This document shows positions 1 to 64,000 of a stretch of DNA of 64,000 nucleotides, piece by piece (position 1 is the stretch's first letter; every line of letters starts with the position of its first letter). The position numbers were made by a program, and so were the translations under genes. Under the pieces are notes generated by a model. The model had not been told where the DNA came from and made no database searches. It worked only from the letters and a program-made list of their open reading frames with translations. The stretch comes from Sulfurospirillum sp. UCH001 (GTDB lineage: Bacteria > Campylobacterota > Campylobacteria > Campylobacterales > Sulfurospirillaceae), in assembly GCF_001548035.1 (NCBI RefSeq), contig NZ_AP014723.1:2108001-2172000 (forward strand), written 5' to 3'.

Positions 1-398
1 AAAATGACTTTGTAGTCTGGGTAGTACTCTTGCGCACCTGAGGCGACTTCAAGGATACGTTTGTCGTTTGATTCGTTGATAAATTGTGAGTCAATATCTG
101 AAGAGTAAAGCGTCTTTGAGAAAAGATGGATAGCAATGTCTTCTTCATAGCGCATTTTCACGACACGGAAAAGCTCTCCACTGTCCACTTCTTCGACTTT
201 ACATGAAGCAAGCATACGTGCGAAGCTTCTGGCTTGATAGCCAAGTTCAGTGAAATTCTTTTTAAAATCTTCCAGCTCTATAAGCACCGTTTCTGGGATG
301 ACGATGATGTTGTTGCCACCATCACACAACTCTTTGATAAAATTGGTATTGTGCAAGATGATGTTGGTATCGAGCACATAAACTTTATTCACTGACAT
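1..398 (-). CDS. PhoH-family protein, N-terminal PIN domain (partial)
   Basis: The first 132 residues of a gene that runs off the left edge. The N-terminus has a PIN-domain pattern: an acidic residue in VLDTNIILHN near residue 10, then IPETVLIELEDFKK near residue 38. PIN domains are metal-dependent RNases. In Campylobacterota a PIN domain of this kind usually precedes a PhoH-like ATPase domain, but that part lies outside the window, so the fusion is inferred. The ATG at 396-398 is preceded by GGGAGTC, a good ribosome binding site. A free-standing PIN toxin is a less likely alternative, and no antitoxin gene lies beside it. Confidence 0.65.
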   Translation of the reverse strand, partial: MSVNKVYVLDTNIILHNTNFIKELCDGGNNIIVIPETVLIELEDFKKNFTELGYQARSFARMLASCKVEEVDSGELFRVVKMRYEEDIAIHLFSKTLYSSDIDSQFINESNDKRILEVASGAQEYYPDYKVI

Positions 399-487
399 CT
401 GACTCCCTTTCATGCAACAATTGTATGAAAACATTATATCAACTTGGTAACAAAAGGAGTGCGTTTTTATTAAGCAGAAAAGAGGAG

Positions 488-518
488 TACATGTAAAGCT
501 TATAAAGCCTTACATGTA
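488..518 (-). terminator. Inverted repeat after the efflux operon
   Basis: Arms at 488-501 and 505-518 pair over 14 positions with one mismatch around a 3-base loop. It lies just downstream of the outer-membrane channel gene stop. The following minus-strand bases are pyrimidine-rich, but there is no long T run, so termination strength is uncertain. Confidence 0.5.
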
Positions 519-523
519 ATATG

Positions 524-1930
524 TTATTGTGCTAAACCGCCTCCTAAGACTCGGTACAAGCTTACACGATTGTTAAGTTCTTCCAAGCGCACGCTAATCA
601 ATGACTGCTCGGAGTTATAAAATGAACGCTCGGAGAGAAGCACGTTAAGGTAGGTATCTACCCCTTTTTGGTAGCGTGCATCATACAAGGTATAGCTCTG
701 TTTATTGGCTTCGACCAAAGCTTTTTGCGCATTGTACTGTTCAGCAATTGTCGAACGTCTTGCAAGCGCTGAATTAACCTCTTTAAACGCTGTCTGAATG
801 GTAACTTCATACGTCGCCACATAGACATCGCGTTTGGCTTTGGCATAGTCTAAGTTAGCCTCCCTCTCTCCTGCATCAAAAAGTGGTAAAGAGATGTTAG
901 GTACAAATGACCAGATAGTAGAAGTTCCACCACTAAAAAGTCCACTGAGCGTACTTGAGCCTACACCACCTTTGGTGGTGAGTGTGATAGAAGGGAAATA
1001 CGCCGCTCTGGCAACACCGATGTTGGCATTTGCCGCTTTGAGGTTGTGTTCTGCTTCTAGCACATCGGGACGATTCAATAAAATCTGCGAAGAGAGTCCT
1101 ACAGGAACATCAGCTAACCAATTTTGAGAGGTCTTATCTAACTCTTGAGGTAATAGAGCGTCATCCACACGTGCACCGACTAATAGTTCTAAAGCAGCCC
1201 TATCTTGCGCTACTTTGGTCGTATAGTTTGCTACATCAGCTTTAGCTTGTTGATAAATACTCTGCGCACTGTAAAGTGAAACATTAGAATCAATGCCCCT
1301 CTCAACTCTTTTTTGCACCAACTCTAACGAACGTTTCGCACTCTGCTCTGTTTGCAAGGAAAGCTTTAATAAACTCTGATCAGAAGCGTAGGTTAGCCAT
1401 ACGCTCACTGTCTCAGCAATGAGGGTAATGCGAACCGTTTTTTCAGCCTCTTCTACCCCTTTATAGGTTTCAAACTCCGCCTCGCTCAAACTTCTGGCTT
1501 TTCCAAATAGATCCAGTTCATAACTGCTGAGCCCTATGGTTGCAGAGGAGCTTTGAGAGATGGAGGTTGTATTGGTTGTTGAATTTAAAGAACGTGCTTT
1601 TGAGCCAGTGGCTCCTGCTTCAATGGTTTGGAATTCACTACTTCGCTGAATGCGGTACGTTGCACGCGCAGCTTCAATGTTTGCAACCGCTTTTCGTAAG
1701 TCACGACTCTGCTCTAAAGCGAGTGCGACCACTTTGGTAAGCCTTTCATCGTTGATGAATGCTCTCCATGAAAGCTCTTGCACACTTTGATGACTCTCTT
1801 TTGCAGTTGAAGCAAATGTAGAAGGAATAGGTGCAGATGGTCGTTCATACTCAGGAGAAAGCGTCGCACACCCACTCACTAAAAAAGAGATGGCAACGAT
1901 ACTTAGAGTGCTTTTATACAATGTACGCAT
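524..1930 (-). CDS. RND efflux outer-membrane channel lipoprotein (TolC/OprM/CmeC type)
   Basis: The outer-membrane factor (468 aa) that gives a tripartite efflux pump its exit duct. The N-terminus is a lipoprotein signal with lipobox LVSGC, Cys21 being the likely lipidated residue. The body has the two repeated OEP regions of the NodT/OprM family, including the conserved PNISLPLFDAGER segment in the second half and RPDVLEAEHNLKAANANIG. Its length is normal. It is the last gene of a three-gene operon, one base after the pump gene, so it is almost certainly co-translated with it. By family knowledge it resembles Campylobacter CmeC, but the exact substrates cannot be read from sequence. Confidence 0.92.
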   Translation of the reverse strand: MRTLYKSTLSIVAISFLVSGCATLSPEYERPSAPIPSTFASTAKESHQSVQELSWRAFINDERLTKVVALALEQSRDLRKAVANIEAARATYRIQRSSEFQTIEAGATGSKARSLNSTTNTTSISQSSSATIGLSSYELDLFGKARSLSEAEFETYKGVEEAEKTVRITLIAETVSVWLTYASDQSLLKLSLQTEQSAKRSLELVQKRVERGIDSNVSLYSAQSIYQQAKADVANYTTKVAQDRAALELLVGARVDDALLPQELDKTSQNWLADVPVGLSSQILLNRPDVLEAEHNLKAANANIGVARAAYFPSITLTTKGGVGSSTLSGLFSGGTSTIWSFVPNISLPLFDAGEREANLDYAKAKRDVYVATYEVTIQTAFKEVNSALARRSTIAEQYNAQKALVEANKQSYTLYDARYQKGVDTYLNVLLSERSFYNSEQSLISVRLEELNNRVSLYRVLGGGLAQ

Positions 1931-1931
1931 T

Positions 1932-4900
1932 TTACACCTCCCCTACAAGCGTTGCGTGATGTTGACGTTTTGGGAACATCCCTCGCACCAACACAAAGAA
2001 CAGCGGTACTAAAAAGATAGCCAAGAAGGTTGCACTCAGCGTTCCTCCTACAATGCCCGTACCAATGGAGATACGACTGTTCGCACCCGCACCACTGGAA
2101 AGTGCTAGTGGGAGAACGCCTGCGATAAAGGCTAAAGAGGTCATTAAAATAGGTCTTAGCCTTAATTTCGCACCTTCAACAGCAGCTTCTATAAGGGAAC
2201 TTCCTCTATTGTATGCCGCTTCGGCAAACTCAACAATCAAAATGGCATTTTTAGACGAGAGTCCAATGGTGGTTAGAAGAGCCACTTGGAAGTAAACATC
2301 ATTCTCTAATCCTCGCAGTGACGCTGCAACGACAGAGCCAAAAATACCCAAAGGAATGACCAATAGAACTGAAAATGGTACCGCCCAACTCTCATAAAGC
2401 GCTGCTAAACATAAGAAGACAACTAAGATAGAAATGGCATACAGTTTTACCGTTTGCCCACTGGATAAGCGCTCTTGATACGAAAGTCCACTCCACGCAA
2501 AGCTTGTACCTGCTGGTAAAGCTTCTTGCAAGGCTTCCATTCTATCCATCGCTACACCAGAACTAACTCCTGGAGCAGAAGCACCTTGAATCTCATACGA
2601 TGCCAAACCATTGTAACGGGTGAGTGTTTGAGCACCATAACTCCACTGCGATGTTGCAAATGACGAGAAAGGCGTCATGACATTGCTACTACTTTTTACA
2701 AACCACTTATCCAAATCTTCTGGTTTGGAGCGAAACTCCATGTCACCTTGGGCATAGACTTTTTTCACACGACCACGGTCCACAAAGTCATTCACATATT
2801 TACCTGCCCACGCGAAGCTGAGTGTTTCATCAATATCAGAAAGCGAAAGCCCAAGAGCGACTGCTTTAGCCTCATCAATTTTGACTTTAAGTTGTGGTGT
2901 TTCTCCAAGGCTTCCTAAGCGCACAGCCGTAAAGAGGCTATCTTGACGCACATTACTCAAAAGTGTATCACGGAAGGTTTTAAACGCTTCACGGTCTGTA
3001 TCGGAGAGTGCTTGAAGCTGGAAGTTAAAACCATTACTCTGCCCTAGCCCTTGAATTGCAGGAGGGTTAAGTGAAAAAATCTGCGCGTCACGCACACGTG
3101 AAAGATTCATCGTCGCACGACTTGAAATGGTGTCTGCTCTGTTATACACGCCAGGTCTTTTATCCCAATCTTTGAGCGCCACAAACGCCATACCAGCATT
3201 TTGACCGCTTCCACTAAAACTAAAACCTGAGATGGTAAAAATCGCTTCGGTGTTATTGCTCTCTTCATTTAAGAAGTAGCGTTCAATCTCACGGGCTACC
3301 GCATCACTTCGTTTAAATGAAGCACCCTCAGGCAAACTAAACTGAACCATGCTGTTGCCTTGGTCTTCACTGGGTAAAAAGCCTGTAGGAAGGCGTAAAA
3401 TCAAAAATGCCATCACTGAGGCAATAATGCCATACACTACCATCCAACGAATCGGACGGGCGATGACAGAGCTCACATTACCTTTGTAGCGTTCAATCAA
3501 ACGATCAAAGGTCGTGTTAAACCAGCCAAAAAAACCACGTCCATGACTCTCTGTATGCGGCTTGAGTAATGAAGCACACAGTGCTGGTGTCAACGTCAAT
3601 GCCACAATAACAGAAAGTACCATTGATGAAACGATGGTAATGGAAAATTGTCGGTAAATTACACCCGTTGATCCTCCAAAAAACGCCATAGGAAGGAAGA
3701 CGGCTGAGAGCACCGTTGCAATACCAATCAGCGCACTGGTGATCTCCCTCATCGATTTCTCGGTCGCTTCCATAGGGGAAAGTTTTTCCTCACGCATAAT
3801 ACGTTCAACATTTTCAACAACAACAATTGCATCATCCACCAAAAGACCGATGGAGAGTACCATACCAAACATGGTGAGCGTATTGATGGAGTAGCCAAAA
3901 ACCTCTAAAACACCAAATGTTCCTAAAAGAACAACGGGCACAGCAATCGCTGGAATCAGTGTTGCTCGCCAATTTTGTAAGAAGACAAACATAACGACAA
4001 CAACGAGTAAGATCGCTTCAAAAAGTGTTTTCACAACCTCTTCAATCGAGATGCGAATAAACTTTGTACTATCACGTGGATACGCTACTTTGTAGCCATC
4101 TGGCATCGTAGCTTCCATCTTAGCAACGGTTTTTTTGACACGATCTGCTGTTGCAAGGGCATTTGCACCAGGGGCGAGCATAACAGCAAGTCCAGAAGCA
4201 GGGTGACCGTTCAGTCTGGTGACACTGTTGTAACTCTCACTGCCAAGTTCAACTCTGGCAACATCGCCTAAGCGAACAAGGGCTCCATTGCTATCACTTT
4301 TAACGATGATATTCGCAAATTCTTCTGGTGTTTGCAATTGTGATTTTGCTGTTACCGTAGCATTGAGCTGTTGGTCTTTGTTGCTAGGAAGTGCACCTAT
4401 ACTACCTGCTGAGACCTGAACATTTTGTGCGGTAATGGCACTGCTGATGTCAGAGGGCATCAAGCTATACGAAGCCAATTTATTGGGGTCTAGCCAAATA
4501 CGCATCGCGTATTGACCGCCAAACACTTGCACTGTACCCACACCTTCTAAACGGGCGATCGGGTCTTGCATGTTACTGAGTAGATAATCCGCCACATCCA
4601 CCGACATTTTCGTATCGGTCGTGTCGTACAAAGAGACAATCATCAAAAAGTCATTTTGTGCTTTGGTGACACGTACACCCTCATTTTGAACGGACTTTGG
4701 AAGACGTGTCGTAATTTGAGCTACTTTGTTTTGCACTTGCACTTGCGCAGTATCGGCATCCGTTCCTTTTTGAAAGGTAACATCAATGCGTGCGCTTCCT
4801 GATGAGCTACTACTGGAAGAAAAATACAACAGTCCATCCAGCCCTGTAAGCTGTTGTTCGATGATCTGCACAACACTGTTCTCCACCGTTTGCGCAGAAG

Positions 4901-5057
4901 CTCCCGTATAAGTTGTGTCAATGCGAATGGTAGGAGGCGCAACATCTGGGTATTGCGCTACGGGCAGGGTTAAGATGGAGCCCATACCTGCAAGCATAAT
5001 AACAATGGAAATAACCCATGCAAAAATGGGTCTATGGATAAAAAAGTGTGCGATCAT
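1932..5057 (-). CDS. RND multidrug efflux transporter, HAE1 family (AcrB/CmeB type)
   Basis: Inner-membrane proton/drug antiporter of 1041 aa, normal for AcrB-type pumps. It opens with the canonical AHFFIHRPIFAWV cytoplasmic start and first membrane helix. The proton-relay acidic pair is visible in GLLVDDAIVVVENV near residue 405, and the conserved lysine in SSKNAILIVEFA near residue 940. Two large periplasmic loops follow membrane helices 1 and 7. The start ATG overlaps the stop of the upstream adaptor by four bases (ATGA), showing translational coupling. The subfamily points to amphiphilic drugs or bile-salt-like substrates, but specificity is inference. No regulator gene lies beside the operon. 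Confidence 0.95.
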   Translation of the reverse strand: MIAHFFIHRPIFAWVISIVIMLAGMGSILTLPVAQYPDVAPPTIRIDTTYTGASAQTVENSVVQIIEQQLTGLDGLLYFSSSSSSSGSARIDVTFQKGTDADTAQVQVQNKVAQITTRLPKSVQNEGVRVTKAQNDFLMIVSLYDTTDTKMSVDVADYLLSNMQDPIARLEGVGTVQVFGGQYAMRIWLDPNKLASYSLMPSDISSAITAQNVQVSAGSIGALPSNKDQQLNATVTAKSQLQTPEEFANIIVKSDSNGALVRLGDVARVELGSESYNSVTRLNGHPASGLAVMLAPGANALATADRVKKTVAKMEATMPDGYKVAYPRDSTKFIRISIEEVVKTLFEAILLVVVVMFVFLQNWRATLIPAIAVPVVLLGTFGVLEVFGYSINTLTMFGMVLSIGLLVDDAIVVVENVERIMREEKLSPMEATEKSMREITSALIGIATVLSAVFLPMAFFGGSTGVIYRQFSITIVSSMVLSVIVALTLTPALCASLLKPHTESHGRGFFGWFNTTFDRLIERYKGNVSSVIARPIRWMVVYGIIASVMAFLILRLPTGFLPSEDQGNSMVQFSLPEGASFKRSDAVAREIERYFLNEESNNTEAIFTISGFSFSGSGQNAGMAFVALKDWDKRPGVYNRADTISSRATMNLSRVRDAQIFSLNPPAIQGLGQSNGFNFQLQALSDTDREAFKTFRDTLLSNVRQDSLFTAVRLGSLGETPQLKVKIDEAKAVALGLSLSDIDETLSFAWAGKYVNDFVDRGRVKKVYAQGDMEFRSKPEDLDKWFVKSSSNVMTPFSSFATSQWSYGAQTLTRYNGLASYEIQGASAPGVSSGVAMDRMEALQEALPAGTSFAWSGLSYQERLSSGQTVKLYAISILVVFLCLAALYESWAVPFSVLLVIPLGIFGSVVAASLRGLENDVYFQVALLTTIGLSSKNAILIVEFAEAAYNRGSSLIEAAVEGAKLRLRPILMTSLAFIAGVLPLALSSGAGANSRISIGTGIVGGTLSATFLAIFLVPLFFVLVRGMFPKRQHHATLVGEV

Positions 5058-6193
5058 TGTGCTTTACCTAGCGTTGTAGTAACATCCATAACACGCACTA
5101 CGTCACCAACACGTACTTTATTGACACCTTCAACAATGACGCGGTCTCCTGCATTTAAACCACTATTCACAAGCCATGTATCGCCTATTGCTCGCTCTGT
5201 TACCACAACACGTTTTTCAACTTTGTTATCTGCGGTAACGATGAGTGCTGTTGCATTGCCTTTAGGGTCACGCTGGATAGCTTGTTGTGGAACTAAAATA
5301 GCGGCAGAATTAACCGCTTCATCTACAAGTGTGCGCACATACATACCTGGGAGCAAGACGCCATCAGGGTTAGGAAACGTGGCACGAAGTGTCACAGAGC
5401 CAGTACTTTCATCGACTGCAATCTCTTGAAATTGAAGTGTGCCATTTTGTTTATACATGGAGCCATCTTCCAGTTTAAGAGCAAGTTTGGTACTACCTTG
5501 TTTGATACCTTGTTGTTCTAAAAGTGCTCGAAGTTTTAGAAGTTGTGTACTGGATTGGGTAAGATCGACATAGATAGGATCAAGGGTGCGAATGGTAGCG
5601 AGTGCCGTGGTTTGGTTTGCCGTTACGAGTGCACCAACCGTGACACTTGATGTACCGATACGCCCACTAATAGGCGCTTTGATTTTGGTGTATTCTAGGT
5701 TAATGCGGGCTGTTTGAAGAGCTGCTTTTTTCGCTTCAACACTCGCAACCGCTTGCAAATAGCTTGCTTTGGCATCTTCCATATCTTGTTTAGAAACACC
5801 ATCAATTTTTACAAGATCAGCGTAACGTTCACTTTTTAAGCGCGTGGATTCAACCAGTGCTTCTGCATTTTGAAGGGTTGCTTTGGCTTCTTCAAAAGCA
5901 GCTTGGTACGAACTTGGATCAATCTGATACAGTAATGCATCTTTTTTAACAAAAGCGCCCTCTTCAAAGAAACGCGCCTGAATAATTCCTCCTACTTGAG
6001 GACGGATTTCAGAACTGAGTGTTGCTTTTGTTCGCCCGGGTAACTCACGTGTTAAGGTAACATTTTGAGCACTGAGCGTGTATGTCCCTACTTCAACAGT
6101 CATGGCAGATTTTGTAGGTTTACTCTGCTGTGAACAGCCTAGCCATAAAAGAGGAAGTACCAAAAGAAGAGGTTTTAACATTTTTACTATCAT
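5054..6193 (-). CDS. RND efflux periplasmic adaptor lipoprotein (AcrA/CmeA type)
   Basis: Membrane-fusion protein (379 aa) that links pump and channel. A lipoprotein signal ends at Cys20 (LWLGC). The order is barrel-sandwich hybrid (LSSEIRPQVGGIIQARFFEEGAFVKK), alpha-hairpin (about 100-160), second lipoyl half (IKAPISGRIGTSSVTVGALV), beta-barrel and membrane-proximal domain (GDRVIVEGVNKVRVGD). It is the first gene of the operon, and its ATG has AAGGA about seven bases upstream. The promoter must lie in the 113-bp gap to the divergent hemerythrin gene. In Campylobacter a TetR repressor gene (cmeR) neighbours the comparable operon; none is present here. Confidence 0.94.
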   Translation of the reverse strand: MIVKMLKPLLLVLPLLWLGCSQQSKPTKSAMTVEVGTYTLSAQNVTLTRELPGRTKATLSSEIRPQVGGIIQARFFEEGAFVKKDALLYQIDPSSYQAAFEEAKATLQNAEALVESTRLKSERYADLVKIDGVSKQDMEDAKASYLQAVASVEAKKAALQTARINLEYTKIKAPISGRIGTSSVTVGALVTANQTTALATIRTLDPIYVDLTQSSTQLLKLRALLEQQGIKQGSTKLALKLEDGSMYKQNGTLQFQEIAVDESTGSVTLRATFPNPDGVLLPGMYVRTLVDEAVNSAAILVPQQAIQRDPKGNATALIVTADNKVEKRVVVTERAIGDTWLVNSGLNAGDRVIVEGVNKVRVGDVVRVMDVTTTLGKAQ

Positions 6194-6306
6194 ACAAATT
6201 CCTTATTTATTATGAACGTTATTGTATCCCTCTTATGTTAATCAAACCTTGCAAAAAAAGACTCAAAGCGTGGTAAAATACCTCAAATTGTTTATGAGGA
6301 ATATCA

Positions 6307-6732
6307 GTGATCATTGAATGGAGCGAACGTTTTAGTCTAAATCATGAACTACTTGATGCACAACACCAAGAACTTTTTGAACTTGCAAACGCTGCACAAA
6401 GACTAGACCCCAACAACGCCAATAAAGCCGAATTAGGAAGACTTTTTAAAGAGTTTTATGACTATATGGGAAAACATTTCAAAGAGGAAGAGGCGTATAT
6501 GCAAAGTATCGACTATCCTCTGTATGAAAAACATAAAAAATTCCATGAAAGCATTATCGAGGGAATGACCAAAATATTAAAAGAGAAAAAAGGCGTTGTT
6601 GAACTTCAAAAAAGCATTCAGATGATCGCCAAAAAATGGCTTGCTGAACATATCTTGGAAAACGATCTTCAAATTGAAAAATGGCGAAAAAGCCTTATCG
6701 TGACAGAGAAGGATTTACACGCATCGCTGTAA
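6307..6732 (+). CDS. Bacteriohemerythrin
   Basis: Single-domain hemerythrin of 141 aa that binds O2 at a non-heme di-iron site; in bacteria it is linked to oxygen storage, sensing or delivery. All seven family ligands are visible: His20, His57 and Glu61 (HFKEE), His76 and His80 (HKKFH), His115 and Asp120 (HILEND). The start is GTG with AGGAA upstream at a suitable distance, and no upstream ATG fits the domain start. It is a stand-alone gene divergent from the efflux operon. A -10-like TAAAAT is seen near 6274. Such genes are common in microaerophilic Campylobacterota. Confidence 0.95.
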   Translation: MIIEWSERFSLNHELLDAQHQELFELANAAQRLDPNNANKAELGRLFKEFYDYMGKHFKEEEAYMQSIDYPLYEKHKKFHESIIEGMTKILKEKKGVVELQKSIQMIAKKWLAEHILENDLQIEKWRKSLIVTEKDLHASL

Positions 6733-6735
6733 AAT

Positions 6736-7425
6736 TTATTTTGGTTGAATCGTTGTAAACCCTAAAGCGACCCAATCTTGAAGTCCTCCTCTGTACCATA
6801 ATAATTTTTCTCTCGGATAACCCATTTTTATGAGTTTTTCAATCGCTAAACGAGACTGAACACACCAAATACCATTGCAAAACAGTAATGCAGTTTTAGT
6901 ATGACTAAAATCGTAGGTCTCTGCTATTTTGCGAAACCCCAATAACGCTTGTACACGCTCAAAATCCTCAGGGATTGCCGAGTCATATTCAATCTCATCA
7001 AAAGGAATGTTGACACTACTGGGTATGGTCATCTGTTCATACCAATCGCGCTTTCGCGCATCCACTAAGATATAAGCCGATGGATTGACATTGAGTTTAT
7101 TTTTAATAAAATCAAGCACTTCTATCTCACCTACGGTAATGACACCTTGCGCAAAGCTCATGGGTTGGGCTTTACCTACAGTCGTTACAAAACTTTTTTT
7201 ACATAAAGGCGGAACATTTTTACCCGCATAATCACCGCTAAAAATCGCTTCTGGATTGATGCCAACGTCATTACACTCCTTTGGTGTATTTCGTTCAATA
7301 AACACCTCTTGCGCTTTTCCATTAGCCATCATATGCGTTGTTTTTACACCTGTGAGTTGTAAGACCATTGGGTTTTCAGCCCAAAGTGCGCCAATAAAAA
7401 ATAGTACTAAAATGAAGATACGCAT
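6736..7425 (-). CDS. Exported rhodanese-domain protein
   Basis: A 229-aa protein with a Sec signal peptide (hydrophobic FILVLFFIGALWAEN), so probably periplasmic. The C-terminal half is a rhodanese homology domain: a degenerate DARKRDWYEQMTIPSSVNIPFDE strand-turn and an active-site loop CNGIWC with Cys183 and a second Cys188, followed by WYRGGLQDW. Rhodanese domains carry sulfane sulfur on the active-site cysteine. The family is often found in sulfur- or thiosulfate-metabolising bacteria, but the donor and acceptor here are unknown. It is convergent with the hemerythrin gene, with only three bases between them. AGGAG precedes the ATG. Confidence 0.85.
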   Translation of the reverse strand: MRIFILVLFFIGALWAENPMVLQLTGVKTTHMMANGKAQEVFIERNTPKECNDVGINPEAIFSGDYAGKNVPPLCKKSFVTTVGKAQPMSFAQGVITVGEIEVLDFIKNKLNVNPSAYILVDARKRDWYEQMTIPSSVNIPFDEIEYDSAIPEDFERVQALLGFRKIAETYDFSHTKTALLFCNGIWCVQSRLAIEKLIKMGYPREKLLWYRGGLQDWVALGFTTIQPK

Positions 7426-7520
7426 CTGTAACTCCTAAGAGATCAATACAACTATAGTAATCCTTTTAAAATTTAAAAGAGTCAAAAAAAATATGTTATA
7501 CTTTTTTTCAAAGGATACCT

Positions 7521-7937
7521 ATGTTAGAGCCCATCATTACAGCATTTTTAAAAAAACATCATCTGCTTACTTTAGCCACAAGTCACAACAATATACCCTA
7601 TTGTGCTTCTTGTTTTTATAGCTTTATAGAGGAGAGTGCAACATTTGTCATCGCTACCGATGTCACCAAAACCAGACATGGAAAAGAAGCCATAGAAAAT
7701 ACATATGTTGCAGGAACGGTTGCGCTAGAGACAAAAATGGTAGGAAAAATACAAGGAGTACAGTTTAACGGAGAATTTCAAGAGGCAAATGACGTCGAGA
7801 AGAAAGCCTATTTTAAACGCTTCCCTTATGCTTTAGCGATGCAACCAACGCTTTGGAGCATCAAAATAACCTATCTTAAGTTTACCGATAATTCACTTGG
7901 ATTTGGCAAAAAATTGGAGTTTTTTGCCTCCAATTAA
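7521..7937 (+). CDS. YhbP/UPF0306-like flavin-binding-fold protein
   Basis: A 138-aa protein resembling the pyridoxamine-phosphate-oxidase-like split barrel: LLTLATSHNNIPYCASCFYSF is the first strand pair and FVIATDVTKTRHGKEAIEN the next. These proteins bind FMN or related cofactors, but the UPF0306/YhbP branch has no firmly assigned reaction. Single gene, divergent from the rhodanese gene, with AAAGGA upstream of the ATG. Its 3' end overlaps a hairpin that appears to serve as the terminator of the convergent sstT gene. Confidence 0.75.
   Translation: MLEPIITAFLKKHHLLTLATSHNNIPYCASCFYSFIEESATFVIATDVTKTRHGKEAIENTYVAGTVALETKMVGKIQGVQFNGEFQEANDVEKKAYFKRFPYALAMQPTLWSIKITYLKFTDNSLGFGKKLEFFASN
7906..7935 (-). 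terminator. Intrinsic terminator of sstT, inside the 3' end of the neighbouring gene
   Basis: Perfect 8-bp stem (7912-7919 with 7928-7935) and an 8-base loop. On the minus strand the stem is followed by a run of Ts near 7906-7911, the layout of a rho-independent terminator. It sits about 25 bases beyond the sstT stop and lies wholly within the last codons of the plus-strand gene. Confidence 0.7.
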
Positions 7938-7958
7938 ATGCCAAACTCATTTTAATGA

Positions 7959-9164
7959 TTATAAATTAATAGGCTCATTTGAACATGCAGCTGTAAAAAC
8001 AACGTCCGTTGAGCTGTTAAGTGCTGTTTCTGTTGAGTCTTGAACGACACCAATTAAGAAACCAACTGCAACAACTTGCATCGCAATCTCATCGCTAATA
8101 CCAAAAAGTCCACATGCAAGAGGAATTAAAAGTAAAGAACCACCAGCAACACCTGAAACACCCGCTGCTGCAATACTTGCAACTACGCTTAACAACAATG
8201 CTGTTGGAATATCTACAGAGATTCCCAAAGTATTGACTGCCGCCAATGTTAAAATCGTAATGGTAATCGCCGCACCTGCCATATTGGCTGTTGCACCTAA
8301 TGGAATCGAAATAGAGTATGTGTCTTCATGAAGTCCCAATTTTTTACACAATGCCATATTTATAGGAATATTTGCTGCTGAACTTCGTGTAAAGAACGCT
8401 GTTACCCCACTCTCTTTAAGACATGTAAGTACTAAAGGATAAGGATTACTTTTTGTTTTAATATAAACAATAATTGGATTAACCACAAGTGCTACAAAAA
8501 GCATTGTTCCAACAAGAAGGACTAAAAGTTTACCATAACCTAGAAGTGCCGCGAAACCTGTCTCTGCAAATGTCTCAGCAACGATACCCATAATACCAAA
8601 TGGTGCTAATTTGATAACCGCTTGAACGATTTTAGTCATCGCATCACTGACATCTTTCATCATTTGCTTAGTGTGGTTACTACTATGATGTAGAGCAATA
8701 CCAGCAGCAACTGCCCATGTTAACACACCTATATAATTGCCCTTTAAGAGTGCGTTAATTGGATTGTCCACCATGCTAACGATAAAGCCTTTTATAACCG
8801 CAACAATACTTTGAGGAGGTGTTAAGCCAGCCTCTGGAGTAGTGAGAACCAATGTTACTGGAAACGAAAAACTAACAACAACCGCAATGAGGGCAGCCAC
8901 AAATGTTCCTATTGCATAGAGTTGAACAATAGGCTTAATGTTTGTTTGAACACCAACAGGCTTTGTTGCAATCGCTGTAGCAACTAAAACGAGAACCAAA
9001 ACAGGCGCTACGGCTTTTAACGCTTTAATAAACAGCGTTCCAAGAATAGAGACTGCCATTGCAGCTTCTGAAGAGATGAGAGCGACACAAACGCCCAACA
9101 CCATACCAATGAGGATAAGAACAATAAGATTGCTCTCTTTATACCTTGCGACTAAACGCTCCAT
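7959..9164 (-). CDS. sstT: Serine/threonine:sodium symporter SstT
   Basis: Inner-membrane Na+-coupled serine/threonine uptake protein of the DAACS (dicarboxylate/amino acid:cation symporter) family, 401 aa. The N-terminus [15 protein letters not shown] is typical. The re-entrant loop region reads [20 protein letters not shown], followed by [24 protein letters not shown], both hallmarks of SstT rather than glutamate transporters. The C-terminal [19 protein letters not shown] matches the Na+/substrate site. GGAAGG precedes the ATG. Serine is a preferred carbon source for many Campylobacterota, which fits. Single-gene unit upstream of a clear terminator. Confidence 0.93.
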
Positions 9165-9275
9165 AAAAACCTTCCTTACTCAAAATATGTGTATCTATAT
9201 TAATCTTTTTTTAAAATTAAGGACTAATAATATAAAAAAGGTTCTTATGTATGCGTTAAAAATGTGCTATCAGTT

Positions 9276-9776
9276 TTACAGTTTTGAAGTATCCAATTTT
9301 AATGCTTCATTGCTCATAATGCCAATGCCCGAATTTAGGATGTTTGTTGCAATTTCGTGTGCTTCATCCAGTGAATGCATTTTATAGGTACCACACTGAT
9401 AAACATTGAGTTCTGGGATATCATTTTCACTTTTGACACCTAAAATGTCATTCATCGATGCTTTCCATGCTTCTACAACACGCTCTGCATGAGGCGTACC
9501 GATAAGACTCATATAAAATCCTGTACGACATCCCATTGGTGAAATATCAATGATTTCAACACCTTCTCCATTGAGATGATTACGCATAAAACCTGCAAAA
9601 AGATGCTCTAAGGTGTGAATACCACGCTCTGGCAAAATAGCTTGGTTTGGTTTACAAAAACGAAGATCAAACACGGTGATCTCATCGCCATGAGGTGTTT
9701 TCATTGTTTTAGCAACTCTTACCGCAGGGGCAGGCATTTTGACGTGATCTACACAAAAACTATCGAGTAATGGCAT
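9276..9776 (-). CDS. luxS: S-ribosylhomocysteine lyase (AI-2 synthesis)
   Basis: LuxS cleaves S-ribosylhomocysteine to homocysteine and DPD, the precursor of autoinducer-2, in the activated methyl cycle. The metal-binding HxxEH motif is present (His54, Glu57, His58), as are catalytic Cys83 in [10 protein letters not shown] and the third metal-ligand Cys in [10 protein letters not shown] near residue 126. Length 166 aa is normal. AAAAAGGA sits upstream of the ATG. It is a single gene, head-to-head with the Na/Pi transporter gene, and no metK or pfs is adjacent. Confidence 0.97.
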
Positions 9777-9859
9777 TTAAAATCCTTTTTTTCGGCAATT
9801 ATATCGAAAAAAGTGTACAATAATTTGTCCTTCGGAAGCTTAGAATACAGGAGATTGCT

Positions 9860-11683
9860 TTGAAACGAGTGTTGCTTCTTGTTGTCATACTTGCCTTATC
9901 ATACACCTTTATTCAAAGCAAAAATATGCTTCATATCGCAGCGGGAGTCGCGATCTTTTTACTAGGTATGCAAAGTCTTGAAGAGGGTTTTCGTTTCTTT
10001 GTAGGCGGCTTACTCGATAGATTTCTCAAAAAAATTACCAATAACCTTTATAAAAGTATTCTCTTTGGTGCTGTTACAACAACGTTGATGCAATCCAGTG
10101 GCTTAGTCGCCGTCATTGCCATCTCTTTTATCAGTGCGGGGCTTATCAGCGTAGCACAAGGTGTAGGGATTATTTTAGGTGGAAATATCGGTACAACCAC
10201 GGGTGCTTGGCTCATTGCAGCACTTGGTCTTAAAATCAATATTGCAACATACGCTCTTCCCATGCTTGTGTTTGGTACTCTTCTCATTTTTCAAGAAAGC
10301 AAACGTCTTAAAGGTATCGGTTACGCACTTACGGGTCTTGGATTTTCTTTTTTAGGCATTGCCTATATGAAAGAGGGGTTTGATGCATTTAAAGAGACCA
10401 TAGACCTCACACAGTACACTGCCGATGGTTTTATGGGACTCATCCTTTTTGTGCTGATTGGTGCAGGTATAACGATCGTTATGCAATCATCACATGCCTC
10501 TTTAGTACTAATATTAACCGCTCTCTCCGCCTCTCAAATTACTTATGAAAACGCCATTGCACTGACCATTGGCGCCAATATTGGAACAACGATTACAGCG
10601 ATTATCGGTGCACTTGGAGCCAGTTTTGAGGGCAAAAAGCTTGCAGGTGCTCATTTTTTAATTAACACCTTAACAGGCTTTTTACTCATTTGGTTTGTAC
10701 CACAGTTGATTCATTTTATTGACATTACTGCACCTTTTTTAGGTATACCAAAAGATGATTACCCACTCAAATTAGCGCTCTACCATACGTATTTCAATTT
10801 GATCTGTGTGCTTCTTTTTGCACCCGCAGTACATGGTTTGGTTGCCCTACTCAATCGCGTCTTTAAACAGGAAGTAACCCCAGAAAATGAAATTGATGAT
10901 GTTTTATTTATAAACGATGTTGCCTTAGATTTTCCAGACACCGCTCAAGCGACCTTACTGAAAGAGACAAAGCACCTTTACAATAATGTATTTGACATCA
11001 TTGCAAAAGGACTGAGTGTTACAAAAGAAGATATTACTTCAGGTATGGAGATCGAAGATATTTTAAAACTTCGTAACAAAGCATTATCGATTAACATGGA
11101 CGAGTACTATGAACGACGGATTAAAGAGATTTACGGCAAGATTATTAACTTTGCTATTATGGCACAAGGAAAGTTTGCAGATGAAAGTAATCGTCAACTT
11201 ATTCCCATCAAAAATGCAACCATTGGCATCGTAGAAGCCTTTAAAGCCTCTAAACATATGCAAAAAAATATGCTTCGCTATCTGGAATCTGATAACGAGT
11301 ATATTAAAAGTGAATACAATCATATTCGTAAAAACCTCATCAAACACCTTCGCACCATGCAAATGATCTTCAACACATCAGAAGAAGATGTTGCACTCTT
11401 ATTGCTTAGCAAGCTCCAGCTTGATACAAAAAAATACGATATTGCCGCCAATAAATCACTCGATAACCTCATACGTACCAATAAAATAACCTACACAATG
11501 GCAACTTCATTGATGAACGATACAACCTATGCCTATACCATTGCGTCTGAACTTACAAAAGTGGCGCATACGCTGTTTATTCATGCCAATGCCGAAACCA
11601 AAGAAGAACATGAAGCTTTGATCTTAAATGAAACCGAAGTTACGGATTTAACACACGTGAACGAGATAAGGAGTCATACATGA
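9860..11683 (+). CDS. Na/Pi-cotransporter family protein with C-terminal PhoU-like domain
   Basis: A 607-aa membrane protein of the NptA/YjbB type, predicted to couple sodium to phosphate transport. Two inverted repeats each carry the signature: TTLMQSSGLVAV near residue 76 and IVMQSSHASLVL near residue 210, each followed by a glycine-rich IGANIGTT-type segment. After about nine helices a soluble PhoU-like helical region fills residues 370-600. The start is TTG with ACAGGAG seven bases upstream; no ATG fits better. It heads an overlapping three-gene unit with two unknown genes. Direction of transport (import or export) cannot be told from sequence. Confidence 0.85.
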   Translation: MKRVLLLVVILALSYTFIQSKNMLHIAAGVAIFLLGMQSLEEGFRFFVGGLLDRFLKKITNNLYKSILFGAVTTTLMQSSGLVAVIAISFISAGLISVAQGVGIILGGNIGTTTGAWLIAALGLKINIATYALPMLVFGTLLIFQESKRLKGIGYALTGLGFSFLGIAYMKEGFDAFKETIDLTQYTADGFMGLILFVLIGAGITIVMQSSHASLVLILTALSASQITYENAIALTIGANIGTTITAIIGALGASFEGKKLAGAHFLINTLTGFLLIWFVPQLIHFIDITAPFLGIPKDDYPLKLALYHTYFNLICVLLFAPAVHGLVALLNRVFKQEVTPENEIDDVLFINDVALDFPDTAQATLLKETKHLYNNVFDIIAKGLSVTKEDITSGMEIEDILKLRNKALSINMDEYYERRIKEIYGKIINFAIMAQGKFADESNRQLIPIKNATIGIVEAFKASKHMQKNMLRYLESDNEYIKSEYNHIRKNLIKHLRTMQMIFNTSEEDVALLLLSKLQLDTKKYDIAANKSLDNLIRTNKITYTMATSLMNDTTYAYTIASELTKVAHTLFIHANAETKEEHEALILNETEVTDLTHVNEIRSHT

Positions 11684-11919
11684 GTGGCTTTAAATTTATC
11701 CAAAAAATTAAAGAACTCTTTAACATCGCCTCACCAAATGCTGATGCCAATAAAAAACAAATTATCAAAGAGTTATTGAAAAAACTCAAGCTTAGGCGTA
11801 TTAGCCTCAAACAAGAGTTAAAAAATGAGACCGATTTGATTAAACGTGAAGCCATTCACGATAGCATTAAAATCATCAAAAAGCAGATAAAAAAAGGGAA
11901 GGAAATTATGGATGCTTAG
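11680..11919 (+). CDS. Unknown small basic helical protein
   Basis: A 79-aa lysine-rich protein (segments such as IIKELLKKLKLRR and IKIIKKQIKKGKEIM) that should be almost entirely helical, possibly coiled coil. It has no signal peptide or membrane helix. I do not recognise it. Its ATG overlaps the transporter stop (ATGA), and its own end overlaps the next gene by eight bases, so all three genes are made together. The charge pattern would suit a cytoplasmic partner of the transporter or a nucleic-acid/membrane-surface binder; this is speculation. Confidence 0.7.
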   Translation: MSGFKFIQKIKELFNIASPNADANKKQIIKELLKKLKLRRISLKQELKNETDLIKREAIHDSIKIIKKQIKKGKEIMDA

Positions 11920-12673
11920 GCTTTTTTTTCTTGCAATTTTTTTACTCTCAGGCTGTGCCACTACCAATCAAGAAAAAATAGGTGAAGTGCTCCAATCACA
12001 TGGTGCAACCAACTTACATTATGATTATAAAAAAATTGTTGAAAACCTCATCCTTTATAAAGAAAAACTCGATCTTCGTAATCCAAACGCTTATAGCAAA
12101 GAGAGTCAAAACTACATCTTCAATGAAATGCGCAACTCAAAAAATACAATTCGTATGAAATACAATGGTGTTTATTTAAAATCTTATGATGATTATTTGC
12201 GTATTGCCTTTGATAAAAATAGCAATGTTCCTGATAGAAATGATTTTCTTATTTTAGGGCTTTATAAACTGATTTGGGAAAGTTACAAGATAGGAGAAGG
12301 TCATCAAATCACAACACTTTCGTATGATAAAGAAGCCTTTAAAAAGCTTTACTACTATCTTGAAGTGGTTAAATGGAAGGTGAAAACAGCAAAAGACAAA
12401 AATGATCATTACCTCTTTCTCACATGGCAAAATAACTGGCAAGTTGAGTTTAACAACAAACTGCATTCAGGACAATCACCTTCATGGGAATTGATAGAAA
12501 ATCTTTCTACGATTAAAAACCATAAAGAGAGTATTTTAGATCCTTCGAATTTCAACTTTGAAATTATTTTGAGTCAAATCATTTTCCAAGTGAAAAACAG
12601 TGCAAGGGTTATTGGAAAAGAACCTGTCGATATTGGCATTGAAGCAATGATTAGTCTTGTGCTCTTTTTATAG
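11912..12673 (+). CDS. Unknown lipoprotein
   Basis: A 253-aa protein with a clear lipoprotein signal (LRLFFLAIFLLSGC, Cys15). The mature part is rich in aromatic and charged residues (NPNAYSKESQNYIFNEM, LYKLIWESYKIGEGHQ, YYYLEVVKWKVKTAKDK), is predicted mostly helical, and ends in a hydrophobic stretch. I do not recognise a family. It is the last gene of the Na/Pi-transporter unit and is followed directly by a strong terminator, so it probably works with that transporter or shares its regulation. Confidence 0.75.
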   Translation: MLRLFFLAIFLLSGCATTNQEKIGEVLQSHGATNLHYDYKKIVENLILYKEKLDLRNPNAYSKESQNYIFNEMRNSKNTIRMKYNGVYLKSYDDYLRIAFDKNSNVPDRNDFLILGLYKLIWESYKIGEGHQITTLSYDKEAFKKLYYYLEVVKWKVKTAKDKNDHYLFLTWQNNWQVEFNNKLHSGQSPSWELIENLSTIKNHKESILDPSNFNFEIILSQIIFQVKNSARVIGKEPVDIGIEAMISLVLFL

Positions 12674-12684
12674 AGATCTTCTTT

Positions 12685-12726
12685 AGCTAAAACTTGATCT
12701 CGCTCAATCTTTTTAGCTTTTTTTTT
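12685..12726 (+). terminator. Intrinsic terminator of the Na/Pi-transporter operon
   Basis: Stem arms 12685-12692 and 12711-12718 pair perfectly over 8 bp, with an inner TTGA/TCAA pairing that closes a small loop. They are followed by nine Ts (12718-12726). It lies 12 bases after the lipoprotein stop. Confidence 0.85.
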
Positions 12727-12729
12727 AAC

Positions 12730-12755
12730 TATAATACGCCAAATTCAATAAGGAG
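12730..12755 (+). promoter_or_regulatory. -10 box and ribosome binding site of the small CxxC gene
   Basis: A consensus TATAAT at 12730-12735 and AAGGAG about 6-8 bases before the ATG at 12762. Because it follows the terminator immediately, it implies a separate short transcript for the 64-residue protein. Confidence 0.6.
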
Positions 12756-12761
12756 TCTTTT

Positions 12762-12956
12762 ATGGAAATCAACAACATTCAAGTATGCAACGTTTGTCTA
12801 AGATCAAGCGATGAGAGTGCTGGTGCAGTATTTATTAAAGCAATGAAAAACGGTGAAGATATTCACGTCTGTACAGGATGTATCCCACACATTATTCACG
12901 GAAGTGGTGATGTTGTTAAATCAAATGCTCAAGTTGCTGCTGAAGTTCAAAAGTAA
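12762..12956 (+). CDS. Small protein with two CxxC pairs (likely zinc-binding)
   Basis: A 64-aa soluble protein with CNVC (Cys9, Cys12) and CTGC (Cys37, Cys40), spaced as in a zinc-ribbon or rubredoxin-like knuckle, then HIIHGSG. I do not recognise a named family. It has its own promoter, ribosome binding site and flanking terminators, so it is an independent short transcript. It is convergent with the pyruvate oxidoreductase gene. Zinc or Fe binding is inferred only from cysteine spacing. Confidence 0.8.
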   Translation: MEINNIQVCNVCLRSSDESAGAVFIKAMKNGEDIHVCTGCIPHIIHGSGDVVKSNAQVAAEVQK

Positions 12957-13021
12957 GAAAGAAGTTTAGAAGCTTTTAACGCCATTTGAACACCGTTCAT
13001 TTGGCTTTCTACAAATAAAAG

Positions 13022-13077
13022 AGAGGAGAATCTCTTCTCCTCTACTCTCTTTAAAAGAGAGGGCTTATTCGCCCTCT
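13022..13077. terminator. Tandem terminator hairpins between convergent genes
   Basis: Two hairpins. One has a 9-bp stem at 13022-13030/13035-13043. The other has a 7-bp stem at 13058-13064/13071-13077 whose loop contains the stop codon of the pyruvate oxidoreductase gene (13065-13067). A third pairing (13045-13051 with about 13055-13061) overlaps the second and would exclude it. Both minus-strand 3' flanks contain short T tracts. Confidence 0.75.
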
Positions 13078-16000
13078 GGTAACTCATTTGCAAAGCTAGC
13101 ACTTGCTAGACGGTTCAGTTGTCTCCATCTACGTTGTGCATCTTTTTTGTTATGATCAAAGAGTGCTTGTGCATGCTCTGGATTTGATTTTTTGAGTGAC
13201 GCATAACGTACCTCATTCATTAAGAATTCATCGTACAATGACCAATCTGGCTCTTTACCTGTAATTTTAATTGGGTTTTCACCTTTATCCGCTAAACGTG
13301 GATCATAGGTATAAATTGGCCAGTAACCACATTTAGTTGCAAGTTCACCTTGGTTACCAGATTTACCCATACCACCTTTAATACCATGAGCAATACATGG
13401 AGAGTATGCGATAATGAGTGAAACGCCAGGATATGCTTCTGCTGCTTCAAACGCTTTAATGGTTTGCGCTGCAGATGCGTTTGAGTTGATTTGTGCAACA
13501 AAAACGTTTCCGTATGTCATAGCGATATAACCAAGATCTTTCTTCTGGCTTGGCTTACCTGCTGCTGTAAATTGAGCAATTGAACCTGCACGAGAAGATT
13601 TTGAGCTTTGTCCACCAGTGTTAGAGTAAACTTCAGTATCAAGAACTAAGATATTGACATCTTCGCCGCTTGCGATGACGTGGTCAAGTCCACCATAACC
13701 GATGTCGTACGCCCAACCGTCACCACCGAAAATCCATTGTGATTTTTTAGAAATGTACTGTTTAAGACTTAAAATAACATCTGCACCTGGGGCTGTTGGA
13801 TTTGCTTCCAAAAGAGGTACTAAAAGGTTACGGATTTCAGTAGATTTTGCTCTATCGTCTCTAAATTCAATCCAATCTTTGTAAAGCGCTGCAATTGCAT
13901 TTGGTGCTTTATCAACAGAAGCTTCCATGACAGAGTGAATTCTATGACGTATTGTTTCATTTGCTACGTGCATACCAAGACCAAACTCAGCATTGTCTTC
14001 AAACAATGAGTTTGCCCATGCTGGACCATGACCTTTATCATTTTTGCGGTATGGCGTTGATGGAGCAGAACCACCATAGATTGATGAACATCCTGTTGCA
14101 TTTGCAATCATCATGCTATCGCCAAATAGACGTGTCGCTAACGTAATATATGGTGTTTCACCACAACCTGGACATGCTGCGTGGAACTCAAAGAGTGGTT
14201 GAGCAAATAAGGCGCCCTTAACACTACTTTTTGAAAGAATGTCATCTTTATAGGTTACTTTTTTGAAGAGATAATCTGCATTCACTTGTTCACCTGCTTC
14301 AAGACTCTCTTGAAGTGGAACCATTACCAATGATTTCTCTTTTGTAGGACATGCTTCAGCACAAAGATCACATCCAGTACAGTCAAGTGATGAAACTTGG
14401 ATTTTATATTTTAGACCTTTAAGTTCTTTTCCTTTTGCATCAAGAGCATGTGTTTTAACACCTTCAGGAGCTGCTGCAAATTCTGCATCATTGATAAGGA
14501 ATGGACGAATAACCGCATGTGGACATACGAATGCACATTGGTTACATTGAATACAATTCTCTTCAATCCATTTTGGAACCATAACACCAACACCACGTTT
14601 TTCAAACTCAGTTGTTCCATGCTCAAATGTACCATCTTCATAGCCATTAAAGACTGAAACAGGCAGTGTATCGCCACGTGCAGCATTGACTGGTTTTGCA
14701 ATCGCTTCAACAAATGGTGTACCTTTGTAGCTTACAACCTCTTGTGTTTTTACTTCATCTGCAAGATTTACCCATGATGGATCAACGTCTACTTTAATAA
14801 GTCCGCTTGCACCCACATCGATTGCTTTGTAGTTTAATTCAACAATGTGCTCGCCTTTTTTGTGGTAAGACTTATACGCTTGTTTTTTCATAAATTCTTG
14901 CGCTTTTGCAAAATCGATAATTTCTGCAAGTTTGAAGAACGCTGATTGCATAATCGTGTTACTTCTGTTACCAAGACCGATATCACGCGCTAGTTTTGTT
15001 GCATTGATGATATAGAAGTTTGCTTTGCGTTTTGCAAGAATACGTTTTACTTTGTTAGGAATACGTTTAATAGTCTCTTCTGCATCCCAAATAGAGTTAA
15101 GCAAGAATGTACCATGTTCACGAATACCATCAACAACATCATACAACTCAAGGTATGCAGCCACAGAACAGGCAACAAAATGAGGATTTGATACTAAATA
15201 TGTTGAACGAATTGGATGTTTTCCAAAACGTAAGTGTGAACGTGTGAAACCACCAGATTTTTTGGAGTCGTATGCAAAATATGCTTGTGCATACATGTCT
15301 GTCTCATCACCGATGATCTTAATTGAGCTTTTGTTCGCACCAACCGTACCATCAGCACCAAGTCCATAGAACAGACACTCTTTTGTTTCTGGCTCACCAA
15401 GACTTAGTTTTTCACCAACTGGTAATGATTTGAACGTAACGTCATCCACAATACCTACGGTGAAGTCATTTTTAGGCTCATCAAGTTTAAGGTTTTCAAA
15501 TACCGCAATCATTTGCGCTGGATCAACGTCTTTTGAAGAAAGACCATAACGTCCACCAACGATGATAGGTGCATTTTTATGACCATAAAATGCTGCTCTC
15601 ATATCAAGATACAATGGCTCGCCAATAGATCCTGCTTCTTTTGTTCTATCAAGTACAGAAATCTTTTTAACAGATTCTGGCATAACATCCATAAGATATT
15701 TGATACTAAATGGTCTATAAAGGTGTGGTGTAACGAGACCTACTTTTTCACCTTTACTCATTAAATAATCAATCGTTTCTTTCAAACACTCAGTAACTGA
15801 ACCCATAGCTACGACAATTCTGTCTGCATCTGGCGCACCATAGTATGTGAAAGGTTTATAATCGCGTCCTGTCTCTTTTGAGATTTCAGCCATATAGTGA
15901 GCTACGATATCAGGCAATGCATCATAAAACTTGTTTTGTGCTTCTCTACCTTGGAAATAAATATCGTCATTCTGAGCAGTACCTCTAGTTTTTGGAGACT

Positions 16001-16631
16001 CAGGATTTAGTGCTTCATCGCGGAAACGTTGAACTGCTTCTTTGTCCAAAAGTCTGTCAAATACTGCATAATCCATTACTTCAATTTTTTGAATTTCATG
16101 TGAAGTTCTGAAACCATCAAAGAAGTGTAAAAATGGAACACGCCCTTTAATAGCAGCTAAGTGCGCAATACCCGCTAAGTCCATAACTTGTTGAACAGAG
16201 CCAGATGAAAGCATCGCATAACCTGTTTGACGTGCAGCATAAATGTCTTGGTGGTCACCAAAGATTGAAAGAGCATGTGTCGCAAGGGTTCTTGCACTGA
16301 CGTGAATAACACTTGGCAATAACTCACCTGCCATTTTATACATATTTGGGATTTTGAGTAGTAGACCTTGAGAAGCCGTATAAGTTGTTGTTAGAGCACC
16401 TGCTTGAAGTGAACCATGCACCGTTCCAGCAGCACCACCTTCACTTTGCATTTCAACAACTTTAACAGGCATTCCAAATAAGTTTTTCTTTCCTTGACTT
16501 GCCCAAACGTCGGTGAAATCCGCCATTGGAGAAGAAGGTGTAATTGGGTAAATACCAGCAACTTCGGTAAAGGCGTAAGATGCGTATGCCGCAGCTTCGT
16601 TACCATCCATAGTTTTCATGACTTTAGCCAT
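13065..16631 (-). CDS. nifJ: Pyruvate:ferredoxin/flavodoxin oxidoreductase, single chain
   Basis: Oxidises pyruvate with CoA to acetyl-CoA and CO2, passing electrons to flavodoxin or ferredoxin; it is central to carbon metabolism under anaerobic or microaerobic growth. The 1188-aa chain has the full fused domain order: pyrimidine-binding (VAGIYPITPSSPMAD), domain II, CoA domain, two [4Fe-4S] ferredoxin motifs (CIQCNQCAFVCP near 680 and CTGCDLCAEACP near 735), then the TPP domain with CPGCGETPY and GGDGWAYDIGYGG. The start ATG has AAGGGGAA upstream. Single-gene unit with a tandem terminator. Confidence 0.97.
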   Translation of the reverse strand: MAKVMKTMDGNEAAAYASYAFTEVAGIYPITPSSPMADFTDVWASQGKKNLFGMPVKVVEMQSEGGAAGTVHGSLQAGALTTTYTASQGLLLKIPNMYKMAGELLPSVIHVSARTLATHALSIFGDHQDIYAARQTGYAMLSSGSVQQVMDLAGIAHLAAIKGRVPFLHFFDGFRTSHEIQKIEVMDYAVFDRLLDKEAVQRFRDEALNPESPKTRGTAQNDDIYFQGREAQNKFYDALPDIVAHYMAEISKETGRDYKPFTYYGAPDADRIVVAMGSVTECLKETIDYLMSKGEKVGLVTPHLYRPFSIKYLMDVMPESVKKISVLDRTKEAGSIGEPLYLDMRAAFYGHKNAPIIVGGRYGLSSKDVDPAQMIAVFENLKLDEPKNDFTVGIVDDVTFKSLPVGEKLSLGEPETKECLFYGLGADGTVGANKSSIKIIGDETDMYAQAYFAYDSKKSGGFTRSHLRFGKHPIRSTYLVSNPHFVACSVAAYLELYDVVDGIREHGTFLLNSIWDAEETIKRIPNKVKRILAKRKANFYIINATKLARDIGLGNRSNTIMQSAFFKLAEIIDFAKAQEFMKKQAYKSYHKKGEHIVELNYKAIDVGASGLIKVDVDPSWVNLADEVKTQEVVSYKGTPFVEAIAKPVNAARGDTLPVSVFNGYEDGTFEHGTTEFEKRGVGVMVPKWIEENCIQCNQCAFVCPHAVIRPFLINDAEFAAAPEGVKTHALDAKGKELKGLKYKIQVSSLDCTGCDLCAEACPTKEKSLVMVPLQESLEAGEQVNADYLFKKVTYKDDILSKSSVKGALFAQPLFEFHAACPGCGETPYITLATRLFGDSMMIANATGCSSIYGGSAPSTPYRKNDKGHGPAWANSLFEDNAEFGLGMHVANETIRHRIHSVMEASVDKAPNAIAALYKDWIEFRDDRAKSTEIRNLLVPLLEANPTAPGADVILSLKQYISKKSQWIFGGDGWAYDIGYGGLDHVIASGEDVNILVLDTEVYSNTGGQSSKSSRAGSIAQFTAAGKPSQKKDLGYIAMTYGNVFVAQINSNASAAQTIKAFEAAEAYPGVSLIIAYSPCIAHGIKGGMGKSGNQGELATKCGYWPIYTYDPRLADKGENPIKITGKEPDWSLYDEFLMNEVRYASLKKSNPEHAQALFDHNKKDAQRRWRQLNRLASASFANELPEGE

Positions 16632-16805
16632 TAAATTCCCCTTATTTTATTTTCTCATTCATTCTTTGGTTTGATGATTATCTCATTCTACTTAGCGTTC
16701 TCTTAATAACTCATAAATGAAACTTAAGAGCCTCTAATTTAATGAAAGTTTAACCAAGCCTTACGCAAAATCATAGTCTAAAAATATGACAAAGATATAA
16801 CAAAT

Positions 16806-17444
16806 CTATGAATGGGAGGCGACCATTTTTACTGCATCTAAAGCATCATGAACAATGAAAGTAGTGTGTTTTTCAAGATCGTATTTACTGCTATATCCAC
16901 ATAAAACACCGATACTATGGACACCTGCTTCTTTGGCACAGATTAAGTCCATTGGAGTGTCTCCTATCATCCATGTATGTGCAGGATCTGCGTTTAATGC
17001 AAGGAGTGCTTTTTGTATTGGTTCAGGATGTGGCTTAGGGTGCGTAACACTCTCTCTACCAATCAACACTTTAAAATGGTGCATCACACCTAAATGCTCT
17101 AAAAGCTCTTCTGAATAGCGTGCTGTTTTAGTGGTTACAATACCTAATGTTGCAATTTTAGAAGCATGCTTAATTGCTTCTAATGCTAAAGGTAAAAGTG
17201 TCGTTTTTTTACGTGAAATCAATCTATAATGCTCTTTATATGCTGCAACATAATCATTGGCTTCTAAGGCATCAATTCCTAGCATTGTAAACATCAAATC
17301 TAAAGGATGACCAATTAACTTTTTAATCTGCTCATCTTCAGGAGCTTGGCGACCAAACGTTTCATACGCTACGCCAAAACTCTCTAAAATAGCATCCGTA
17401 GAATCAATCAACGTGCCGTCTAAATCAAATAAAATCGTTTTCAT
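16806..17444 (-). CDS. HAD-superfamily phosphatase (Gph/PpaX-like)
   Basis: A 212-aa HAD hydrolase: motif I FDLDGTLIDS at the N-terminus with nucleophile Asp7, a helical cap, motif II threonine in LGIVTTKT, motif III lysine in THPKPHPEP, and motif IV in MIGDTPMDLICAKEAG. This pattern is typical of phosphoglycolate phosphatase or pyrophosphatase PpaX. A second relative is encoded at 55.0-55.7 kb, so one may be the true phosphoglycolate phosphatase and the other a different sugar-phosphate or pyrophosphate enzyme. AAGGCAG precedes the ATG. Confidence 0.85.
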   Translation of the reverse strand: MKTILFDLDGTLIDSTDAILESFGVAYETFGRQAPEDEQIKKLIGHPLDLMFTMLGIDALEANDYVAAYKEHYRLISRKKTTLLPLALEAIKHASKIATLGIVTTKTARYSEELLEHLGVMHHFKVLIGRESVTHPKPHPEPIQKALLALNADPAHTWMIGDTPMDLICAKEAGVHSIGVLCGYSSKYDLEKHTTFIVHDALDAVKMVASHS

Positions 17445-17513
17445 TGTCTGCCTTAATAGTCCTTTTACATAGAATGGACTATTATAACTTCAAGACCATT
17501 AAAAAGGAGATAC

Positions 17514-18320
17514 ATGTTACACAAAAGTCTTATACTTTTAGCTCCGCTTATGCTTTGTGCAGCCAATTGGCAAGATGCTGTTAACACAGCGGTCACTGCT
17601 ACGTCAACAACACAAAAAAGTGCAACGACAAGTGGTACAACCACATCACAAAGTACAGCAACATCTGGAGTTAAAGAGGCTCTGAGCCTTGGTGCAAAAC
17701 AAGCCGTTTCACTGCTTGGGAAAGAGGGAGGTTACCTCAACAATGCAGCTGTTAAAATTCCTCTGCCAGCTTCTATGAAACCTGTAGCAACAGCCGCTGA
17801 AAAGCTAGGTGGTAAAAGTTATGTGGATGATTTTGTCAAAACTATGAATAATGCAGCGACTAAGTCTGTTCCTAAAACTGCTTCTATTCTAAGTGATACT
17901 ATTTCAAACATGAGTGTAGAAGATGCTAACGCTATTGTAAATGGTAGTAATACAGCAGCAACAGATTATTTCAAAACAAAGGCAGGAACAAAACTTCTCA
18001 GTGCCATAATGCCTATTATTAAAGAGAGCGTTAAAGAGAGTCAAGTTATGAGCTCTTATCAAAGCCTCAAAGGTTTTGCAGGCGGTGGAAACGCAACTTC
18101 TGGGCTTACCAATAACGCAATGGTTGGGCAAGCTTCTTCTATTGCTAAAGGGTTGGGTATGGGAGACGCTGTACCGAGTGGGGATGAAGATATTGAAGAT
18201 TATATTGGTCGCAAAACACTTGATGGGCTTTTTTACATGATTGCTGAGAAAGAAAAAGCGCTACGTAGCAATCCAATGGCAAGTGGAAGCTCTATTATCC
18301 AACAAGTATTTGGAAAATAG
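17514..18320 (+). CDS. DUF4197 protein, exported
   Basis: A 268-aa protein with a signal peptide (LILLAPLMLCAANW) and a Thr/Ser/Gln-rich linker (residues 25-55). The DUF4197 domain then runs about 55-265: VKEALSLGAKQAVSLLGKEGG near the start and YIGRKTLDGLFYMIAEKEKALR with a basic helix near the end are hallmarks. The function of the family is not known. Single gene, GGAG upstream of the ATG. Its stop abuts the convergent mechanosensitive-channel gene without any gap. Confidence 0.85.
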   Translation: MLHKSLILLAPLMLCAANWQDAVNTAVTATSTTQKSATTSGTTTSQSTATSGVKEALSLGAKQAVSLLGKEGGYLNNAAVKIPLPASMKPVATAAEKLGGKSYVDDFVKTMNNAATKSVPKTASILSDTISNMSVEDANAIVNGSNTAATDYFKTKAGTKLLSAIMPIIKESVKESQVMSSYQSLKGFAGGGNATSGLTNNAMVGQASSIAKGLGMGDAVPSGDEDIEDYIGRKTLDGLFYMIAEKEKALRSNPMASGSSIIQQVFGK

Positions 18321-19136
18321 TTATATCTCAGTTGTGACTGATACAGGAGGATGAGGAATACTTATCCTCTTTTCATCAAAAGCAAGTTTTACTTTCTCAG
18401 TAATCGAAAAACTCGCTGTAGCAGAATCTTCATTTTTTACCCAAAAACGCACCATTAGCTTGACACTTGTCTGCGCTAATTCACTCACCGCAACAAATGG
18501 AGCAGGATCATTGAGTACTTTTGCTTCACTATTCACAATTTCTTGAAGTGTGTTTTTTGCTAAAAGAAGATCATCTTCATAGCCAATATTGAAAATTAAA
18601 TCTACACGAGAAGTAGGTTTCGCAGAAAAATTAATAATATTTTTGCCAATAACCGCAGAGTTTGGAATGATAATTTGTTTGTTATCACCGGTTTTTAGAA
18701 TAACGCTAAAAAGATTTAACTCTTCAACGATACCATTTTCACCCGCAACTTGAACAGAATGGCCAATTTTAAAAGGACGGAAGAATACGAGCAAAATCCC
18801 CGCACCCACATTTGAAAGTGTACCCTGAAGTGCCAAGCCTATAGCAAGACCTGCGGTACCAAGAACTGCAAGAAAGGAGGTGGTGTTTATACCTAGATTG
18901 CTTATTGCAGCTAGAATAATCACCACCAAAAGACCAAAGTAAATTACATTGGAAAAAAAGCTGGTAATGGTTTCATCAATTTTCGAAGTACGCATACCTT
19001 TTACAACAATTGCTGTGATAATAGAGGCTATTTTTTTACCAACAAAAAAAATCAGTAAAGATGCGAGTACTTTCACTCCATACAAAGTGACAAAATTAAC
19101 AATAACTGTCCAGCTTAAATCCATATGTAAATTCAT
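18321..19136 (-). CDS. Small-conductance mechanosensitive channel, MscS family
   Basis: A 271-aa inner-membrane channel that opens on membrane tension in hypo-osmotic shock. It has three membrane helices; the pore helix is SFLAVLGTAGLAIGLALQGTLSNVGAG with the Gly/Ala packing of MscS TM3. It is followed by the beta domain (FRPFKIGHSVQVAGENGIVEELN, IPNSAVIGKNIINFS) and the alpha/beta vestibule end. Length is like E. coli MscS (about 286). AGGAC precedes the ATG. It lies 12 bases downstream of the OmpA-like gene on the same strand and may be read from that gene's promoter. Confidence 0.92.
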   Translation of the reverse strand: MNLHMDLSWTVIVNFVTLYGVKVLASLLIFFVGKKIASIITAIVVKGMRTSKIDETITSFFSNVIYFGLLVVIILAAISNLGINTTSFLAVLGTAGLAIGLALQGTLSNVGAGILLVFFRPFKIGHSVQVAGENGIVEELNLFSVILKTGDNKQIIIPNSAVIGKNIINFSAKPTSRVDLIFNIGYEDDLLLAKNTLQEIVNSEAKVLNDPAPFVAVSELAQTSVKLMVRFWVKNEDSATASFSITEKVKLAFDEKRISIPHPPVSVTTEI

Positions 19137-19148
19137 TAATGTCCTAAA

Positions 19149-20159
19149 TTACTTTTTGAAAACTGCGTCAACTCTTCTGTTTTCAGCACGACCAGTTTCA
19201 GTGTCATTGGTTGCGATTGGTTTGCTCTCGCCATATGCTTCTGTAGTTACTTTAGCACCTGATACGCCAAGAGTTGAAAGTGCTTTTGCAACTGCTTTTG
19301 CACGTTGGTCTGAAAGTTTCATATTGTAAGCATCACTACCTTTAGAGTCTGTGTGACCTTCAAGAACAACATTGTAACCTGGGTTTTGTTTCATAAAGTC
19401 TGCAACTTTTTGAATTTCAGGCATAAACTCTGGTTTTACAGTTGATTTATCAAAATCAAATTTTACATGTAAACGAATAATTTTTGTACAACCATCTGCA
19501 TCAACAACTGTACCTTTTGGTGTATTTGGACATTTATCTTTATCATCTGTAACACCATCACCATCGCTATCTTTTGGAGCAGCTGGAGCTACAACTGGTG
19601 CAGCCACTGGTGCAGCTTTTGCTACAACTGGTGCAGTTTTTGCATCGAAAGGAATAGTAAAGCCGAGGCTGTAGAACATGTTGTTATCGCCACCATGGAA
19701 TTTAACTGCATGGCGAACTTCTGCTTTAAGAGCGAAATTATCAGTTACCCAGTATTTTACACCACCGCCGTATTGTGCAAACATACTGTCTCTGTTTTCA
19801 AGTTGTTCATTACTTACATCTTCATATCCAAGACCAATTAAAGCATATAATGCAGTCTCTGGTGACAATTTATACTCTTTAACCAAGTTCGCATAGTAAC
19901 GGTTAAAGTCGGTATTGTCTGTTCTGCCATTTTTATAATCAACACTATCAGATCTATCATAACCAAATTCAACTTGGCTGAAAATGTTGTTATCAAGATT
20001 GATACCAAATCTTAAACCATAAGTGAGTTGGTTTTTAAGGTCAAGATTGCCCTCTGGTAAAACACCGCCAATGGTTGGTGTAACCTCATAGTTGTATGCA
20101 GTTGGTGCTGCAAACGCCAAAGATGCTAGTGCCGCCAATGAAAACAATGTTTTTTTCAT
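19149..20159 (-). CDS. OmpA-like outer-membrane porin with TSP3 repeat
   Basis: A 336-aa surface protein: signal peptide to about residue 17, an eight-stranded beta-barrel (about 20-171, ending FYSLGFTIPFDAK), an Ala/Pro/Val hinge (176-195), a calcium-binding thrombospondin type 3 stretch (DSDGDGVTDDKDKCPNTP, 198-214), and a C-terminal OmpA peptidoglycan-binding domain with VVLEGHTDSKG near 265 and LSDQRAKAV near 282. It anchors the outer membrane to the wall. AAGGA precedes the ATG, and a consensus -10 lies about 55 bases upstream. Confidence 0.93.
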   Translation of the reverse strand: MKKTLFSLAALASLAFAAPTAYNYEVTPTIGGVLPEGNLDLKNQLTYGLRFGINLDNNIFSQVEFGYDRSDSVDYKNGRTDNTDFNRYYANLVKEYKLSPETALYALIGLGYEDVSNEQLENRDSMFAQYGGGVKYWVTDNFALKAEVRHAVKFHGGDNNMFYSLGFTIPFDAKTAPVVAKAAPVAAPVVAPAAPKDSDGDGVTDDKDKCPNTPKGTVVDADGCTKIIRLHVKFDFDKSTVKPEFMPEIQKVADFMKQNPGYNVVLEGHTDSKGSDAYNMKLSDQRAKAVAKALSTLGVSGAKVTTEAYGESKPIATNDTETGRAENRRVDAVFKK

Positions 20160-20210
20160 TTCATATCCTTTAAAACTAATATTTCTAACATTTCATGTAT
20201 GGAGAACTTA

Positions 20211-20216
20211 ATTATA
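20211..20216 (-). promoter_or_regulatory. -10 box of the OmpA-like gene
   Basis: TATAAT on the minus strand in GCTATAATTAAG, 51 bases before the ATG. This leaves an untranslated leader of about 45 bases, typical of abundant outer-membrane proteins. Confidence 0.55.
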
Positions 20217-20248
20217 GCACAGATTTGAGCAAGCGAATATTAAAAATC

Positions 20249-21742
20249 CTATTTAATCCAATCAATGGCATTATGCATAACCCCAATTATCGAAGTTGAT
20301 ACAGGAGTAATTTCTTTATTGACCACAGTGATTTCATTTGGAATCACTAAAAAAAGATAAGGATTATCAGCAACGATTTTTGCAAAAATTTCACGATATA
20401 GAAGATCAAATTTTTCTTGATCTACAACTTTTTCAGCTTCTTTAATCAAACGATCAACGTCGCTATTTTCATAACTTATAAAATTAAAGCCACCTTTACG
20501 GCTGGATTCACTGTGCCAAATGGTATAGGCATCTGGTTTAAGACCTAAAGACCAACCCATCAAAACAGCATCAAAATTACGAGGAAGAACGACTGTATTT
20601 AAAAAAGCTTGCCACTCCATAATGCGAAGCTTCATGACAACACCTGCTTTTTTGAGTTGATGTTGGAGTATTTGCGCAGAATAACTACCACTTCCATTAG
20701 CACTGGTACTTAATTCAAACTCAAAGGGATAATTTTCATCATAACCTGCCTCTTTTAAGAGTGCTTTTGCTTTTTCAATGTTAGGTTTTGGAGCAAGCAC
20801 TTTTTCATTAAATGCCCCTGTACCTGGTAAAAAAGGTCCTGTACATACTTTGCCATGACCAAAATAAAGTATATCCACTAATTCTTGGCGATCAATGGCT
20901 AAAGAGAGTGCTTCGCGAACTCTTGCGTCTTTAAATTTCTCTGATTTGAGATTGAAGCCCATATACGAGTAATTATGCGCGATATCTTCATAAATGGTGT
21001 AATGCTTACGAAAATCTTCATCGATTTGGCGCTCCAACTGCAAAGGAGAAAGGGAGCCAACATCAAGCTTTTTTGACTTAAGCATTAAAAACTCAGCAGA
21101 ACGATCAGGTAAATAGTGAAAGATAATTTGATTGATATTAGGTTTATGAATAAAATAGTTAAGATTTGCTTCTAAAACAATGTCTTTAGAAATATTAAAT
21201 TGTGTAAGGGTATAAGGACCTGTACCAAGCGGATTTTGATTGAACTTGCTGGTCATTAAATCTGTTTCATTTTTGAGTTTATGCTCAGGCAATATCTCCA
21301 TCATCCATACTTCAAGTGCTTTAAAATAAGGATATTTATACTTTACTTCGATTTTAAAATCATTCAATATTTTTACGTGATCGATGTGCATAAAGCCAGA
21401 AGCATATGGTGTAAATATTTTGGGAGAAATAATCGTTTCATAGGTAAAAAGTACATCACGGGCGCTAAAAGGAGTCCCATCGCTCCATTTTACATTCTGT
21501 TTTAGTTCAAAAATCAAGGTTGTATCATCAACAAAATAGTAATGCTCTGCAAGATCGGGAATAATATTCGCATCTTTGTCGTATTTAATCAATCCATTAA
21601 AGAGCCACTGAGCAACGTCTGAGCTTGTTTTATCCGTAGAAAGAATGGGATTAAAACGGCTAGGATTAGCAGAAATAGAAAGATGCAATGTACTTGCAAA
21701 AACAGTCAATATGAAAAAGAAGAGAAGTAAAAGTGTTTTCAT
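20249..21742 (-). CDS. Peptide-type ABC transporter substrate-binding protein (SBP_bac_5)
   Basis: A 497-aa solute-binding protein of the DppA/OppA family. The chosen ATG at 21740-21742 gives a clean signal peptide (LLLLFFFILTVFASTLH). The family core follows: NPILSTDKTSSDVAQWLFNGLIKYDKD, VKWSDGTPFSARDVLFTYE, and FKDARVREALSLAIDRQELVD. No permease or ATPase gene is adjacent, so it is an orphan binding protein. A consensus TATAAT ends only seven bases before the ATG and no ribosome binding site is visible, which suggests a leaderless mRNA. The frame is open further upstream, but that part lacks an ATG and would bury the signal peptide. Confidence 0.88.
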   Translation of the reverse strand: MKTLLLLFFFILTVFASTLHLSISANPSRFNPILSTDKTSSDVAQWLFNGLIKYDKDANIIPDLAEHYYFVDDTTLIFELKQNVKWSDGTPFSARDVLFTYETIISPKIFTPYASGFMHIDHVKILNDFKIEVKYKYPYFKALEVWMMEILPEHKLKNETDLMTSKFNQNPLGTGPYTLTQFNISKDIVLEANLNYFIHKPNINQIIFHYLPDRSAEFLMLKSKKLDVGSLSPLQLERQIDEDFRKHYTIYEDIAHNYSYMGFNLKSEKFKDARVREALSLAIDRQELVDILYFGHGKVCTGPFLPGTGAFNEKVLAPKPNIEKAKALLKEAGYDENYPFEFELSTSANGSGSYSAQILQHQLKKAGVVMKLRIMEWQAFLNTVVLPRNFDAVLMGWSLGLKPDAYTIWHSESSRKGGFNFISYENSDVDRLIKEAEKVVDQEKFDLLYREIFAKIVADNPYLFLVIPNEITVVNKEITPVSTSIIGVMHNAIDWIK

Positions 21743-21749
21743 AAAAAAG

Positions 21750-21755
21750 ATTATA
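21750..21755 (-). promoter_or_regulatory. -10 box placing transcription start at the ATG of the binding-protein gene
   Basis: TATAAT on the minus strand, separated from the ATG (21740-21742) by CTTTTTT. A start 6-8 bases after the box would fall on or next to the A of ATG, leaving no room for a ribosome binding site. Confidence 0.5.
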
Positions 21756-21808
21756 ACATAGTCGTAAAGTTTGAAACAAAGGAAGATTGTTTTTTTGTGT
21801 TTGAAAAT

Positions 21809-21892
21809 AAAAAAAGCTTCTAGACCGGGCAATCTAGAAGCTCATTTTTAAAATTGTTAAGTGATTCACAAAAAGGAGGTATTTGTCTTGGT
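21809..21892 (-). ncRNA. Candidate small RNA ending in an intrinsic terminator
   Basis: The 302-bp gap between the binding-protein gene and the divergent acetyltransferase gene holds a strong minus-strand terminator: a perfect 10-bp stem (21815-21824/21833-21842), an 8-base loop and seven Ts (21809-21815). No gene precedes it on that strand. About 60 bases upstream is TATACT (about 21899-21904), a usable -10, giving an RNA of roughly 80 nt. The RNA would carry ACCUCCUUU (about 21872-21880), equal to the anti-Shine-Dalgarno end of 16S rRNA as I know it. Boundaries are approximate. Alternatives are an attenuated leader or a very short peptide. Confidence 0.4.
21815..21842 (-). terminator. Orphan intrinsic terminator
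   Basis: A perfect 10-bp stem with loop CCGGGCAA (plus strand) and, on the minus strand, TTTTTTTATTTT directly after the stem. It lies 73 bases upstream of the binding-protein ATG, yet that gene has its own promoter downstream of the hairpin. On the plus strand it is followed only by CATTTTTAAAA, and there is no plus-strand gene to terminate. Confidence 0.75.
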
Positions 21893-22044
21893 AATGAAAG
21901 TATAGAGCAGTTGTTTAAATGCTCTATTAATCTTTTGTAAACAAAAAGTTAATAGGAGTTTTTTTATCTCTTTTATTCATTTTTAGTATTGAATGAGTAC
22001 AATATCTGACATCAAAATAGACCAACGTCAATTGAAGGAAACGG

Positions 22045-22608
22045 ATGCAATTACATACTGCAACTTTAGACGATATCGATGAAGTCTTGGAACTTCACTC
22101 CAAATATCAAATAGACTCTATCGCACCTGAAGATAAAAAAGATGGCTTTGTGACCACCGCTTTTACAAAAGAGCAACTAACTCAACTCATTAACGAAGAG
22201 CAAGGATTATTCATAGCGCGTCTTCATGGAAAAGTTGTCGCTTACATTATGTGCGGTTCATGGAAGTTTTGCTCTATTTGGCCTATTTTTACGCAAATGA
22301 TTCAAGATCTTCCAAACTTACACTATTTAGGACATACCATTACAACAGAAAATTCGTACCAATATGGTCCTGTCTGTATTGATAAAAGTGTACGAGGTAG
22401 TGGCGTATTAGAAGCATTATTTGACTTTGCAAGAGAAAAGATGAGTAAACGCTACCCTATTTTGGTGACATTCATCAACAAAATCAACCAACGCTCATTT
22501 AATGCCCATTCAAGGCTTGGACTTAAAATCATTACGGAGTTTTCATTTAACAATAACGACTATTATGAATTAGTATACGATACTTCGAAAAAACTACCTA
22601 TGAAGTAA
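22045..22608 (+). CDS. GNAT-family N-acetyltransferase
   Basis: A 187-aa acetyl-CoA-dependent acyltransferase by fold. The N-terminus LHTATLDDIDEVLELHSKYQ is a typical GNAT beta1-alpha1. The acetyl-CoA loop region is YGPVCIDKSVRGSGVLEALFDFAREKM, matching the (V/I)x3Rx(G/S)xG pattern, and RSFNAHSRLGLKII is the C-terminal NxxAxxLYxKxGF equivalent. The substrate cannot be told. GAAGGAAA lies before the ATG, and TACAAT near 21999 is a possible -10. Stand-alone gene with a strong terminator. Confidence 0.85.
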   Translation: MQLHTATLDDIDEVLELHSKYQIDSIAPEDKKDGFVTTAFTKEQLTQLINEEQGLFIARLHGKVVAYIMCGSWKFCSIWPIFTQMIQDLPNLHYLGHTITTENSYQYGPVCIDKSVRGSGVLEALFDFAREKMSKRYPILVTFINKINQRSFNAHSRLGLKIITEFSFNNNDYYELVYDTSKKLPMK

Positions 22609-22611
22609 TTT

Positions 22612-22647
22612 TGTGTAGGTAAACGCTTGAGAACGTTTACCTACACA
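22612..22647. terminator. Bidirectional hairpin between convergent genes
   Basis: A perfect 14-bp stem (22612-22625 with 22634-22647) and an 8-base loop, starting three bases after the acetyltransferase stop and ending three bases before the PEBP stop. Flanking T tracts are short; stem length suggests it serves both genes. Confidence 0.75.
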
Positions 22648-22650
22648 TCG

Positions 22651-23190
22651 TTATCGCTGATAATAGGAAACCAATGTTGCCTTAGCAATGGTATTGGCAC
22701 CTAGCATAAAACCTACAAGTGCTGGCGAAGCAGAAGTATCCAAGGGTAATTTATCAACACACAGAGCATGAACCGTAAAAACATAACGATGTGCTTTATC
22801 TCCTTTTGGAGGACACGCGCCTCCAAATCCTGCCTTACCATAATCAGTCATACTTTGAATAGCAGGAATAGCAGATGTTTTGCTCACATTTCCAAAATCA
22901 GCAGGCACACCCTGGACTGAGGCTGGTATATTAAAAACAACCCAATGCCACCAACCGCTACCTGTTGGAGCATCTGGATCATAAACGGTTATCGCGAAGC
23001 TTTTAGTACCATTAGGTACATTGCTCCAGCTAAGCGCTGGAGAGATATTTGAGCCATCGCAACCAAAACTTGCTGCCTCTTGTGTTTTTGATAATTGTCC
23101 TGAAAGGTCAGTACTGTGCAAAGTAAATCCATCTGCAAACAGTGCACTTCCCATCAATGCTAGTAGTATTGGTAAATGTCTTAGTTTCAT
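22651..23190 (-). CDS. YbhB/YbcL-type PEBP protein, exported
   Basis: A 179-aa phosphatidylethanolamine-binding-protein-family member. The ATG at 23188-23190 gives a signal peptide (LPILLALMGSALFADG) and has AAAAGGA upstream; an upstream TTG in the same frame is unlikely. Family motifs: DGSNISPALSWSNVPNGTKSFAITVYDPDAP, WWHWVVFNIPA, and GACPPKGDKAHRYVFTVHAL. The family binds phospholipid head groups or inhibits kinases and proteases in eukaryotes; its bacterial role is poorly known. Single-gene unit. Confidence 0.9.
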   Translation of the reverse strand: MKLRHLPILLALMGSALFADGFTLHSTDLSGQLSKTQEAASFGCDGSNISPALSWSNVPNGTKSFAITVYDPDAPTGSGWWHWVVFNIPASVQGVPADFGNVSKTSAIPAIQSMTDYGKAGFGGACPPKGDKAHRYVFTVHALCVDKLPLDTSASPALVGFMLGANTIAKATLVSYYQR

Positions 23191-23246
23191 GAAGATCCTT
23201 TTTTTAAATTTCAAGGATCATTTTACACGTAAAAAAAGCTTATTAG

Positions 23247-24128
23247 TTAGTCTGTAAAGTCTAACTTTTTGTCTATAAAGTTTTTAGGAGGTTGTGTGTA
23301 TCGTTCTTTGAATAATCTTGAAAAATGGGACTGATTTTTGAATCCTGCTCTAAACGCAGCTTCTCCGATACTAAGACCTCCTTTTTCGATTAAAAAATAG
23401 GCTCTTTCAACTCTTTTGTTCCATATCCATTTCATAGGTGTTGTTTTTAAATGCGTTGCGAACTCTGCTTTAAATCCACTCAAACTTCTTCCACTAAATT
23501 TTGCAAACTCGGAAAGACTCCAGTTTTGTGTAAAGTGTTCTTCCATAAATGTTTGAAGATGAATATCTCGAGGAATCAATGTATGAAAATAAGAGACTAA
23601 TTGTTGTCCCTTTTCTGAGCCTAAAAGCAATAATAAAAGTTCTTGCAATTTAAGCATCAAAATTTTCTCAACAAAAGCAGGTTTTTGTTCAATGAATGGC
23701 AAAAGAGAAAGTGCTGTAGTTTTCATAAAAGGGGTAAGTTCTATCTTGCAGAAGGGTTCAATAAAACGATTCACTTTAGTGGAATGTAAAGCGATGGTTT
23801 CTAGCAGTGGAGATAACCAATGGGCAATCACTTTTTCATCAAAAAAGATTAACAAACACGTATAATTTCCACCTTCGCAGACTTCACTCATAACATATTC
23901 ACCGCGTGATAAAAAAAATGCCTCACCGGCTTTGACTTCAACATCGCCATTTTTCAGATGAAGCATCTTTGTACCTTCTAAAACAATATTGAGAAGATTT
24001 TGCTCCATGTACACTTCCGCTTTATAGTGATCTTTTACAGAAAAATAGCGTGCAATAACAGCTCCATTGAGTTCAATCGTATGATCTTTATAATTGTTTT
24101 TAATGTATTCAACCACATGAGTCGTCAT
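23247..24128 (-). CDS. AraC-family transcriptional regulator
   Basis: A 293-aa regulator: a cupin-like sensor region (about 1-180, LKNGDVEVKAGEAFFLSRGEYVMSEV) and two C-terminal helix-turn-helix units (about 190-285). The second carries the family signature GLSIGEAAFRAGFKNQSHFSRLFKERYTQPPKNF. The ligand is unknown. CAGGAA precedes the ATG. It is divergent from the Tag glycosylase gene, and the short 69-bp gap should hold both promoters. The pairing with Tag recalls AraC-type control of alkylation repair, but nothing in the sequence proves it. Confidence 0.88.
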   Translation of the reverse strand: MTTHVVEYIKNNYKDHTIELNGAVIARYFSVKDHYKAEVYMEQNLLNIVLEGTKMLHLKNGDVEVKAGEAFFLSRGEYVMSEVCEGGNYTCLLIFFDEKVIAHWLSPLLETIALHSTKVNRFIEPFCKIELTPFMKTTALSLLPFIEQKPAFVEKILMLKLQELLLLLLGSEKGQQLVSYFHTLIPRDIHLQTFMEEHFTQNWSLSEFAKFSGRSLSGFKAEFATHLKTTPMKWIWNKRVERAYFLIEKGGLSIGEAAFRAGFKNQSHFSRLFKERYTQPPKNFIDKKLDFTD

Positions 24129-24197
24129 CTATATTTCCTGTTCATTAACTCTATTGAGATACAATTTTAGCATGATACCTCTTTGAGGAGAAGAAAA

Positions 24198-24761
24198 ATG
24201 ACACCAAATAGACTGCGTTGTGGGTGGGTCAAGCTCAGTGATCCTACGTATGTTTCTTATCACGATGAAGAATGGGGAAAACCTCTACATGATGACAGGG
24301 CACTCTTTGAGCTCTTTTGTTTAGAAACCCAATCTGCAGGGCTTAGTTGGTTGACTGTTCTTAAAAAACGTGAAGGCTACCGTAATGCCTTTGCCAGTTT
24401 TGTCCTTGAAAAAGTGGCACATCTTGGCGAAATGGACGTTGAGCGCATTTTAAGTGAAGGCGAAGTCATCAAAAGCCGCCCCAAAATCGAAGCTATCATC
24501 AACAATGCCAAACTTTTTCAAACCATTATCCAAGAACATGGTTCAATCGATGCCTATTTTTGGGCTTATGTTAACAATAAAACCGTTATAAATGATGTGC
24601 CCAACTATAAAACAGCAGCATGTACTTCACCTGTTTCAGATGCACTTACCAAAGATCTTAAAAAACGAGGTTTTAAGTTTGTAGGTTCAACAACCATTTA
24701 TGCTTTTATGCAAGCCTGTGGTATGGTAAATGACCACGAAAACAGCTGTGGATGTAAATAA
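24198..24761 (+). CDS. tag: DNA-3-methyladenine glycosylase I
   Basis: Removes 3-methyladenine from alkylated DNA in base excision repair. The ATG at 24198 follows GAGGAG; an upstream TTG in frame is part of the ribosome-binding region. 187 aa, normal for Tag. The zinc-knuckle residues are visible: Cys and His in RCGWVKLSDPTYVSYHDEEWG at the N-terminus, and His and Cys in MVNDHENSCGC at the C-terminus. AGLSWLTVLKKREGYRNAFASF is the helix-hairpin-helix family block. The next gene starts one base after the stop, so the two are co-transcribed. Confidence 0.95.
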   Translation: MTPNRLRCGWVKLSDPTYVSYHDEEWGKPLHDDRALFELFCLETQSAGLSWLTVLKKREGYRNAFASFVLEKVAHLGEMDVERILSEGEVIKSRPKIEAIINNAKLFQTIIQEHGSIDAYFWAYVNNKTVINDVPNYKTAACTSPVSDALTKDLKKRGFKFVGSTTIYAFMQACGMVNDHENSCGCK

Positions 24762-24762
24762 A

Positions 24763-25119
24763 ATGACAACTGAAATTCTCGAAAATTACTGTTTAAGTCA
24801 TATTGGCGCACTCAAAGAGTACCCGTTTGATGAGACAACGGCAGTCTTTAAAGTTGGCCATAAAATTTTCGCACTGGTGGATGAAGAGAGCAACCCTCCT
24901 CGCATCAATCTTAAATGTGATCCTTACTATGCAAGAGAGTTAAGAGAGATGTATGAAAATGTTATTGCAGGGTATCATATGAATAAAAAGCATTGGAATA
25001 CCGTCATTTGCGATGATGAGATTGACGAGTCAATGCTTTTTGGCTGGATTGATGATTCGTACGACCTTGTTTTTCATTCTCTCTCTAAAAAAATGCAATC
25101 TTTTATTCGCAATGCATAA
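24763..25119 (+). CDS. MmcQ/YjbR-family protein
   Basis: A 118-aa protein of the double-wing DNA-binding-like YjbR fold: YPFDETTAVFKVGHKIFALVDEESNPPRINLKCDP, then YHMNKKHWNTVI and SYDLVFHSLSKKM near the end are family hallmarks. The biochemical role is unsettled. I chose the ATG one base after the tag stop; an earlier in-frame ATG at 24730 inside tag would add 11 residues with no family match. Linkage with tag supports, weakly, a role near DNA repair. Confidence 0.85.
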   Translation: MTTEILENYCLSHIGALKEYPFDETTAVFKVGHKIFALVDEESNPPRINLKCDPYYARELREMYENVIAGYHMNKKHWNTVICDDEIDESMLFGWIDDSYDLVFHSLSKKMQSFIRNA

Positions 25120-25124
25120 AAAAA

Positions 25125-26024
25125 TTAGGCTGATGCAAAAGATTCTCGTATCCGTTTAACATCGCGTATTGGTGGAAGCCCAAAAAGACGGGCATATTCA
25201 CGACTAAACTGTGATGGACTCTCATAACCTACTTGAAAAGCCGCATTACTTGCTTCCATTTCTTCAACCATCAAAAGTCGTCTAGCTTCCTGCAAACGTA
25301 ATGATTTTTGAAACTGCAATGGACTCATCGTCGTAACACGTTTAAAATGATAATGAAATGACGATGCACTCATCTGAGCTTCTTGTGCCAGTATTTCGAT
25401 ACGCAATGGCTCAGCCAAATCATTTTTAATCATCGTAATGGCCTTAGCAATACGTTGTGCAAGGCTGCCATTTTTTGCAAACTGTCGGATAATCGCTCCA
25501 CCTTTATCTTGCACAATACGGTACAAAATCTCACGTGTAATCATAGGTGCAAGAATACCTATATCTTTTGGATTCTCTAGCAAACGCACCAGTCGTAAAA
25601 TAGGTTCAAGCAATAACAAGCTATTGTCCCCAAAATAAAGCCCACATTCAGGCTGTTGTGTACTGATCACTTTATCATCATTGCACTCTTTGAGAATTTC
25701 TAAGATTTGATCCATCGAGAAAGTAAGTTGCAGTGACACATACGGCTTTTCAACTGAAGCATCTTGAATTTGGACACGTGCAGGCAAGTGCACCGAAGCA
25801 ATTAAATACTTATCTTTGTCGTATGAAAACATCTCTTCACCCAAGCCAACAGCTTTGGAGCCTTGAGCAATAATACACAATGATGGCTCATACAGCGTAT
25901 GCAAAAACTCACTGGGTGCTGTTGCGCAAAAAAAGCGTAAGCATGGTACAGCTGTACTGCTACCACCCTCTTTTGAAGCGTGCTTTTCGATTAGGTTCTT
26001 TAATTCGGCTTGTTGAAGTTTCAT
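25125..26024 (-). CDS. AraC-family regulator with AraC_N cupin domain (YqhC-like context)
   Basis: A 299-aa regulator: an N-terminal AraC_N-type cupin (PSEFLHTLYEPSLCIIAQGSKAVGLGEEMFSYDKDKYLIASVHLPARVQI, about 40-95) and two helix-turn-helix units at the C-terminus (ILAQEAQMSASSFHYHFKRVT, then NAAFQVGYESPSQFSREYARLFGLPP). The ATG at 26022-26024 is preferred over an in-frame TTG six codons earlier. It is divergent from an iron-dependent alcohol dehydrogenase. In E. coli the comparable pair yqhC-yqhD is activated by aldehydes through the regulator; the same logic is inferred here. Confidence 0.88.
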   Translation of the reverse strand: MKLQQAELKNLIEKHASKEGGSSTAVPCLRFFCATAPSEFLHTLYEPSLCIIAQGSKAVGLGEEMFSYDKDKYLIASVHLPARVQIQDASVEKPYVSLQLTFSMDQILEILKECNDDKVISTQQPECGLYFGDNSLLLLEPILRLVRLLENPKDIGILAPMITREILYRIVQDKGGAIIRQFAKNGSLAQRIAKAITMIKNDLAEPLRIEILAQEAQMSASSFHYHFKRVTTMSPLQFQKSLRLQEARRLLMVEEMEASNAAFQVGYESPSQFSREYARLFGLPPIRDVKRIRESFASA

Positions 26025-26073
26025 GAATTCATTTTCTATCAAAGATACTCACTTTAGTGTTGTTTTTGATGGC

Positions 26074-26151
26074 ATTATAAGATAATTTGTAGGATTAGGC
26101 AATAATTATAAAAAAATATTCTATCGCTTATTGCCACTTTCATCCTATAAT
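26074..26151. promoter_or_regulatory. Divergent promoter region with inverted repeat
   Basis: A minus-strand TATAAT (26074-26079) serves the AraC gene and a plus-strand TATAAT (26146-26151) the dehydrogenase gene. Between them is a perfect 8-bp inverted repeat, GGCAATAA at 26098-26105 and TTATTGCC at 26128-26135, with centres 30 bp (about three helix turns) apart. This is a plausible operator for the AraC regulator. Confidence 0.55.
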
Positions 26152-26178
26152 AACACCATTAAAACATAAGGAGTATCG

Positions 26179-27324
26179 ATGGTTGATTTTATCTATCATA
26201 ACCCAACAAAAATAGTATTTGGTAAGAATAAAGAGAGTCTTATCGGAGCTGAAATAGCACCTTTTGGTGTTAAAAAAGTGCTACTGTGCTATGGAAGTGA
26301 GCGTATTAAGAGCGATGGACTTTACAAAAAAGTAACCGATTCTCTTGTAAAAGAAGGCATTGCATGGGTTGAACTTGGCGGTGTTGTGAGTAATCCTAAA
26401 CTTTCAAAAGTCAAAGAAGGTATTGCATTGGCTCAAAAAGAGCACGTGGAGGCCATTCTTGCAATCGGTGGTGGTTCTGTGTTAGATAGCTCTAAAACGA
26501 TTGCTGTAGGTGCCTTAGTCAAAAATGATGTTTGGGACTTTTTTATCGGTAAAGTAGCGATTGAAAAAGCATTGCCGGTCTTTGCAGTGATGACACTTGC
26601 GGCAACAGGTAGTGAGATGAATGGCTTTGCCGTTGTCAGCAACGAAGAGACCAAACAAAAATATTCGATTCATTCAGAACATATCTATCCAAAAGTTTCC
26701 ATTCTCAATCCAGAACTGACCAAAAGTGTTCCTAATGATTATCTTGCTTATTCTGCGGTTGATATCATTGCACATGTCATTGAAGGGTACTTCACAGCAA
26801 GTACACAACCTCATTTTCAATCTCGTATGGTTGAGAGCATTGTTAAAACCGTTATGGAAAGCACGGAGATTTTACTTCAAAATCCAGAGGACTATAATGC
26901 AAGAGCTGAATTTATGTGGGCTGCAACACAAGCACTCAATGGCTCTACGACTGCGGGTACAAATCCTTCAGGCTTTCCAAATCATATGATAGAACACTCA
27001 CTTTCTGCACTTTTCAACATTGCACATGGTGCAGGACTTGCCATCGTTATCCCTGCATGGATGCAATGGTTCAAAAACCAAAATCACGCCCAGTTTGAGC
27101 GCTTTTCAAAAGAAATTTTTGGATTGGACTCTGTGGATGAAGGTATCCTTGCTCTTAAAAACTGGTTTGCTAAAATTGGTGCACCCGTACATTTAGAAGA
27201 AGCATCTATCAGTAAAAATGAGATTTCTGCTATTGCGGAAAATGCAGCACAAACTGCTGTAGTTTGGGGAATGAACGCTGTTTATACGAAACATGCTATT
27301 GAAGATATTTTACACAATGCCTAA
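26179..27324 (+). CDS. Iron-containing alcohol/aldehyde dehydrogenase (YqhD/BdhA type)
   Basis: A 381-aa NAD(P)H-dependent reductase of the type III alcohol dehydrogenase family. Nucleotide-binding GGGS is at 97-100, and the metal ligands fit Asp195, His199, His269 and His283 (VDIIAHVIEGYF and NHMIEHSLSALFNIAHGAG). The shape and the divergent AraC gene point to the YqhD group, which reduces short and toxic aldehydes with NADPH; cofactor preference is inferred. AAGGAG lies before the ATG. Followed by a hairpin shared with the convergent DUF523 gene. Confidence 0.92.
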   Translation: MVDFIYHNPTKIVFGKNKESLIGAEIAPFGVKKVLLCYGSERIKSDGLYKKVTDSLVKEGIAWVELGGVVSNPKLSKVKEGIALAQKEHVEAILAIGGGSVLDSSKTIAVGALVKNDVWDFFIGKVAIEKALPVFAVMTLAATGSEMNGFAVVSNEETKQKYSIHSEHIYPKVSILNPELTKSVPNDYLAYSAVDIIAHVIEGYFTASTQPHFQSRMVESIVKTVMESTEILLQNPEDYNARAEFMWAATQALNGSTTAGTNPSGFPNHMIEHSLSALFNIAHGAGLAIVIPAWMQWFKNQNHAQFERFSKEIFGLDSVDEGILALKNWFAKIGAPVHLEEASISKNEISAIAENAAQTAVVWGMNAVYTKHAIEDILHNA

Positions 27325-27327
27325 ACG

Positions 27328-27349
27328 AAAGGGGATTTAATTCCCCTTT
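27328..27349. terminator. Hairpin between convergent genes, stop codon in loop
   Basis: A perfect 8-bp stem (27328-27335/27342-27349) with a 6-base loop. The loop holds the TAA of the minus-strand DUF523 gene (27337-27339), and the stem starts three bases after the stop of the plus-strand dehydrogenase gene. Confidence 0.7.
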
Positions 27350-27810
27350 GATTTCCAAAATGCGTAGGCTAATGCTAGCTCTTCTTCACTAAAAACAGGG
27401 ATACCACTCTCTTGTAAAAGCTTACAGGTAATCCCAGAGTCTTCTACTTTTGTACTGGTAAAGGTTCCATCATAGATAACATCTTTACCGCACGATGGAC
27501 TTCTTGCTTTTAAAATTGCCATGCAAACACCCTCTTCTTTGGCAATCTTTAAACTCTCAGTCGCACCTTTTTCAAAAGCAAGACTGACATCTTCTCCTGT
27601 TTTGCATATCACTTTATTGGTACCCTTTATAACCTCGCACGTAGGTCTAGGAACACTTAGCCCTCCTAGTACTTCAGGGCAAAGAGGAACTAAAAGCCCC
27701 TCTTCTTTCCACCGGTGTATGATCTCTGAAGAGATAGCATTATGACCACCATCATATTTCACATTTTCGCCAATGAGACAAGCGCTTATCAGGATTTTTT
27801 GCTCTTTCAT
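27337..27810 (-). CDS. DUF523 protein
   Basis: A 157-aa protein of the DUF523 family: ILISACLIGENVKYDGGHN at the N-terminus, VPLCPEVLGGLSVPRPTCEV, then AILKARSPSCGKDVIYDGTF. The conserved cysteines (Cys in SACL, LCPE, PTCE and SPSCG) suggest a metal or Fe-S site; in some bacteria the domain is linked to 2-thiouracil desulfidase activity. Which reaction applies here is unknown. Its ATG overlaps the stop of the upstream ClC gene (ATGA), so the two are translated together. Confidence 0.88.
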   Translation of the reverse strand: MKEQKILISACLIGENVKYDGGHNAISSEIIHRWKEEGLLVPLCPEVLGGLSVPRPTCEVIKGTNKVICKTGEDVSLAFEKGATESLKIAKEEGVCMAILKARSPSCGKDVIYDGTFTSTKVEDSGITCKLLQESGIPVFSEEELALAYAFWKSKGN

Positions 27811-29204
27811 TTAAAATCATTTTTTGCATTTTTTACTTGCCAACGTAAACGTTTATAGCGCAGGCGACTCTTAAGACGTTTTACTTTATCAATATCTCGC
27901 ATATCAATGCTAATAGGCGTATCATCAAGATCAGTCCCTTCACCTATGGAGATATTGTCTGCTTTTTTAAGAGCGAGCTTTTGTGACTGAAAGATACTGC
28001 GATGTCCTGTGATAAGAAAAGCGATCACTACGCTGAGTGCTGCATAATTTGCCATGTGAACTCCAAAAAGTTCCACAGCCATAATGATAGATGCAATAGG
28101 AGAATTCGTTGTACCTGCTAAAACACTTACAAAGCCAAGCGCCGCAAAAAGAGCAACATGATGCCCAAGAACATCGCCAAATACTGCGCCACTTGTGGCA
28201 CCGACGTAAAAGACAGGCGTAATGATACCACCACTACCACCAGCTCCTAGTGTTAATGAGGTGAAAATCGTTTTGAAGATAAAATCATACCAATGCACAT
28301 TACTTGAGATCAAAGCATTAGGGCTCAATGCATCTCTAATACTTAATAATCCTAATCCTAAATAATTTTCTGAAAGGAAATAAGATATTATGACCATAAT
28401 GCAGCCCGCTACAAAAGCTTTTATGTAGATATTATAAGGAATTTTTTTCATCCATGTTTCAATTTTATTGACACTGGTTATAAATAAATCCGAAACAACC
28501 CCAAAAAATATTCCTGCTGCAACAACTTGAAGGATGAGTGAGAAATCAAGATCAAACGCGCGATAAACATTAATGTCATAGTAATGATACTTCACACCCA
28601 AAAACTGGGCTGTGGTAAATGCAGCAAATCCTGCAATAAATGAAGGAAGCAAAACATCGTACATAATCACCCCAATAATCAACACCTCAATACCAAAAAT
28701 AGCTCCTGCAATGGGAGTCCCAAATACAGAAGCAAAACCCGCACTAATACCACAAATCACGAGTTTTCTACGGTCAGATTTTGAAAATTTGAGCAAAGTG
28801 GCTACAAAAGAAGCCGCTCCTGCACCTAATTGGGCACCAGGTCCTTCTTTACCGACAGATCCACCTGAAAAAATGGTGATAACGGTTGCCAATAGTTTTA
28901 CGGGAATAATTTTGGCATTAATGTAACCATCTCTTTTGTGCACAGCTTCTATAACTTTTTCTGTGCCATGCCCTGCAGCATTTTTATCAAATGTACGTAC
29001 AATCCACAAAGAGAGCATCAATGCAAAAGGGAGTGTAAAATAATAAGGGAAAGGAAGCGTTTCCCTTGTCTGTTCAGCAATGGAGAGAATTTTTAAAAAA
29101 AGTGAAATCAGTCCACCTATCATAATGCCAACGGCAGAGGAGAGCAGTAGCCATTTGGAAACACTGAAAAAAATAACCGTTTGTTCAACAATATGTTTAT
29201 TCAT
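27807..29204 (-). CDS. ClC-family chloride channel/antiporter
   Basis: A 465-aa membrane protein of the ClC family. The gating-glutamate motif GKEGP is intact (Glu120), as is the GGSGGIITPVFYVGA pore segment near 325. The first selectivity motif reads GHGTE (78-82) where E. coli ClcA has GSGIP. The residue matching the inner proton glutamate of ClcA (Glu203) appears to be Val174 in FGIEVL, as in channel-type ClCs. This alignment is by eye. It hints at a passive channel or altered coupling. Overlaps DUF523 by four bases; no CBS domain is present. Confidence 0.88.
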   Translation of the reverse strand: MNKHIVEQTVIFFSVSKWLLLSSAVGIMIGGLISLFLKILSIAEQTRETLPFPYYFTLPFALMLSLWIVRTFDKNAAGHGTEKVIEAVHKRDGYINAKIIPVKLLATVITIFSGGSVGKEGPGAQLGAGAASFVATLLKFSKSDRRKLVICGISAGFASVFGTPIAGAIFGIEVLIIGVIMYDVLLPSFIAGFAAFTTAQFLGVKYHYYDINVYRAFDLDFSLILQVVAAGIFFGVVSDLFITSVNKIETWMKKIPYNIYIKAFVAGCIMVIISYFLSENYLGLGLLSIRDALSPNALISSNVHWYDFIFKTIFTSLTLGAGGSGGIITPVFYVGATSGAVFGDVLGHHVALFAALGFVSVLAGTTNSPIASIIMAVELFGVHMANYAALSVVIAFLITGHRSIFQSQKLALKKADNISIGEGTDLDDTPISIDMRDIDKVKRLKSRLRYKRLRWQVKNAKNDFK

Positions 29205-29273
29205 AACATCTCTTTAAAAGTGGGCTACTTTTATTATAGCCCTCTTTTATGAATAATGTGTAAATTTTTTACA

Positions 29274-30434
29274 TTACCCTATGATGGATGAGACGATCTC
29301 TTTTGCTTTTTTCTTAGCGGCTTCTACTTCATCAAGTACCAATGCCACTGCCATACGTCGACCCACGTGGCTTACTGGTTTACCAAAAACACGCACATAA
29401 GAATTTTTGCTAAATGCACTCTCTGGAACGTTAAATACTGGCAAATGTTCTTCTTTAAGGCTCTTAAACGCGCCACTAGCACCTGTTCCATAAAACGTAA
29501 AATCAAGTGGTAAACCAAGAACTGCTCTAACATGTAGGGCAAATTCACTCTGGCTTTGTGTGATCATTGTAACCATGCCTGTATCGTGTGGACGAGGGCT
29601 AAGTTCACTAAAGTAAACTTCATCGTTTTTCACAAAAAACTCTACACCAAATAAACCACGACCACCCAAACCATCGGTGACTGTTTTTGCCATGACTTGT
29701 GCTTTAGCAAGTACTTCAGGTTTCATCGGCACGGGCTGCCAGCTAAGCACATAGTCACCGTTTTCTTGAATATGCCCGATAGGCTCACAAAAGACTGTTT
29801 CTTTACCATTGCGAACCGTAAGAAGCGTGATCTCATAGTCAAAAGGGACAAATTCCTCAACGATAAGCTCACTCGCATCGCCTCTTGCTTCTTTGGCAAT
29901 CTCCCATGATTTTTGGATGTCCGCTTCACTTCTAATCACACTTTGTCCATGTCCAGATGAGCTCATAACAGGCTTCACCACACAAGGAATTCCTAGTTTT
30001 TTCGTTGCTTCTTGCAACTCTTGGAGAGTTTTTACAAAGACATAACCACTCGTTTTAAGTCCTAATTTTTCTGCAGCAAATTCGCGGATATTTTTGCGAT
30101 TCATCGTCTTTTTGACAGCGTCCGCATTAGGAATGACACAAAAGCCCTCTTTCTCGGCCTCGATAAGCGCATCAATACTGAGTGCCTCAACCTCAGGTAA
30201 GATGTAGGTTGGCTTTTCACGACGAATCACTTCTAAAAGCTCTTCTTTGTTTTTCATATTGATGACATAACTTTTATTGGCAACCAAGTGCGCAGGTGCT
30301 TGCGGATATGAATCTACCGCTACAGTTTCGATGCCAAGACGTGTTGCTTCGATAACAACTTCTTTGCCAAGTTCGCCGCTTCCAACGAGCATAATTTTAG
30401 TGCTATTGCTTTTAAGGGGAGTTGTAAAGTGCAT
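29274..30434 (-). CDS. purT: Formate-dependent phosphoribosylglycinamide formyltransferase 2
   Basis: PurT makes formyl-GAR from GAR, formate and ATP in purine synthesis, an alternative to folate-dependent PurN that suits a formate-using organism. The 386-aa chain is an ATP-grasp enzyme: [22 protein letters not shown] at the N-terminus (PreATP-grasp), [15 protein letters not shown] as the ATP loop, and [14 protein letters not shown] as the Mg/ATP site. Length is normal. AGAGGAAC lies before the ATG. It is a stand-alone gene divergent from a small membrane-protein gene. Confidence 0.95.
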
Positions 30435-30566
30435 GGGGTTCCTCTTTGTATTAGTTTAAGAGATTTTACACAAAAGTGGTTTAAGAAATGAAAGAAATTT
30501 AAAATTTTATGCTTTGCGGTTAGATATACTGTCACTATAAAATTGATTCATCTATAAAGGTTTTAC

Positions 30567-30851
30567 GTGGAAATTTTTTTTAGTATTCTTACGATACTCA
30601 TTCTTGTTAGCTTTTTGTTTTTTGTGTTAAAACCAAAAAAAGAGTCTAAAACAAAAGAACAGAAACAAGAGGAGATACGCCAAAACTTCTTGCAAAGACT
30701 CCATGCTGAACTCTCAGGTATCGAAAATCCCAATGAAAGACAAATGAAGAAAATTGCGTTACTTAAAGTCTTTGCGAAAGAGTTAGAGTTCAATCTCTTT
30801 TTTGATAAAGAGGAAGTGAAAACCCTTATTCAAGAATTGGCAAACTACTAA
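30567..30851 (+). CDS. Unknown small membrane-anchored protein
   Basis: A 94-aa protein with an N-terminal membrane helix (IFFSILTILILVSFLFFVL), then a basic, charged cytoplasmic part (PKKESKTKEQKQEE) and a helical tail. I do not recognise a family. The start is GTG with AAAGG upstream; no ATG is available. Its 3' end overlaps the convergent cutA stop by four bases. It could be a local Campylobacterota protein; the reading frame is supported by ribosome binding site and residue make-up rather than by a known domain. Confidence 0.65.
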   Translation: MEIFFSILTILILVSFLFFVLKPKKESKTKEQKQEEIRQNFLQRLHAELSGIENPNERQMKKIALLKVFAKELEFNLFFDKEEVKTLIQELANY

Positions 30852-31168
30852 TCTGTCGTAGTTTCTTCCTCAATCCAGTTTAAATATGCTTTGTGCCCTT
30901 CTTCTATCGGAATTTGTATGAGTTGGGGTGTTGTGTAAGGATGATGTTTTAGAATGATCTCTTCTATCTTTTTAAATAATATACTTCTTGTTTTAATGAG
31001 AAGTAGTTGCTCATGTGATTCACACAGCTCTCCTTCCCACGTATAAAAACTCTGGACTGTTTGCATTTGGATACATGCAGCAAGCTTTTGCTCTAATAAA
31101 AATTGAATGACGGTTTTTGCACTTTGTTCATCAGGAAATGTTGTTGTTATCAAACAAAAAGTGCTCAT
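30848..31168 (-). CDS. cutA: Divalent-cation tolerance protein CutA
   Basis: A 106-aa trimeric ferredoxin-like-fold protein: TTFPDEQSAKTVIQFLLEQKLAACIQM, then FYTWEGELCESHEQLLLIKT and HHPYTTPQLIQIPIEEGHKAYLNWI are all family blocks. CutA was linked to copper tolerance in E. coli; its general role is still debated. AGGAG precedes the ATG, and TATAAT lies about 30 bases upstream (31197-31202), so it has its own promoter downstream of the S9 terminator. Confidence 0.95.
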   Translation of the reverse strand: MSTFCLITTTFPDEQSAKTVIQFLLEQKLAACIQMQTVQSFYTWEGELCESHEQLLLIKTRSILFKKIEEIILKHHPYTTPQLIQIPIEEGHKAYLNWIEEETTTD

Positions 31169-31253
31169 GATGTTACTCCTAATCTATAAAAGAAGTATTA
31201 TAACGTTTTAGAGTATGAAGTTTTAAAATGGAGGAATAGAAAGAAAGAAAAAT

Positions 31254-31277
31254 GTAAAAGCCTTGATAGGCTTTTAC
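31254..31277 (-). terminator. Intrinsic terminator of the rplM-rpsI operon
   Basis: A perfect 9-bp stem (31254-31262/31269-31277) with a 6-base loop, followed on the minus strand by ATTTTTCTTTCTTTC. It is about 11 bases after the rpsI stop. Confidence 0.85.
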
Positions 31278-31287
31278 ATAAAAACGA

Positions 31288-31677
31288 TTAACGTTTAGAG
31301 AATTGTGGGCTACGGCGAGCTTTTTTCTTACCGTATTTTTTACGCTCAACAACACGTGAGTCACGTGTCAATAAGCCGTGTGGTTTCAAGATTGCTCTAA
31401 AGTCTGCATCCATAGAAGCAAGTGCTTTAGAGATACCATGGCGAAGTGCGTCAGCTTGTGCTGAGTAACCACCACCAAGTGTGTCAGCTACGATATCAAA
31501 ACTTGTCTCTTGTTTTGTAAGAGCAAGTGGTTGACGAACACGTTTTTTAATGGTCTCATGACCACCAAGCCACGCTTCAAAATCGATGCCATTAACAGTG
31601 ATGCTTCCTTTACCTGGAGCAACCCATACTTTAGCGATAGCTGTTTTTCTTTTTCCAGTTGCGTATACTTTTGCCAT
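31288..31677 (-). CDS. rpsI: 30S ribosomal protein S9
   Basis: A 129-aa small-subunit protein. The N-terminus [23 protein letters not shown] and the C-terminal [10 protein letters not shown] tail, which reaches the P-site tRNA, are diagnostic, as is [19 protein letters not shown]. It follows rplM by one base in the conserved rplM-rpsI operon and ends before a strong terminator. Confidence 0.99.
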
Positions 31678-31678
31678 A

Positions 31679-32107
31679 TTACTTTACCTCTGCTTTAACT
31701 TGCGCTGTATGTGGATGCTCACTACCAGCATAAACTTTTAGCTTTTTGATCATCTCTTTAGCAAGATTTGTTTTAGGTAACATGCCTCTTACCGCAAGTC
31801 TGTACAATTTCGCTGGGTTGGTATTTAAAAGATCACCCAATTTTTCACTTTTAACGCCACCGAAATATCCTGTGTGTCTGTGATACATTTTTGTGTCTAA
31901 TTTTGTTCCACTAAACTCTACTTTTTCCGCATTGATGATGATAACAAAATCACCACAGTCAACGTTTGGAGTAAAATAAGGTTTATGTTTGCCTCTGAGC
32001 AGTGTTGCTACTTCTGTAAGAACTTTACCAAATCTCTTACCAGCAGCATCAACTACGATCCAGTCGCGTTTAACTTCGCTTGGCTTAATCGCTTGTGTAG
32101 CTTTCAT
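31679..32107 (-). CDS. rplM: 50S ribosomal protein L13
   Basis: A 142-aa large-subunit protein, first gene of the rplM-rpsI pair. Diagnostic blocks: [43 protein letters not shown], and [31 protein letters not shown]. Promoter elements should lie in the 81-bp gap upstream; TATATT at 32157-32162 (minus strand) is a candidate -10, with an untranslated leader of about 45 bases. Confidence 0.99.
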
Positions 32108-32188
32108 TTGTCATAACCTTTGACGTATTTATTTAACGAAGTGCAAGTGTAATCAAAATATACTTACAAATAGCTTAAATTAAGTGTG

Positions 32189-34912
32189 TTATAAGCTTTT
32201 AAGAAGCTCAACACCATCATTTTGCAAATAGCAAATATAGGCAACTACAGGTAAATCATAAATCTTGGAAAGTGCTTCTTGATAAAGCTTCACTTGCGTT
32301 TGATGCTTTGCACTCTGTTTTTTTGAGCTTTTATAGTCGATCACAATGATTTTATCGGGGAACTCCAACAAAAGATCAATCTGCTTACGCTCTTTTTGAT
32401 AAATAAGCGGTTGCTCTTTGTAGATTTTCGCTCCTTGGATCAAATCTAGAAAAGGTTTACAAGAGATCAGTTTTTCACCTCGTTGATAAATCGCTTGCAT
32501 CGTTGATTCATCCAACAAAGGTGCAAAACGGTTTTGAAGAGCAATGTATGCCCTTTTTAGGGCTTCTTCATCAAATGTATCGAGCATTTCTAATAAGTAA
32601 TGCTGTGCGATTCCAAAGGTAACGGAAGCTATTTCAGCGCTCTCCTCTTCATCTTCTGGTGTACTCGCAACCTCTTGAGCACCATAACGTCTTGGCTGAA
32701 AGAGGCGCATTGTAGTTGAAAGTGAAGGCACCTCTTTGGAAGCAATACTAATCGCTCCTCGCTCCAATGTGCTAAGGTCTAACATTTCAAAGGCACTGCT
32801 TTGTGTTTTAGCGCATACAAAAAGTGATCTTTTGGCTCTGGTAAATGCAACATAAAGAGCATTGAGTCTATCTTCATACATCAAAACACTCTCTTGCTCT
32901 TTGGCTTTTGCATAAACGCTATCTACCGCTTCTCTGCCTGCCATCGTAAGATAAAGCCCTTTAATGTCTACCTCATCATAGCTAAATAAAAGCGTATCAC
33001 TGCGGTTATTGTCGCGACTTAAACGATCTGCTAAGATGACATGCTCGAACTCAAGTCCTTTAGACTTATGCACCGTAAGAATGCGCAATCCATCGCTATC
33101 TTCACTTTTCGCTTCGTCACTGAGTTCATCCATCGCAAATAAAAAGCTCTCGATCTCTTCATAGCGACTTGCTACTTCCAAAAAGTTCAGCACATCTACG
33201 CTTCCATCAAAAAGTTGGTACGTTTTGATAATTTTTTCGACCAATACAAGTGGTGTTGCATCTAAATCCCAACCACTCTTTGAAAGTGGGGTGTCCCATG
33301 ACATTCCGCACAATACAAGAAATTCTGCCTTGTAAAGTTCGTCTCCAAAATAAAGGTACTTCATCAAAGCAATAATCGCTTTAATAGAGCGAAGTTCAAT
33401 CAATTTGAGGGTTGCTTCAAGTCGTACATGAACTCCTGTAAATTGCTCTTGTACTAACTCTTTAAAGACTTTGGCGTCTTTATTTGTATGCACCAAAAGA
33501 GCTATATCTTTAGGCTTTACGCCTTCTTTAAACAGTAAAGCAATCGCATCTAATACAGAAGGCTCAATGGATTCTTCTATGCGTACATTGATGTAACCCT
33601 CACCTGTAGCTTTAGCGACTTTTTGTGGCTCATAACCTTTAATCTTGCCTGTAAAAATTTCATTGACGAAAGTAACAATCTGTTCAGTGCTACGATAGTT
33701 TGTATCAAGCGCATTGACATCTAAATGCAAGCTTTTTTTGGCATACCCAAACAACTCTTTTGCACCACCACGAAATCGGTAAATCGACTGCTTCACATCG
33801 CCTACAAAAAAGAGTGTTTTAAAGTCTTTCACACCGCGTCCTGAGCGTATTTCCTCAATGAGAGGTAAAAGAATTTGATACTGCACAATGCTGGTGTCTT
33901 GAAATTCATCAATGAGCAGATGTTCTATTACACCATCTAAGCGAAAGTAGAGGAAATCTTTACTGATTTCTTGACGTAAAAGCGTATAAAGAAGATTCGT
34001 GACATCATCAAAACGAAGTTCGCCATACTCACCCATCAAACCTCTAAGGCTCTCATCGTAAATCGCAAACAGTTTACCTAGCTTCCCTAAGAAATAGGCT
34101 TCTTTGGCATTGACGTGTTCATTGAGAGCACTTTTGAGTTCTCTAAGCAGCGTATCGGTTGTTTCATTGGCATATTTTTTATAGTCCCAATAACCAAAAT
34201 CTTCACGCTCAAGATATTTTTTAGACAATAACTCAGCTAGTGTCTCTGCTTTGAGTGTCGCCATACCTCTTGTGGAGAGTCCACTTTGCTCAAAGTACTC
34301 TCTGATGCGTCCCAAAATATCTAAACACGGTTGCAGGGATGGATAATGCCCTTCATCTAGGGTACTGATATCTAGCTCTGATTTTTTTTGATAGAGCATA
34401 TTCAGTAAACTAAACAGATCTCCTAGTTTTTTATCTTCGGTAATACTAAAAGCAATGAGCGTATAGTAGAGATTTTTACGTTTACACTCTTGTATAAAAC
34501 GCTCCACAAGCTCCTCGTCCAGCCCATTTTGTCCTACTCTAAAATCAGGTTGCAACCCTACATGCAAAGCAAAATGGCGTAAAATCAAAGAGAAAAAAGA
34601 GTCTAACGTTGAAATTTTAATATCTGCTTGAAGCAAGGTTTGCATGACACGCTCTTTTTCAGCGAGCAATGTCTCTTTTGATTTTCCTGTTTGTAAAGAG
34701 ATCGCACTTAACTCGTCTTTACTCTCCAAATGTTTGAGCGTTTCAAAAATACGTGTTTTCATCTCCGCCGCAGACTTGTTGGTAAAGGTCAATGCAACAA
34801 TCTTTTGAGGATTTGCCCCCATAAATAAAAGGGAGAGATAACGCACACTCAAAGCAAACGTCTTACCGCTTCCTGCACTCGCTTCTAAGGCTAAATAAGG
34901 GCTAAGATTCAT
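32189..34912 (-). CDS. addA: AddA/RecB-like helicase-nuclease subunit
   Basis: A 907-aa UvrD-type helicase for double-strand-break end processing. Walker A ASAGSGKT is at residues 11-18, motif Ia is VALTFTNKSAAEMKTRIFE, motif II DEFQDTS near 325, motif VI YVAFTRAKRSLFV near 700. A C-terminal PD-(D/E)XK nuclease (LLLEFPDKIIVIDYKSSKK) follows. The ATG at 34910-34912 overlaps the upstream addB stop (ATGA), and the P-loop position agrees with this start; an earlier in-frame ATG is inside addB. Shorter than Bacillus AddA (about 1230 aa), as in Helicobacter and Campylobacter. Symbol by analogy. Confidence 0.88.
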   Translation of the reverse strand: MNLSPYLALEASAGSGKTFALSVRYLSLLFMGANPQKIVALTFTNKSAAEMKTRIFETLKHLESKDELSAISLQTGKSKETLLAEKERVMQTLLQADIKISTLDSFFSLILRHFALHVGLQPDFRVGQNGLDEELVERFIQECKRKNLYYTLIAFSITEDKKLGDLFSLLNMLYQKKSELDISTLDEGHYPSLQPCLDILGRIREYFEQSGLSTRGMATLKAETLAELLSKKYLEREDFGYWDYKKYANETTDTLLRELKSALNEHVNAKEAYFLGKLGKLFAIYDESLRGLMGEYGELRFDDVTNLLYTLLRQEISKDFLYFRLDGVIEHLLIDEFQDTSIVQYQILLPLIEEIRSGRGVKDFKTLFFVGDVKQSIYRFRGGAKELFGYAKKSLHLDVNALDTNYRSTEQIVTFVNEIFTGKIKGYEPQKVAKATGEGYINVRIEESIEPSVLDAIALLFKEGVKPKDIALLVHTNKDAKVFKELVQEQFTGVHVRLEATLKLIELRSIKAIIALMKYLYFGDELYKAEFLVLCGMSWDTPLSKSGWDLDATPLVLVEKIIKTYQLFDGSVDVLNFLEVASRYEEIESFLFAMDELSDEAKSEDSDGLRILTVHKSKGLEFEHVILADRLSRDNNRSDTLLFSYDEVDIKGLYLTMAGREAVDSVYAKAKEQESVLMYEDRLNALYVAFTRAKRSLFVCAKTQSSAFEMLDLSTLERGAISIASKEVPSLSTTMRLFQPRRYGAQEVASTPEDEEESAEIASVTFGIAQHYLLEMLDTFDEEALKRAYIALQNRFAPLLDESTMQAIYQRGEKLISCKPFLDLIQGAKIYKEQPLIYQKERKQIDLLLEFPDKIIVIDYKSSKKQSAKHQTQVKLYQEALSKIYDLPVVAYICYLQNDGVELLKSL

Positions 34913-37257
34913 ATCTGCTCCTCTCTTCCACACAGCTCAACATAAGGACAGACACGACAATGTTTTATCTCATCACACAGTTCATAACCATTAATCGGTT
35001 TTGATAACTCTTGCAATTTCATAGCTAAAAGTGCTTTTTTCTCTTCCAAAAAATTCTCTTCGATCAAAACGCCCTCTTTTAGGTCGTAATAGTACACACC
35101 CTTCACACGTCCTAACGTATTTGCAATCAATGCGTAAAAGGCTAATTGAAAATCAACGGTACTCTCCAGTGTGCGCTCACTTGTTGTTGGTACTTTCCCA
35201 CTTTTATAATCAATAACGAACAGTTCACCCTCTTTTTCATCAATGCGGTCCATTTGCCCTTCTAGCATAAATCCTTCATACGCAACTTTGTGTACAAACT
35301 CTTTTTTAGTGACACGGAAACCTTCTTCATATCGTGCGACTTCATTATGTATAAAAGGCTTTAGCTTTTGAAGCCACACATCGACAAAATAGCCCCATAC
35401 TTCATGCTTGTTTTGCTCTTTTAACAACATTTCGATTTTCGCAGAGAGCTTTTTTTCTTCCCTTAGAGCTTCATCACATATTGCATCTTCCAATACTTTG
35501 TGTAATGCTACTCCAATGGTTTGCTCATCAATCGTATTGCTTGGCATTTTTGCATCTTTCAGTCTTGCAATGTAGCGAAAGTAAAACTGGCGCTTACAAC
35601 TTAAAAGTGTTTTTAACTTTGTAGCAGAGAGTGGAAATGCTTTGAGATCATAGGGTGCATCAATAAATGCTTGCGAGAAGATGCTTATGGATGGCATAAC
35701 ATCAAATAAAAGAGGCTGTAACACTTTTTCATCTGCCATCATGGTGGTATTAAATCCTAATTCATCTAAAAAACGTGAAGGCATACTGGTCTCATTTTTC
35801 ACAAACGCAATGGCGATTTTTTGAGCCTTAGAGAAAAGTTGGTGGTAATAATAACGCTGCAAATTTTCACGATCTCTTTTCGTTGGAAGCCCCGCTTGTG
35901 CACGTACGGCAGATGAAAGAAAAAGGTCTTTTTGAGAACGTTTAGGCACAAACTCATCATTAAAATCAACAACAATGACCCCTTTATACACCACACCTCT
36001 GGTTTCAAGCACTCCTAAAACAGTTACTTTCCCACCTCTAACATCATCTTGACTCATCGCTGCAAGACGATTGAGGAACAGTTTTACAACCTGTTCAAAA
36101 CGAAGCGCAGGAGCGTGTTTTAAAAAATGGGTAAATGCAAAAAAAGCCTCTTGAAAAAGAGAGTTTTGCTGCTCTTTGACATCGCATGCAAGCAATGTCC
36201 CAAAAAATTCCATAGCCCTTTCACAAGGAATTTTTTGATGCCACAGCTCTTTACATACTGCTATCATTTCAGGCTCTATTTTTAGACGAGTAAGGCGAAG
36301 ATGGTCTTCGATCTCGTCATTGCGCATTGCCTTTTCAAGGGCAATGAGTCTTTGATAAAACGAGCTCTGTTTGAGACTGATACCCATCGCAAAGTTGAGA
36401 TTGTGCCATATATCAAAAGGACGAAGAACTTCTGAGAATCGTTCATCTGGTAAAATAACCACAATCTCTTCTGGACTTAGCCCCTCCTCAACAAACTGTG
36501 CAATAGTACTTTGCACATAACTCATTTGTGCAAGACGTGATGAAAAACCATAAACATGCGCATCATGTTTTATACTATTTTGAGGTGTTACCTCTAAAAT
36601 TTCTTTGGTTGAAAAATTGATTTCATACGCGTTGTTTTGTTCTAAATGAATTCCAAGATCAGCAAACAGTAAGACCATTTTTTGGTTATACGCACTGATT
36701 GTAACCTTAATATGTAAAGGAATCAGCTCCGCTATTTTTGTTAAAAGTTCCACTTCAAAACGGCTCAAAAATCCTTCTAAATGAAGGCGAACTGCGCCTA
36801 ATGAGCGGATATACGCACTATTGAGTTCATAAAGCTCTGGAAGAGTGATACGATCATACAATGCCTGCTTAGATAAAAGAGCCTTATAGTGTTTTAAAAG
36901 CGTTTGCAAAACCTCTAAGTGCTCGGCATAGTGTTCATACGTATCAACACACATGAGCGTTTCAAGTGCCACTTTTTCATGGCTAAGTTCTTCAAAAAAT
37001 CGAAAAAGATAGGTAGAATTTTTTAAAAACGTGAAAAACTCACGCTCGATATAAAGAAGTTCAAATTTGGTAAAGCGTGAAGCTTCTTGCATAAGAAGGA
37101 CCCTCATGTCTTCATCGACTAAAGAGTGGTGAGGAACAAGAAGCGCTTTTTGTTCCAGTTCTGCAATCGTAATTGCCTTTGGAAGAAGCGTATTGGCGTC
37201 ACTAAAGGTTTCATAAAAAGAACGCACTGCACGACTGGTTGCAAAAACTTCTAACAT
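34909..37257 (-). CDS. addB: AddB-like PD-(D/E)XK nuclease subunit
   Basis: A 782-aa partner of AddA. The N-terminal two-thirds resembles an inactive helicase-like region. The C-terminal nuclease reads MLEGQMDRIDEKEGELFVIDYKSGKV. Four cysteines fit an AddB-type [4Fe-4S] staple: one in LLSCKRQFYFRYIARLKDA and three in HCRVCPYVELCG at the end. Together AddAB resect DNA ends and load RecA. A -10 TATAAT lies about 30 bases before the ATG (37285-37290), and GAGGAAAA serves as ribosome binding site. AddB and AddA are unlinked in Helicobacter pylori but overlap here. Confidence 0.85.
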   Translation of the reverse strand: MLEVFATSRAVRSFYETFSDANTLLPKAITIAELEQKALLVPHHSLVDEDMRVLLMQEASRFTKFELLYIEREFFTFLKNSTYLFRFFEELSHEKVALETLMCVDTYEHYAEHLEVLQTLLKHYKALLSKQALYDRITLPELYELNSAYIRSLGAVRLHLEGFLSRFEVELLTKIAELIPLHIKVTISAYNQKMVLLFADLGIHLEQNNAYEINFSTKEILEVTPQNSIKHDAHVYGFSSRLAQMSYVQSTIAQFVEEGLSPEEIVVILPDERFSEVLRPFDIWHNLNFAMGISLKQSSFYQRLIALEKAMRNDEIEDHLRLTRLKIEPEMIAVCKELWHQKIPCERAMEFFGTLLACDVKEQQNSLFQEAFFAFTHFLKHAPALRFEQVVKLFLNRLAAMSQDDVRGGKVTVLGVLETRGVVYKGVIVVDFNDEFVPKRSQKDLFLSSAVRAQAGLPTKRDRENLQRYYYHQLFSKAQKIAIAFVKNETSMPSRFLDELGFNTTMMADEKVLQPLLFDVMPSISIFSQAFIDAPYDLKAFPLSATKLKTLLSCKRQFYFRYIARLKDAKMPSNTIDEQTIGVALHKVLEDAICDEALREEKKLSAKIEMLLKEQNKHEVWGYFVDVWLQKLKPFIHNEVARYEEGFRVTKKEFVHKVAYEGFMLEGQMDRIDEKEGELFVIDYKSGKVPTTSERTLESTVDFQLAFYALIANTLGRVKGVYYYDLKEGVLIEENFLEEKKALLAMKLQELSKPINGYELCDEIKHCRVCPYVELCGREEQI

Positions 37258-37332
37258 TTTTCCTCATTTTTGTTTAATAGATATATTATAACAAAGCAAA
37301 GATTTGAGAAGGTTTTTTATATCAGAAGGAAA

Positions 37333-37364
37333 TGCGGCAAGACCACACAACCTGTCTTACCGCA
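37333..37364 (-). terminator. Hairpin after the cbb3-oxidase operon
   Basis: Arms 37333-37343 and 37354-37364 pair over 11 positions with one mismatch, about 25 bases beyond the FixH stop. The minus-strand 3' flank is TTTCCTTCT, a modest T tract. Confidence 0.65.
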
Positions 37365-37388
37365 CGTTATTAAGGGAGAAAGGGGAAT

Positions 37389-37883
37389 CTATTGTGCTGC
37401 GTAGGCTTCGTTTTTATGATAACCTTTAAATTCGCCAAGGTCTATTTTGCTAAGAATTTGCCAACGACCTGGTTTATTAATCTCAAAAGGTCCAAACGTA
37501 TAATTGCCATTTTCTACATGAGAAGGTTTCAATTGTTTGTTCTCTTTATTGCTATCAGGACGAGAAAGCATAAGCATTACATTCGCATTGTTGACAGGCT
37601 GACCGCTTTTATCCGTAAGATGCAATGTAAGACTATTCTCTCCAATCATAAATTTTTCTGTTGAATACGCAAGATCAAACTTTGCATTAAATTTTTCTTG
37701 AAGCTCAATGATTTCATTGATAGAGTGGTCAACTTTTTGGTATTTCTCCATATAAAAAGTATCCATTTCAACGGGGTTATCCAATGCGATTTTGATGGTA
37801 AAACCGCATGCAACAACACAGCCAAGGATCATTCCGATAACAACATGAGGGTAGTACGTATGTTCGCTTTTTGTTTTAGCCAC
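37389..37883 (-). CDS. FixH-family protein
   Basis: A 164-aa protein with one N-terminal membrane helix (VVIGMILGCVVACGFTIKIALDNP) and a periplasmic beta-rich domain: SLTLHLTDKSGQPVNNANVMLMLSRPD, then ENGNYTFGPFEINKPGRWQIL. FixH/CcoH proteins assist maturation or stability of cbb3 oxidase. The start is GTG within the end of the previous gene (8-base overlap), with AAGGAT upstream. Last gene of the cco cluster, consistent with an oxidase-assembly role. Confidence 0.85.
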   Translation of the reverse strand: MAKTKSEHTYYPHVVIGMILGCVVACGFTIKIALDNPVEMDTFYMEKYQKVDHSINEIIELQEKFNAKFDLAYSTEKFMIGENSLTLHLTDKSGQPVNNANVMLMLSRPDSNKENKQLKPSHVENGNYTFGPFEINKPGRWQILSKIDLGEFKGYHKNEAYAAQ

Positions 37884-38481
37884 GACTTTTTATCCTTCTG
37901 TAAATAATTAATACAATAACAATAGCCATAAAACTATAGAGTAAAACTCGCACTAAATTAATGGTTGTTTTGTTGGCACTACCAATGGCACTTTCTAACT
38001 CTATTTTGCGGTATTGCGCTATCTCCTCGACTAACTCTGCGTATCCGTTCAGGAGCGCTGGGCTCACACCAACTTCTTTTTTCTTAGAGGTCAATAGAGG
38101 AATAATCGTTCCTTTCCAAGGGAGTGGAGAAAGTAATGCTTCTCTATCAAACTCTTTCTCTAATCCAGGAGATGTATAAACATCCACTTTCTGTTCAGCT
38201 TGAAAAAGAGTTAAAAGTGCGTAAGGAGGCGTAAGGTCTTTGGCAAAGTTTTGCTCAAACGCAAGAATGTTTTCATTGCCATTTTTTTTAGCAATTAAGA
38301 TAACTTTGACACCACTTTTAGCAAAAAGTTCTTGTCCCATCTCTTCAATTTTTTGGGCAGTCTTCTCTTCTAAGATGTCATCGTAAACTACAAAATCCTT
38401 GGCAAAAACCAATACGGGAAGCAATGAAATCAAGCAAAGAAGCCATAGCTTCTTTGCTTGTATATGTAATAAGGTTTTCAT
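37876..38481 (-). CDS. TPM-like membrane protein in the cbb3 operon
   Basis: A 201-aa protein with a signal or membrane segment (LWLLCLISLLPVLVFAKDF), a periplasmic domain (VYDDILEEKTAQKIEEMGQELFAKSGVKVILIAKK) resembling the first half of a TPM domain, and a C-terminal helix (LVRVLLYSFMAIVIVLIIY). TPM domains are linked to photosystem or membrane-protein repair in other lineages. I do not know its role here; its place between cco genes and fixH suggests assembly or quality control. The ATG overlaps the stop of the 33-aa peptide (TAATG), which fixes this start. Confidence 0.7.
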   Translation of the reverse strand: MKTLLHIQAKKLWLLCLISLLPVLVFAKDFVVYDDILEEKTAQKIEEMGQELFAKSGVKVILIAKKNGNENILAFEQNFAKDLTPPYALLTLFQAEQKVDVYTSPGLEKEFDREALLSPLPWKGTIIPLLTSKKKEVGVSPALLNGYAELVEEIAQYRKIELESAIGSANKTTINLVRVLLYSFMAIVIVLIIYRRIKSRG

Positions 38482-38582
38482 TAACCGATGAACAAATGGT
38501 GTGGGGTCAATACTGCCCACGCTGTAATTGCAGCTATTAGAACTAATCCAAGAGCGATGATTTTATCCATATTTTCAGCCAT
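38481..38582 (-). CDS. 33-residue single-helix membrane peptide
   Basis: A tiny gene that fills the space between DUF4006 and the TPM-like gene. Its 33 residues start MAENMDKIIA, contain one hydrophobic helix (LGLVLIAAITAWAVLT) and end HHLFIG. The stop TAA overlaps the next ATG (TAATG), and AGGGGTAT lies just before its own start at 38580-38582. It is ten bases after the DUF4006 stop. The dense coupling and the helix make a real small protein likely. It could be a small cbb3-associated subunit; this is inference from context. Confidence 0.65.
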   Translation of the reverse strand: MAENMDKIIALGLVLIAAITAWAVLTPHHLFIG

Positions 38583-38592
38583 TCTATACCCC

Positions 38593-38805
38593 TTATTTCA
38601 CTAAAGCTTTTTGATTCGCATTTGCAGCATCTTTCATTTGAAGTGCTTGCGGATCATTAATCTTATAAGGTTTATCAGCAACTGCTTGTTGTGCTTTTAA
38701 TCCAAAGAATGTAAGTACTCCAAGGATAGAAAGCAACAAGACTGTTGCAATCAACATTCCTGTAATGCCATTAAGTGCGAATACGTTTCTATTTGTATTT
38801 TCCAT
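38593..38805 (-). CDS. DUF4006 small membrane protein
   Basis: A 70-aa protein with an N-terminal NVFALNGITGMLIATVLLLSILGVLTFFGLKAQQ helix and a polar tail (KPYKINDPQALQMKD), matching DUF4006, a family I know from Campylobacterota next to ccoP. The ATG at 38803-38805 follows AAGGATTT; an in-frame TTG two codons earlier is less likely. Ten bases downstream of ccoP. Function unknown, probably an accessory of cbb3 oxidase. Confidence 0.85.
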   Translation of the reverse strand: MENTNRNVFALNGITGMLIATVLLLSILGVLTFFGLKAQQAVADKPYKINDPQALQMKDAANANQKALVK

Positions 38806-38815
38806 TGACAAATCC

Positions 38816-39664
38816 TTATTTCGCTAAAGAGCTGACATAAGTGCCAACCGCTGTTTTTTGAACATTGGTTAAACGTCCATCATTAAATTTAGGCATGTTA
38901 CCAATCATTCCTTTTTTGCCCGTTCCTAGAACATTGACAACAAATTTTGCATCGCCATAAACACTTAAGTCAGGAGCACTACCCGCCATACCTTTACCGT
39001 CTTCGCCATGACATGCAGCACATGTTGCCCAAAGTGCTTTACCCGTCTCAACAAGCGTTGGGTTTTTGCTCTTTTTAACAACAGATATTTCTTGCATAAC
39101 ATACGCTGCAACAGCTTTTGCGCTATCCGCATCAAGTAATCCAGCAGGCATTTCGCCAAGAGGATAGTCAGCGCCTTTTGAGCCATTTAAAATAGCTGCA
39201 ACGATAGCTTCTTCGTTACCCCATTTTGAAAGGTTAAGCGCTTTTCCGTTCATACCATCACCAGTAACACCATGACATGGAGCACATTGAACAAGGAACA
39301 CGCCCTCACCCATTGCCATTAATGTTGATTTGTCTGGATTTGCGAATTTGCTCTCAAATTTTGTATTGTAACTTTTTACTTCTTGATTGTACTCACCGAG
39401 CTGTGAATAACTTGCAAGAGGATACCCTGCAAGAAAATACCATGCCGCCCATGCAATCGTTCCAAGAAATGAAAGTGCCCAACCAATAGGAAGAGCATTT
39501 TTATATTCACCAATACCATCCCAGTTCTCTTTTGCTAATTCTCCACTCGCTTTGTCGGTTTTCATTTGTTTCATATACTTACCAACAACAAAAAACGTGA
39601 GAATTAAAATTGCTGCTGCGCCAAGCAATGATAACGCGTTTACATTGTCATTCAGCCAATTCAT
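38816..39664 (-). CDS. ccoP: cbb3-type cytochrome c oxidase subunit III (diheme)
   Basis: A 282-aa membrane-anchored cytochrome c that feeds electrons into the oxidase. It has an N-terminal CcoP helix, a second helix (WALSFLGTIAWAAWYFLAGYP), then two cytochrome c domains with CAPCH at 127-131 and CAACH at 215-219, and Met ligands in GEMPAG and GNMPKF. GAGGAGC precedes the ATG. Fourth in the ccoNOQP order and translationally close to ccoQ. Confidence 0.97.
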   Translation of the reverse strand: MNWLNDNVNALSLLGAAAILILTFFVVGKYMKQMKTDKASGELAKENWDGIGEYKNALPIGWALSFLGTIAWAAWYFLAGYPLASYSQLGEYNQEVKSYNTKFESKFANPDKSTLMAMGEGVFLVQCAPCHGVTGDGMNGKALNLSKWGNEEAIVAAILNGSKGADYPLGEMPAGLLDADSAKAVAAYVMQEISVVKKSKNPTLVETGKALWATCAACHGEDGKGMAGSAPDLSVYGDAKFVVNVLGTGKKGMIGNMPKFNDGRLTNVQKTAVGTYVSSLAK

Positions 39665-39677
39665 TTATCGCTCCTCT

Positions 39678-39887
39678 TTATTCTTTCTCTTTGTTTGATG
39701 GAGTACGGGTCTCAATTGGAGCATCATCAATATTATCGTGTAATGCTATATTGCCATACTGCTCATAGTTGCGTGTACCTTTTTTTTCAGCCCTGTAAAG
39801 ATGGTACAAATAACTGTACATAACAATCACTAAAAAAACTGTTGCTGCCACATAAGCATACGCTTGAATCTCTCTAATTGTGTCCAT
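39678..39887 (-). CDS. ccoQ: cbb3 oxidase small subunit CcoQ
   Basis: A 69-aa subunit with one membrane helix (AYAYVAATVFLVIVMYSYLYHLYRAEK) and a charged tail, as CcoQ should have. The ATG at 39885-39887 is preferred; an in-frame GTG five codons upstream nearly abuts ccoO. CcoQ stabilises the binding of CcoP to the core CcoNO complex. Confidence 0.9.
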   Translation of the reverse strand: MDTIREIQAYAYVAATVFLVIVMYSYLYHLYRAEKKGTRNYEQYGNIALHDNIDDAPIETRTPSNKEKE

Positions 39888-39903
39888 ACTCACCGTTAAC
39901 ACC

Positions 39904-40569
39904 TTACTTTAAGCTATTGAGATAAGCAATTAATGCAACAATCTCTTTAATCTCACCGCGCTTAAATGCCTCTTTTACCTCTTGGCTCTTCATATCTGCA
40001 ACAATAGCAGCTGCTTGTTCCATTGCAACTTTTTTTGCTTCTTCATGTGTACCAAGTTTTGGCATATCTGGTTGATCATAAGGCGCATTAAACACTTTTT
40101 TTACAGTCAATGCTTCTGCATATGCTGTATCAATGTCGGCTGTATTTTTAAACATATGTTTGTACGCTGGCATAATAGAACCTGGTACTACGCTTACTGG
40201 ATCTAGCATATGATATTCATGCCAGTCGCTTGTTCTATAGTTACCAACTCTCATTAAGTCTGGTCCTGTTCTTTTTGAACCCCAGAGGAATGGTCTATCA
40301 TAAGCATACTCACCACTTAAAGAATACATACCGTAACGGTCTGTCTCAGATTTGAATGGACGAATAAGTTGTGAATGACATGCATTACAGCTGTCTTTGA
40401 TATAGACTTGACGACCTGCTAACTCAAGCACTGTGTAAGGTTTTGTTCCTACAACGGGACGTGCTGTTTCCATGAAGTCAGGTAAAATTGTTACAACACC
40501 TGCATACGCAATAACTAAAAATACACCTACCGCAAAAAAGAATGGGTTTCTCTCTAACCAATGAAACAT
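39904..40569 (-). CDS. ccoO: cbb3-type cytochrome c oxidase subunit II (monoheme)
   Basis: A 221-aa membrane-anchored cytochrome c with heme motif CNACH at 61-65, followed by SQLIRPFKSETDRYG and the conserved GSKRTGPDLMRVG. One N-terminal helix (FFFAVGVFLVIAYAGVVTI). The Met ligand is in GSIMPAYKHM. GGAGGAT before the ATG. It hands electrons from CcoP to the catalytic subunit. Confidence 0.97.
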   Translation of the reverse strand: MFHWLERNPFFFAVGVFLVIAYAGVVTILPDFMETARPVVGTKPYTVLELAGRQVYIKDSCNACHSQLIRPFKSETDRYGMYSLSGEYAYDRPFLWGSKRTGPDLMRVGNYRTSDWHEYHMLDPVSVVPGSIMPAYKHMFKNTADIDTAYAEALTVKKVFNAPYDQPDMPKLGTHEEAKKVAMEQAAAIVADMKSQEVKEAFKRGEIKEIVALIAYLNSLK

Positions 40570-40584
40570 AATCCTATCCTCCTT

Positions 40585-42051
40585 TTACGCTGCCATAGGT
40601 GAAGCATTTTGAGGCTCAGACTCAATTGCTTTACTTGCAGTCATTGTTTTATACATATTGTAAGTGAACATGAAGAAACCGATTAGGTACAATAAACCAC
40701 CTGTTGCACGAATCGCATAGTATGGGATAAGAACTGTTACCGTATCGATAAATGAGTACGCTAGGTTACCAAATTGGTCTGTTGCTCTCCACATCATACC
40801 TTGAGTGATACCCGCAATCCACATACTTGAGAAGTACAAGACGATACCCGTTGTTTGAATCCAGAATTGTGCTTCGATCAATTTTTTACTATAGATTTCA
40901 CGTTTAAACATACGAGGAGCCATGTGGAACAATGCTGCCATAGTCATAAAGCCTACCCAGCCTAATGTACCATCATGAACGTGTCCAGGAATCCAGTCTG
41001 TAAAGTGCGCAAGAGCATTAACAGATTTGATAGATAAGATTGGACCTTCAAGGGTACTGAACATATAGAATGTTGAAGCAAAAATCATCAATTTAACCAA
41101 CGGATTCTCTTTGAGTTGACCCCATTGTCCTTTCATCGTAAGCAAGATGTTAATCGCACTACCCCATGATGGAAGAATCAAGATAATTGAGAAAATAGAA
41201 CCCATTGTTTGAACCCAGTCAGGCACTGTAGAGTAGATAAGGTGGTGTCCACCTGCCCAAAGGTAAACGAACATTAGACCCCAGAAAGAGAGGAGTGAAA
41301 GTTTATAAGAGTAAACTGCTTGACCAGATTCTTTTGGTAAGAAGTAATAGATCATCGCAATAATAGGCACTGTGAAAACAAATGCCACCGCGTTGTGACC
41401 GTACCACCATTGAACCATAGCATCATTTGTTCCTGCATACATAGATACAGAGTGATACCACTTTCCAGTTCCTGCAATAAAGTAGGTTGGGACTTCCATA
41501 TTGTTGAATAGATACAACATAGCAACACCCAAAAAGGTTGCAATAAAATACCACATAGAGATATAGAGTGTTTTTTCACGTCTGATACCAATGAGACCAA
41601 AAATACTAAAACCCCAAAGTACCCAAACGACAACAACAAGAATGTCCAAAGGCCACTCAAGCTCTGCATACTCTTTAGAAGTACCAATACCCATAAAAAG
41701 GGTAACAACAGCAATTGTCATTAGAATCATGTAAAGCCAAAAATGAAGCTTTCCAACGATCATTAAAAACGGTGACTCTGCCATCGAAACCTTGAGTACT
41801 CTTTGCCCAATATAGTACCATGCTGCAAAGATTCCGCTCAGTAAGAATCCAAAAATTACTCCTGATGTGTGTAATGGTCTTAAACGACTGTAAGTACCAT
41901 ATTCACCCGCCAAGTAATTCAACTCAGGGAAAGCCATTTGATAGGCGATAACCACACCTATTAACATACCAACGATTCCAAAAAGGATCGCTGCGTAGGT
42001 AAAACATTTGGCTACTGAATAGTCATAGTTCAATGCATCTCTAGCCTGCAT
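40585..42051 (-). CDS. ccoN: cbb3-type cytochrome c oxidase subunit I (catalytic)
   Basis: A 488-aa heme-copper oxidase catalytic subunit that reduces O2 with high affinity and pumps protons. Visible ligands: HTSGVIFGF (low-spin heme His), WWYGHNAVAFVFT (Cu-B His), GGHHLIYSTVPDW (Cu-B His pair) and PGHVHDGTLGWVGF (heme His pair). The ATG at 42049-42051 follows GGAGGAATTG; an in-frame TTG just upstream lies within that site. First gene of the operon. TATAAT on the minus strand at 42104-42109 is the likely -10. Confidence 0.98.
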   Translation of the reverse strand: MQARDALNYDYSVAKCFTYAAILFGIVGMLIGVVIAYQMAFPELNYLAGEYGTYSRLRPLHTSGVIFGFLLSGIFAAWYYIGQRVLKVSMAESPFLMIVGKLHFWLYMILMTIAVVTLFMGIGTSKEYAELEWPLDILVVVVWVLWGFSIFGLIGIRREKTLYISMWYFIATFLGVAMLYLFNNMEVPTYFIAGTGKWYHSVSMYAGTNDAMVQWWYGHNAVAFVFTVPIIAMIYYFLPKESGQAVYSYKLSLLSFWGLMFVYLWAGGHHLIYSTVPDWVQTMGSIFSIILILPSWGSAINILLTMKGQWGQLKENPLVKLMIFASTFYMFSTLEGPILSIKSVNALAHFTDWIPGHVHDGTLGWVGFMTMAALFHMAPRMFKREIYSKKLIEAQFWIQTTGIVLYFSSMWIAGITQGMMWRATDQFGNLAYSFIDTVTVLIPYYAIRATGGLLYLIGFFMFTYNMYKTMTASKAIESEPQNASPMAA

Positions 42052-42103
42052 CAATTCCTCCTACTTGTGTTTTTATGTCACAAAAATATCACATAATGCA
42101 AGA

Positions 42104-42109
42104 ATTATA
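42104..42109 (-). promoter_or_regulatory. -10 box of the cbb3 operon
   Basis: TATAAT on the minus strand, 52 bases upstream of the ccoN ATG, giving a leader of about 45 bases. No clear FNR-type TTGAT-N4-ATCAA site is visible beside it. Confidence 0.55.
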
Positions 42110-42193
42110 GTGCAGCAAATCTACAACGAAGCTTAAGAAGATTAAATTTGTGTTAAATAAAAAAGTTAAGAAAAAATTAAAAAAGGAGGAGAA

Positions 42194-42221
42194 ACAAGAA
42201 CGATGAAACTATCGTTCTTGT
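42194..42221 (-). terminator. Terminator hairpin overlapping the response-regulator stop
   Basis: A perfect 11-bp stem (42194-42204/42211-42221) with a 6-base loop. The stop TAG of the response-regulator gene is 42209-42211, at the loop edge. The minus-strand flank reads TTCTCCTCCTTTTTTAATTTTTT, a discontinuous T tract, and the structure separates this operon from ccoN. Confidence 0.75.
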
Positions 42222-42889
42222 GTGTTAATTTTGTAGCCAAGACCTGGAATATTCTTGATAAATTCTTTATCCGTTTTTTCGCGCACACGCTTAATAAAGG
42301 TTCGTATGGCTGAATCTGTTACTTTTTTGTTTGTCCAAACATACTTTTTAATCTCTTCATGAAGTACAAATACACCAAGATTTTTTACCAAGATTGAGAT
42401 AAAAAGTAACTCTTTTTTTGTCAAGAAAATTGTTTTACCCTCTTTGACAAGAACTCTTCGGCTTTTATCAAACTGGTACCCAAAACCAAGATCCACAATG
42501 TCACTTTGATCTAACATCTCTTTTGAAACCAATTTCAATGTTTTAAGAAGTTCATCCGGATCAATAGGTTTAATAAGGTATTTATCGATACCAACATCAA
42601 TAGCCTCTAGTAATCTCTCTTTTTCGCTGAATGCACTTAAAATAACAATCGGTGTTTGCTTAGAGATATGTTTAATCTCTTTTGCCATAACCAAACCATC
42701 CATTACAGGCATCATAATATCTGTAATAACGATATCTGGTTTGTATTTTTTAAATTTTTTAAGTCCGTCATCGCCATCACGTGCAACAATAAACTTAGCA
42801 AATTCATCTCCAATTGCACTCTCTAAGGCGCCTCTTAGATCTTCTTCATCTTCAACAAACAAAGCCGTCAACTTAGACAATCCACTCAT
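42209..42889 (-). CDS. Response regulator with winged-helix output (OmpR type)
   Basis: A 226-aa protein: receiver domain (about 1-120) with acidic pair VEDEED, phospho-acceptor Asp57 in DIVITDIMMPVMDG and Lys in YLIKPID, then a winged-helix DNA-binding domain (about 135-225, LTKKELLFISILVKNLGVFVLHEEIKKYVW). Its ATG overlaps the stop of the sensor gene (ATGA). In Campylobacter jejuni I recall the pair in this chromosomal place (Cj1491c/Cj1492c) as BumR/BumS, a butyrate-responsive system; orthology here is inferred from gene order only. Confidence 0.92.
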   Translation of the reverse strand: MSGLSKLTALFVEDEEDLRGALESAIGDEFAKFIVARDGDDGLKKFKKYKPDIVITDIMMPVMDGLVMAKEIKHISKQTPIVILSAFSEKERLLEAIDVGIDKYLIKPIDPDELLKTLKLVSKEMLDQSDIVDLGFGYQFDKSRRVLVKEGKTIFLTKKELLFISILVKNLGVFVLHEEIKKYVWTNKKVTDSAIRTFIKRVREKTDKEFIKNIPGLGYKINTQER

Positions 42890-44124
42890 TGCTCTTCCTT
42901 TTCACTCTTTAACTGCGGTATTGTAATGGTAAAACAGACTCCATCGTTACAATTTTTTGCAACAATAAATCCTTTCATGCTATTGTTAATAATCATCTTA
43001 CTCATATACAGCCCCAGTCCTGTCCCAGCACTCGCATGCTTTGTCGTAAAATAAGGCTCAAAAATCTTATCTAGAATAGCTTCGTCAATCCCACCAGCAT
43101 TATCGCAGACTTTAATTATAGCATCTCCTTGCTCAGATGTGTCAATTTCAATATAAATTAATCTATTTTTTATTTTATTGTGGCAAAACGCATCAATTGT
43201 ATTATTGATTAAATTGATTAGTACTTGAGAAAATTCATTAAAGTACCCCTTGATATGAGCATCTACTTTTACATCAAGACGTATTTCAACATCATTTTTT
43301 TCTAAAGTTCCTCGCATAATATCCATGGCTTCTTGTGCAACTGCACTGAGTGCAAAATCTTCACTTTGTCGATCAGGGCTAAAAAAATGACGAAAATCTT
43401 CAATCGTTTCAGACATCTTAGAAATAATTTTCTTAGCATGGGTATAGCTATCTTCAAACTCAACATCTTTACCATCGTTTTGACGACGATAGAGTTTGTT
43501 CATCTTATAAAGCGTAATGTTAAGTTCTGAAAGCGGTTGCCTCCACTGATGCGCAATATTTGCGATCATTTCACCCATAGAAGCTAAACGTGATTGTTGA
43601 AATAAAAATCGATCTTTTTCGCGATTTTTTTCAACTTCTTCTTTAACACGCTCTTCAAGTGTCTGATTGAGTTCTGTTAATGCTTTTGTTTGCTCTTTGA
43701 CTCTTTGTTCGAGTGTTGCGTTCAACTCCTCAAGCTCTTCATCTTTAGTAATCAACGCTTCACTTAAACGCACACTCTCTGTTACATCGTAGCGAATAGC
43801 GATGAACTCTTCTATATCTCCATTTTCATCTAAAATAGGAAATACCGTTGTGTTAACATAAAAGGTACTACCATCTTTCGCAAGGTTTTTAACGGTTGAT
43901 TTATAAGTTTTTTTTTGAAGAATTGTTTGCCAAAGTTGTCTAAATGTTGACGCAGGAACATCAGGGTGTCTTACAATATTATGATTTTTACCAACAAGTT
44001 CCTCTTTAGTATAACCTGATATTTTGCAAAACTCATCATTGACAAACGTAATAATGCCAAAGATATCCGTTTTAGAAATAATATTGCTACTTTCAATAGC
44101 ACTTTGATACTGCTCTAACTTCAT
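42886..44124 (-). CDS. PAS-domain sensor histidine kinase
   Basis: A 412-aa cytoplasmic sensor. An N-terminal PAS domain (about 10-120, DIFGIITFVNDEFCKISGYTKEELVGKNH) is followed by a long coiled coil (120-180), an H-box ANIAHQWRQPLSELN with His192, and an HATPase domain (LINLINNTIDAF, VCDNAGGI, GTGLGLYMSK). No membrane helix is present, so it senses a cytoplasmic signal such as redox or a metabolite. Overlaps both neighbours by four bases. If it is the BumS ortholog, phosphatase activity may dominate. Confidence 0.93.
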   Translation of the reverse strand: MKLEQYQSAIESSNIISKTDIFGIITFVNDEFCKISGYTKEELVGKNHNIVRHPDVPASTFRQLWQTILQKKTYKSTVKNLAKDGSTFYVNTTVFPILDENGDIEEFIAIRYDVTESVRLSEALITKDEELEELNATLEQRVKEQTKALTELNQTLEERVKEEVEKNREKDRFLFQQSRLASMGEMIANIAHQWRQPLSELNITLYKMNKLYRRQNDGKDVEFEDSYTHAKKIISKMSETIEDFRHFFSPDRQSEDFALSAVAQEAMDIMRGTLEKNDVEIRLDVKVDAHIKGYFNEFSQVLINLINNTIDAFCHNKIKNRLIYIEIDTSEQGDAIIKVCDNAGGIDEAILDKIFEPYFTTKHASAGTGLGLYMSKMIINNSMKGFIVAKNCNDGVCFTITIPQLKSEKEEQ

Positions 44125-44801
44125 GCGATTGCCGCACTATAACCAAGATACGCCATATAAACGCCATAACCTACTATAATTAAAGAAGCTATTTTAATCA
44201 TCACTTCTCTAAACCCACTTCCTTTGAGGAAGCCAACGACAAAACCAAGTCCAAGCATCGCTGGCATAGTTGCTAAACCAAAAAGCAACATTGTAATGCC
44301 TCCGCTAAACCAAGAACCAGAAGTTGCAGCTGCTGCTAAAAAGAAATAGACTAACCCGCATGGTAAAAAGCCATTTAAAAGCCCTAAGCCATAGAAACTG
44401 GTGAGAGATTTGGAATGAATCAATTTAGAAAAAAGTGTTTTGATGGTCGGATTAAAGGCAATGGTTGATTCTAAAGAGGTTAAAAATTTAATTTTCCCCA
44501 TCATAGATAATCCCATTAGAACCATTAAAAGACCAATAACAAAATAGAAATAACCATTGAGTTTAGCGGAGAAGGTAAAAATACTTCCCAGTGCACCAAA
44601 AAGGATTCCTAAAAATATATATGAACTGATTCTTCCTAAATTGTAGCTCAAATGGGCAAAAAACTGAAAGAGTGAAGAGGTGGAGGTATCAATTTTGGCG
44701 CTACTATACGCCATTACAAAACCTCCACACATACCGATGCAGTGCCCTAAACTTCCTAAGAATGCAACACTGATGATTGCTGATATATCAATAGCGTTTA
44801 T
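44121..44801 (-). CDS. TauE/SafE-like (DsbD-type) membrane protein, unusual start
   Basis: A membrane protein of about 226 aa of the SafE/UreH-like class: SLGHCIGMCGGFVMAYSSAK at the N-terminus (the paired cysteines are a likely metal or thiol site), and GFLPCGLVYFFLAAAATSGS with PCG in mid-protein. Such genes sit near cbb3 oxidase copper-maturation genes. The first ATG in frame (44730-44732) cuts into the cysteine motif, so coding must begin earlier. No ATG, GTG or TTG exists between the carA stop and that point. GGAG (44809-44812) sits seven bases before an ATA codon (44799-44801), which I take as the start. Confidence 0.7.
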   Translation of the reverse strand: MNAIDISAIISVAFLGSLGHCIGMCGGFVMAYSSAKIDTSTSSLFQFFAHLSYNLGRISSYIFLGILFGALGSIFTFSAKLNGYFYFVIGLLMVLMGLSMMGKIKFLTSLESTIAFNPTIKTLFSKLIHSKSLTSFYGLGLLNGFLPCGLVYFFLAAAATSGSWFSGGITMLLFGLATMPAMLGLGFVVGFLKGSGFREVMIKIASLIIVGYGVYMAYLGYSAAIA

Positions 44802-44825
44802 GATACTGCTCCGATAGTAGGATGA

Positions 44826-45956
44826 TTAGAGTCTGTTGGCAAACTCTTGGAAAATATATCTACTCTCTTGTGGTCCAGAGCTTGCTTCTGGGTGATGCTG
44901 TACTGAAAAAATAGGAGCATCGTTGTATTCTAGACCTTCAATAGTATTGTCAAAAAGATTTACATGCGTAATCTTTGCGATCTTACAGATTGAATCAGGA
45001 ACATTGTAATTATGATTTTGTGTTGTAATCTCTACAATATTGCTTTTAGTATTTTTAACAGGATGGTTTCCACCATGTTGTCCAAATTTAAGTTTGTAGG
45101 TTGGATAACCGTGTGCGATAGAAAGCAATTGATGACCTAGACAGATCGCAAACATCGGCACTTTCGCATCAATGAGCTTTTTTACTTCTGCCGCTTCACT
45201 TTTTAAAATCAATGGATCACCAGGACCATTGGAAAGGAACACGCCGTGGATTTCACCTTTTTTGTAGCGAGCGATAGCATCATCACCACTAAAATTGTGA
45301 GGTACGACTTCGACGTCAAGACCCACTTCATAGAGTTCATTTAAGATATTATGTTTGATACCTAAATCCACTGCAAGGATTTTTTTACCCAATCTTTTTG
45401 GTGTAGCATTATAACTTTGTGTTTCTGCATTCCATACACCATGATCGTGTACATATGATTTTGGTGTACTTACTTTTTCAATGTAATTCACTTCTTCAAT
45501 ACGTGGACTAGAAGCAAGCATTGCTTTAAGTTTTTCAGGGTCGCTCACTTCGGTAGAAGCAATCATCATTTTAGGACCAGAATCACGAATCATTTTAGTA
45601 AGGTATCTTGTATCAATATCACAAATACCCATGCTTTTATGTTGTTTCAAAAACTCCGGTAAACTTTTTTGAGAGCGAAAATTTGAAGGTGTTTCATTTA
45701 AACTTCTTACAAACATACCGCTTGCATAAATGGTAGAGCTTTCCATATCGTTATCATTTGTTCCAACAATTCCAATCTCAGGCATTGTAAATACAATAAA
45801 CTGACCTGCGTAACTTGGATCACTCATGATCTCTTGATAACCGCTTAGAGAGGTATTAAAAACAATTTCTCCTGTTTTTGAACCTTCAAAGCCAAAACTT
45901 TTCGCTTCTAAAAAAACGCCATTTTCAAGATAAATCCATACAGGTTTTAACATCAT
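44826..45956 (-). CDS. carA: Carbamoyl-phosphate synthase small subunit
   Basis: The glutaminase subunit (376 aa) that supplies ammonia to CarB for arginine and pyrimidine synthesis. N-terminal domain: SFGFEGSKTGEIVFNTSLSGYQEIMSDPSYAGQ. Class I amidotransferase part: GVFLSNGPGDP, catalytic Cys in VPMFAICLGHQLL, and His/Glu in SVQHHPEASSGPQE. The ATG overlaps the stop of the DUF507 gene by four bases. carB is not adjacent, which is usual in Campylobacterota. Confidence 0.97.
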   Translation of the reverse strand: MMLKPVWIYLENGVFLEAKSFGFEGSKTGEIVFNTSLSGYQEIMSDPSYAGQFIVFTMPEIGIVGTNDNDMESSTIYASGMFVRSLNETPSNFRSQKSLPEFLKQHKSMGICDIDTRYLTKMIRDSGPKMMIASTEVSDPEKLKAMLASSPRIEEVNYIEKVSTPKSYVHDHGVWNAETQSYNATPKRLGKKILAVDLGIKHNILNELYEVGLDVEVVPHNFSGDDAIARYKKGEIHGVFLSNGPGDPLILKSEAAEVKKLIDAKVPMFAICLGHQLLSIAHGYPTYKLKFGQHGGNHPVKNTKSNIVEITTQNHNYNVPDSICKIAKITHVNLFDNTIEGLEYNDAPIFSVQHHPEASSGPQESRYIFQEFANRL

Positions 45957-46507
45957 GATAACATTCCTCTTCTTCTTAGCTCTTCTTCGTAGAGCTTTTC
46001 AAAAATTAAATCATACTCTTCCGAACCAGGAACCAATTTTCGTTTGTAATGTGCAATTTTATCTGCCACTTCATTTTCAATTTCTTGAAATTGTGAGATA
46101 TACGTTTCAATCGCATTATACACAACGTTTTTAACACGGTTTTCTGCGACATTGTATTCAATATAGCCCATTTTCCAGCATATCTCTAAAATTTTGTGTG
46201 CAATTTCATTGTATCTATCTTCGTATGATAAAATAACACCAAACTCTTTTGCTAATTTTTTCTTAATAAGCCAGAACATGTTTCTGCGGTCTACTCTTTG
46301 GAACTCCATTTCATCTTCGTTTTGTTCCAAAATCTCTGTTACACGCTCTTCAAGCGCAGTCTCTTGTTTAATATCGGCAACAATCAAATCCTCTGCGACT
46401 TTTACAATAGGCTCTAAGCCCTTAAGCATGGTAACAAATCCACAATTTAAAATATCGATCGCTATTTTATTGGCAATATAAGGGGCATGAGGCAATCTGA
46501 TTTTCAT
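45953..46507 (-). CDS. DUF507 protein
   Basis: A 184-aa soluble protein, helix-rich and acidic, with RLPHAPYIANKIAIDIL at the start and NVVYNAIETYISQFQEIENEVADKIAHYKRKLVPGSEEYDLIFEKLYEEELRRRGM at the end, the DUF507 signature. Function unknown. Its stop overlaps the carA start; the combination DUF507-carA recurs in Campylobacter as far as I recall. Its promoter would lie in the 84-bp gap after the motE-like gene. Confidence 0.85.
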   Translation of the reverse strand: MKIRLPHAPYIANKIAIDILNCGFVTMLKGLEPIVKVAEDLIVADIKQETALEERVTEILEQNEDEMEFQRVDRRNMFWLIKKKLAKEFGVILSYEDRYNEIAHKILEICWKMGYIEYNVAENRVKNVVYNAIETYISQFQEIENEVADKIAHYKRKLVPGSEEYDLIFEKLYEEELRRRGMLS

Positions 46508-46591
46508 CCATAAACCTTACTTCTGAATTTTCACACATTTTATCCAAAGTAAGGTAAATATCTGTTTAGAGAAAGGCTAGAGAGGTTTTTG

Positions 46592-47119
46592 TCACTCTTT
46601 TGTTTGGTTGTTCTCAACAAAGGGAGGGCCCTTTTTAAGTTGCTGAGTGATTTCAGAGGCAATTTGAGGATTCATTTTTGCCATAATTTGAGATACTTTT
46701 TTTGCAGGTAACCCAAACATGATAGCGGCACCTTCATGAACAGGAAGTTTTTCAACAATCGCTGCAGCTGCAGCATCTTTCATCTTGATATACGTTTCAT
46801 CTAACTTATCGCCTTTTTTTGCTTCAACTTGGGCTAAAAGTTTTTTATTTTCTTCAAGCATCGCTGCTATCTGCTTCTCTTTTGCTTCAATTTCTTGCTT
46901 TGTTTTAGCGAGAGTATTTTCTCTCTCTTTAAGTGCATTTTTTTGTTTTTCAAACAAAGCGTTCGTAGCAGCTTGGAGAGCTTCAAAGGATTGTCTGGCT
47001 TCATCAATTTTTTCAACTTCACGTAAAAGTTCACTTTTTCGTGTTTCAAAAACCTGAGTACAATCTATTGTCTCAGCATAAAGTACTGTACCCAACAATA
47101 CGATCAAAATATACTTCAT
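46592..47119 (-). CDS. MotE-like periplasmic protein (MgtE N-domain-like)
   Basis: A 175-aa exported protein: signal peptide (YILIVLLGTVLYAETID), a long coiled coil (about 20-105, rich in Lys/Glu), and a C-terminal MgtE-N-like helical domain (AAAAAIVEKLPVHEGAAIMFGLPAKKVSQIMAKMNPQIASEIT). It follows fliJ and fits MotE/FlgX-type proteins that support the flagellar stator; I believe C. jejuni Cj1496c is the counterpart. The ATG at 47117-47119 follows AAAAGGTGAT; an in-frame GTG three codons upstream is less likely. Confidence 0.8.
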   Translation of the reverse strand: MKYILIVLLGTVLYAETIDCTQVFETRKSELLREVEKIDEARQSFEALQAATNALFEKQKNALKERENTLAKTKQEIEAKEKQIAAMLEENKKLLAQVEAKKGDKLDETYIKMKDAAAAAIVEKLPVHEGAAIMFGLPAKKVSQIMAKMNPQIASEITQQLKKGPPFVENNQTKE

Positions 47120-47124
47120 GCTTA

Positions 47125-47553
47125 TCACCTTTTTTGACTGATTTCACCCGCAAACAACATTGTTGATATCTCATCCAGGTAGAGTTGTTCTTCTCGTTTG
47201 AGCTTATCCATCATCGCTTGCAGTTCTTGCTCTTCAAGATATTTGATTTTTTCATATTCAACATGCGCTTTTTGATATTCACCCTGAAGTCTTTTTGTAT
47301 TACGCTCTACTACAAAAAGTTCTTGCTCATACCGTTTTTTTTCGCGATTTAGAATGCTTTTTTGTTCATTGACCATTAAAAGAAGGGTTACAAGCCCTTC
47401 TTTTGGCATTTGTACTGCTGCAATATCATCGTATAATGAAGCAATTTTATGCGTAAGCAGACGTTCTTTATTTTGACTTTTCATCAGCTCTCGCTCTATC
47501 GCATCTCGTTTTTGTTTACGAATTTTTGCAATTTTTGAGAACTGACTTTTCAT
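47125..47553 (-). CDS. fliJ: FliJ-family flagellar export chaperone
   Basis: A 142-aa all-helical coiled-coil protein (FSKIAKIRKQKRDAIERELMKSQNKERLL, then KRYEQELFVVERNTKRLQGEYQKAHVEYEKIKYLEEQELQAMMDKLKREE), matching the FliJ layout. FliJ sits under the export gate with the FliI ATPase and recycles chaperones. The Helicobacter homologue HP0256 has the same place near purA. The ATG at 47551-47553 is preferred over an in-frame TTG one codon earlier. Directly upstream of the motE-like gene. Confidence 0.82.
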   Translation of the reverse strand: MKSQFSKIAKIRKQKRDAIERELMKSQNKERLLTHKIASLYDDIAAVQMPKEGLVTLLLMVNEQKSILNREKKRYEQELFVVERNTKRLQGEYQKAHVEYEKIKYLEEQELQAMMDKLKREEQLYLDEISTMLFAGEISQKR

Positions 47554-47578
47554 CAATAATGACCTTTATATGCAAAGA

Positions 47579-49682
<2,104 letters not shown>

Positions 49683-49684
49683 TA

Positions 49685-50794
49685 TTAACCTTGATAAAAT
49701 TCTTGGGTAAAGGCCCTATTGGCAGTACCATCGTAAGCGCGCTTACCAAGTTCTGCAAGAGCAAGTTCCACAGCATTGAGAGTCCATGCGGTTTCATACA
49801 CATTTACAAGACCCATATGATTGATTCTAAAGAGTGTGTCTTTGATGTGATCTTGTCCACCTGCCATATTGACACCGTATTTGGTTTTTAAAATTTTACG
49901 AATTTTGCTTGCTTCATCATGCAACACAGCACTCATGGCTTTCGCTGGAACTTTTGGATAAATGTGAAGTCCAAGTGCTTCAAGGGCTTTATTACTTGCT
50001 TGCGCTCTCTTTGCTGTATCAGCATACAGTTTTTCAAGTCCACCCTCAGAGTCGATGAGTTCGCACATCGCTACAAGACCGATAACAAGTGTTGTCGCAG
50101 CCGTCCATGCAGTAGTGTTTTTACGTTGATTTTTTAGCTCTGTTTTGAGATTAAAATAGTACCCTACTCCACCATTTTCGATGATCTCCAATGCTTTAGC
50201 ACCTAAACCAATAAATGCAAGTCCTGGAGGAAGCATCAGTGCTTTTTGGCTACCAGAAATAAGTGCATCAATGTTCGTTGTATCAACTTTTTCAACACCC
50301 ACAGCGGTGATACCATCTGCAATGACCATAATATTTGGGCGAATAGCCTTCACTGCTTTTGCAACCGCTTCAACAGGATGACGAAGACCACCAGCACTCT
50401 CGCATACTTGCATACATACCGCATCAATGCTCTCATCATTTTTAACAAGTTCAACAATTGCATCAACACTGACTGGGGTATCCCACTCATTTTTAATTTC
50501 AACAAAAGGCTTATTGTATGCAGCACAAATCTTGCCAAAACGCTCACCAAATTTACCAGAATTGACAACAATAGCCTTACTTTGGCACAAATGAAGAACG
50601 CATGCTTCCATTGCGCCTGTTCCACTGCTTGCCAACATTAAAACTTCTTCCATATCAAAAAGCGCTTTTAAATAGCCTCTAGCTTTTTCAAAAATAGCTT
50701 CAAACTCAGGTGTTCTATGGTGAATGGTTGGAGTACCCATTGCCATACGGACGGCTTCAGGAACAGGTGTTGGTCCTGGTGTCAAAAGTAACAT
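49685..50794 (-). CDS. Class V aminotransferase (alanine-glyoxylate/serine-pyruvate type)
   Basis: A 369-aa PLP enzyme. N-terminus LLLTPGPTPVPEAVRMAMG, PLP-phosphate loop ASSGTGAMEACVL, Asp160 in VIADGITAVG, and Schiff-base Lys184 in SGSQKALMLPPG, the alanine-glyoxylate/serine-glyoxylate family pattern. Homologues are sometimes called soluble-hydrogenase small subunit through an old misassignment. Likely role is serine or alanine interconversion with glyoxylate or pyruvate. GAGGATC precedes the ATG. First gene of a hisZ-purA-fliJ-motE run. Confidence 0.88.
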   Translation of the reverse strand: MLLLTPGPTPVPEAVRMAMGTPTIHHRTPEFEAIFEKARGYLKALFDMEEVLMLASSGTGAMEACVLHLCQSKAIVVNSGKFGERFGKICAAYNKPFVEIKNEWDTPVSVDAIVELVKNDESIDAVCMQVCESAGGLRHPVEAVAKAVKAIRPNIMVIADGITAVGVEKVDTTNIDALISGSQKALMLPPGLAFIGLGAKALEIIENGGVGYYFNLKTELKNQRKNTTAWTAATTLVIGLVAMCELIDSEGGLEKLYADTAKRAQASNKALEALGLHIYPKVPAKAMSAVLHDEASKIRKILKTKYGVNMAGGQDHIKDTLFRINHMGLVNVYETAWTLNAVELALAELGKRAYDGTANRAFTQEFYQG

Positions 50795-50945
50795 AAGAGA
50801 TCCTCATCGTGTATAGTTTTGAGTGCGATTGTAACAAAATCTTGCTTGTTGTTTCTTTAGTGGGATGTCACTTTAATCAAGCACTCTTTTTAGAGCAAAA
50901 AAGTCTCTTAGAAGTCTCTTTTCTGCTTTAAACTTACATAAATAA

Positions 50946-50951
50946 TATAAT
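50946..50951 (+). promoter_or_regulatory. -10 box upstream of the first chemoreceptor
   Basis: TATAAT in an AT-rich stretch, 80 bases before the ATG. The rest of the 236-bp gap holds AT-rich sequence and repeated CTCTT-type motifs (50881-50925) but no gene that I can support. Confidence 0.4.
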
Positions 50952-51030
50952 TTAAAATAAAAAGCTTTTTATTATGATTGTATTGTGTATTCTTTCCATA
51001 TAAATCTACTCATATTCAAGGAGAAAACGC

Positions 51031-52890
51031 ATGTCGTTTAAAGCCAAGATCATTCTAACCATCTCCGTATTGATGTTTTTAAGCTTAGGCGCATTTAGCC
51101 TCTTTAGCTACATCGACACAAAGAAAAACAGCGTTGTGCAAGTTGAAGCCAGTCTACAAATGGCATCACGTGCATTGACAGATTATATCGACCTCTGGGT
51201 TGCTTCTAAAAAAAGTGGTGTTGCTGGAGCGGCACGCTCATTGAGTCATGTCACAGATGATGCAGAGTTAGAAGCAAGACTGAAAGAGATGAGTAAGACA
51301 TACGATGCAATGGAATCCTATGCTGGATTTGAAGATGGTAAAATGATTTATGGTAGTGGCAAGAAAAAAGCTGAAGGATATGATCCAAGATCAAGAGGCT
51401 GGTACAAACAGGCAAAAAGCGAAGGGAAAGTGGGCATTACAGATGCCTATGTTGGTGCAACTGCGAAAGTCCTTATGGTTACTGTCATGGCACCTATTAT
51501 GAGAAATGGATCAATGGTTGGTGTTGTTGGCATCGATCTTCCTTTAGAAACCCTAGTAAAAGCTGTTGGCGATGTTAATTTTAACGGTGGTTACGGCATG
51601 CTCCTTGATACCAAAAAAATGATCGTTGCACACCCAAATAAAGAACTTCTTGGTACAGAATCAACCTTAAGCAAAGAGTTTAAAGAAAAAAAAGAGGGAT
51701 TTATCGAGTACGAATTCCAAGGTGCTAATAAAATTTTTGCGTTTAAAGTCTCTTCTGAGACCGGTTGGATTCCTGGAATTACTTTTGATAAAGAAACCGC
51801 GTATGCTTTTTTAAATGCACAAATTAGAAATCTCATGTTAATGGGCCTTGTAATGCTTATCCTCTCCATCGGAGTAATGATTGTGCTGATTAAAGCTCTA
51901 CTCAAACCACTGGATACTCTCAATGGTGTAGTACAAGAGCTCTCAAGTAGTGAAGGTGATCTTAGACAAAGACTTTCTGTTGCTTCCAATGATGAATTTG
52001 CTCAAGTGTCACGTAACATTAATAAATTCATTGAAAAGCTTCATGAGATTGTGAAAAAGTCTAAAACGATTAGTAATGAAAATGCCTCTATCTCAGAAGA
52101 ACTCTCACGTACCGCATCAGAAGTCGTACGTAATGTAGACACAGAGTCTAAAATCGTTGAGAGTACAAAAGAAGAAGGTATTGCATTAGTTAAAAGTATT
52201 GAAACCTCTGTTGTAAAAGCCAAAGATTCTCAAAAAGCACTCAGTGCTACTCAAAAAGATATCTCTGATGTAAAAGCTAAAGTAGAACAACTCGAATACA
52301 CCATGCAAGCCACAGCTGCAAAAGAGCAAAACTTGGCTGAACGTCTTAATACAGTAAGCCATAATGCCAATGAAGTCAAAGATGTTCTAAACATCATTAG
52401 AGATATTGCCGATCAAACCAACCTTTTAGCCCTCAATGCAGCGATTGAAGCTGCAAGGGCAGGAGAGCATGGACGTGGTTTTGCCGTGGTTGCCGATGAA
52501 GTACGAAAGTTGGCTGAGAGAACACAAAAAAGCTTGGTTGAGATTGATGCAACCATCAATGTGGTGGTTCAATCCATTATGGATGCCAATACTGATATTG
52601 CTGCCAATGCAGGAGAAGTCAATGCATTAGCATCTATCTCTATAGAACTTCAAGATGGTATGAACAGTGTCGAAACCATTATTCATAAAACCATTGATGA
52701 ATCACACCATACAGTTAATGACTTTATCGATACCGCTTCTAAAATCAAAAAGATTGTGGATGAGATCGAGAAGATCAATACCATCTCTAAAGAGAATGTT
52801 GGAAGTATCGACAATGTTTCTCAAGCTTCTGAACACCTCCATGTGATGACTGAAAACCTTAACAACGAACTGGGTAAGTTTAAGTCGTAA
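51031..52890 (+). CDS. Methyl-accepting chemotaxis protein, dCache sensor (paralogue 1)
   Basis: A 619-aa transmembrane chemoreceptor: N-terminal helix (about 7-27), periplasmic double-Cache sensor (about 35-270), second helix ([24 protein letters not shown]), HAMP, and cytoplasmic signalling domain with the tip [35 protein letters not shown]. Sensor residues [11 protein letters not shown] (Arg120, Arg122, Trp124, Tyr125) and Asp169 (VGVVGIDL) resemble the amino-acid-binding dCache pattern, though the Tyr-x-Asp part reads AYVGA. AAGGAG before the ATG. No C-terminal receptor-methylase pentapeptide. Confidence 0.94.
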
Positions 52891-52898
52891 AATCTATA

Positions 52899-52927
52899 AT
52901 ACCTGAGTATTATCCATACTCAGGTAT
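52899..52927 (+). terminator. Terminator of the first chemoreceptor gene
   Basis: A perfect 11-bp stem (52899-52909/52917-52927) with a 7-base loop, 9 bases after the stop. The 3' flank CTCCTAGTATTTTT has a delayed T run. Confidence 0.8.
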
Positions 52928-53074
52928 CTCCTAGTATTTTTCTTCATTTTTCTCTCCTACCATTTAAAGAACTACAACATATTTGCAACAAAAAGATGTT
53001 ACTATCTTCATAGTTTATACTTATGTGAGGTAATCATCCTCATCAAAGTCTCATTTTCGTCACAAAAAAAGCGC

Positions 53075-53080
53075 TATAAT
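53075..53080 (+). promoter_or_regulatory. -10 box of the second chemoreceptor
   Basis: TATAAT at 53075-53080 in GCGCTATAATAAAAACC. It leaves a leader of about 70 bases that contains an imperfect inverted repeat (53095-53105 with 53117-53129) before AAGGAG and the ATG. The 265-bp gap holds no gene I can support. Confidence 0.55.
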
Positions 53081-53155
53081 AAAAACCTTACGTCGTTAAT
53101 GTAAAGTATCCGCATTTTTACATGTTAACACAACTCTCACAAAAAGGAGTCATTT

Positions 53156-55018
53156 ATGCACTTTAAGACAAAAGTCACTTTGATTATCTCACTCTTAATC
53201 TGTATTAGCCTTACAGCATTTGGTGTTGTAAGCTATATCGATACAAAGAAAAATAGTATTACTCAAGTTGAGACAAACCTCAAAATGGCATCTCGCTCAT
53301 TAACCGATTATATTGATCTATGGGTTTTGAGTAAGAAAAATAGCCTCTCAAGCGCTGCACGTATGCTAAGCGACATCGAAAACATGAGCGAAGCACAAGC
53401 CAAAGCCATTCTTCAAGAAACAACAAAAGCATCGGAAGGGCGCGATAGCTTTTTAGGTATTGAAAGTAGTGGCATTATGATTTATGGTAGTAACACCATT
53501 CCTAAAGTTGATCCGCGAACACGTCCTTGGTACGTTATGGGGAAAACAACAGGTAAGGCTGGTATGACAGATATTTACCGCGGATCTGCTGATCCTATTG
53601 ACCTTGTAGCTGTTATGGCACCGATTGTAAAAAATGGAAAGATTGTTGGTGTCGTTGCAACCTCATTTGAGCTCAAGCATATTGTAAAAGCTGTAAGCGA
53701 CATCAATTTCAATGGTGGCTACGGAATGCTTTTGGATGCAAAAAAAATTATCGTTGCACATCCAAAAGCTGAAATGCTAGGTAAAGAGTCTATTTTAGCA
53801 ACAAAACTCAAAGGAGATCCAGAAGGATTAATCGAATATGCTTTTGAAGGAGAAAATAAAATTTTTGCTTACAAAGCTTCTGAAGAAACAAACTGGATCC
53901 CAGGTATTACTTTCGATAAAGATATGGCATATGCTTTCTTAAATAGCCAAGTGAAAGAGCTCTTTATTATGGGGCTTATTATGCTCATTCTTTCTGTTGG
54001 TATTATGATTTTTTTAATTAAAATGCTCTTACAACCTCTCGATCAACTTAACCAAGTTGTTCAAGATCTTTCAAGTTCAGAAGGTGATCTTAGACAACGT
54101 CTTCAAGCAGCAAGCAATGATGAATTTGGCCAAGTATCGGGGAACATTAACAAATTCATTGAAAAACTTCATGAAATTGTTAAAAAATCAAAAGAGATCA
54201 GTAATGAAAATGCTTCTATTTCAGAAGAGCTCTCTCGTACAGCTTCTGAAGTCGTACGCAATGTTGATGCTGAGGCAAAAATTGTGAGTAAAACAAAAGA
54301 TAACGGCATAGCGCTTACAAGCGCTATCGAGGCATCGGTACAAAAAGCAACAGCATCACAAGAGGCACTTCGTAAAACACAACAAGACATTAACACGGTT
54401 AAAAATCAAGCAGAGCAACTTGAACGTACCATGCAAGAAACTGCTGTAAAAGAGCAGAGTTTAGCGGATCGTTTAAATACCGTCAGTCACAATGCCAACG
54501 AAGTCAAAGAGGTCCTAAGCATCATTAGAGATATTGCTGATCAGACCAATTTGCTAGCCCTTAATGCGGCCATTGAAGCGGCACGTGCAGGCGAGCATGG
54601 ACGTGGATTTGCCGTTGTTGCAGATGAAGTACGAAAACTCGCTGAGCGTACTCAAAAAAGCTTAGTAGAGATAGATGCAACCATTAATGTTGTTGTTCAA
54701 TCTATCATGGATGCCAATACAGACATTGCTCATAATGCTGAGGAGGTTAATGCTCTTGCATCGATCTCCATAGAGTTACAAAATGGTATGAATAATATTG
54801 ATACAACCATTCAAAAAACCATTCAAGATGCCCATGCAACCGTTGATAACTTTGTACATACGGCAACGCAAATCAAGGGAATGGTTGAAGAGATTGAAAA
54901 AATCAATGTGATTTCAAAAGAAAATGTCACCAGCATTGACAATGTTTCTCAAGCGAGTGAACATTTACATGCGATGACAGAAAATCTCAATAACGAACTC
55001 GGAAAATTTAAGTCCTAA
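53156..55018 (+). CDS. Methyl-accepting chemotaxis protein, dCache sensor (paralogue 2)
   Basis: A 620-aa receptor with the same architecture as its upstream neighbour and near-identical signalling domain (from about residue 310 on), so a tandem duplication is clear. The sensor has diverged: [11 protein letters not shown] (Arg121, Arg123, Trp125, Tyr126) is kept, but the position matching Asp169 of paralogue 1 is Ser170 ([10 protein letters not shown]) and the loop reads [12 protein letters not shown]. Loss of that acidic residue argues for a ligand without a free amino group. It has its own promoter, so the two genes are regulated separately. Confidence 0.94.
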
Positions 55019-55022
55019 AATC

Positions 55023-55679
55023 TTAAACCTCGGCGAGGAGCTTTATGACCTCGCTGGGTGTTTTCACCAAATGTTTTGCACCATGTTCTCGTAGTTCATC
55101 TTCTTCTCTAAAGCCCCACAATGCACCAAGGGCTATCATCCCAGCACTATTAGCCGTTTGCATGTCGATCATTGTATCACCCAGATAATAACACCTATGT
55201 GGTTCTATCTCTAAGAGAGAACTAATGTCTAATGCACCTTGTGGATGAGGCTTTCTTGGGACACCATTACGGGCACCGAAAACAACGTCAAATTTCCATG
55301 ACCGTAGATATTTTACAGTGCACATTTTGGTAAAAGAATCGGGTTTGTTAGAAAGAATTGCCATTTTAAAGCCACGTGTTTGCAAAAATGTCAACATCTT
55401 ACTCACACCATCGTAAAGCTTAGTATTTTGATTAAATTGTTTGGCGTAATGGCTTTCAAATAAGCTGACAGCTTCTTGAATAACCTCTTGTGTTTGAGGA
55501 GTTTGGGCAAAGATGTTTTCAAAAAGTTTGAAAACACCCTCACCTACAAAATAACGATATTTTTCTGTTGACTCAGCGTTAAAACCAAGCGTTGTCAAGG
55601 CAAAATTAGCACTGATGGCAATATCTTCAAGCGTATCAAGAAGTGTGCCATCAAGATCGAAAATGATCGCTTTATTCAT
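55023..55679 (-). CDS. HAD phosphatase, phosphoglycolate phosphatase-like
   Basis: A 218-aa HAD hydrolase: motif I IIFDLDGTLLDTLEDIAIS, cap domain, motif II MAILSNKPDSFTK, motif III lysine in GVPRKPHPQG, motif IV YYLGDTMIDMQTANSAGM. This is close to Gph, which salvages 2-phosphoglycolate. The ATG at 55677-55679 comes one base after the transketolase stop, so the two are coupled; an earlier in-frame start lies inside tkt. Convergent with the second chemoreceptor gene, only four bases apart. Confidence 0.88.
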   Translation of the reverse strand: MNKAIIFDLDGTLLDTLEDIAISANFALTTLGFNAESTEKYRYFVGEGVFKLFENIFAQTPQTQEVIQEAVSLFESHYAKQFNQNTKLYDGVSKMLTFLQTRGFKMAILSNKPDSFTKMCTVKYLRSWKFDVVFGARNGVPRKPHPQGALDISSLLEIEPHRCYYLGDTMIDMQTANSAGMIALGALWGFREEDELREHGAKHLVKTPSEVIKLLAEV

Positions 55680-55680
55680 A

Positions 55681-57654
55681 TTAGCACTTGCAGCTAGTAC
55701 CACTGCTTGCCTGATACGTTACACCTAATGCAGCGCAAACTTTTTCAGTAACAGCATCAGATGTTAATCCAAATTTCTTAAACAATAAATCTGCAGGAGC
55801 ACTCGCACCAAAACGTTTCATACCAATCACTTCATCAGCAAAACGGTACCATTCATTACCGGCACTTGCTTCAATCGCAAATACTTTTGTTTTAGGATCA
55901 ATAACCGTATCGATGTATGATTTTTCTTGTTCAACAAAAAGATCAAAACACGGCACACTAACGATGTTCGTTGCAACACCCATTTTTGAAAGTCTGCACC
56001 CTACTTCAAGTGCCATATACACCTCACTACCACTTGCCAGTAATGTTACAGTTGCGTTATCACGTTTTGTCAGCAAATAACCACCATTTTCAACATCACC
56101 ATGCACTCTATCATCTTTAAGCGCTTTTAGTTTTTGACGTGAACACACAAATGCTGCAGGAGCTTGCATACTCAATGCTTTTTGCCATGCTTTTACATTC
56201 TCTCTACCATCACATGGGCGGTAAACATAAAAGTTAGGGAGTGCTCTAAATTGACTGAGTTGCTCAATTGGCTGATGCGTTGGTCCATCTTCGCCGACAC
56301 CAATACTATCATGTGTCCAGATATAAAAGTTTTTAAGTTTCATCAATGCCGCTAAACGAACAGATGGCTTCATATAATCACTGAAAATAAAGAATGTCGC
56401 ACCATAAGGAATAAATAAACCATACAGTGCAAACGCATTGATAATAGCACCCATAGCATGTTCGCGAATACCAAAGTGAATATTAGGACCAAAAGGGAAA
56501 TCTCCCATGCCATTGAGTTCACTTTTATTTGATGGACCAAGATCTGCACTTCCCCCTAAGAAGCTAGGAATAGCTTTAGCAATTGCATTGATAATTTTTC
56601 CATTACTATCGCGTGTTGCGACATCACTCTCAAAAGTTGGCCACTCAATTTTTGAAAAATCAGGATTTAAGAGAGCTTCAAGAAGCGCTTTTTGCTCAGC
56701 ACTCAATCCATTTTTAACAAGCGCATTCCACCCAGCTTCAGCAAGATCACCTTTTTCAAGAGCACAATTAAAACGAGCACGAACATCGTCATCTACGCTA
56801 AAACTTTTTTCAGGATCAAATCCTGCTTTCATTTTAGAGTTTTTAATCTCTTCACATCCAAGAGGTGCACCATGCGCATGATGGCTTCCTTCCATCTCAC
56901 ATGCACCTTTTGCAATCGTCGTATCTGCAATAATCAAGTAAGGCTTTGTTTGCTCTTTAGATTGCTCTAATACTTCATTGATCTCATCGAAATCATGTCC
57001 ATCAATACGTGAAACTTCCCAGCCTTGCGCTTCAAATCTACGTTTAACATCTTCGCTCCATGCAATAGAAGTATCTCCTTCAATCGTAATGGCATTGCTA
57101 TCATAAATAACCACTAAATTATCAAGTCCTAGATGTCCTGCAAGTGAACACGCCTCGTAGCTAATGCCTTCTTGTAGGTCACCATCGCCACATAAGCAGT
57201 AAACTTTATGGGTAATCACTTCTGCTTTTGGTTTGTTTAAAAGTGTTGCTGCATATTTTGCTGCCATCGCAAAACCAACGGCATTAGAAATACCTTGTCC
57301 TAAAGGGCCTGTAGTAACTTCTACACCAGGAACATCGCCATATTCAGGGTGACCTGGTGTTTTACTACCTAATTGTCTAAAATTTTGTAAATCTTCAATA
57401 CTAAGATCATAACCACATAGATGTAAAAATGAGTACACAAGCGCTGAAGCATGTCCTCCACTAAAGATTAAACGATCGCGATTCAACCATTTTGGATTTT
57501 TCGGATTATGTGTAATATGACGTGCTAAAACTGTTACGATATCTGCTAAACCCATAGGAGCACCTGGGTGACCACTGTTTGCACGTTGTACCATATCTGC
57601 TGCTAAAAAACGAATTGTATCGGCTTGTTTTTTCAATATTTTTTTATTTTCCAT
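55681..57654 (-). CDS. tkt: Transketolase
   Basis: A thiamine-diphosphate enzyme (657 aa) of the non-oxidative pentose phosphate pathway. Visible: ANSGHPGAPMGLADI, GPLGQGISNAVGFAMA, TPP site GDGDLQEGISYEA, FGIREHAMGAIINA, and HDSIGVGEDGPTHQPIEQL. The ATG at 57652-57654 has AAAGGAT upstream and gives the usual length; the longer open frame overlaps ispA and is discarded. It lies in an ispA-tkt-gph run. Confidence 0.97.
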   Translation of the reverse strand: MENKKILKKQADTIRFLAADMVQRANSGHPGAPMGLADIVTVLARHITHNPKNPKWLNRDRLIFSGGHASALVYSFLHLCGYDLSIEDLQNFRQLGSKTPGHPEYGDVPGVEVTTGPLGQGISNAVGFAMAAKYAATLLNKPKAEVITHKVYCLCGDGDLQEGISYEACSLAGHLGLDNLVVIYDSNAITIEGDTSIAWSEDVKRRFEAQGWEVSRIDGHDFDEINEVLEQSKEQTKPYLIIADTTIAKGACEMEGSHHAHGAPLGCEEIKNSKMKAGFDPEKSFSVDDDVRARFNCALEKGDLAEAGWNALVKNGLSAEQKALLEALLNPDFSKIEWPTFESDVATRDSNGKIINAIAKAIPSFLGGSADLGPSNKSELNGMGDFPFGPNIHFGIREHAMGAIINAFALYGLFIPYGATFFIFSDYMKPSVRLAALMKLKNFYIWTHDSIGVGEDGPTHQPIEQLSQFRALPNFYVYRPCDGRENVKAWQKALSMQAPAAFVCSRQKLKALKDDRVHGDVENGGYLLTKRDNATVTLLASGSEVYMALEVGCRLSKMGVATNIVSVPCFDLFVEQEKSYIDTVIDPKTKVFAIEASAGNEWYRFADEVIGMKRFGASAPADLLFKKFGLTSDAVTEKVCAALGVTYQASSGTSCKC

Positions 57655-57661
57655 TGTATAT

Positions 57662-58522
57662 CTATCCTTTAAAATATGCTTCGACAATGCTTTTGAGTCT
57701 ATGCGACAAAGCTGCATCAAGCTTTTCTAATTCACCATCCAGTTCAAGCAGAAGTTTTTGCTTCGTCTCTTTGGCACCCTCTAGTCCTAGTAAATTGACA
57801 AATGAGTTCTTATGACCATCATTTTGTGTTGGTTTACCCGCTTCTTCGCTTGTCAATGTTGCATCAATAATGTCATCTTGCACTTGAAACAAAAGTCCTA
57901 GTTTAAGACCAAACTGATAAAGTATCTCTTGAGTTGCTTTATCTAACTCACAGATCACAGCACCCATAAGCAGCGAAGCTGCAATCAATTTAGCTGTTTT
58001 ATGAAGGTGTAAAAAACTTAATTCATCTACATTCAAATGTTTATCTTCGAAAAAGCAATCAATTGCTTGACCTAGAACCATTCCGTAGATTCCAGCATCA
58101 CTGGAAAGAATGGATACCAGCTTAATTCTAATTTCAGCACTTAAAGGAGCATTTGCCAAGAGATAAAACGCATGAGTATTTAAAGCATCGCCAATCAATA
58201 CAGCCGTAGTCTCATCATAGCTAACATGCAATGTAGGATGCCCTCGTCTAAGCGCTGCATTATCCATACATGGCAAATCATCATGAATCAGCGAATACGT
58301 ATGCATCATTTCTAACCCAAGTGCTACATGCAAGGCATTTTCAATTAAAAGAGGCTTGGAGCTTTCAACAACACTAAGAAGCAACAGAGGACGGAACCGC
58401 TTTCCTCCTACATCAAGCATCTCGCCAAAAGCGTGACTAAAATGTGGATGAAAACTTTCAACAACAGGAAGCTTTACTTTTAAAAACTGCTCGAACTTTT
58501 CTACTAACTCTTTAGAACTCAA
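57662..58522 (-). CDS. ispA: Polyprenyl synthetase (farnesyl/geranylgeranyl diphosphate synthase)
   Basis: A 286-aa trans-prenyltransferase that elongates DMAPP with IPP. First Asp-rich motif HDDLPCMDNAALRRGHPT, second motif FQVQDDIIDAT, and GGKRFRPLLLLSVV near the N-terminus. Product length cannot be fixed from sequence. The start is TTG with AAAGGGAAG just upstream; no in-frame ATG lies before the family domain. It sits eleven bases after the PDZ-protein stop. Confidence 0.93.
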   Translation of the reverse strand: MSSKELVEKFEQFLKVKLPVVESFHPHFSHAFGEMLDVGGKRFRPLLLLSVVESSKPLLIENALHVALGLEMMHTYSLIHDDLPCMDNAALRRGHPTLHVSYDETTAVLIGDALNTHAFYLLANAPLSAEIRIKLVSILSSDAGIYGMVLGQAIDCFFEDKHLNVDELSFLHLHKTAKLIAASLLMGAVICELDKATQEILYQFGLKLGLLFQVQDDIIDATLTSEEAGKPTQNDGHKNSFVNLLGLEGAKETKQKLLLELDGELEKLDAALSHRLKSIVEAYFKG

Positions 58523-58532
58523 AACTTCCCTT

Positions 58533-59618
58533 TCAACGTTTCAATGTTACAAAAAATTGGAAATCGTCACGGTCAAATAAGAGACTGACCTCTCGATTAC
58601 GTGCCTTAGCCAAATAAGAATCAGCCTCAGAAACTCGCTCTACTGGTACTTGATCAATTTGAATTAAACGATCACCTGCTTTTAAACCACTTTGTTCAGC
58701 AAAAGAACCACGTGCGATCTCTTTGAGTCTAAGATCATTGTCAAACTTAAACCCTTTCGTTTGTAAATAGCTCTCTTTTTTGGTTTCAGGTAATGGTACT
58801 TTTTTAGGCTCGACTTTTTTTACAACAGGTTTTGGTGCTAAAATATTTTCTTCAATCCATGCATTATCGCGTTGAATTTGTGCACTCACTTTTGTAAGAT
58901 CTTTAAATGTTTTTAGGGCATCACCAAATTCTGTTACATTGCTTACTTTTTTACCATTGAGCAGTGTGATTTTATCACCTACTTTTAATTTTGCATCTTT
59001 AAATGTTGGATCCACAAAATCAACGATTACACTCTCATTGCCATCAACAACGCGTACCCCTAACTCTTGAAATGAGGCTGATTTTCCATCGATGAAGCGC
59101 TGAAGAGACTCAGATCCAATAAAAAATTTATCGCCAATTCCTAGTCCATACATTTCACAGCATAGCCCACCAACTAGCGTATTTACTTCTCCCACTCCAC
59201 CAAATTCAAAAAATTCATTGGCACTTTTTCCTATTTTAGAAGCATTGACTGCAACCAAAGAGTTGTCCGTCATGCTCACAAGCCATTCACCAAGTTTCAT
59301 CTCACTGGTTGATTTTAATTTTACAGGAATAAGCGGTTTTGGCGAGTCGAAAAGATAGAGATTGGAGTAATAATCATACTTAGCAAAGGGCACAGTTGGT
59401 TTTTCTTTTGAATACGCAATTGCCTGCTTTTCACTAATGGCAATCGCTCTTGTTTTACCAAAATAAACAACAGATTGTTTGTTTTTTTCATAACATTGTG
59501 AAAAATCAGGGTATACGAACTCTGCTTTAGAAGCGGGAGCTGGTGTAGATGCTACTGGTGCTTCTGCTCCAAAAAGAGCACTTGTTGCTAAAAAAAGAAA
59601 GAGACCTAGACGTTTCAC
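58533..59618 (-). CDS. Periplasmic PDZ-domain protein
   Basis: A 361-aa exported protein: signal peptide (LGLFLFLATSALFGAE), a trypsin-like-looking but unassigned middle (about 35-190), then two PDZ-type segments (VGDKITLLNGKKVSNVTEFGDALKTF near 235 and SGLKAGDRLIQIDQVPVERVSEADSYLAKARNR near 320). No His-Asp-Ser protease triad is evident. The start is GTG at 59616-59618 with AAGGAGC seven bases upstream; the open frame further on lacks a signal peptide. Function unknown; it could be a periplasmic scaffold. Confidence 0.82.
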   Translation of the reverse strand: MKRLGLFLFLATSALFGAEAPVASTPAPASKAEFVYPDFSQCYEKNKQSVVYFGKTRAIAISEKQAIAYSKEKPTVPFAKYDYYSNLYLFDSPKPLIPVKLKSTSEMKLGEWLVSMTDNSLVAVNASKIGKSANEFFEFGGVGEVNTLVGGLCCEMYGLGIGDKFFIGSESLQRFIDGKSASFQELGVRVVDGNESVIVDFVDPTFKDAKLKVGDKITLLNGKKVSNVTEFGDALKTFKDLTKVSAQIQRDNAWIEENILAPKPVVKKVEPKKVPLPETKKESYLQTKGFKFDNDLRLKEIARGSFAEQSGLKAGDRLIQIDQVPVERVSEADSYLAKARNREVSLLFDRDDFQFFVTLKR

Positions 59619-59628
59619 ATACTGCTCC

Positions 59629-59946
59629 TTAACTTTTTGCGCCAAATCCTCCAATGCTGGAAAGCATCTGAGTTGTCGCTAGTTTTTTGTTATCTTCTAC
59701 CATTTTGGAAACATCATTGATTGCACTTATAAGGAGAATCTGCAACGATTCTTTGTCGCTTAAAAGTGAATCATCGAGCGTTATATCAATGAGTTCACCA
59801 TTTCCATTCATACTGACACTTACCATGCCACCGCCACTTTTAGCAGTGAACTCTTTATTGCTTGCATCTTCTTGCATTTTTTGAGCTTGTTTTTGTGCCT
59901 CTTCAAGCATCGCACTCATTTTTGAAAGATCAAAATTTTCAAACAT
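59629..59946 (-). CDS. YbaB/EbfC-family nucleoid-associated protein
   Basis: A 105-aa DNA-binding protein: MLEEAQKQAQKMQEDASNKEFTAKSGGGMVSVSMNGNGELIDITLD is the family block. Members bind DNA as dimers, often encoded beside dnaX-recR; here it lies between panD and the PDZ gene. Its ATG overlaps the panD stop (TAATG), so the genes are coupled. Confidence 0.92.
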   Translation of the reverse strand: MFENFDLSKMSAMLEEAQKQAQKMQEDASNKEFTAKSGGGMVSVSMNGNGELIDITLDDSLLSDKESLQILLISAINDVSKMVEDNKKLATTQMLSSIGGFGAKS

Positions 59947-60311
59947 TAGATGTAATCTCTCACTTCAACCAAAGTATTACTTTCATCGACCAATACTACC
60001 GTTGGTTTGAAAGCTTCCATTTCACCTTTTGTCATATGTGCATACGCAATAATAATAATTTTATCACCAATATGGGCTTTTCGTGCTGCTGCACCATTGA
60101 GGCAGATATCTTTTCCACCCGCTTTGCCTTCAATAACATACGTTGTAAAGCGTTCACCGTTATTAATATTGACTACTTCTACTTTTTGTCCTACATTTAG
60201 GTTAGAAGCTTCAATAAGTTCTTTATCAATTGTAATAGAACCTACATAATTCAAATTAGCGTCAGTTACAGTCGCTCTATGAATTTTACTGTATAACATC
60301 TCAAGCGTCAT
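59946..60311 (-). CDS. panD: Aspartate 1-decarboxylase
   Basis: Makes beta-alanine for pantothenate and CoA. The 121-aa proenzyme self-cleaves at Gly24-Ser25 (NYVGSITID) to form the pyruvoyl group. Other blocks: [29 protein letters not shown], and [12 protein letters not shown]. Length and motifs are standard. AGGTAGAAAAGCG lies before the ATG. No panB or panC is adjacent. Confidence 0.97.
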
Positions 60312-60355
60312 CGCTTTTCTACCTCTTTAAGTTTAAGAAATTTGTTTATTTTACC

Positions 60356-61669
60356 CTATTTTTGCTTAGCCCATTGAGCGATAATGCTTTTTACAACTTC
60401 CCTGTCATCAAAGGGATATTTTTTCCCTTGAATCTCTTGGTAGGTTTCATCTCCTTTACCAAGAATCAGCAAGACTTCATCCTTTCCTTGTTTCAATAAT
60501 GCTTTTTCAATAGCCTTATGACGATCTACTTCCACTTCTAAATGTTCATTTGGATGCATACCAGCCAAAATTTCATTGATAATGCTTTGTGGATCTTCAG
60601 AACGTGGATTATCACTTGTAACCACAATTTTTTTTGCATAGCGCTCTGCCATTGCTCCCATTTTAGGACGCTTGGTACGATCACGATCTCCACCTGCACC
60701 AAAAACAACAACTAGATCGCGTTCTTTCATGCTATCAAGAACTTTTTCCATACCATCTGGCGTATGTGCAAAATCAACGATGACCAAAGGATCACTGCTT
60801 ACCACTTCCATACGTCCTTCAACACCACCAAAATGCTCTACAGCTTCACAAATAGCTTCCATAGGCGCAACACCTAACATATCAACAGCGCTAATGGCTG
60901 CAAGGATATTATAGAGATTAAAAAAGCCATGCAGAGGTGATTCAAAATCATATACTTTATCGATTTTAGCGACTGCCGCACTAATGCCTTCTTTTAGTGA
61001 GTACGCTAAAATTTTGTACGTTGCAGGATGTTCAATACCATAACTCATGGCATTGGTACGATTAAAACGAATTTTGCTTTCGTCTTTATTGATAAGTTTC
61101 AAACTCTCATCTTCAAAAAAGCTACTTTTTACGGCGATGTATTCATCAATTGTTTTGTGAAAATCAAGATGATCTTGCGTAATATTGGTTAGAATTTTGA
61201 GAGCAAAACTAAGCCCATCTATACGATTTTGTACAATTGCGTGAGAACTCACTTCCATAACAAAGTATTCACATCCTGCATCCACTGCCATTTTTAAATT
61301 TTTGATCGTTTGTAAAATAGGTGGGGTAGTAAGGCTTTTATCCTCGATGCGATGATCATTGATAAAACAACCTCTTGTACCCTGTAAGCCAACTTTTTTA
61401 CCTAAATCAAGAAGTATGGAGTAAATTGCAGCAGCTGTTGTTGTTTTGCCATTGGTTCCTGTGATACCAATAATTTTAATCTTATCCACAATTCCAAGAA
61501 GATCAATACACTCTTTCGCAGAGATAATTTTTGTACAACCATGATCAATTGCACTTTGTTTATAAAGAGCATTTTGATCACTTATCATAAAAATGCTTGA
61601 AGCATTACACTCATTTGAATTATCCGTTATATATAAAAACGGTTCATGGTTTTGCAAATCTATTTTCAA
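60356..61669 (-). CDS. murE: UDP-MurNAc-tripeptide synthetase
   Basis: Adds the third amino acid of the peptidoglycan stem. 437 aa, somewhat shorter than E. coli MurE (495). P-loop GTNGKTT at 71-77, carbamylated-lysine region, and the DNPRSEDP motif, which marks meso-diaminopimelate specificity. The start is TTG (61667-61669); no ATG lies before the conserved N-terminus. It is followed by panD after a 44-bp gap and preceded by a TPR-like gene nine bases upstream. Confidence 0.94.
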   Translation of the reverse strand: MKIDLQNHEPFLYITDNSNECNASSIFMISDQNALYKQSAIDHGCTKIISAKECIDLLGIVDKIKIIGITGTNGKTTTAAAIYSILLDLGKKVGLQGTRGCFINDHRIEDKSLTTPPILQTIKNLKMAVDAGCEYFVMEVSSHAIVQNRIDGLSFALKILTNITQDHLDFHKTIDEYIAVKSSFFEDESLKLINKDESKIRFNRTNAMSYGIEHPATYKILAYSLKEGISAAVAKIDKVYDFESPLHGFFNLYNILAAISAVDMLGVAPMEAICEAVEHFGGVEGRMEVVSSDPLVIVDFAHTPDGMEKVLDSMKERDLVVVFGAGGDRDRTKRPKMGAMAERYAKKIVVTSDNPRSEDPQSIINEILAGMHPNEHLEVEVDRHKAIEKALLKQGKDEVLLILGKGDETYQEIQGKKYPFDDREVVKSIIAQWAKQK

Positions 61670-61678
61670 GGGAACTCT

Positions 61679-62242
61679 CTATTTTTGTACTTTTTTAATG
61701 AGCGATAACAATTGCTCATCATTAGGGAAAAGAGTAACAGCACTCTCTAAGTAGTTGAGGGACATTTCAATAAAGCCATTTTCAATGAGTTTGGCTAAAA
61801 AATCAACAAAATCTTCTTTTTTAGAAATAATAACTTTTGTAGAGAACATGATGTCTTCAAAAGCTTCTTTAAAACTACCACGAGATTCAATTAAAGCCAT
61901 AAAATCTTCATACTTAATTCCATTTTCTGCATTAATTCTTGCTTCAAAATCACTCTGTTTAAAAAGGTGAGCTATTTTCTCGCTGTGTTCTTCGACTGAA
62001 TTGATGATCTCTTCCATCACCTCTTCACAATCTTCTGCACCATTTTCTTTAGTGAGAATATAATACTCAAACAATGCCATCGCTTGTTCTTCATTACTCA
62101 TTGCCATATCGCATAAAATAGCGCCTATTCGGGCTTCTTTGGAGTTGGGATCGATACTGAGTGCTAATGCAAATTGTTGCATTGCCTCTTTGAAGTTTTT
62201 TGTATAAAATTTCTCAATGCCATCTTTAATATATGCGTTCAT
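61679..62242 (-). CDS. TPR-like protein of unknown role
   Basis: A 187-aa acidic helical protein. The N-terminus DGIEKFYTKNFKEAMQQFALALSIDPNSKEARIGAILCDMAM is a TPR repeat, and FIEMSLNYLESAVTLFPNDEQLLSLI near the end looks like another. No signal peptide. The ATG overlaps the NifU-gene stop (TAATG). I cannot name a function; its place between nfu-type and murE genes is common in this lineage as far as I recall. Confidence 0.8.
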   Translation of the reverse strand: MNAYIKDGIEKFYTKNFKEAMQQFALALSIDPNSKEARIGAILCDMAMSNEEQAMALFEYYILTKENGAEDCEEVMEEIINSVEEHSEKIAHLFKQSDFEARINAENGIKYEDFMALIESRGSFKEAFEDIMFSTKVIISKKEDFVDFLAKLIENGFIEMSLNYLESAVTLFPNDEQLLSLIKKVQK

Positions 62243-62523
62243 TACTCTCCCACTGCTTCGAATTCATGTTCTTGGCCAGGTAAAATATTTACAACTTCAA
62301 GTTCAGGATGAATATCAATTCTTAATTGTCTTTCAACACCGTATTTAAGTGTTTGACCGCTGGATGCACACCCTTGACAAGCACCTTGAAGCTGAACATA
62401 AACACGACCTTGTTTTATTCCTAATAATGTTAATCCACCGCCATCTAACGCTAACATTGGCTTAATTTTTTCAAGTGATTTTTCAACAACGGGAAGTAAC
62501 TCATCATCACTAAATGGTATCAT
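62242..62523 (-). CDS. NifU C-terminal-domain Fe-S scaffold protein
   Basis: A 93-aa protein made only of the NifU C-terminal (Nfu) domain, with the cluster-binding CQGC pair at Cys49 and Cys52 (GACQGCASSGQTLKYGVE). Nfu proteins carry [4Fe-4S] clusters to client enzymes such as the many Fe-S proteins of anaerobic metabolism. GGAGAATC before the ATG. First gene of the nfu-TPR-murE run. Confidence 0.94.
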   Translation of the reverse strand: MIPFSDDELLPVVEKSLEKIKPMLALDGGGLTLLGIKQGRVYVQLQGACQGCASSGQTLKYGVERQLRIDIHPELEVVNILPGQEHEFEAVGE

Positions 62524-62633
62524 AGATTCTCCTATAGCAAAAGTATCTAATTTAACAATAGTTTGAGTTAAAAGTGACTTAATTTAAGAGGATAGAAGGC
62601 GACTTTAGGGTAAAAAAATTTTAACGAAGATAA

Positions 62634-62658
62634 GCTTGGGGACGAATGTCCCCGAAGC
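62634..62658 (-). terminator. Terminator hairpin after rplQ
   Basis: A core 6-bp GC-rich stem (62638-62643/62648-62653), extended by four more pairs with one bulge. It lies about 15 bases past the rplQ stop. The minus-strand flank is moderately T-rich only further out, so strength is uncertain. Confidence 0.65.
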
Positions 62659-62670
62659 AAAAAAAGAGAA

Positions 62671-63021
62671 TTAAACGAGCTCTAAAAACGCCATAGGCGC
62701 AGCGTCGCCTTTTCTAATACGTGTTTTTACGATACGGGTGTAACCACCATTTCTCTCAAGGTATTTAGGTGCGATCTCATTGACCAATTTTTTTGTACAC
62801 TCTTTATCTTGAAGTGCAGCAAAAACTGTTTTGTGAGCATGATCGCCACCAACTCCAGCTTTAGTAATCAATTTTTCAACAAAACCTCTAAGCTCTTTTG
62901 CTTTTGGAAGTGTTGTTTCGATTTTCTCATATTTAATAACAGCTATAGCCAAGTTCTTCAACAACGCCGCTCTGTGTGATGAAGTACGACCAAGCTTTCT
63001 ATATCCGTGCTTATGTCTCAT
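62671..63021 (-). CDS. rplQ: 50S ribosomal protein L17
   Basis: A 116-aa large-subunit protein. [28 protein letters not shown] at the N-terminus and [27 protein letters not shown] at the end are diagnostic. It follows rpoA by three bases in the conserved rpoA-rplQ order and ends the alpha operon. Confidence 0.99.
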
Positions 63022-63024
63022 AAA

Positions 63025-64000
63025 TTAACCCTCGTTGGCTTCAGATTTTAAATCTTCAATTTTTTTCTTGAGCAAACTTGCTGTCTCGTCAGAGAAATTA
63101 TATCCGACAGGATAACCACTCTCTTCCATAACTTGTCTGATCTCTTCTAATGACTTTTTGCCTAGATTTTTAAGGTTTTTGAGCTCTAACTCACTCATTA
63201 AAGCAAGTTCGCCAATGAATTTAACCTCTGCTCTATCTAAACAGTTGAAGCTACGAGCACTTAGATTTAACTCTTCAATACTCTGTAATAGCTTTCCAAA
63301 CTCCACGTTCTCATTAGAACTCTCACTTTTTGGAGCCACTGCAATATCCAAAATGCCATTAAATACTGACATTTGTGCATACATCGCTTCAAGTGAATTT
63401 TTAAAAGCTTCAATTGGAGAAACAAGTCCATCTGTTTCGATTGTGAAAACAATTTTCTCATAGTTAGGATTGTCCTCAACCAAAACGTTCTCAATATCAT
63501 ACACTGCTCTTTTTACAGGTGTAAAGAAAGCATCGAGTGCAATATAATCTTCTCCGACCAAACCTCTAATGTTCTCACTTGGAACATAGCCGATTCCTTT
63601 TTCGATAATCAAAGAGAAGTTTAGCTCTGCGTCTTCATTGATTGTTGCCAAATATGCATCTGGAGTAACAATTTCAACTTGAGCGTTTGCTAAATCACTT
63701 CCTTTAATCTCTTTTGGTCCAGTAAATGAGTAGTTAACCTCTAAGCGTTTCTCATCACCTTTGATTTTGAAACGAATATTTTTAAGGTTAATGATGAAAA
63801 GAGCAACATCTTCAAGCATACCGCGCATGCTATCAAATTCATGGGTTACGCCTTCAATCTTTACAGCCGTTGGTGCAGATCCTACTGTACTGCTTAAAAG
63901 CAATCTTCGTAAAGGATGTGCCAATGTTACTGCAAAACCAGATTCAAATGGGTATGCACTCACTTGAACCTTATTTGCCGCAATATTCTCTACCTCAATT
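63025..64000 (-). CDS. rpoA: RNA polymerase alpha subunit (N-terminus cut by window edge)
   Basis: The alpha subunit that starts polymerase assembly. The frame is open to the right edge with [37 protein letters not shown], so the true start lies beyond the window and the GTG at 63963 is not the start. The N-terminal domain ends near [10 protein letters not shown]. The C-terminal domain ([48 protein letters not shown]) carries the UP-element-binding helices. Upstream genes would be rpsD, rpsK and rpsM by family knowledge. Confidence 0.98.

Follow-up and report, generated by a model that had tools for sequence, protein, structure and literature searches.

Small genes of the cbb3 oxidase operon have been characterized in Campylobacter jejuni, in which Garg et al. 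(2021; PMC8267372) deleted the genes located between ccoP and ccoH. These genes were given the names ccoX (Cj1486, DUF4006), ccoY (Cj1485), and ccoZ (Cj1484, TPM) (PMC8267372). In that organism, ccoX and ccoH were essential for oxidase activity, and ccoY and ccoZ were important, the activity being lowered without either of them; Cj1485 consists of 33 residues with a central helix (PMC8267372). In the literature on CcoX, CcoY, and CcoZ in connection with cbb3 oxidases, this was the only paper found to treat these proteins. Comparable small proteins are known from other terminal oxidases. CcoM of the Pseudomonas stutzeri cbb3 oxidase comprises 36 aa (PMC10433244) and resembles CcoY in being a single-helix protein of similar length that is tied to a cbb3 oxidase (PMC8267372). 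The two are alike in kind by description. No PDB chain was matched in sequence searches with the peptide described below or with its profile (E up to 10). CioY is a 34-aa component of the terminal oxidase CioAB of C. jejuni; CioY and CydX of Escherichia coli, which may likewise be likened to CcoY by description, differ in belonging to the bd-type oxidase family (PMC11955535).

RNA structures associated with such operons have also been described. HRC-8-4 of Rhodobacterales is a terminator-like RNA stem found mostly between ccoNOQP and the maturation operon ccoGHIS (PMC8632094), and internal operon terminators have been reported in Methanococcus maripaludis (PMC10450193). The hairpin described here differs from HRC-8-4, which lies between operons and has well-conserved loop bases (PMC8632094), in that it resides inside the coding sequence of ccoZ. 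M. maripaludis belongs to another domain of life (PMC10450193), and the role of the ccoZ hairpin is one that we infer. The reading that we propose for the present locus, with a probability of about 0.78, is that CcoY acts as an accessory subunit or assembly factor of the oxidase and that a hairpin located after ccoY shapes the expression of ccoZ-ccoH.

In the window, i.e. the whole 64-kb stretch of DNA analysed, the oxidase genes are arranged on the minus strand in the order ccoN, ccoO, ccoQ, ccoP, ccoX, ccoY, ccoZ, and ccoH (ccoNOQP-XYZ-H). The genes for the catalytic subunit I (ccoN; 40585-42051) and for CcoO (39904-40569) were identified by matches to PF00115 (E 3.7e-106) and PF02433 (E 2.9e-86), respectively. 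Matches above cut-off were obtained for ccoQ (39678-39887) with PF05545 and TIGR02736 and for ccoP (38816-39664) with PF14715 and PF13442, and the match of ccoP to TIGR00782 (153.7 bits) lies below the cut-off of 179.95. The next gene, ccoX (38593-38805; 70 aa), has the same position as Cj1486, and its product matches PF13179 (DUF4006) with 98.7 bits (cut-off 22; E 1.7e-28 for a query started one residue upstream). It is followed by ccoY (38481-38582), which encodes the 33-aa peptide MAENMDKIIALGLVLIAAITAWAVLTPHHLFIG and was assigned by its homology to Cj1485, its pN/pS value, and its conserved slot. The last two genes are ccoZ (37876-38481), encoding a TPM-domain membrane protein of 201 aa, and ccoH (37389-37883), which starts with GTG and whose FixH family product matches PF05751 (E 4.1e-11; 43.5 bits, cut-off 23). 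The DUF4006 protein, the TPM-like protein, and the FixH protein are thus CcoX, CcoZ, and CcoH, respectively. A ribosome-binding site for ccoY, AAGGGG, was read from the minus-strand sequence at 38589-38594, where it overlaps the stop codon of ccoX, and comparable sequences are present upstream of ccoY-like ORFs in related loci. The stop codon TAA of ccoY overlaps the start codon ATG of ccoZ in a TAATG junction. The layout of ccoP, DUF4006, 33-aa ORF, TPM-like gene, and FixH gene given in an earlier note on this DNA, together with its coordinates, the separate ribosome-binding site of the peptide, and the TAATG junction, was thus confirmed.

Several features were observed in the surroundings of the operon. 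Downstream of ccoH (32189-37257), there are a PD-(D/E)XK nuclease gene and a UvrD-helicase/nuclease gene, which we take to be AddB/AddA-like. The FixH-like ORF of an Arcobacter-type locus (L032) is followed by a 782-aa frame whose start is similar, and the synteny of nuclease genes downstream of ccoH may be old. A strong 12-bp inverted repeat (42194-42221) overlaps the end of a response-regulator gene upstream of ccoN, and a membrane gene of the DsbD_2 family (PF13386) is found at 44121-44732.

The product of ccoY has a hydrophobic core of ~18 residues and, as read from the sequence, one predicted central helix, in agreement with the single-helix peptide described in the earlier note. The ORF was recovered in 23 of the 24 genomes of the genus searched, with its own genome counted. 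In the ccoY frame, the mean pN/pS was 0.23 (19 distinct sequences of the genus, 29 codons). The two remaining forward frames gave 0.80 and 2.98 and contain stops in 20/20 and 16/20 sequences, respectively; this sample covers 20 of the 23 loci of the genus, three having been missed by the search pattern. A search for DUF4006 relatives in named bacterial and archaeal genomes yielded 55 loci, 54 of which are labelled as Campylobacterota or its subgroups and one as Proteobacteria, the latter being 87% identical to the query. In 54 of these 55 loci, a matching ORF of 29-34 aa with a hydrophobic core lies close behind DUF4006, and the remaining locus ends 25 nt past DUF4006; conservation of the frame in relatives, which the earlier note had named as a check on the peptide, is therefore seen in nearly all named loci. 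A chance reading frame could be argued for on the grounds that the ORF has only 33 codons and that its peptide was matched neither by Pfam at E up to 1 nor, over the cut-off, by NCBIfam. A pilin-like NCBIfam match (E 0.0011; 18.6 bits, cut-off 40) was rejected because it was below the cut-off and out of context. Since the frame, the slot, and the sequence are all conserved, however, a chance origin can practically be dismissed, and ccoY is a genuine gene on which purifying selection acts.

To place the peptide relative to Cj1485, the primer parts printed in PMC8267372 were compared with locus L123, in which four of the five were found exactly and one with two mismatches. The primers fix the frame of Cj1485 in L123 as a 33-aa ORF ending in LHIG. 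The peptide of the window and this C. jejuni-type Cj1485 sequence align end to end without gaps with 18 of 33 residues identical (55%; E 2e-11 in a single comparison), and because of these shared residues the peptide is identified, by sequence, as CcoY, the orthologue of Cj1485. Both have 33 residues, a central helix, and the slot between ccoX and ccoZ; they come from different genera, and the tails differ, being TPHHLFIG in the window and TVNHLHIG in C. jejuni. The earlier note had called the peptide overlooked. It is indeed a real small protein, but it has not been overlooked everywhere, given that its orthologue Cj1485c is annotated and named ccoY. Cj1485/CcoY does not appear in the available main text, supplements aside, of a C. 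jejuni Ribo-seq paper (PMC11955535).

The distribution of the peptide was surveyed with a profile (A1) made from 45 peptides, i.e. that of the window and 44 from the named loci. A1 matched 324 of 397 genomes of the phylum at E up to 1. The 20 genomes listed among the 73 without a match all belong to one family (f2), in which the listed A1 matches are also mostly weak. DUF4006 was found in 381 of the 397 genomes and was over the cut-off in 380, the 381st (G063) containing a weak match inside a 725-aa frame. FixO was checked in the 17 genomes without a sound DUF4006 match, and 16 of them had no FixO match; in the 17th (G245), the fetched locus ends a few bases past ccoP, as at a contig end. In this 397-genome sample, the absence of ccoX is therefore confined to genomes that lack the oxidase and to a contig end.

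Thirty chosen genomes, mostly with a weak or no peptide match, were read individually. In all 22 f2 loci read (between L132 and L160), an ORF of 33 to 41 aa with a single helix lies directly behind DUF4006 (ORF starts were trimmed in L148, L158, and L159). Its products mostly carry LEK close to the N-terminal end as well as a proline ahead of an L/F-rich C-terminal tail. When aligned to A1 with hhalign, the f2 profile gave 78.5% (E 1.7e-5), a score reached by 0/300 shuffles of full columns and 2/300 shuffles of the core; the reversed f2 profile gave 0.7%, and the CcoQ and CcoX profiles gave 1.2 and 12.2%, respectively. By these profile comparisons, the f2 ORF is a diverged form of CcoY, different in sequence but related. 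Family f2 is probably Helicobacteraceae. The literature searches gave no name for this form of the peptide, and they gave no paper naming two of HP0147 to HP0150. In two loci of another family, f9 (L134 and L139), a gene that is presumably CcoG-like, as judged by motif, is located directly behind ccoX, and ccoY follows about 1.5 kb further on; in a third f9 genome (G076), DUF4006 and the peptide are adjacent. The suggestion of the earlier note that the set is an assembly or stability module specific to one lineage was thus upheld in part. The C. jejuni mutants indicate that the set has a part in the assembly or the activity of the oxidase, but the lineage specificity was not borne out, since the peptide is widespread in the order and the probable Helicobacteraceae family has a diverged form of it.

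CcoZ matches PF04536 (TPM) just below the cut-off (E 0.0011; 19.4 bits against 22.1). An AlphaFold model built from 40 sequences (pLDDT 79.1, pTM 0.65) was compared by Foldseek, which returned TPM-fold proteins first, namely AtTLP18.3 (3pvh; E 1.3e-5, TMq 0.53), with Psb32 (8c7i) and BA41 (5anp) among the other top matches. Modelling thus predicts that CcoZ has a TPM fold. A PDB sequence search with the CcoZ profile yielded no TPM chain, and such searches with CcoX and CcoZ gave no useful relatives. Weaker Foldseek matches were chains of mycobacterial supercomplexes (8ovc, 6hwh, 8hcr, and 6adq; E 0.0098 to 0.062), including 8ovc_V, 6hwh_O, and 6adq_J, which we take to be MSMEG_4692 and which had probabilities of 0.99-1.00 and TMq values of 0.42-0.44 with weak E-values of 0.0098-0.062. 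Cj1484 has been likened to MSMEG_4692 of the mycobacterial supercomplex (PMC8267372), and the weak matches of our model tentatively agree with this. CcoZ, through its TPM domain, may have a link to the bc complex.

In this context, CcoY would be a single-helix inner-membrane protein working alongside CcoX and CcoZ. A short N-terminal segment bearing lysine, the helix, and the conserved tail suggest an N-in/C-out orientation, which is probable although the charge signals are weak. The tail, TP[NH]HLF[IV]G in most relatives and FDSxRVFVG-like in the Arcobacter type, would accordingly be placed at the periplasmic face, near the periplasmic haem domains. CcoY may serve as an accessory subunit or as an assembly or stability factor, and a one-helix accessory subunit is the most likely; both its binding to the oxidase and its stoichiometry are matters of inference. 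It is also conceivable, though rather unlikely, that CcoY is no subunit but an assembly chaperone, departing once the oxidase has matured. A gel band from C. jejuni contained subunits of the oxidase and the bc complex with CcoH, CcoX, and CcoZ, and CcoY was not among the nine putative supercomplex proteins listed from tryptic mass spectrometry in the available text (PMC8267372). This absence would fit a chaperone, as would the biogenesis role of CcoH in other bacteria (PMC8267372), but both CcoH and CcoX turned up together with the oxidase (PMC8267372), and membrane proteins of such small size can easily escape trypsin-based methods, as did CcoQ, which is likewise missing from the nine proteins (PMC8267372).

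In a terminator scan, a minus-strand hairpin (13-bp stem, 4-nt loop; 38460-38431) was picked up within the opening codons of ccoZ. The 64-kb window has only one other perfect 13-bp stem with a loop of 3-8, located at 22613. Among the 55 ORF starts of the window, one 75-nt start was as stable as that of ccoZ counted from its ATG; the most stable of the 55 is the 75-nt start of the DsbD_2 family gene (-23.2). An Rfam scan of the window gave nothing at gathering score. The hairpin folds in 21 of 21 distinct sequences of the genus, in which 93.0% of the alignment cells are paired and 8 of the 13 pairs have changed on both sides. The covariation score was 0.408, compared with 0.243 in shuffles, 0/500 of which were as high (5/500 when further pair types were allowed), and slid versions scored much lower; these figures are not probabilities, since the sequences share ancestry and one of them supplied the structure.

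For the order-wide survey, the 113 nt beginning at the ccoY stop were examined in 151 loci (127 distinct), with five further DUF4006 loci left unplaced by the filter. Of the 127 regions, 107 contain a hairpin that begins no more than 40 nt past this stop and has a stability of -9 kcal/mol or lower; the median start is at 20 nt, and the hairpin sequences differ widely between families. In about half of all distinct regions (64 of 127), such a stem is followed by at least five T in the next nine bases, which gives them the look of intrinsic terminators. Among the 20 regions in which the finder detected no hairpin, L009, L011, and L074 form a bulged hairpin, which was seen by RNAfold in L074 itself and in near-identical sequences. 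Synonymous-codon shuffles at the ccoZ start were made for 124 distinct loci, three more having been left out as they contain no ccoZ-length ORF. The median z was -2.23, with 72 loci below -2, and no shuffle of 200 was as stable as the real start in 27 loci and at most two in 50. After removal of five loci whose assigned ccoZ start lies far downstream, the median z of the remaining 119 was -2.38. The signal was modest in many loci, weak in f2 (median z -1.43; 6/22 below -2), and absent in several loci, such as L025 (Sulfurospirillaceae; z 0.5) and L047 (-0.4). Fifteen Campylobacter-type loci picked by eye gave a median z of -2.20, with 8 below -2. With 60 shuffles for each gene start of the named loci, the median z was -2.90 for ccoZ (50 starts), and the control starts of ccoO (36), ccoP (38), ccoX (46), and ccoH (44) gave 0.73, -0.09, 0.10, and 0.28, respectively. 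Terminator-like hairpins were observed at 24 of the 50 ccoZ starts, against 2.3 expected, and at 0, 1, 1, and 2 starts of ccoO, ccoP, ccoX, and ccoH, against 1.2, 0.4, 0.2, and 0.9 expected. Hairpins thus recur across the order beyond the synonymous-codon expectation and covary within the genus.

Such a hairpin in the ccoZ start would reduce or shape the expression of ccoZ-ccoH relative to ccoNOQPXY. In the simplest reading, it sets ccoNOQPXY above ccoZH, either as a partial terminator or as a stem protecting the 3' end; termination and 3'-end protection are both readings of the sequence. We lean, by a modest degree, towards an attenuator inside a coding sequence that is common to the order Campylobacterales. 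In such an attenuator, the ccoZ start would encode both a membrane segment and a terminator-like hairpin, by which the oxidase part (ccoNOQPXY) is split from the maturation/supercomplex part (ccoZH), with read-through possibly governed by translational coupling between ccoY and ccoZ, as ribosomes restarting at ccoZ could keep the hairpin open. The U tract of the window hairpin, ATTTCATTGC, is weak, although this copy still passes the terminator scan, and protection or processing is for this reason a real alternative. The hairpin would then be a translation or mRNA-stability element, which either protects the processed 3' end of ccoNOQPXY or tunes initiation at ccoZ. The tails are consistent with this less favoured but plausible explanation, as only 64 of the 107 hairpin regions have at least five T in the nine bases past the stem, and three named Sulfurimonas loci (L038, L040, and L045) have 2-3 T after it. 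However, the excess of terminator-like copies at the ccoZ starts argues for termination, and so does L049, in which a hairpin is retained behind ccoY and no plus-strand ORF of 90 aa follows for 2.3 kb; a hairpin without ccoZ is what one would expect of a terminator of the oxidase transcript, although its tail in L049 is poor in T by count.

The proximity of ccoY and the hairpin also bears on whether ccoY is mainly a translated leader controlling ccoZ/ccoH, with the peptide itself mattering less. Ribosomes would stop at ccoY and restart at the overlapping ATG of ccoZ, thereby keeping the hairpin open; when uncoupled, the hairpin would form and transcription would stop. The TAATG overlap and the short distance between the ccoY stop and the hairpin fit such a mechanism. 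Complementation of the C. jejuni ccoY mutant is not reported in the available text (PMC8267372), so that a polar effect of the ccoY deletion on ccoZ/ccoH expression is possible; the deletion cassette was chosen to limit polar effects (PMC8267372). Nevertheless, the amino-acid sequence of ccoY is under purifying selection, its tail is conserved in most relatives, which a pure leader would not need, and the two f9 loci have the CcoG-like gene between ccoX and the peptide, all of which makes a mere leader quite improbable. CcoY as an accessory subunit or assembly factor, combined with a hairpin shaping ccoZ-ccoH expression, is the reading that we retain.

The hairpin is the part of this locus that looks new, and the peptide is a further member of a named family. 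Among the literature matches listed for attenuation in ccoNOQP operons or for intragenic terminators, some available only in part, none concerned a hairpin in ccoZ. An apparently overlooked peptide thus becomes an identified oxidase component that is widespread in an order of mostly low-oxygen bacteria, and CcoY is extended to a further family, probably Helicobacteraceae. If true, the proposed role of the hairpin would offer a simple account of how these bacteria make much oxidase and less maturation protein. The ccoZ start would be a single DNA stretch under both protein and RNA constraint, and deletions near ccoY may alter the expression of ccoZ and ccoH.
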